From a virus, in the IMG/VR virus record IMGVR_UViG_3300037042_002568, positions 1 through 23,165 of that record: a DNA stretch of 23,165 bases; one strand, written 5' to 3'. The position numbers and the translations under genes were made by a program. The number at the start of each line of letters is the position of its first letter. Position 1 is the first letter of the stretch. Shown here piece after piece: positions 1 through 23,165 of the stretch. Under the pieces are notes generated by a model. The model was not told where the DNA came from. It was given only the letters and a program-made list of their open reading frames with translations, and searched no databases.

Positions 1-1173
1 ACTATTTTTCAAAAAATTGAATCCCCAACCAATATCAATCCCGGTTGGTTGGTTATTTTGATTTGGGTATGGTTTGTTGAACCAACCCATATAACCTCTT
101 TGAATTGTGGTTATGAACAGTTCGGTAATTGGTTTGCCGTTGTTATCAATTAAACCCCCAATAGACGTATCTTTATCAAAAGTAAATGAAAATGTTTGAG
201 TGTTATCTTTAATTGATACTCGTTGGGTTTGGTTTGGGGTTAATACATTATATTCTAACTTCCTTTTTATGGTAAATGGATTATTTTCAAACCCAGCTTT
301 TGATATGTTACATTCGTTTGATGTTTTTAATACTTTATGTAGTCTAACATAATAAATTGATTTTGTTTCAGCAGAATTCGCTAGATTTGTGATTCGTTTT
401 AAAGTCCCATAAGTTCCGGTTTGAATATCTGTTGGGCTGTATTTTAAGTCATAAATTGTAAATACATTTTCTTCGGATAAATAGCTACCGTCACCTAACC
501 CAAAAACCGTAAACACATTTTGACCATCAATTGGTGTTGATAACTCAACATAGTCACCTTCTTTTAAATTGTGTTTTGTCCCACAATAAAAATAAATTAA
601 GTTTTTACCATTAAAAACACCCGAATCAATTACATATGGTATACCATTACCACAAACAAAACCATTATTTGTTACGTTATATTTTTCATTTGTATATGAC
701 ATTGTTTGTGCGGTCGTACTTGAAAAAGCATAAGTTACATAAAAGGACCAATTATAGGATGAGGCACTTTTATTTACAAAAGGAATATGACCAGTAATAC
801 CTTGGTCTCTACTTATTACGAATTCACTAAATTGTGGATAACCTTCCCAAGGTGTGTTTGGGTTTGATAATGTTGATGTTGCGTTTTGTATTGGGTTTGT
901 GTAATACAAATCATTTTTAAATGGTGTGTATGTTGTTTTACCGGAAACTTGATTATTTACAACATTCACAATTTTTCCAGCCAATCTGAATTTATTACTA
1001 CTCTGTCTTTCATTATCAAAAACTACTTGTTGGTCTACCAAAATTGTTCTATCACCCTCCACATATTCTCTCGTGTCAGAAAATAAAGGTGGTTGAACCC
1101 AAACCGGTTTGTTGTTATTTGAGGCAAACCTTTTATTACCTAAAACAATCCTTATTTCACTTTCATTATTCAT
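1..1173 (-). CDS. Putative virion structural protein, 3' end beyond the window
   Basis: The frame is open from an ATG at 1173 to the window edge, giving 391 codons with no stop, so the C-terminus is missing. The protein starts MNNESEIRIVLGNKRF and is rich in Asn, Thr, Tyr and Gly, with no signal peptide and no catalytic motif that I recognise. This composition resembles the large structural protein encoded just upstream. Its start overlaps the stop of that gene by 8 bases (1166-1173), which suggests translational coupling and a shared tail or baseplate role. There is no Shine-Dalgarno sequence, as for most starts here. I do not recognise the family; the structural role is inferred from position and composition. 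Confidence 0.75.
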   Translation of the reverse strand, partial: MNNESEIRIVLGNKRFASNNNKPVWVQPPLFSDTREYVEGDRTILVDQQVVFDNERQSSNKFRLAGKIVNVVNNQVSGKTTYTPFKNDLYYTNPIQNATSTLSNPNTPWEGYPQFSEFVISRDQGITGHIPFVNKSASSYNWSFYVTYAFSSTTAQTMSYTNEKYNVTNNGFVCGNGIPYVIDSGVFNGKNLIYFYCGTKHNLKEGDYVELSTPIDGQNVFTVFGLGDGSYLSEENVFTIYDLKYSPTDIQTGTYGTLKRITNLANSAETKSIYYVRLHKVLKTSNECNISKAGFENNPFTIKRKLEYNVLTPNQTQRVSIKDNTQTFSFTFDKDTSIGGLIDNNGKPITELFITTIQRGYMGWFNKPYPNQNNQPTGIDIGWGFNFLKNS

Positions 1174-4100
1174 CTTGATTCAATATGTATTTTGTAATGT
1201 ATCTATTGATTGTACTTTTCCCTTTGTTCAATCCAAAATAAAAATGATACGGTGCACCAACAATGAAACTATTCTGTGTTCCACTTGGGAATTGTGGGTT
1301 ATTTATACCATTAGATGAGTTAAATATATACCCTCTTCTACCACCATTAGTATCATTGAAATAAGGGGATATTGGTGAATTATCAAAACTTAAATCTTGG
1401 TATTTTTGACTATAAAACCCTCCGTTTGAAATATTTGTTGCCCAATCATTAGTATCCAGTCCAAATATGGTATTACCACCAGCTAAATTCCATTTGTAGA
1501 ATGGGACCTCTTGTGTTTTAGGATAACCAAAAGTATAACTCAACGATGAATTAAATGTTAATACCCCCGGTGAAACTACTTTCCTATCTATTGTATTTGA
1601 TGTAAAAAATACACCCATAACAATATCTGAGTTGTTTGAGATATAGAGATCGTTATCATCGTAAGTATCGTCATCAAACCCCTCAACACCATATTCAGAG
1701 TTAATACTAAAAAGTTGTGCCAAATCACCATCAATTCTTTGTTCACTTCTTGAGAACATTTTATTAATTGAAGCATCCCCTAACCCCAAGGCTTGTCCCC
1801 AAAAGTTTGAATTAATCATTCTGGAAATAAAGAATAAAGAAAGTAAGTCTGACGTATCTTTAAATGAGGTACTAAGAAGGGTATCTACATAATAACCTTC
1901 AAAATTTGGGTTTGTACAGATTTCTTTTGTAAATTCATCTTTCGGCCCCAAATCCATTACCGTTGTTGGAAAAAATATATTTCTTTCGTTCATACCTCCA
2001 TAACCCGCCGGTTGTAGTGTTGGGTCTCCGAATGTGGCTCTTTTAGGTATTTGACCAATAAAATTTGTTCCGTCATAAGGTGTTGCTCTATAAAAAAAAG
2101 AATTTGTTGTTCCCTCAGTATAATAAATCGGTCCTTGTCCTGGTCTGTATGTACTATCATATGAACCACAAAATAAATACTTTTTTGGTTGTCCAACAAT
2201 ATCAAAAATGGTTTGTTTTTTGAACGCAAACATATACAGTGTACCATTTACCCAATTGTTTTGAAATACGTGAGAAAAAATACCCCTACAAGCACCAAAA
2301 ACCAATCTAAATCTTGATTTCCACTCGGTAAGTAATTTAATATCTTTGATGATTGAAACAATGAGTGGGTCATCCACCAAATAATAACACCCACCTTTCA
2401 TTCTCTTACCATCGGGGTTGGCATCACACGGACTTAAAACTGTAAAATTAGTACCAGAACCATCATAACAATCAAGAAGTGTCATGTTTTCACAGGTTAA
2501 TGTAGCAAGAACAACATCACTAGTTTGACTTGGTGTGTCTCCCTGTGAATCTTGACTGTTACCATTACTATCAGTTGAGTTTGATATATTATTTGGGATG
2601 TTTAAATCATTAACACCTTGTATTGTGTAGTATGTAAAGTTGGAATTTAAATGTAACGAGAATGAGTTATTACCATCAATTTCAGTACTATCTGATGTCG
2701 GTAACCTATCGGATCTAAACACTAGTAACTGACTATTGTTAATTTGTATATTAGATGGTGATTGATTATGGTAGGCCGGTGAAAAAGTTCTAACAAAGTC
2801 TGAATTATTTAGTATTGATCCTTGTTGGGTGTTTGAAGCCATTAAAGAACCACCTTCAATATTACCTTGGGTTAGAATATTATTAGTTTGATCAAATGTA
2901 ATTGTATTTGGTCCCGTATTTAATGTACCAACAAACGTTGTGTCGGACAAAACACCATCTGGTGAAGTAAACACACCTAAAGTAAAAGTATCCGTATTAT
3001 ATGCTTTAAAGGCGGATTGTGTTTTATCTGTTGAATTATAATAATGTGGACTATTATTTGTAAACGCACTAAACATTGTTTGGTTTACATTAAAACCGAA
3101 TGGTTCATTATATAAATTACTTTGTAAGTTATTTGTTGTAATGTTATGTGTTTGTGGGGTTTTTTGGTCATTAAACCAGACACCAGAACCAGAGTTTGAC
3201 CTTATCGGAATGTTTAAATAATACTCACCTTCAACAATCAACCCATTACCAAATGTCTTACCAAATAAAGGTGATAAGTCGTATTTTATTGTTTGTTTTT
3301 CAGTGTACGGATCAACACCTCTAGTTAGAAATATAATTTCATACGTTTGGTAGTTTGTGATTTGTTGGAGTGGGTATACGTCATAGGTACTAGTTGTAGG
3401 TAGACCAAAATCAAACTTTTGTTTTTTCTTAAACAAATACTTGTTAAGTAAACCACCAGATGGGGCTAAAAGTGTTTGATATTCTGAAACAGTACCACCA
3501 GTAATAACTTGAAAATACTCAATACCCGCGGTATACTTATATGTTGAGGTATCACCAGTTACCCTAATATATATATTTGATGTTTGAGGTAATCCATTAA
3601 CATCTATCCATGTTACTTGTTTTGGTACTAGGTTCGTACTAGTTTGTGTTGTACCTGTCAATACATTTAAATTAGGATCTGTAATTGATGCTGGGTTTGT
3701 AAATGAAATTAAATCACCACTAGTGAACGCATTTAAAGTTCCGGGATCGGCAAATATTACTAATACACTATCCTCAAACGGTTGGGATGGTGTTGAATTA
3801 TTTATAGTGGTCCTAATCCGATTTTCACCATCAAAATATCTTTGTCTTAAATTAGCTAAATTCATAGATTGTGTCAAAGTCACATCATAACCTAAACGTT
3901 TTTGTCCACCCACGGATGGAAACTCAGTGATTGGTGTTATAATGAATTGACCAGACGGATATCCGGCGAGTACTTGTCTTATACCCTCATATGTTGCTTG
4001 TGGGTCACTTGAATTCACAGGTGGTGAGTAGTTATATGAATCAATAGTATTAATGTCACCCAACAAAATATTATTTTCAGATTCTATAGTTGTACTTAAC

Positions 4101-5935
4101 GATTCACTTGTTTGATTTGTGCTAGGTGGTATGGTTGTTTCTTCACAAGGACAGGCCTCACAATCAGGAAAGGACATCATAGGTAGTGCAATTCTTTTGA
4201 ATGGATTTTCGTCGGGTAGTGGTTTAATTGTTTTTTTATTACAACCACCTTTAGGTTTATTACCACCACTAAGTGCTGATATCGCTTTACATATACCATA
4301 AATTACAACATTTATTAACCAAATCAAAAGATCAATTATTAATTTCAATAATGGCCATATAAAAGCCAATACGTGTGCAATGATTATAAGTTGATATAAA
4401 ATTGGTGTCAAAAGAGTAATCAACATATTAAATAAGAAGAATAAGAAATCAAAGTTTCTTACACCGTCATTAACCGGAAACCTATTGTTTGTTGTTGTAC
4501 ATCTTCTATCGGTAATTTCTTTAATACCCAAGTGTCTACTTCTATTTGATCCCCATTTCCATCTATCAATAAAACTGGTGATGGTATAAACTTTATTAAA
4601 ATTAAATTCATAAAACTTATCTTCACAATTAATCGCTTCTTGAATCATTTGTGAACCTAATGTTGTTGTTAAGTCACCATAATCCACCCAGTCCAAACTA
4701 AACGCATATGAATATTTTTGAGCATTTAGATCAGTTGGTGAGTTTTGATTTGATAGGCTCCATCCCCATTCTTTTATGTTTGGGATTAAATAATCCGCTC
4801 TAAGTATTTGATTATTAATTCCATTCTCATTTTGATATTGAATTCTAAACCTATATTTTCCTTTTGTTGGTATGCCAACACTTGGGTCATTTGAGAGTAC
4901 TTGTTCACCGAATTCATTTGTAATGACATAATCTAAATTCATCGGTACTTCTGTCAACCACGTTCCGTTTTCGTCAATAACTTTACCATTATCTGGTAAA
5001 GAAAATTGTTCAAGTACTGGTCTACCGTCCGAATCGTAAGCTATCGTTTGTCTTATTGCTAATATTCTACCTTCAGACGACACTAAGTCACATAAGTTAC
5101 CAGTGTCTTTTTTTGGTTTACAATTTGTTTTTAAAAAGTCCTCATCGGCATTTGAAAAAATGGAGCCCATAAATATGGCGTGAGGTTTTATCTCAATACC
5201 TAAATCTCTTAAATCAAAATCCACTCGTGTAATACCAACTTCACAAAGTTCTGTTTCACCCCAAAATGAAGTGACGCTAACTTCTTTTTTTTGATTCACA
5301 ATTTGTGGTAGTGAATCTAAATCGGTTGACGATTTAAACCTATTTCCGTTGAACTGGCCGGACCCACCTCTACCTAAACTTATCAAATCTGAAGGTGAAA
5401 GTGAAAAACATCCGATGTTAGACAAATCAAGATCTAACATAACGACTTGTTGACCCAGAGGGACTCCTATAATCATAAAGTCACCACTCTCATTTGTTTT
5501 AACCGTGTATTTGTAGTATTTTTCATACACCTCTAAAACTTCCCTTCTGGTTAAAACATCTTCTCTATCGGGGAAAGTTCCTGTCGGTGTATGTCCTTGA
5601 TATTCTTGTCTATATGGTAATAAATTGTATCTATAACCATCTTCGTTTTTTTGATCAACGGTTTTATATGGGTAAAGTGTTGATATTACTGGGTCGTTCT
5701 CGTCTTCAGTTGTTAATGGAACAAAAACAGACACATTTGCATTTGGTATACCATAACCCCCATTTGTTATAACCCTTCCGGCGATAACACCATAATCGGC
5801 ACAAAATCTAGTATATACGTCATCTTGTCTTAACTTTAAGGAAAGAATTTCCAAAAAATCAAAGTCTTGATTAACATTAATTCGTATGTTTTTATCCTCA
5901 CCGGGTGTTGTTCTTATTCTATAGGTTTTGGTCAT
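1166..5935 (-). CDS. Giant virion (tail/baseplate-associated) protein with internal hydrophobic segment, 1589 aa
   Basis: A complete frame beginning MTKTYRIRTTPGEDKN. Residues about 48-172 look like a carboxypeptidase-regulatory-type beta-sandwich (GVIAGRVITNGGYGIPNANV, then KTNESGDFMIIGVPLGQQV), a fold often used in phage and surface proteins. Residues 495-555 are almost wholly hydrophobic, long enough for two or three membrane passes, followed by a Cys cluster (C592, C595, C597). The remainder is Asn/Thr/Ser-rich, as in phage tail proteins, with a Cys-containing region in the C-terminal third. It follows gp25 and gp6 in the same direction, 76 bases after gp6, and overlaps the next gene by 8 bases. 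That position suggests a baseplate or tail-fibre-network component. The exact function is unknown; the hydrophobic stretch is unusual for a virion protein. Confidence 0.8.
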   Translation of the reverse strand: MTKTYRIRTTPGEDKNIRINVNQDFDFLEILSLKLRQDDVYTRFCADYGVIAGRVITNGGYGIPNANVSVFVPLTTEDENDPVISTLYPYKTVDQKNEDGYRYNLLPYRQEYQGHTPTGTFPDREDVLTRREVLEVYEKYYKYTVKTNESGDFMIIGVPLGQQVVMLDLDLSNIGCFSLSPSDLISLGRGGSGQFNGNRFKSSTDLDSLPQIVNQKKEVSVTSFWGETELCEVGITRVDFDLRDLGIEIKPHAIFMGSIFSNADEDFLKTNCKPKKDTGNLCDLVSSEGRILAIRQTIAYDSDGRPVLEQFSLPDNGKVIDENGTWLTEVPMNLDYVITNEFGEQVLSNDPSVGIPTKGKYRFRIQYQNENGINNQILRADYLIPNIKEWGWSLSNQNSPTDLNAQKYSYAFSLDWVDYGDLTTTLGSQMIQEAINCEDKFYEFNFNKVYTITSFIDRWKWGSNRSRHLGIKEITDRRCTTTNNRFPVNDGVRNFDFLFFLFNMLITLLTPILYQLIIIAHVLAFIWPLLKLIIDLLIWLINVVIYGICKAISALSGGNKPKGGCNKKTIKPLPDENPFKRIALPMMSFPDCEACPCEETTIPPSTNQTSESLSTTIESENNILLGDINTIDSYNYSPPVNSSDPQATYEGIRQVLAGYPSGQFIITPITEFPSVGGQKRLGYDVTLTQSMNLANLRQRYFDGENRIRTTINNSTPSQPFEDSVLVIFADPGTLNAFTSGDLISFTNPASITDPNLNVLTGTTQTSTNLVPKQVTWIDVNGLPQTSNIYIRVTGDTSTYKYTAGIEYFQVITGGTVSEYQTLLAPSGGLLNKYLFKKKQKFDFGLPTTSTYDVYPLQQITNYQTYEIIFLTRGVDPYTEKQTIKYDLSPLFGKTFGNGLIVEGEYYLNIPIRSNSGSGVWFNDQKTPQTHNITTNNLQSNLYNEPFGFNVNQTMFSAFTNNSPHYYNSTDKTQSAFKAYNTDTFTLGVFTSPDGVLSDTTFVGTLNTGPNTITFDQTNNILTQGNIEGGSLMASNTQQGSILNNSDFVRTFSPAYHNQSPSNIQINNSQLLVFRSDRLPTSDSTEIDGNNSFSLHLNSNFTYYTIQGVNDLNIPNNISNSTDSNGNSQDSQGDTPSQTSDVVLATLTCENMTLLDCYDGSGTNFTVLSPCDANPDGKRMKGGCYYLVDDPLIVSIIKDIKLLTEWKSRFRLVFGACRGIFSHVFQNNWVNGTLYMFAFKKQTIFDIVGQPKKYLFCGSYDSTYRPGQGPIYYTEGTTNSFFYRATPYDGTNFIGQIPKRATFGDPTLQPAGYGGMNERNIFFPTTVMDLGPKDEFTKEICTNPNFEGYYVDTLLSTSFKDTSDLLSLFFISRMINSNFWGQALGLGDASINKMFSRSEQRIDGDLAQLFSINSEYGVEGFDDDTYDDNDLYISNNSDIVMGVFFTSNTIDRKVVSPGVLTFNSSLSYTFGYPKTQEVPFYKWNLAGGNTIFGLDTNDWATNISNGGFYSQKYQDLSFDNSPISPYFNDTNGGRRGYIFNSSNGINNPQFPSGTQNSFIVGAPYHFYFGLNKGKSTINRYITKYILNQDE
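4271..4453 (-). other. Hydrophobic, probably membrane-active segment of the 1589-aa protein
   Basis: This stretch encodes residues 495-555 of the giant structural protein. It is nearly unbroken Leu/Ile/Phe/Val/Trp with few charges, broken by a Pro near residue 510 and a Pro-Lys around residues 528-531. It has the length and character of two or three helices able to enter a membrane. A Gly/Lys-rich linker and three closely spaced cysteines follow. Confidence 0.7.
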
Positions 5936-6011
5936 TTGCCTTTTAAAAATAAATAGTTATTTTAGTCTTTTATTAAAAAAACTAAGTCACATAACCAGAA
6001 AATAAAGGATA

Positions 6012-7850
6012 TTAAGAGAAGTCTACCGTTCTTAATTGTTTTACTCTGACATTGATGTCCCTACTATCAAATCTAACTTGGTATATTTGGTCTGGTTCGG
6101 CAAAAATTGTATCATCAATTAATTCAATTTCTCTTGTTTCTTTATCAATGTATCTTTGGGATGTTTGAGACGATGAATATTGACCGCCAACCCTATTATA
6201 CACTTTAAGATCAGACAATGTAATTACACCTGCCGTGTTTTGAATTAATCTACGAACATCTGAAACATTTAAGTTTTGACCCAAATCCCGATTGGTTGGT
6301 CTCATATAGTTTGATATTTGGTCAATCACTTCGGTTATAATTTGACTTTGTGAGGTATTGTTCTCAATCACAATTGAAATTTCAAATTCCAAATCAATAA
6401 CTTTTGCAACATCAATTGATATATAATCATTTACCATTCTATACTTTGATAGGTAGGTTGCCAGATTTTGTTTTAGGGTATTGGCCACATTTTGAGTTAA
6501 GTTACCATCAGAATCATATGATAGGATTTGAACGACAACTTTATTATTATTTTCAGTAATCGCAACTTTAGCCGGTGCCCCAAATTTTCCAGGCATCGTA
6601 TCAATTAAAGATTTGTAATCATTAACGGTAACAGCTCGTTTTTGTGCCGCAAAATTAAATGATACCATATTTCTAACTTCCTCTGTTGTCGGTGGATTAG
6701 CACCACCCACCGCTGAGGTTACGTTGTTTACTTTAAGTGATCTGATAACATTTGAGTTCACCGTATCTGATGGTCCATTAACAACCATATTAACAGTACC
6801 AATTTGATTAATGGCACCAACACCTACGTTTGATGAGATTCCTCCACCAATTCTATATTGAATAAACAAGGTCGTATTTGGTGTAACAGTTAATCCCAAT
6901 CCAATGTTGTTTTGGTAATTTTGAATATTTAAAGGCACACCCAATTGAGCAAAATTTTGAAGTTGTTGGTTTGGTGTTGTTGTTCCTCCACCAAATTGTA
7001 TTTTCATATAACCTTCTGGAGTATATTCAGTTATAAATCTATTGTCGGTTTTTAAATACCTACCGACTTTTAATCCAGCCAAATCAATTGGTTTTGTTGG
7101 ATCCTCAATAAATACGGTATCTTCGGCCAAAGCATCGACTTCGTACCATTTATTTTGTGAGGTAACAAATTCTGAATCTGGTGGCGTTGATTGGTATTGT
7201 GTACCGTCTTTTTGGATAATGGCGGTAACACCTAATACATTTTTTTCTGGTAAAAAGAAATTAAAAAATGGTACAACATCGTTTGAATATATAACCCTTT
7301 TAAATACTTTTGTAACGCCGTTAACCACCACTTCCCTTTTTGTTATGGTATAACCCACAATTTTGTTTGTATTATCAAAAATTGGAATTTTGGTTCTGTT
7401 AACAAATCCTTCATTATTATATTGTGTTGAAAAATCAACGTCATATACCGTTTCAAATGTCTGACCGCCACCATTGAATTGTGCTCCAGATCTTAATATT
7501 CCCAAGTATCTCGTATCTTCACTATCACCAAAAGCCGGAACCTGAATGGATATATCGGCTAGAGCAACAGATGGTCTAAACCCAGGTATTTTAAGTCCAT
7601 AAGTTCTTGCGATGTTATAAATTGATGATCTTTGTTGGGCATATTGAAGAACGGTCTTCTGTATGCTTCTATCAATGTGGAAGTGTAGGTTGTCGCCAAT
7701 TGCCGCGTTTAAGTCCATTAATACAGAAAAAATGGACGCGTCATTGAAGTTTTGAATAACTTCTGGGTAATATTGTTGGGCATAATTTATCAAATCTTGT
7801 CTCAGACTTTCAAAATCTCTACTCGTATAATTAATTTTGTTTGTAGCCAT
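6012..7850 (-). CDS. gp6: Baseplate wedge protein, T4 gp6-like
   Basis: The 612-residue product begins MATNKINYTSRDFESLRQDL, close to the start that I know from T4-like gp6 proteins (a YTSRDF motif followed by an amphipathic helix and a YYPE motif). In T4, gp6 dimers form the inner ring of the baseplate wedge and drive the sheath-contraction switch; the family shares the Baseplate_J-type fold. T4 gp6 is 660 residues, so this is of normal length. It starts one base after gp25 ends, the same gp25-gp6 pairing found in many contractile tail operons. The C-terminal half (from about residue 400, with AQKRAVTVNDYKSLIDTMPG) fits the conserved core. Identification is from sequence character and gene order. 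Confidence 0.9.
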   Translation of the reverse strand: MATNKINYTSRDFESLRQDLINYAQQYYPEVIQNFNDASIFSVLMDLNAAIGDNLHFHIDRSIQKTVLQYAQQRSSIYNIARTYGLKIPGFRPSVALADISIQVPAFGDSEDTRYLGILRSGAQFNGGGQTFETVYDVDFSTQYNNEGFVNRTKIPIFDNTNKIVGYTITKREVVVNGVTKVFKRVIYSNDVVPFFNFFLPEKNVLGVTAIIQKDGTQYQSTPPDSEFVTSQNKWYEVDALAEDTVFIEDPTKPIDLAGLKVGRYLKTDNRFITEYTPEGYMKIQFGGGTTTPNQQLQNFAQLGVPLNIQNYQNNIGLGLTVTPNTTLFIQYRIGGGISSNVGVGAINQIGTVNMVVNGPSDTVNSNVIRSLKVNNVTSAVGGANPPTTEEVRNMVSFNFAAQKRAVTVNDYKSLIDTMPGKFGAPAKVAITENNNKVVVQILSYDSDGNLTQNVANTLKQNLATYLSKYRMVNDYISIDVAKVIDLEFEISIVIENNTSQSQIITEVIDQISNYMRPTNRDLGQNLNVSDVRRLIQNTAGVITLSDLKVYNRVGGQYSSSQTSQRYIDKETREIELIDDTIFAEPDQIYQVRFDSRDINVRVKQLRTVDFS

Positions 7851-7851
7851 A

Positions 7852-8316
7852 TTATATATTAATTATTATAAATTCTCTTGACCCAAAACCATTATTGTTA
7901 TTTGTATAGTCAATTCTTAATTTTGCGGTGTACTCTTCAGTGTTTGCACCTGGTACTCTATATATATCACTTGTTCCCAATAAGTCAGTATTTAATTCAC
8001 CGGGAGCTTCGTCTGATTGTAAATAGGGTGTGACAGATATGTTATTAATAATTAAATTTGGTATATATTTGTCAACTTGTTCTTGTATTTCAGCTTTAAT
8101 ACCTTCAAATGTCTCACCATCAAAAGGATCAAATATGAACTCATAAATTCTGGTTCCAAAATCCGGTAAATAATATCTACTACCCTTTCTTGTTAAAATT
8201 AAGTGTAATAGGTTTGATCTTATTTCTTCATCTGTTGTTTCTGACAATGAAAAATAATAACCGAGTGGATTGTTCCTAAAAGGAAAATTAACACCATATG
8301 TTGTTCCATCTGCCAT
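7852..8316 (-). CDS. gp25: Baseplate wedge protein, gp25/GPW family
   Basis: At 154 residues this has the size and pattern of the GPW/gp25 family: an N-terminal NPLGYYFSLSETTDEEIRSN segment, the conserved core LTRKGSRYYLPDFGTRIYEF, and the family's following helix with an Asp-Pro-Phe (FDPFDGETFEGIKAEIQEQV). In T4, gp25 sits in the wedge core and contacts the first sheath ring together with gp6 and gp53. It is placed immediately before gp6. The start ATG at 8316 follows a short AT-rich leader with no Shine-Dalgarno sequence. A terminator lies just upstream, so this gene probably opens a new baseplate transcription unit, although I cannot place its promoter. Confidence 0.92.
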   Translation of the reverse strand: MADGTTYGVNFPFRNNPLGYYFSLSETTDEEIRSNLLHLILTRKGSRYYLPDFGTRIYEFIFDPFDGETFEGIKAEIQEQVDKYIPNLIINNISVTPYLQSDEAPGELNTDLLGTSDIYRVPGANTEEYTAKLRIDYTNNNNGFGSREFIIINI

Positions 8317-8356
8317 ATTAATATAAATATAATGTGGTAGAATTTTGTTTTAAACA

Positions 8357-8384
8357 AAAAATCACCGATTACTCAGTGATTTTT
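8357..8384 (-). terminator. Hairpin terminator at the end of the replication/nucleotide module
   Basis: Arms AAAAATCAC (8357-8365) and GTGATTTTT (8376-8384) form a 9-bp stem with a 10-base loop. Read on the minus strand, the stem runs into T-rich sequence, as expected for Rho-independent termination. Because A and T runs flank both sides it could work in both directions. The stop codon of the DUF5522-like gene (8362-8364) lies inside the stem. It separates the replication genes from the gp25-gp6 baseplate genes. Confidence 0.65.
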
Positions 8385-8595
8385 CTTGTAAGTTTGTGTT
8401 TCCTTTTTCGTGTCTTGGTTCGTAAGGGCAATTTAAACAACCTGAACCACAACAACTTCCTCTTTTTATATGATATTCTTCGGTCATTACCATTCTTCCC
8501 TGGTTATCGTAATAGAAATCAGTTGGTTGTAATTTTGGACCAAACTCCCTAACGTAAAGTTGTTGTACCCAATCTTTAGATGCCCCTACATTCAT
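8362..8595 (-). CDS. DUF5522-like small cysteine-motif protein
   Basis: The product has 77 residues. The core, MVMTEEYHIKRGSCCGSGCL followed by NCPY, holds four cysteines (C48, C49, C53, C56) and matches the YHxxRGxCCGxGCxxCPY signature that I associate with DUF5522, a small family of unknown function common in Bacteroidota. The cysteines probably bind metal, which is inference. The N-terminal part (LQPTDFYYDNQGRMVMTEEY) also follows the family pattern, which supports the ATG at 8595, although a shorter start at residue 35 or 37 is possible. It lies downstream of the ribonucleotide reductase and ends inside a terminator stem. It is probably a host-derived gene kept by the phage. Confidence 0.75.
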   Translation of the reverse strand: MNVGASKDWVQQLYVREFGPKLQPTDFYYDNQGRMVMTEEYHIKRGSCCGSGCLNCPYEPRHEKGNTNLQEKSLSNR

Positions 8596-8596
8596 T

Positions 8597-8677
8597 TTAA
8601 TTTTTTTTTCTTAAATTATAGAACGCTAACAATACTTGATAAGTTAATGTTACGTTATTTCCCCAAGTTACTTTCAT
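8597..8677 (-). CDS. Possible 26-aa microprotein between nrdJ and the DUF5522-like gene
   Basis: An ATG at 8677, two bases after the nrdJ stop, opens a 26-codon frame (MKVTWGNNVTLTYQVLLAFY, then NLRKKN). It ends with TAA at 8597-8599, one base before the ATG of the next gene. The frame fills the gap almost exactly, which is the packing seen for real genes in this operon. Against it are its shortness and the lack of any family that I know. The middle is hydrophobic (TYQVLLAFYNL) and the end basic, so a small membrane-associated peptide is conceivable. Confidence 0.3.
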   Translation of the reverse strand: MKVTWGNNVTLTYQVLLAFYNLRKKN

Positions 8678-8679
8678 AA

Positions 8680-10548
8680 TTAAACAATTTCGCAACCAGA
8701 CGCGCCACAGGCTATTTCACCACTCAAATCGGTGTTATCTTGTAATTCAATTACTTTAGTTAAATTAACACCTGTTAAAGTTTTAACCAATTTTTCATAC
8801 TCTTCTTTTGAACAATCGGTAAAAGGTGCCTGGGTATAAGTACCCCCGTTATAAGGTAGGACAGATAAACCATTGTAATATTCTTTGTTATTCCACATCC
8901 AGTCACCAACTAAATCCCACTCATCTTCTTTAATTGAAACGGTCGCTGAAACGTTATGTGTGTTTTGTCCCGATCTATGTCCAGACTTAACCCACTCAGA
9001 TGAAACCTTTTTAACTCTTTCTAACATTTGAAATACGGATTCGTGTCTAACAATTGACCCCTCTGGTGCTCTTTGTGGTATAGTAATTACTGCGGTATCA
9101 TGTGGTCTAAAAAATTCATCCTCAATTAATTCGGGGTGATTAATTGCAAGATAAGAATAAATTGCTTCATTTTTTCCAACACGGATTCTTCTTAAATAAT
9201 AGTCATTATGCCAAGCGTGAATTCCAGATGAGGTTCCCAAAACTAAAGATGAAGTACCGGATGGTTTAACGGTCGTTGTTCTTGCGGATTTATTAATACC
9301 AATAAGGTTTGCAACTCTTTCGTTCTCCTCTTTAACCGCTTTTGCTGCTTTTTTCATATCATAACCCAAAACAACACCAGAACCAATACCTGTCATACCA
9401 ACACCAATAAGTGCGTCTTTTTCAGTTGTTCTTTTCCAAATATCTCTTAAATAGTGGAAGTCAGTGTAACCCGCTTGTAGTGTACCAATAAAAGAAGCCG
9501 CTCTAACTCTTTGTTCAAAATCTTCTTGTGATTCAATATCTGAAGCGTTTACCTCACATAAGTTACAGAATTGGAATGGTCTTAGTGCGATTTCACAACA
9601 AGGGTTTGTTCCCCAATCTTTATCGTTAGATAAATAAATTCCGGGTTCACCAGCACCAGATAACTCAATACGTTTCCATAAATTCATAAAAAACTCTTTA
9701 GTAATTTTATGACGAAGTAAAACCGCTGAGTTGTTTGCTCTACCTCTTTGTGGGTTTTGTTCCCACCAATTTCCCGACTTACAAGAAATCATTTCTTCAT
9801 CATCAGCTGAAAATAATGAAATAAGTGCTGCTCGTCTAATACCACCAGCAAGTACCGCATCTGCAATATGACAAACAATGTCGTGTGTTTCAATAGGTGT
9901 TAATCTTTCACCATCTTTTTTGTTATCCAAAACTTTAGTAATGTGATGAATACAATCCTTTAACGGTTGAGGCCCTGGTGCTTTTCCACCTGATGTTACA
10001 AGCATAGCACCTTTTTGTCTGATGTCCGAAAAATCAAATATTGGAGTTGATGATTTATATCCCAAGTAAGATTCCATTAATACTTTAATTGCATCAGCCC
10101 AACCTTCAATTGAGTCACCAATTAAATAACGTCTAGTTCTTTCTGGGTTTGGTTTTTTTATTTCTGGTAATTTTTCAACGTGATGTTTTTGCACTGAGTA
10201 ACCGACACCTGTACCACCTAAAAGTAAAAACATAGTTTCAGAAAAAGCATCAACGTGATCTATTGGCATATATGCACAATTGTAAACTCTGTTTGGTGAG
10301 ATTTCAATTGGTTTACCACCAAATTGTAGTGATCTCATTGACGGTAATATTTTTTTATCATACACCATTTTATACACCTCTTCTATCTCATCTTTAATGT
10401 GGGGGTACTTTCTTTGGTGCATTTCTTTGTTACGTGTTACAAGTTCTTCCCATGTTTCTCTTCGGTTAAGTTCGGGTTGAAACTTAGCGTATTTCATAAA
10501 GACAGTGATGTCACTTAATATTTTTTGCGAAATATCCATTTTATTCAA
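8680..10548 (-). CDS. nrdJ: Adenosylcobalamin-dependent (class II) ribonucleotide reductase
   Basis: The 622-residue protein belongs to the monomeric class II family typified by Lactobacillus leichmannii ribonucleoside-triphosphate reductase. It makes deoxynucleotides using a thiyl radical generated from coenzyme B12, without needing an oxygen-dependent subunit. The catalytic layout is intact: C91 is the first redox cysteine (VYNCAYMP); N315, C317 and E319 fit the thiyl-radical Cys with its Asn and Glu partners; C328 follows C317 by 11 residues, as expected for the second redox cysteine; and a C-terminal pair C614/C619 (ACGASGCEIV) would re-reduce the active site. The length is somewhat shorter than the 739-residue Lactobacillus enzyme. 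It follows the helicase gene by 15 bases and would supply precursors for phage replication. Extra cysteines at 318 and 331 lie beside the catalytic ones. Confidence 0.95.
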   Translation of the reverse strand: MNKMDISQKILSDITVFMKYAKFQPELNRRETWEELVTRNKEMHQRKYPHIKDEIEEVYKMVYDKKILPSMRSLQFGGKPIEISPNRVYNCAYMPIDHVDAFSETMFLLLGGTGVGYSVQKHHVEKLPEIKKPNPERTRRYLIGDSIEGWADAIKVLMESYLGYKSSTPIFDFSDIRQKGAMLVTSGGKAPGPQPLKDCIHHITKVLDNKKDGERLTPIETHDIVCHIADAVLAGGIRRAALISLFSADDEEMISCKSGNWWEQNPQRGRANNSAVLLRHKITKEFFMNLWKRIELSGAGEPGIYLSNDKDWGTNPCCEIALRPFQFCNLCEVNASDIESQEDFEQRVRAASFIGTLQAGYTDFHYLRDIWKRTTEKDALIGVGMTGIGSGVVLGYDMKKAAKAVKEENERVANLIGINKSARTTTVKPSGTSSLVLGTSSGIHAWHNDYYLRRIRVGKNEAIYSYLAINHPELIEDEFFRPHDTAVITIPQRAPEGSIVRHESVFQMLERVKKVSSEWVKSGHRSGQNTHNVSATVSIKEDEWDLVGDWMWNNKEYYNGLSVLPYNGGTYTQAPFTDCSKEEYEKLVKTLTGVNLTKVIELQDNTDLSGEIACGASGCEIV

Positions 10549-10563
10549 GTTTATTAGTTTATT

Positions 10564-12342
10564 TTATGATTCTTGTTGTTCTTTTAACTTCTTTTTTTCC
10601 AACAGTTCTTTAATTCTGTTCCTATTCTTTTCTTCTTTTTGTTCTTCGTGACCTAGAAACGTCACACTTTGTTCGGTATCAATTTCCAACATTCCGTTGT
10701 CAAATTTACAATTTTCAAACACGATACCATCTTTACCTATTCTGGATTTTGTGATGGCGATTGTTGCCAAATTCATTTCTTTTTGTTGTAGGGTTTTTGC
10801 TATAGTAATAATAACGTGTCCGACTTGTGCTTTCTTAATTGATCCACCCATTTGATCTGTTGTTACAACATCAGCAGAAATTGATGAGTTATGAGTATAG
10901 ATGTCATTAGCGTAGAACATATGGGTGTCATCAACTGTAATATCAATCGTTTCTTCTTCACCTATTAATTCTATTGAACTTACTAAATCCTCTAAGTAAT
11001 CATAAGTAGTTGTGTTATTTTTAACATACAAACTATTCCCAACTTCAAGTCCACTATTTATTGATTTTAAACCATCCAATGTTGGGAACTTATGTTTTGC
11101 GGACACTTTAATATCCTTACCACTTTTAGTTTTAATTTTGTAAACTGGTTGTTTTTCAATAGGAAATATATATGAGATATTTTTATATCCTTCGTGTGTT
11201 AAAATTTTGTCTCCTAGTTCAACATCTTTTATTTTAATTAAACCTTTGTTCTCAATATTGACAACAGTATCTAAACTAACACATCTATTTCCTTGTGTTG
11301 CTGTCCAACCAGCAATATCTAATTCGTGACACAAAGCTTCAAAGGCCCTCATAACCGATCCTTCACTTTTCCATTCATCACCGAGCATTTTATCTGGTAC
11401 AACACAATCAATATAATCTAAAATAATCATATCAACCTTAGTCCCTTCGGCTATCATTTTTCTAACTTGATTTTTTATTTGATTCATTGTTACTGTGTCT
11501 GATGGTAACTTTTTTAAAATCAACTTATTTTTTCTAGAGTTTTGAATGTATTTAACTCTTTCCATTACCTCTTCTTTATTTTCGGAAAGGTCATCTGGGT
11601 GTATACCTGTCCATAGGGTAAAGTGTTTTCTCTGGATGATTTTTGGGTTGTCTTCAAAGAAAATTTGAAGAACATTATACCCTAAATTAAAGGCGTGATT
11701 GGCGATTTTAGTGGTGCAGGTAGACTTTCCAACACCGGTCGGCGCGAGAATAACCCCAATCTCACCCTTGGCCAAACCACCCTTTAAAAGGTTGTCAATA
11801 CCTGGAATTCCAAGTGGAATTGGGTGTCTAAAATCATCATCCAATACCTCATCCAAATTAAAAAATACATCCGTTGTTCCCTTATCTACTTCACCAACTT
11901 GAAGTGCTCCCCTTACCATTTCTTCCAACTTATCATAACTTTCAAAATCACCTTTATCAATGATTGATTGAGCCTTTGTCATTACTTTTTGGAGTTCTTG
12001 TTGTTTGCAGAATTTAAGAGATTTTTCTTGAACAAAAATGGAACCCTCATCCGATACATTCCTTACCTGATCTATTGTATCCAAAACACTCCTTTGTGCC
12101 ATCGGTGAACTGATTTCGGATTTGGTTAATTGTTCCAATGTATCAAACGTTGGTGTATGTTCATACTTTAAATAATATTCCTTTATCATCTGACAGATGA
12201 TTTTAAAATATTGGTTATCAAAATAATGTGGTTCAATAACTTCAATGATGGAATTAGCAAAATCCTTGTAAGTTACAATGTTATTTAACAGTTGAATTTG
12301 GAAGGTATTTCCTAAGTATCCGAAGTTTTTTTTGTCTGACAT
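10564..12342 (-). CDS. gp41: Replicative DNA helicase (T4 gp41 / DnaB family) containing a mini-intein
   Basis: The 592-residue precursor is a DnaB-type helicase interrupted by an in-frame intein. The N-extein (1-353) has a DnaB-like N-terminal domain, a Walker A motif at about 200-208 (APTGVGKST) and a Walker B region at MIILDYID (305-312). The C-extein (486-592) continues with SSISADVVTTDQMGGS and ends in a charged Lys/Glu-rich tail. After splicing, the helicase would be 460 residues, close to T4 gp41 (475). It unwinds the fork on the lagging strand and recruits primase. The intein lies directly after the TQGNR of the conserved H4-type DNA-binding motif, so the unspliced protein should be inactive. 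The gene sits between the 150-residue unknown and nrdJ. Confidence 0.93.
   Translation of the reverse strand: MSDKKNFGYLGNTFQIQLLNNIVTYKDFANSIIEVIEPHYFDNQYFKIICQMIKEYYLKYEHTPTFDTLEQLTKSEISSPMAQRSVLDTIDQVRNVSDEGSIFVQEKSLKFCKQQELQKVMTKAQSIIDKGDFESYDKLEEMVRGALQVGEVDKGTTDVFFNLDEVLDDDFRHPIPLGIPGIDNLLKGGLAKGEIGVILAPTGVGKSTCTTKIANHAFNLGYNVLQIFFEDNPKIIQRKHFTLWTGIHPDDLSENKEEVMERVKYIQNSRKNKLILKKLPSDTVTMNQIKNQVRKMIAEGTKVDMIILDYIDCVVPDKMLGDEWKSEGSVMRAFEALCHELDIAGWTATQGNRCVSLDTVVNIENKGLIKIKDVELGDKILTHEGYKNISYIFPIEKQPVYKIKTKSGKDIKVSAKHKFPTLDGLKSINSGLEVGNSLYVKNNTTTYDYLEDLVSSIELIGEEETIDITVDDTHMFYANDIYTHNSSISADVVTTDQMGGSIKKAQVGHVIITIAKTLQQKEMNLATIAITKSRIGKDGIVFENCKFDNGMLEIDTEQSVTFLGHEEQKEEKNRNRIKELLEKKKLKEQQES
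10888..11283 (-). other. In-frame mini-intein (132 aa) in the gp41 helicase, gp41-1-like
   Basis: Residues 354-485 of the helicase precursor form a complete splicing domain without a homing endonuclease. Block A starts CVSLDTVVNI with the nucleophile Cys1. Block B is GKDIKVSAKHKF with its conserved His. Block F is DDTHMFYAND, and block G ends YTHN followed by Ser+1. From memory, the spacing and the motifs GYxxxxxxFP, LYVK and HxFYANDIxTHN match the split intein gp41-1, which comes from environmental phage helicases, except that both halves are joined here. All residues needed for splicing are present, so I expect it to be active. Confidence 0.9.
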
Positions 12343-12378
12343 ATTGATTAATTTCTAGGTTTGTAAAAATAAATATAG

Positions 12379-12831
12379 TTAAGCAAACGAATAATTTAGA
12401 TATTCATAAGATAAATTTTTACCTGAAAAAATGTCAGTTAGGTCTTTTAGAATGTTTTTTATGTCTGGTCGTACATCTAGGGTATATCTGACCTTCGGAG
12501 GGTATACTTTTGCATCAATGGTTCTATGACAAATTGTCTGATTTCCCACCTTTAAAATAACGTTAAATACTTCCGGTCCGTCCGTATTTGATGTGTTTAA
12601 TACACTTGGATCTTCTTCAATTTGGTATTTGTTATCCAACATATAAACCAAACACTTTTTTCTCAATTTTGTTTTAAGTTGTTCTGACAAATCTTTAATG
12701 TATTCATAAAGTTCAACGGAGTTTTGTGCGTTCTCGTTGAAGTTTTTAACATTAAAGAAACGTTGTACAACAAAATTGTTGTTTAGTGTAATTAGAAATT
12801 CAACCTTCGTGAAATCATACTGCTCTTTCAT
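12379..12831 (-). CDS. Conserved-looking hypothetical protein, 150 aa
   Basis: I do not recognise this family. The protein starts MKEQYDFTKVEFLITLNNNF and looks like a compact mixed alpha/beta domain: a beta-rich N-terminus, a helix at about 37-60 (NSVELYEYIKDLSEQLKTKL), then beta segments around NVILKVGNQTICHR. It has two cysteines and no signal peptide or membrane segment. It lies between the flap nuclease gene (4 bases away) and the helicase gene (36 bases away), so a role in replication is likely by position only. One possibility is an accessory or loader protein, but no motif supports this. Confidence 0.75.
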   Translation of the reverse strand: MKEQYDFTKVEFLITLNNNFVVQRFFNVKNFNENAQNSVELYEYIKDLSEQLKTKLRKKCLVYMLDNKYQIEEDPSVLNTSNTDGPEVFNVILKVGNQTICHRTIDAKVYPPKVRYTLDVRPDIKNILKDLTDIFSGKNLSYEYLNYSFA

Positions 12832-12835
12832 AATC

Positions 12836-13843
12836 TTACTTTTTTGTTTTAAATTTTGTTTTTTCTTTTCTTGTTAGTTTTAAAAATGGTTTTAAAAAAT
12901 AAACCCACTGATCATCTCCCTTGGGTAGATATTTAAATAATCCGTCCTCCATCATCATCCGAATTAAGTTTTTATACCCTCTTCCGTCAGGATCCAATGA
13001 CTCAGAATAATATAATTTAACCAATTCCTTTCCTTCTTCACTTATTAGTGGTTCGGACAAATCCACTATCTTTTTGTTTACTTCAAAAAACTCATCACCA
13101 AATATCCCCTCCTTTGTTCGCCCAGTTAAAAGGTTCTTTAATGTGGTGTTGTCCTTTTGTTCTTTCAGTAATTCCTCACCTCTTTTTAAAATATCGGAAA
13201 AACTTATTTCTTTTTCAAGTATCTCAGGAAATAACTTTACAAAAGTTTTTTCTCCAAGATAATAAATCCCATTAATATTGTCGGATTTGTCACCAGAAAT
13301 AATTTTAAAAGTTTTTACATTGTAGTGTGGAATCTCAATGGAGTTCATTTTGATTGTATCCCCCTTTTTATAATACTTCTTGGTGTTTGGTGAGTAAATG
13401 GTCACATCTTCCGAAATAAGTTGTGTAAGGTCTCTATCCGCACTGAAAATCGTTTTTGATTCATCCTTTGCAATTTTACAATAATAGGCAATTAAATCAT
13501 CGGCTTCCGAATTTTCAAACTCAACTTGTCTAACGAACATTTCTTCCAAATATTGTTTAACTCGTTGTTTTTGTTTGTTGTAAGATAACTCCAGATTTTC
13601 ATCCTCAGATCTTTTTCTATTTAACTTATAGTTCGGATATACCATTCGTCTTTGTGATGAACTTGTTTCACCATCCCAAAACACAACGGTTTTGTTGAAG
13701 TTATCTTCATCAATGAACCTACGTAAGGTATTTAAAAAGTGCCAAATACCACCAACGTGTTCAACACCATTGAAATATCCTTTAACGCCATAAAAACCAA
13801 TCGTTAAAAGGTTGTCACCGTCAACCAATAAGGTTTTAGTCAT
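12836..13843 (-). CDS. rnh: 5'-3' flap nuclease / RNase H, T4 Rnh-like (PIN/FEN superfamily)
   Basis: The 335-residue protein carries the acidic metal-binding set of the FEN family: D8 and D10 in LLVDGDN, D57 in VVFWDGE, E113, D115 and D116 in SEADDLIAYY, D136 and D138 in SADRDLTQLI, and D185 and D188 in the helix-hairpin-helix region ISGDKSDNI. The segment after SADRD (YSPNTKKYYKKG) parallels T4 RNase H. The enzyme removes RNA primers and short flaps from Okazaki fragments. T4 RNase H has 305 residues. Its ATG overlaps the methyltransferase stop by 8 bases, suggesting coupled translation, and it lies upstream of the helicase in the same unit. Confidence 0.88.
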   Translation of the reverse strand: MTKTLLVDGDNLLTIGFYGVKGYFNGVEHVGGIWHFLNTLRRFIDEDNFNKTVVFWDGETSSSQRRMVYPNYKLNRKRSEDENLELSYNKQKQRVKQYLEEMFVRQVEFENSEADDLIAYYCKIAKDESKTIFSADRDLTQLISEDVTIYSPNTKKYYKKGDTIKMNSIEIPHYNVKTFKIISGDKSDNINGIYYLGEKTFVKLFPEILEKEISFSDILKRGEELLKEQKDNTTLKNLLTGRTKEGIFGDEFFEVNKKIVDLSEPLISEEGKELVKLYYSESLDPDGRGYKNLIRMMMEDGLFKYLPKGDDQWVYFLKPFLKLTRKEKTKFKTKK

Positions 13844-14855
13844 TGATTATTTCATTAAGGGGGTTTGACAATACTGGTTTGTTTTTTGAAATATAATCTG
13901 AGAAGAACTCAGAAAAAATAGCTTCCATTACCGGGACACAAATTGAGTTTCCGGCCAAAGATACATGGGCGGTGTTTGATAACGATGTTGATAGTAACAA
14001 ATCAATATCTTCTTCTTTAACACCCATAAACCGATATCCTTCCCTTGCGGTGATGGTTCTTACACGACCATCTTCTGTCATAATTTGGGGTGAACCACTT
14101 GTCGTTAAAGTTGGGGAACACCCGTCAACCGAATAAATCCTTCTGGCTTGATCATAACTTATGTCATCCCTTCTTGCGATTAATCTACAAATGGTATCCT
14201 TTTTTGGTTGGTGAGGTGTGTATGTACAATCAACAATTAAGTCGGGATTAAAATTTTCATCAATAAATGAACGCATCGGAACTCTCGGTTTTTTGTGATT
14301 GTTTACATTTTCCATTTTTTGTTTGATCTCGTCTGAGTCTCCGTGTAATACTGAAATCATAAAAACACGCTCTCTATTTTGGGGGCAACCAAAATCAGCT
14401 CCGTTTAAAAGTTTCCAATAAGATGTGTAACCTAAAGCTCGTAAGTAATAGATGTGTTTTTGGAAGTTATCAATGTGGTTTTTGGAAACAAGGTTTTTGA
14501 CATTTTCCATAAGTAGATACTTCGGTCTATTAGTTGAAAGGATTCTCTCAACATCAAACAATAATCCACTTCTTGTCCCTTCTTTTATCCCTTGTTGATT
14601 TCCAGAAATTGAAATATCTTGACACGGGAAGGAGTATGTTAATAGGTCACATTCCGGAAAGGTTGTCTCATCAATTTTTTTAATATCACCCAAATTTCCG
14701 TTTGTTGTTTTGTGTAAGGCATCATAACATTCATTGGCCGGTCTGAAGTTGTCACAATTGGCAACAACCTCATAATCCACCCCAATATATTTAAGTGCCA
14801 ACTCCTGCGTTCCGTAACCGGAAAATAATGATATTACTTTTAGCTTTTTGTCCAT
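13836..14855 (-). CDS. DNA (cytosine-5-)-methyltransferase
   Basis: All hallmark motifs of a C5 methyltransferase are present in 339 residues: motif I binding S-adenosylmethionine (SLFSGYGTQELA, 9-20), the catalytic PCQ with C78, ENV at 117-119, QNRERVF at 159-165, motif IX around RRIYSVDGCSPTLTT (238-252) and motif X AGNSICVPV (301-309). The target-recognition region lies between about 170 and 237; its site cannot be read from sequence. The protein looks full length and active. It may protect phage DNA from host restriction or pair with the nuclease gene just upstream. It starts 40 bases after that gene and overlaps the flap nuclease by 8 bases. Confidence 0.95.
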   Translation of the reverse strand: MDKKLKVISLFSGYGTQELALKYIGVDYEVVANCDNFRPANECYDALHKTTNGNLGDIKKIDETTFPECDLLTYSFPCQDISISGNQQGIKEGTRSGLLFDVERILSTNRPKYLLMENVKNLVSKNHIDNFQKHIYYLRALGYTSYWKLLNGADFGCPQNRERVFMISVLHGDSDEIKQKMENVNNHKKPRVPMRSFIDENFNPDLIVDCTYTPHQPKKDTICRLIARRDDISYDQARRIYSVDGCSPTLTTSGSPQIMTEDGRVRTITAREGYRFMGVKEEDIDLLLSTSLSNTAHVSLAGNSICVPVMEAIFSEFFSDYISKNKPVLSNPLNEIIND

Positions 14856-14895
14856 TTGTTTTTTTAATTAAAAATATAAAATTTTAATGAAAAAT

Positions 14896-15798
14896 TCAAT
14901 CTATATTTTCATTAAGTTTTTTAATTCTTTCTTCATATTTAAGTTTGTATCTTTCAATCCAAACCAAATCACCATTTAAATATAACGAAGTTATTTCGTC
15001 ATCAGATAAAATAGGTACTGTTCTCAATTTGTATATTAAACCGTTTTTTTCACAAAACTCTTTAGCCGCCGTCGCTTTTAACTCTACTAAATTAGTTTTC
15101 CATAATTTTTTAGGTTTACATTCAATCATATATTTATTGTCTAATATAAAATCTGGATGATAGTTCTTTGTTGATTCTTTATATTCAAAAATTATCTTAT
15201 AATTACTATTTTCCCCAGTTTCCCACTTTATTTTGTGTTTCTCAATAACATTAACCATATATGATAATTCTAGTAAACTTCTAAAATACCAACCTTTATA
15301 CCACCCAGACCATCCATTACCCGAACCATAAGGGGGTGTTTTACCATACCAATAATTTTTTTCACCCTTTTGCCCAACTTTTGATGCCCATTCTTTTTTT
15401 CTCTGGTCAGCAATTTCTACTCCATATTTTTCAACACATATCGTATACCAAGATTTCCCCTTCATCGGTGGGTTTTTTTTCATATACTCACTAATATATT
15501 TACGATACTCTTCCGACTTTATTTTTTCGTAATACTTTTTCCTTTCCTCACTATTGTTTGAGGTTTCAATCATTTTTTCCATTGACTCCTTTGTGTGTTT
15601 TTTATTAAAGAAGGGATTTCTTTCACCTTTTTTAACACAAGAAGAACATAGTCCAGGATATTTAGATTTTCTTAATGATAATTTGTAAGTCGTTCTTTGA
15701 GTAAAGTTAATCACTTTTCCACATTCTTTACAATTAATATAACAGGGTGTTTTATAACCTATAGTTCCCTCACATTTAGTACAAATTTTCGTTTCCAT
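14896..15798 (-). CDS. Zinc-finger/NUMOD3/PD-(D/E)XK nuclease, probable free-standing homing endonuclease
   Basis: Three parts can be seen in 300 residues. The N-terminus is a zinc-ribbon-like region (C6/C9, C24/C27, C51/C54). NUMOD3-like DNA-binding repeats follow at about 58-75 (GERNPFFNKKHTKES) and 145-153 (GEKNYWYGK). The C-terminus is a PD-(D/E)XK nuclease core: E177 in RSLLELSYM, P215-D216 in YHPDF, and E226-x-K228 in MIECKPK. Zinc finger plus NUMOD modules are typical of phage homing endonucleases, which cut a site in element-free relatives. The next gene is a cytosine methyltransferase, so a restriction-type partner is the alternative. The start overlaps the ribbon-helix-helix gene by 23 bases. 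The coding strand is richer in A and Lys codons than its neighbours, as expected for an acquired gene. Confidence 0.85.
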   Translation of the reverse strand: METKICTKCEGTIGYKTPCYINCKECGKVINFTQRTTYKLSLRKSKYPGLCSSCVKKGERNPFFNKKHTKESMEKMIETSNNSEERKKYYEKIKSEEYRKYISEYMKKNPPMKGKSWYTICVEKYGVEIADQRKKEWASKVGQKGEKNYWYGKTPPYGSGNGWSGWYKGWYFRSLLELSYMVNVIEKHKIKWETGENSNYKIIFEYKESTKNYHPDFILDNKYMIECKPKKLWKTNLVELKATAAKEFCEKNGLIYKLRTVPILSDDEITSLYLNGDLVWIERYKLKYEERIKKLNENID

Positions 15799-15940
15799 TT
15801 TTAATATATTCTTTCAATAGTTTATTAACTAGGGAAGAAAGATTAATGTGTTTATTCCTAATATAATTAAGTATTTCTGGTTCCATCGCCACAGAAATAC
15901 TTTTCTTTTTTTTATCAGTTTCCACTTTAACCCTTCCCAT
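15776..15940 (-). CDS. Small ribbon-helix-helix (Arc/MetJ/CopG-type) DNA-binding protein, 54 aa
   Basis: An ATG at 15940 opens a 54-codon frame ending at TAA 15776-15778. The product starts MGRVKVETDKKKKSISVAME and continues PEILNYIRNKHINLSSLVNK, then LLKEYIKNGNENLY. The pattern, a short beta strand (KSISVAM), helix A (EPEILNYIRN), a turn with LSSL and helix B (VNKLLKEYI), is that of ribbon-helix-helix repressors, which bind DNA as dimers through the paired strands. It overlaps the nuclease start by 23 bases in another frame, so the two are probably co-translated. A perfect 12-base palindrome lies just upstream, which suggests self-repression. The function is inferred from the fold pattern. 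Confidence 0.75.
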   Translation of the reverse strand: MGRVKVETDKKKKSISVAMEPEILNYIRNKHINLSSLVNKLLKEYIKNGNENLY

Positions 15941-15950
15941 ATTATAATAA

Positions 15951-15962
15951 ATATCTAGATAT
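15951..15962. promoter_or_regulatory. 12-bp perfect palindrome, candidate operator of the ribbon-helix-helix protein
   Basis: ATATCTAGATAT is a perfect inverted repeat centred about 16 bases upstream of the ribbon-helix-helix start codon and about 35 bases after the uvsX stop. Its position between uvsX and the nuclease cassette suits an operator bound by the small regulator. AT-rich DNA yields such palindromes by chance fairly often, so binding is inference. Confidence 0.4.
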
Positions 15963-15992
15963 ATTAAAAAATGTTATTTTAAACAATTTTTT

Positions 15993-16979
15993 TCATTCAA
16001 AATCATCATTTTGTGATTCTTCAAGTGAAAAATCAGTTCCTTCCATCTTTGTCACCCAATAATCAGCAAATTCTTTTTTATACTTGTCTATCGCTTCTTT
16101 CGTGTCATGCACATATCCATTATGAACTGCAAGAATTTTGCCATCCTTAAAACCAAGGCCGTTCACGTGATTTTTTAAAATTGAAATTCTAGTTCTAATT
16201 GCGAATGAAACCTTTCTTCCGTTTTTCGTTGCGTCAATATGATTAATTCCCGCCTTTTTCTGTTTACCAAACAAAAACACCAAACTACTAGCTAACCATA
16301 TTGCCTCACCACCTTTCGCGCGAATTTCAGGCTGTGATAGAGGCGAAGACATATCAACATCCGTCCATGGTTGGTTAATTATAACCAAGGTGTTGTAATA
16401 CGGATAATCTTCTTTTTTTGATTTTGTTATTCTTGAATGAATCCCCTGACCTATTGTGTCGGCCAATACTGAAGCGTTTGCCATTTTACCACCTCTACCT
16501 TCATATGTCATCTTACATGGAATACTCCCCACTGAGTCCCATAAAAATACAATATTATATGGGATATCCCCCTTTTCTTGTGCGTCCAAGATGTCATTTA
16601 TATATTCTGTCGCTTGTTCAATATAATCAAACGAATCATTAAAAATAAACATTCCTTCCCACTCACCATCTTCGTTTTTTTTTGCATCTAAACCTAACTC
16701 AACGGCATGGTCCCATGACCATTTTTTTTCGGTAATAATAAATACCGGTAAATGTCCCTTACGTTGTGCGTCAGCGGCTGCCAAAATCATTGCTGTCGTT
16801 TTTGAGGAATTTGAAAAACCTAAGAACATCGAAATGTGACCCATTACAGGTCCAGGTAATCCGCACGCATCCATAAAGGCTTCTCCACAATTATAAAACT
16901 GGGTTTCCTTGTATTTTGTTTTTGTGGAAAATTTATTTTTTATATCATTAAAATTGATTTCCTTCTTCTTGATTGCCAT
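15993..16979 (-). CDS. uvsX: RecA-like recombinase UvsX
   Basis: The 328-residue protein has a RecA-type core: a Walker A loop at 54-62 (GFSNSSKTT), a glutamate-containing strand at FIITEKKW, Walker B at YNIVFLWDSVGS (141-152) and a RecA L2-like region near VIINQPWTDV. The P-loop lacks the usual Gly before Lys, like T4 UvsX (GPSKSFKS), which supports a UvsX rather than bacterial RecA assignment. UvsX coats single-stranded DNA bound by gp32 and drives strand exchange, repair and recombination-dependent replication. Length is below T4 UvsX (391). Its start overlaps the 104-residue gene by 32 bases, and gp32 is two genes upstream. The C-terminal tail is acidic. Confidence 0.92.
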   Translation of the reverse strand: MAIKKKEINFNDIKNKFSTKTKYKETQFYNCGEAFMDACGLPGPVMGHISMFLGFSNSSKTTAMILAAADAQRKGHLPVFIITEKKWSWDHAVELGLDAKKNEDGEWEGMFIFNDSFDYIEQATEYINDILDAQEKGDIPYNIVFLWDSVGSIPCKMTYEGRGGKMANASVLADTIGQGIHSRITKSKKEDYPYYNTLVIINQPWTDVDMSSPLSQPEIRAKGGEAIWLASSLVFLFGKQKKAGINHIDATKNGRKVSFAIRTRISILKNHVNGLGFKDGKILAVHNGYVHDTKEAIDKYKKEFADYWVTKMEGTDFSLEESQNDDFE

Positions 16980-17262
16980 CTTGTTTTGTTTGTTCGTTTA
17001 ATATTTTTAACATATCTTCGGTGATTTCAAATTTCTCGTCCTTTTTGATGTTATACCTATAGACCGTTTCCAACATTTCAAGTTTGTCCTTTGCGTTTGT
17101 CATCTTCTCAACAAACCTATCCATTTCCTCCAAATGTTGTGGGTGTTCACCAATCCCAACTGGGTTATTAAAGTAAACCAATAATGTGGCTTCAGCTTCA
17201 GCCATTTCTGACCTATATTTCAAGGTCAGAGCTTCGTACATCTTTTGTGCTATCTTATTCAT
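16948..17262 (-). CDS. Helical hypothetical protein between gp32 and UvsX, 104 aa
   Basis: I do not recognise a family with certainty. The protein is almost entirely helical by composition: residues 1-30 (Ala/Glu/Leu-rich), a conserved-looking loop YFNNPVGIGEHPQHLEE at about 30-46, and a long helix from about 46 to 72 (MDRFVEKMTNAKDKLEMLE). The end is Gln/Glu-rich. It is encoded between gp32 (12 bases away) and uvsX (32-base overlap), the natural place for a recombination mediator such as T4 UvsY, but T4 UvsY is longer (137 residues) and I see no sequence match that would justify the name. A structural comparison with UvsY would settle it. Confidence 0.8.
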   Translation of the reverse strand: MNKIAQKMYEALTLKYRSEMAEAEATLLVYFNNPVGIGEHPQHLEEMDRFVEKMTNAKDKLEMLETVYRYNIKKDEKFEITEDMLKILNEQTKQDGNQEEGNQF

Positions 17263-17274
17263 GGCTAACTATTT

Positions 17275-18126
17275 TTAGAAAGGTAAGTCCTCAGAGGGTT
17301 CATCATTTGCTTGTGGGTCAACAACCACCACTTCTTCTTCTTTTTGTGCGCCACCCAATGAGATTTCGGCTTCTTCACCATAAACATATTTTTTAAGTTC
17401 AGAATTCCAAATTGGTGTTTCACCAACCGCGACTGCCTCCAAATATTCAACTGGTTTTTTGGAGTATACATCATTCCAAGTTAATTCATCTTGTGACCAA
17501 CCTTCTTTGATTTCTTTATCTTCGTGAAGTGGTGATGGGTCATCGTACATAATTGTTTGAATAACCGTGTACTCTTTTCCTTGTGGTGTTTTTGCCTTAA
17601 TTAACTCAATAATTAAATCTCTACCTTTTTCAGAATCTGTAACATCACCTTTTGCTTTCCAGATTGGTAAGATTTTATCCAATACACCCTCCTGTTTGTA
17701 GTTGTGTTTGAATCTCCAAAATTTAACACCGTCTTGTTCGTTGTCTCTGTCAATCACTTTAACAATATAAAACAAACGTGATCTGTATTGTGAGGCCAAA
17801 TCTTTATCCTCTTTCTTTCCTGTTTGGATAAGTTCATTATAAACTTCCGTTAGTGGTGATCTTTCGTTGTCGTTTTTGTCTGGGTCATACAACTTAACCC
17901 ATTGCCCATTAACTTGAATCTCGTGATACCAAACCTCAACGAATGGTGATGAACCATCTTTTGTTGGTAAAATTCTAATTCTTTTTTGGGCTGATTTTTC
18001 ATTCTTCTGAAGGATTGCTGAAAAATACTTTTTCATTCTGTCCTCTTGTGAAATGTTTTGTCTTTGTGAACTCGGTTGTGAGTTCTTCTCGTACTGTGCC
18101 AGTACCGCATCAATTGAGTTTGCCAT
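17275..18126 (-). CDS. gp32: Single-stranded DNA-binding protein, T4 gp32-like
   Basis: Taking the ATG at 18126, the product has 283 residues starting MANSIDAVLAQYEKN. The N-terminal basic region, the OB-fold core (KRIRILPTKDGSSPFVEVWY, then KFWRFKHNYKQEG) and the acidic tail ending EPSEDLPF match gp32, whose acidic tail contacts UvsX, gp41 loading factors and polymerase. A longer frame exists up to a GTG at 18180, but those 18 codons run into the mobile-element end, so I reject that start. The protein contains no cysteine, so the zinc module of T4 gp32 is absent. The gene is separated from its probable promoter by the inserted tnpB element. Confidence 0.92.
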   Translation of the reverse strand: MANSIDAVLAQYEKNSQPSSQRQNISQEDRMKKYFSAILQKNEKSAQKRIRILPTKDGSSPFVEVWYHEIQVNGQWVKLYDPDKNDNERSPLTEVYNELIQTGKKEDKDLASQYRSRLFYIVKVIDRDNEQDGVKFWRFKHNYKQEGVLDKILPIWKAKGDVTDSEKGRDLIIELIKAKTPQGKEYTVIQTIMYDDPSPLHEDKEIKEGWSQDELTWNDVYSKKPVEYLEAVAVGETPIWNSELKKYVYGEEAEISLGGAQKEEEVVVVDPQANDEPSEDLPF

Positions 18127-18164
18127 AGATTTTTGTTTTAAATTTTTATCTCTTTTATCTGACT

Positions 18165-18209
18165 CCACCGAAAAACCCACAAATCTTTAGTTTGTGGGAT
18201 GTAAGGTGG
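18165..18209 (+). repeat. Left-end hairpin of the tnpB element
   Basis: An 8-bp stem CCCACAAA (18176-18183) / TTTGTGGG (18191-18198) has a 7-base loop and is enclosed by an outer stem CCACC (18165-18169) / GGTGG (18205-18209). Loop and stem foot resemble those of the right end (AAACCCA...TCTTTA...TGGGA). Read on the minus strand, the inner stem is followed by TTTTT, so it could also stop transcription coming from the gp32 promoter. Confidence 0.75.
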
Positions 18210-18309
18210 TTATTAAACATAATAATAAATAGAATTTTTTAATAAATCAATAACTTTTTGGTTTTTCCATATATTTATATATATATAGAGAAATCTAACA
18301 CAATATAAA

Positions 18310-19548
18310 ATGAAAACATATACAATAAGACTTTTCCCATCACAAGAACAAATATCAAAACTTAACAAGTTGTCAGATATTCGTATGGATGTGTGGAATA
18401 CACTTATTGATACACAACAAAAAGAATACGAAGAAAAAAAGAAAATATATCGTAAATTTGATTTAATTAATCTATTACCAGAATTAAAAAATACCATTAA
18501 ACCTGAATGGAAAGAGTTAAATGCTAAAGCTATACAAACAATCGCTACTGAAGTTTCACAATCTTACCAATCATTTTTTACTTTAATTAAAAAAGATAAA
18601 ACAACAAGACCACCTAAACAAAAAGAACTTGGAAAATATCATACATTAACTTTTAACCAATCAGGATGGATATTCAGAGATGATAAAATTATTATAAATC
18701 AAATTCCATTTGATTATAAAACAAATTTAACAAATATTTCAAAATTAAACATTAAAGAAATTAGAGTTAAAAACAAGAATAACAAATGGTTGTGTGATAT
18801 TGTTGTTAATGATAAGAACGAATATATTGATGAAAAACTAATTAAAACAAAAGTTTTATCCATAGATTTAGGACTTAAAAATTTAGGAACTGGTGTGGAT
18901 AATAAAGGAAATGTAATAATTCTAAAAAATAAATCTAAAAAAATTAATCAATATTTTTCTAAACAAATAGATAAGATTAAATCTAAATTATCTAAAAAAG
19001 AAAAAGGAAGTAAAAATTATTTTAAACTAAATCAAGTTAAGAAAAAACTATATTCTAAAAAGAACTCACAAATAAAACAAACTCTACATATTCAGAGTAA
19101 AAAATTAACGAATATGAACTACAAAACAATTGTAGTTGGTGAATTGACAATTAAATCTTTAATGTCTACAGAAGGTGTTAATAAAAACAAAAAAGGTATT
19201 AGAAAATCATTTAATGAATCTAATATTAATATGTTTTTACAATTTCTTAAATATAAATCACAACATAAATTAATAGATGTTATTAAAATAGATGAGAAAT
19301 ACACAACACAACTTAATTCTTTAACTGGAAGAATGTTTAAAGAAAAGGTAGGATTAAAAGATAGAGTTGTTAAATTAAATGATAATGTTGTAATAGATAG
19401 AGATTTAAATTCAGCAATTAATATTATGAAAAGATATTACGACAATCATCTTGCTTCTATGACAGAGCCACTGGATTATTCCAGTGTAATTATGAACAAC
19501 AATGTTTGTAATAACCAATCCTTAATTAGGAAACCCATCGTTCTTTAA
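18310..19548 (+). CDS. tnpB: RNA-guided endonuclease TnpB (IS605 OrfB family), zinc ribbon degenerate
   Basis: The 412-residue protein starts MKTYTIRLFPSQEQISKLNK, a typical TnpB N-terminus. RuvC motifs are intact: D186 in LSIDLGLKNL, E278 in VVGELTIKSL and D363/D365 in VIDRDLNSAINI. TnpB is the ancestor of Cas12: it uses an omega RNA made from the element's 3' end to cut DNA that matches the flanking guide next to a target-adjacent motif. The four cysteines of the usual zinc ribbon, expected between about 334 and 360, are absent; the corresponding segment reads TTQLNSLTG... KLNDNVVIDRD. Only two cysteines exist elsewhere (162, 400). The gene is very A-rich, runs against all its neighbours, and its stop codon lies within the right-end hairpin. 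Confidence 0.92.
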   Translation: MKTYTIRLFPSQEQISKLNKLSDIRMDVWNTLIDTQQKEYEEKKKIYRKFDLINLLPELKNTIKPEWKELNAKAIQTIATEVSQSYQSFFTLIKKDKTTRPPKQKELGKYHTLTFNQSGWIFRDDKIIINQIPFDYKTNLTNISKLNIKEIRVKNKNNKWLCDIVVNDKNEYIDEKLIKTKVLSIDLGLKNLGTGVDNKGNVIILKNKSKKINQYFSKQIDKIKSKLSKKEKGSKNYFKLNQVKKKLYSKKNSQIKQTLHIQSKKLTNMNYKTIVVGELTIKSLMSTEGVNKNKKGIRKSFNESNINMFLQFLKYKSQHKLIDVIKIDEKYTTQLNSLTGRMFKEKVGLKDRVVKLNDNVVIDRDLNSAINIMKRYYDNHLASMTEPLDYSSVIMNNNVCNNQSLIRKPIVL

Positions 19549-19567
19549 ACGATGGGAGGATGTCATC
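19400..19567 (+). ncRNA. Predicted omega RNA scaffold of TnpB (5' end approximate)
   Basis: In IS605 elements the guide RNA is made from the 3' end of tnpB through the right end, with the guide copied from flanking DNA. Here the tnpB 3' region holds a strong hairpin CACTGGA (19469-19475) / TCCAGTG (19480-19486) inside the coding frame, a small TCCT/AGGA stem at 19519-19531, and the right-end hairpin at 19534-19556. The guide would begin near 19568. The 5' limit is a guess and no expression evidence is available. Confidence 0.5.
19534..19556 (+). repeat. Right-end hairpin of the tnpB element
   Basis: Arms CCCATCGT (19534-19541) and ACGATGGG (19549-19556) form an 8-bp stem, 9 bp if the T-A pair at 19542/19548 is counted. 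The tnpB stop TAA (19546-19548) lies in the loop. It mirrors the left-end hairpin in loop sequence and in the CCCA/TGGG foot. Confidence 0.8.
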
Positions 19568-19572
19568 TCTAA

Positions 19573-19602
19573 CAAGTATAAGTGATTTTTTTGTATTGTC
19601 AA
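19573..19602 (-). promoter_or_regulatory. Probable promoter of the gp32-uvsX unit, Bacteroidota type
   Basis: On the minus strand TTGACA (19602-19597) is followed after 16 bases by TATACT, and the whole reads TTG-N19-TATACTTG (19580-19573). That fits the Bacteroidota -33/-7 pattern TTG-N19-TAnnTTTG with one mismatch, and also a sigma70-type promoter. It lies directly after the upstream terminator and points at gp32. The mobile element now begins a few bases beyond the expected start of transcription. Confidence 0.65.
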
Positions 19603-19606
19603 ATAA

Positions 19607-19633
19607 AAAAGGGAACCTTGTGGGCTCCCTTTT
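19607..19633 (-). terminator. Rho-independent terminator after the 212-aa gene
   Basis: Arms AAAAGGGA (19607-19614) and TCCCTTTT (19626-19633) pair, extended by two G-C pairs after one mismatch, with a small loop. On the minus strand the hairpin leads into TTTTTTA. It ends the upstream tail-protein unit 20 bases after the 212-residue gene and separates it from the gp32 promoter. Confidence 0.85.
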
Positions 19634-19653
19634 CTTTAATAATTCTTTAATTA

Positions 19654-20292
19654 TTATTCTTCCGTTTCATCGTAAATATTAAAGGTTTTTTTAACTTCGT
19701 TTGGTGAAAAATTCTCCACTTCATCTGATGTTAAAACATATTCGTTTTTTCCTGTTTTTTCCATTTCAACTTGTTTGTCGTCAAAAAAATCTGTTAACTT
19801 TTGATTGTATGGGTATGAATCCAATGATCTTAACATTAATTTTTCTTCCGGAGTTTTATCTCTGTATTTGTCAAACTTGCTTTCAAGGTTTTGGATTCTG
19901 TTTAATATTTCATCCATTCCTTCAAGTTTTGATTGCAAATCATCCAATCTTCTGAACATGCTATCCATAAACGCTTCTTGTTTGTCTTTAATGTCCATTT
20001 GAGTTGAAACTAAATCCGTGATGTCAATTTCTTCTTCTCCACCCTCTTCAGTTGTTGTTTCTTCTGCTCCAATTTCTTCAACATCCGGATCCGTTGTTAC
20101 ATCTACTGGTTCTGGGACTTCAGTTCCTGTTGGTGCTGGTGGTGTCGCAGCGTCTGGTGCTGGTGGTGGTGTATCCGCTAAACCAGGTTCTGGTGCTGGT
20201 GGTAAAACCGGTGGTTCTTGTTCATTTAATACATATGTATTAATCTGATTGAACCTTTTTAATTCCTCCAATATTTTTCTATCTAAACTCAT
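19654..20292 (-). CDS. Pro/Ala-rich acidic coiled-coil protein, 212 aa, function unknown
   Basis: The protein starts MSLDRKILEELKRFNQINTY. Residues about 26-58 are a flexible Pro/Ala linker, 60-90 are strongly acidic (Glu/Thr-rich), and 95-145 form a likely coiled coil (LVSTQMDIKDKQEAFMDSMF, then LDDLQSKLEGMDEILNRIQN). The C-terminal 60 residues look like a small folded domain (LTDFFDDKQVEMEKTGKNEY). There is no signal peptide or membrane segment. It follows the large tail-type gene and the 75-residue gene and is closed by a strong terminator. A structural-assembly or scaffold-like role is conceivable from the coiled coil, but I do not recognise the family. Confidence 0.8.
   Translation of the reverse strand: MSLDRKILEELKRFNQINTYVLNEQEPPVLPPAPEPGLADTPPPAPDAATPPAPTGTEVPEPVDVTTDPDVEEIGAEETTTEEGGEEEIDITDLVSTQMDIKDKQEAFMDSMFRRLDDLQSKLEGMDEILNRIQNLESKFDKYRDKTPEEKLMLRSLDSYPYNQKLTDFFDDKQVEMEKTGKNEYVLTSDEVENFSPNEVKKTFNIYDETEE
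20131..20203. repeat. Three copies of a 13-base Pro/Ala-coding repeat
   Basis: TGGTGCTGGTGGT occurs at 20131-20143, 20155-20167 and 20191-20203 within the 212-residue gene. On the coding strand it encodes Pro-Pro-Ala-Pro units of the linker. The stretch is clearly richer in G and C than its surroundings, and repeats of this kind can change copy number by slippage. Confidence 0.7.
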
Positions 20293-20305
20293 TTTTAAAT
20301 TTTTA

Positions 20306-20533
20306 TTAACCGTTTAATAGTGTTTTAACACCAGCTGGAGTCTCAACTCTTAATGTTCTGTTTGTTTGCATTGTGTTGTCCACTCTTTCAATCAAACCAT
20401 CTTTCATTCTAATTACATAACAATCACCGGTATCCAAGTCACATACTTGTTTGTGATTGTCGTCTATTTGTTTTTCAGACACTCTTGTATCCTTTCTCAA
20501 ATAATTATCCAATAACATTTTAATATTGCTCAT
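20306..20533 (-). CDS. Small hypothetical protein, 75 aa
   Basis: I do not recognise this family. The protein begins MSNIKMLLDNYLRKDTRVSE with a short helix, then has a beta-rich centre (QVCDLDTGDCYVIRMKDGLI, with two cysteines seven residues apart) and a basic, Thr-rich end. It lies 26 bases after the large tail-type gene and 13 bases before the 212-residue gene, so it belongs to the same unit. The compact packing and the good fit to neighbour codon use support a real gene. There is no signal peptide or membrane segment. Confidence 0.7.
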   Translation of the reverse strand: MSNIKMLLDNYLRKDTRVSEKQIDDNHKQVCDLDTGDCYVIRMKDGLIERVDNTMQTNRTLRVETPAGVKTLLNG

Positions 20534-20559
20534 AACGTTTTTTCTATATAAATATATCG

Positions 20560-23165
20560 TTATCCGAAAAACTTCTTAAACGCGGTCTCGTATTTTTTCA
20601 TATATGATAAATAAGCGTCATAAATGTTTTTATTTTGTGGTTTTATTTTTTCATCGTACCTTTGTTTGAACTCAATATACTGTTTAGGTAATGTTGTGTA
20701 AAAACCGGTACCTCCACCATCTTTTATATACCACGTCTGATCCCAGAACAACGTAAATACTGTATACGCTTGAGCATATTTTTTGGCTTGTGTTAACTCA
20801 GTACTATTATTCACCCATGTATTAATATAATCAACGTATTGTTGTGTAACACCAGCGTAGAAGTCTAAGGAATCTTGATAACTATTAAAATTAAAATACG
20901 GGTACGGTGTTGTAATAATAGTTGTAGTCGCACAAACCTTTCCAGTCACTAGTTGTAATATAGAGTCTGTATAATCATTAAATGCTCCACTACCATATAA
21001 ATTGTAATTAAATGATGTTATGACATTCTTATCAATTGAATTAAGTGGTTGTGTTTTAACAATACCATAGTATAACGGTTTTAAAACAGCATCTATTGAT
21101 GAATTTGAAACTAATTCAAATAATTCATTTTCAGTTATTTGTGTGGTTTTTAGGTCAACATATGGTAACGTATTGTATTTTTCAAGTTCAAATTTTTGAC
21201 ACTCTGGTTCACTACCTTTAATGGCTCCAGGAGTTTTTGGTGAAATAGTTTCAGATAAATTTGTTACTACTGGTGTTTCCGATGTTTTAAGGGTTTGTAT
21301 TATCAAATCTTTATAATACTTAACATAATTTTTTTCTACAGCTTCAAGTAAACTATTAGGTTTAGGTAAAGTATATAGTGGCATCCTAACCCCTTTAAAT
21401 TGTGTATCAAATTTACCAGGACTAATACTATGGTTGACTTCCATAATCCAATACGGACCATAAAATAATGGGACGTGTCTTAAATTAAAATACATCGTAG
21501 GTTGGATCATAGCATCACCCATACAATCAATTGTACAGGTATATGATCTAGTTTTATAAATACTATATAATGATACCGTTTGTTGAGCCACTTTGTTACC
21601 AGAAGCAGATTCACCAAGTTGTGTTATTAATTTGTTAGACTCTGCCGTATTTTTTTTCTCTGACATATCAAGTTGGACACTTTTGAATATACTTTGGTTT
21701 TGGGTTCCGTAATCAACTGAAAAACCAACAACTCTATTGACTTTGGAAAAATCGGTCTCAGGCCCATACGATGTACTTATAGGGTTGTCATATTTTCTCA
21801 AGTCAAACGCATCATCCCTAAACTTAACGAACTTCGCTTCACTTGCGACATGTTCCGATGGTTTACCAACATATACACATAAAAACTTAGGTCGTGAGTC
21901 CATATAATCCACATCTAAATAGGTTCCGAACATTGAATTTGGTATTTCAACAGGTATCGGAGTATTTTGTCTCACCGCTTCTTGAATCCCATAAAAATTA
22001 ACGTATGCTGGCATAGCAAAAAATATGAAATTATTTTTTTCTAGTATTTTACTAACAAGGTCTAAGTAATTTTTATTTGGGTCTGTTAAAAAACTTTCTA
22101 AATCACTTACTGATATTGTAAACTGATCACCAATATCCCTATTTGCTCTATCAAAAAATAAGAAATCTTCAAAAATCGTTTTGTTTTTAAAATCACTTCC
22201 GGCAATCCACTTATCGTTCATTGTCTTTAATGTCGTATAATATTCCAACTTAACAACGTTCCCAGATGTGGTACTATTAACCACATTTGTTTTAACCTTA
22301 ACTTCTTCTAAATTTTTATTTAAAAAAGATATTATTTCATTTAACACATAACTATTAAAAGTATTTTGTTCAACAACAAAACTATTAATTAATTGAATAA
22401 ATTTAATTTTGTTAAAGGCACTATCTTTTAATTTTTCTTTTGCATATAATCTTATAAGTGGGTATAATGTTTCAATACTTGAAACACTAAACTCTATGTC
22501 GTTGTCAATAAAAAATGAAGTTATTGCCGACCCATTATTTGTGTATTTTATTCCTGTTTGATCAAAATCACCTATGTATTTTTTAAGTGTTTTCCATTCT
22601 AAACCATTTGCAGCTTGACTCAATAATAAAGCGTTAGGACCTGTCAAAACACCGTCGCCTGGTAAGGTTCCACTAATATATTTTGGTAATGGAGAAAAAC
22701 TAATAGGTTTAAAATTTGGATTACTACTAAAATAGTTAAAGGTTTTTCTATTGAAGTTTCCTGGATTTCCCATTTTCAAAACACAATCAAAATTTAAAAG
22801 TTCAACAACTTTAGCCATAAAATTTTTGGTTTGTGCTTCGGCTAATAATTTTCCATCCAAAATTTCTTGGTTTGTTAATGTGACTGAATTTTTTGGTAAT
22901 AAATAAAGAGATTCTATTTGGTACAATAATTTTTTCTGTCCAACATTTTTTACTTTACCCGGTGTATCTGTTGTTGCTTGTGTTTGTTCCCCAAACAAAA
23001 CCATATCGGATATCACATCTTTTGGGTTACAAAAATTTAAAAACAACTTTTCAAACTCATCCAATATTTTTGGTTCAAACACCGCAAAAATTTCATCAAT
23101 TTTTGAATAAGTGGATTGACTATCTTTAAGTTCAAACGGTGTTTGTGGTGTATTATCGGTATAAA
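20560..23165 (-). CDS. Large tail/baseplate protein, possibly hub-like; 5' end beyond the window
   Basis: The frame is open from the stop at 20560-20562 to the right edge, at least 867 residues. A GTG at 23082 can be read as a start, but the same frame continues upstream without a stop and reads as normal protein (FELKDSQSTYSKIDEIFAVF), so the gene is truncated at its 5' end here. Around 21380-21560 the sequence reads CMGDAMIQPTMYFNLRHVPL, then YGPYWIMEVNHSISPGKFDT, the pattern of the last beta barrel in phage hub proteins of the gpD/gp27 type (a ligand-free 'pG' turn, then 'Y.I..V.H.i....f.T'). That makes a baseplate-hub-like role plausible, although the length is far above T4 gp27 (391). 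The C-terminal 250 residues are unfamiliar. Confidence 0.75.
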   Translation of the reverse strand, partial: YTDNTPQTPFELKDSQSTYSKIDEIFAVFEPKILDEFEKLFLNFCNPKDVISDMVLFGEQTQATTDTPGKVKNVGQKKLLYQIESLYLLPKNSVTLTNQEILDGKLLAEAQTKNFMAKVVELLNFDCVLKMGNPGNFNRKTFNYFSSNPNFKPISFSPLPKYISGTLPGDGVLTGPNALLLSQAANGLEWKTLKKYIGDFDQTGIKYTNNGSAITSFFIDNDIEFSVSSIETLYPLIRLYAKEKLKDSAFNKIKFIQLINSFVVEQNTFNSYVLNEIISFLNKNLEEVKVKTNVVNSTTSGNVVKLEYYTTLKTMNDKWIAGSDFKNKTIFEDFLFFDRANRDIGDQFTISVSDLESFLTDPNKNYLDLVSKILEKNNFIFFAMPAYVNFYGIQEAVRQNTPIPVEIPNSMFGTYLDVDYMDSRPKFLCVYVGKPSEHVASEAKFVKFRDDAFDLRKYDNPISTSYGPETDFSKVNRVVGFSVDYGTQNQSIFKSVQLDMSEKKNTAESNKLITQLGESASGNKVAQQTVSLYSIYKTRSYTCTIDCMGDAMIQPTMYFNLRHVPLFYGPYWIMEVNHSISPGKFDTQFKGVRMPLYTLPKPNSLLEAVEKNYVKYYKDLIIQTLKTSETPVVTNLSETISPKTPGAIKGSEPECQKFELEKYNTLPYVDLKTTQITENELFELVSNSSIDAVLKPLYYGIVKTQPLNSIDKNVITSFNYNLYGSGAFNDYTDSILQLVTGKVCATTTIITTPYPYFNFNSYQDSLDFYAGVTQQYVDYINTWVNNSTELTQAKKYAQAYTVFTLFWDQTWYIKDGGGTGFYTTLPKQYIEFKQRYDEKIKPQNKNIYDAYLSYMKKYETAFKKFFG

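What the first reader, a model, noticed from the sequence alone, without database searches (positions are those of the whole stretch)
18160..19602. TnpB element split from its host by the gp32 promoter: guide would target the gp32 leader of element-free phages
The element sits between the only clear promoter for gp32 and the gp32 start. In IS605 systems the omega RNA takes its guide from the DNA right after the right end. Here that DNA (about 19568-19587) contains the -10 box of the gp32 promoter. TnpB should therefore cut related phage genomes lacking the insert at an essential replication gene's promoter, giving the element a homing-like drive during co-infection. Seen: hairpin ends, tnpB, promoter position. 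Known: how TnpB picks its guide. Inferred: the targeting and the drive.
Basis: partly seen in the sequence, partly recalled or inferred. Interest (0 to 1): 0.8.

Follow-up and report, generated by a model that had tools for sequence, protein, structure and literature searches.

The report
RNA-guided jumping gene inside gp32 promoter
A small tnpB-only transposon sits exactly at the transcription start of a phage's essential gp32 gene, and its RNA guide is copied from that gene's promoter, so it could in principle cut rival phages that lack it, although its guide carries one mismatch, near the motif, to every empty site found.

Summary
A tnpB-only IS200/IS605-type element (18159-19566, ends ambiguous by 2 nt) lies between the gp32 promoter and gp32. 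The empty site was recovered from a phage 99% identical in gp32 (L001): CTCTTTTAT|CTATAACAAG..., so the element follows TTTAT and the DNA after its right end is gp32's core promoter. Two relatives of this tnpB, at other sites, also follow TTTAT, and one copy's guide matches its empty site for 13 nt; 20 of 20 related left-end hairpins in phage contigs follow TTTAT. The promoter is Bacteroidota-type and its predicted start (19568) coincides with the junction. TnpB has D186, D365 and a relocated glutamate (E329), has lost its zinc finger, and is under purifying selection. The omega-RNA scaffold shows compensatory changes.

The homing claim is only partly supported. The guide's third base mismatches all 74 empty sites resolved here; in a studied TnpB a mismatch at positions 1-13 impairs cutting. 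The gp32 insertion is a singleton, so nothing shows drive. Divergent DNA beside the insert fits arrival by recombination but is not proof. TnpB homing itself was proposed in 2021 and shown on plasmids; this is a new phage instance.

The parts
18154..18158 (+). TTTAT target / transposon-adjacent motif; lies in the invariant gp32 leader (minus strand GATAAAAGAG)
   Evidence: Empty site in L001; same motif left of the tnpB copies L083 and L081 and of 20 of 20 LE hairpins; conserved in all 74 gp32 relatives resolved
18159..18209 (+). Left end with imperfect hairpin CCACCGAAAAACCCACAAA...TTTGTGGGATGTAAGGTGG
   Evidence: DNA fold z -3.95; near-identical hairpin in 20 phage loci, each 6 nt after TTTAT; terminator-like toward gp32 at 18198-18176
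18270..18278 (+). TATATTTAT, promoter-like 9-mer 40 nt upstream of tnpB, shared with phage genes
   Evidence: The three minus-strand copies in the window all lie within 40 nt upstream of an ORF start
18310..19548 (+). tnpB, 412 aa; D186, E329 (alternative position) and D365; canonical Glu position is G277; zinc-finger Cys absent
   Evidence: Pfam PF01385/PF07282/PF12323; NCBIfam guided_TnpB 154.8 bits, cut-off 100; best structural match TnpB 8h1j; residues; dN/dS 0.09-0.19
19459..19566 (+). Predicted omega-RNA scaffold (overlaps the 3' end of tnpB); the right end TGTCAT pairs with ATGACA at 19459-19464
   Evidence: RNA fold z -4.74; 4 compensatory pair changes and 4 broken pairs of 36 against L081
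19534..19556 (+). Right-end hairpin CCCATCGTTCTTTAAACGATGGG, followed by AGGATGTCAT (end of element 19566)
   Evidence: AGGATGTCAT conserved in L081/L082
19567..19586 (+). Predicted guide CTCTAACAAGTATAAGTGAT (host flank)
   Evidence: Position after the conserved right end; 1 mismatch (base 3) to the L001 empty site
19573..19603 (-). gp32 promoter: -33 TTTG (19603-19600), -7 box TATACTTG (19580-19573); predicted start at about 19568
   Evidence: box position -12 to -5 from PMC9723704
17275..18126 (-). gp32 single-strand DNA-binding protein
   Evidence: Pfam PF08804, 55.8 bits; PHROGs SSB

Best explanation
This is a tnpB-only (IS1341-like), non-autonomous element of the IS200/IS605 kind in a T4-like phage that, from its promoters, infects Bacteroidota. 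It entered the phage immediately 3' of a TTTAT in the gp32 leader, exactly at the predicted transcription start. Shown by sequence comparison: the ends, the target motif TTTAT, the empty site, the guide position and the conservation of TnpB. Inferred: TnpB and its omega RNA form a complex whose guide is the gp32 core promoter and which can recognise TTTAT plus promoter in phages lacking the insert. A cut there during co-infection would be repaired from the insert-bearing genome, copying the element together with flanking DNA, as a free-standing homing endonuclease does. Cutting of the relatives sampled here is probably inefficient, because the guide mismatches all of them at base 3. Moves to new TTTAT sites need a Y1 transposase (TnpA) supplied by another element; complete elements with tnpA and the same left end occur in related phages. 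Side effect, inferred: the native gp32 promoter now fires antisense into the element and meets a terminator-like hairpin before gp32.
For: Empty site and exact junction. Two independent relatives of this tnpB at other TTTAT sites with empty-site relatives: L083 vs L165 after gp6, L081 vs L087 before gp25; the L081 guide matches the empty site for the first 13 nt. LE hairpin 20 of 20 after TTTAT. TTTAT occurs at 0.0038 per position in the window, so chance is remote. Complete LE-tnpA-tnpB-RE elements in related phages. TnpB family and fold. Alternative Glu E329 with D-L-G RuvC-I motif, as described for E-alt TnpBs. dN/dS 0.09 and 0.19. Scaffold covariation. Window against L001: 99-100% identity over most of the shared sequence, but 86% in the 630 bp right of the insert.
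Against: Guide base 3 mismatches all 74 empty alleles, and seed mismatches impair another TnpB. The insert at gp32 is seen once only. The zinc finger is gone, so activity is not certain. The divergent patch next to the insert could be ordinary phage mosaicism: about a third of the shared 100-bp bins are below 95% identity, and the first 260 bp on the left are 99% identical. The window record is a fragment, so a tnpA elsewhere in the same phage cannot be excluded.
Confidence: 0.72

Rival explanations
1. Passive IS relic: the element arrived by trans-mobilised transposition or by phage recombination, and TnpB/omega RNA have no present effect on other phages, because the guide mismatches every empty allele.
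For: Base-3 mismatch to all 74 relatives; singleton at gp32; LE hairpin absent in the sibling copies L081 and L083, as expected for elements losing mobility.
Against: tnpB is intact in all complete copies, with dN/dS 0.09-0.19, and the omega scaffold is conserved with compensatory changes, so selection has acted on the lineage.
Confidence: 0.4
2. Nuclease-dead, TldR-like repressor: TnpB with its promoter-directed guide blocks gp32 transcription of competing phages instead of cutting them.
For: The guide covers the core promoter; the canonical RuvC-II glutamate is replaced by G277; phage-borne TldRs that target promoters exist (PMC13418256).
Against: E329 sits at the alternative Glu position (six residues before the zinc-finger position) described for E-alt TnpBs, and is kept in L081; D186 and D365 are intact; the guide lies where any IS605 guide would lie; seed mutations also relieve TldR repression.
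Confidence: 0.12
3. The LE and RE hairpins serve the phage mainly as transcription terminators, and the element is kept as a regulatory insert that lowers gp32 expression.
For: One terminator-like site toward gp32 at 18198-18176 against 0.2 expected.
Against: The hairpin is the common LE of a mobile family at many unrelated sites; lowering gp32 has no evident benefit.
Confidence: 0.05

Closest known systems
IS200/IS605 tnpB-only elements (IS1341 group); ISDra2 TnpB
   Same: Subterminal hairpins at both ends, insertion 3' of a fixed T-rich motif without clear target duplication, tnpB overlapping the omega RNA, guide taken from the right flank (PMC8612924)
   Different: Target motif TTTAT instead of TTGAT; no tnpA; TnpB 18-19% identical to ISDra2 TnpB in the structural alignment; canonical Glu moved to E329; no zinc-finger cysteines; carried by a T4-like phage
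Complete IS605-type elements of related phages (L300, L308)
   Same: Almost identical left-end hairpin and the same TTTAT target
   Different: They have tnpA, a cargo gene, a zinc-finger TnpB (about 26% identical) and a different right end (TAGTTCAC)
TnpB gene drive on plasmids (PMC11870625) and TnpB homing (PMC8612924)
   Same: Element-bearing molecules would cut element-free ones and be copied across
   Different: Not demonstrated here; co-infecting phages instead of plasmids; guide mismatch at base 3
Free-standing homing endonucleases of T4-like phages
   Same: Intergenic, next to essential genes, embedded in divergent patches between otherwise near-identical phages
   Different: RNA-guided; site specificity changes with each insertion
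TldR repressors
   Same: Phage-borne TnpB relatives with promoter-directed guides
   Different: RuvC acidic residues retained in an alternative arrangement; no associated regulated gene

Membership tests
IS200/IS605 superfamily, tnpB-only element | TnpB protein with OrfB/TNB domains | tested here: met
   Pfam and NCBIfam above cut-offs; fold
IS200/IS605 superfamily, tnpB-only element | Subterminal imperfect hairpins at both ends | tested here: met
   z -3.95 and -3.75; LE shared with complete elements
IS200/IS605 superfamily, tnpB-only element | Insertion directly 3' of a fixed short motif, flanks joined in empty relatives | tested here: met
   TTTAT at three sites with empty relatives, 20 of 20 LEs
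IS200/IS605 superfamily, tnpB-only element | Mobilised by Y1 transposase TnpA | tested here: inconclusive
   No Y1_Tnp in the window record (fragment) or in the L001 and L081 records; present in related phages with the same LE
RNA-guided TnpB nuclease | RuvC catalytic D-E-D | tested here: met
   D186, E329 (alternative), D365 by alignment; geometry not measured in the model
RNA-guided TnpB nuclease | Omega RNA from the right end with the flank as guide | tested here: inconclusive
   Fold and compensatory changes; no RNA data
RNA-guided TnpB nuclease | Guided DNA cleavage next to the TAM | not testable with these tools
   Needs an assay
Homing element / gene drive | Guide matches element-free alleles | tested here: inconclusive
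   1 mismatch in L001, 2 in nine others, never 0; 13-nt match for the sibling L081
Homing element / gene drive | Spread at the same site in several phages | tested here: inconclusive
   None of the 74 resolved relatives carries it at gp32, but only the best 80 loci were returned
TldR (nuclease-dead TnpB) | Loss of RuvC catalytic acidic residues | tested here: not met
   D186 and D365 kept; E329 at the alternative position

The most novel reading that the evidence does not exclude
An RNA-guided homing element of a T4-like phage whose guide reads the core promoter of an essential replication gene, so that co-infecting phages are both disabled at gp32 and converted. Its target motif lies in an invariant leader, so it is hard to escape.
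Probability: 0.25. Interest if true: 0.75.

Novelty: new member of a known kind. Interest (0 to 1): 0.5.

Why it matters
TnpB homing has been shown on plasmids, but a natural phage case with a mapped empty site, target motif and guide would let phage-against-phage RNA-guided drive be tested directly. The TnpB is also unusual: the glutamate is at the alternative position, the zinc finger is lost, and it rides on IS605-type ends.

Tried and rejected
Rfam scan of the window at gathering thresholds: nothing. Exact search for the window's RE hairpin plus GGATGTCAT in viral contigs: none. LE hairpin pattern and family TnpB profile in GTDB genomes: none, so no bacterial source was found. INPHARED phages: only TnpBs below 60% identity, most 24-32%, no DNA match to the element, and one distant gp32 match. 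A wider profile search for this tnpB found only L081-L083. Considered a target duplication (ATCT in the window, ATTTATTA in L081): rejected as a rule because the lengths differ and the shared part is explained by TTTAT and GTCAT. Considered a replacement promoter for gp32 inside the element: none by the Bacteroidota-type matrix; sigma-70-type hits are at chance level (12 against 12.4). Considered a TldR reading because G277 replaces the canonical Glu: set aside after finding E329.

Full report
What is there. The window is a 23,165-base virus record with gp32, a UvsX-like recombinase, a DnaB-like helicase and baseplate genes, so a T4-like phage. gp32 is on the minus strand (17275-18126). Upstream of it, on the plus strand, is tnpB (18310-19548), flanked by a left-end hairpin (18165-18209) and a right-end hairpin (19534-19556).

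Empty site. Among 80 gp32 relatives in IMG/VR, L001 encodes a gp32 99% identical to the window's. In tnpB orientation its site reads CTCTTTTAT|CTATAACAAGTATAAGTGATTTTT. The window reads CTCTTTTAT|CTGACTCCACCG... on the left and ...AGGATGTCAT|CTCTAACAAGTATAAGTGATTTTT on the right. The element is therefore 18159-19566. The repeated CT leaves 2 nt of ambiguity, which the sibling copy L081 (...AGGATGTCAT|TTATTACC) resolves.

Target motif. Two relatives of this tnpB lie elsewhere: L083 (94% identical over 319 aa, contig cut) after a gp6-like gene, and L081/L082 (79%) before a gp25-like gene. Their empty relatives L165 and L087 show that both follow TTTAT as well. The L081 guide TTATTACCATTTT matches the L087 empty site for 13 nt before the first difference. 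A pattern search for the window's left-end hairpin found 20 stretches in phage contigs; all 20 have TTTAT six bases before the hairpin. TTTAT occurs at 0.0038 per position in the window.

Family. Several of those phages carry complete elements: LE, a small cargo gene, tnpA (Y1, opposite strand), a zinc-finger tnpB and an RE ending TAGTTCAC (L300, L308). The window element shares their left end but has a different tnpB (about 26% identical) and a different right end, and no tnpA in this fragment. I read it as a tnpB-only element of the IS200/IS605 kind that needs TnpA in trans to change sites; that last step is inference.

Protein. The TnpB scores 154.8 bits against NCBIfam guided_TnpB (cut-off 100). 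The AlphaFold2 model (mean pLDDT 77.9, pTM 0.51) best matches TnpB 8h1j (Z 21.1 over 345 residues). The overall rmsd is large (20.9), which suggests a different arrangement of the two lobes in the model; the N-terminal part alone matches at 2.3 A (8ex9). D186 and D365 align with ISDra2 D191 and D361 (ISDra2 numbering from general knowledge and the alignment). The canonical RuvC-II Glu is G277. E329 lies six residues before the first zinc-finger position, which is the alternative position described in PMC10711439; it is kept in L081. All zinc-finger cysteines are lost. dN/dS is 0.09 against L083 and 0.19 against L081.

RNA. The 167-nt right end plus flank folds 4.7 SD below shuffles; the L081 copy folds only 1.9 SD below. 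Of 36 scaffold pairs, 32 stay paired in L081, 4 through changes on both sides. The last element bases, TGTCAT, pair with ATGACA inside tnpB in both copies.

Promoter. In 51 of 51 distinct relatives a TTTG, 19 or 20 bases and a TA box stand 4-5 nt before AGATAAAAGAG. This matches the flavobacterial sigma-A type, whose TAnnTTTG box occupies -12 to -5 (PMC9723704). On that rule gp32 transcription in the window starts at about 19568, one base beyond the element. The insert thus separates the whole promoter from the whole leader, and the guide is the core promoter. The left-end hairpin is terminator-like toward gp32, and no replacement promoter was found in the element.

Does it home? TTTAT is conserved in all 74 relatives whose site was resolved, but the window guide's base 3 (C) is matched by none of them: L001 has one mismatch, nine have two, the rest three or more. 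For ISFba1 TnpB a single mismatch at positions 1-13 abolished or impaired cutting (PMC11061315). Either C arose after insertion, or the matching allele is unsampled. The insertion is a singleton at gp32. On the other side, the window and L001 are 99-100% identical over most of their shared length but only 86% identical in the 630 bp right of the insert, and two other divergent patches hold an intein and a NUMOD3 endonuclease that L001 lacks. That is what co-conversion would leave, but about a third of all shared bins are divergent, so chance cannot be excluded.

Known or new. TnpB homing was proposed with the discovery of its nuclease (PMC8612924), and a TnpB gene drive was shown on plasmids (PMC11870625). 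The paper searches did not turn up a described phage case at an essential promoter; subscription papers are largely missing from that library.

Noticed in passing
L303 (LE at about 5298, RE at about 3510, minus strand): Element with the same LE, a 476-aa cargo ORF, no tnpB or tnpA, but the last 44 tnpB codons, omega-RNA scaffold and a guide kept at the right end: possibly a cargo element that borrows TnpB and TnpA in trans. L286-L289 show the same remnant.
   Followed up: partly
L300, L308, L305: Complete IS605-type elements in phages carrying a small extra gene whose protein begins MKK(V/I)(V/I)RLTESDL(T/V)R; the same start occurs on other cargo proteins.
   Followed up: no
L083, L178, L189/L295: GATAATTTAT just after the gp6-like gene: The same TTTAT is occupied by three different TnpB elements in different phages, an insertion hot spot.
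   Followed up: partly
window 6500-12300, 14600-16900, 17400-20200 against L001: Divergent patches in otherwise near-identical phages, with an intein in the DnaB-like helicase (about 10885-11290) and a NUMOD3 endonuclease gene (14896-15798) present in the window only.
   Followed up: partly
window 20556, 12377, 8331 (minus), 18270 (plus): 9-mer TATATTTAT 13-40 nt upstream of ORF starts, including tnpB: a likely phage promoter element.
   Followed up: partly
window 17500-17900: The middle of gp32 is 91% identical to L001 at DNA level while the protein is 99% identical and both gene ends are nearly identical.
   Followed up: no
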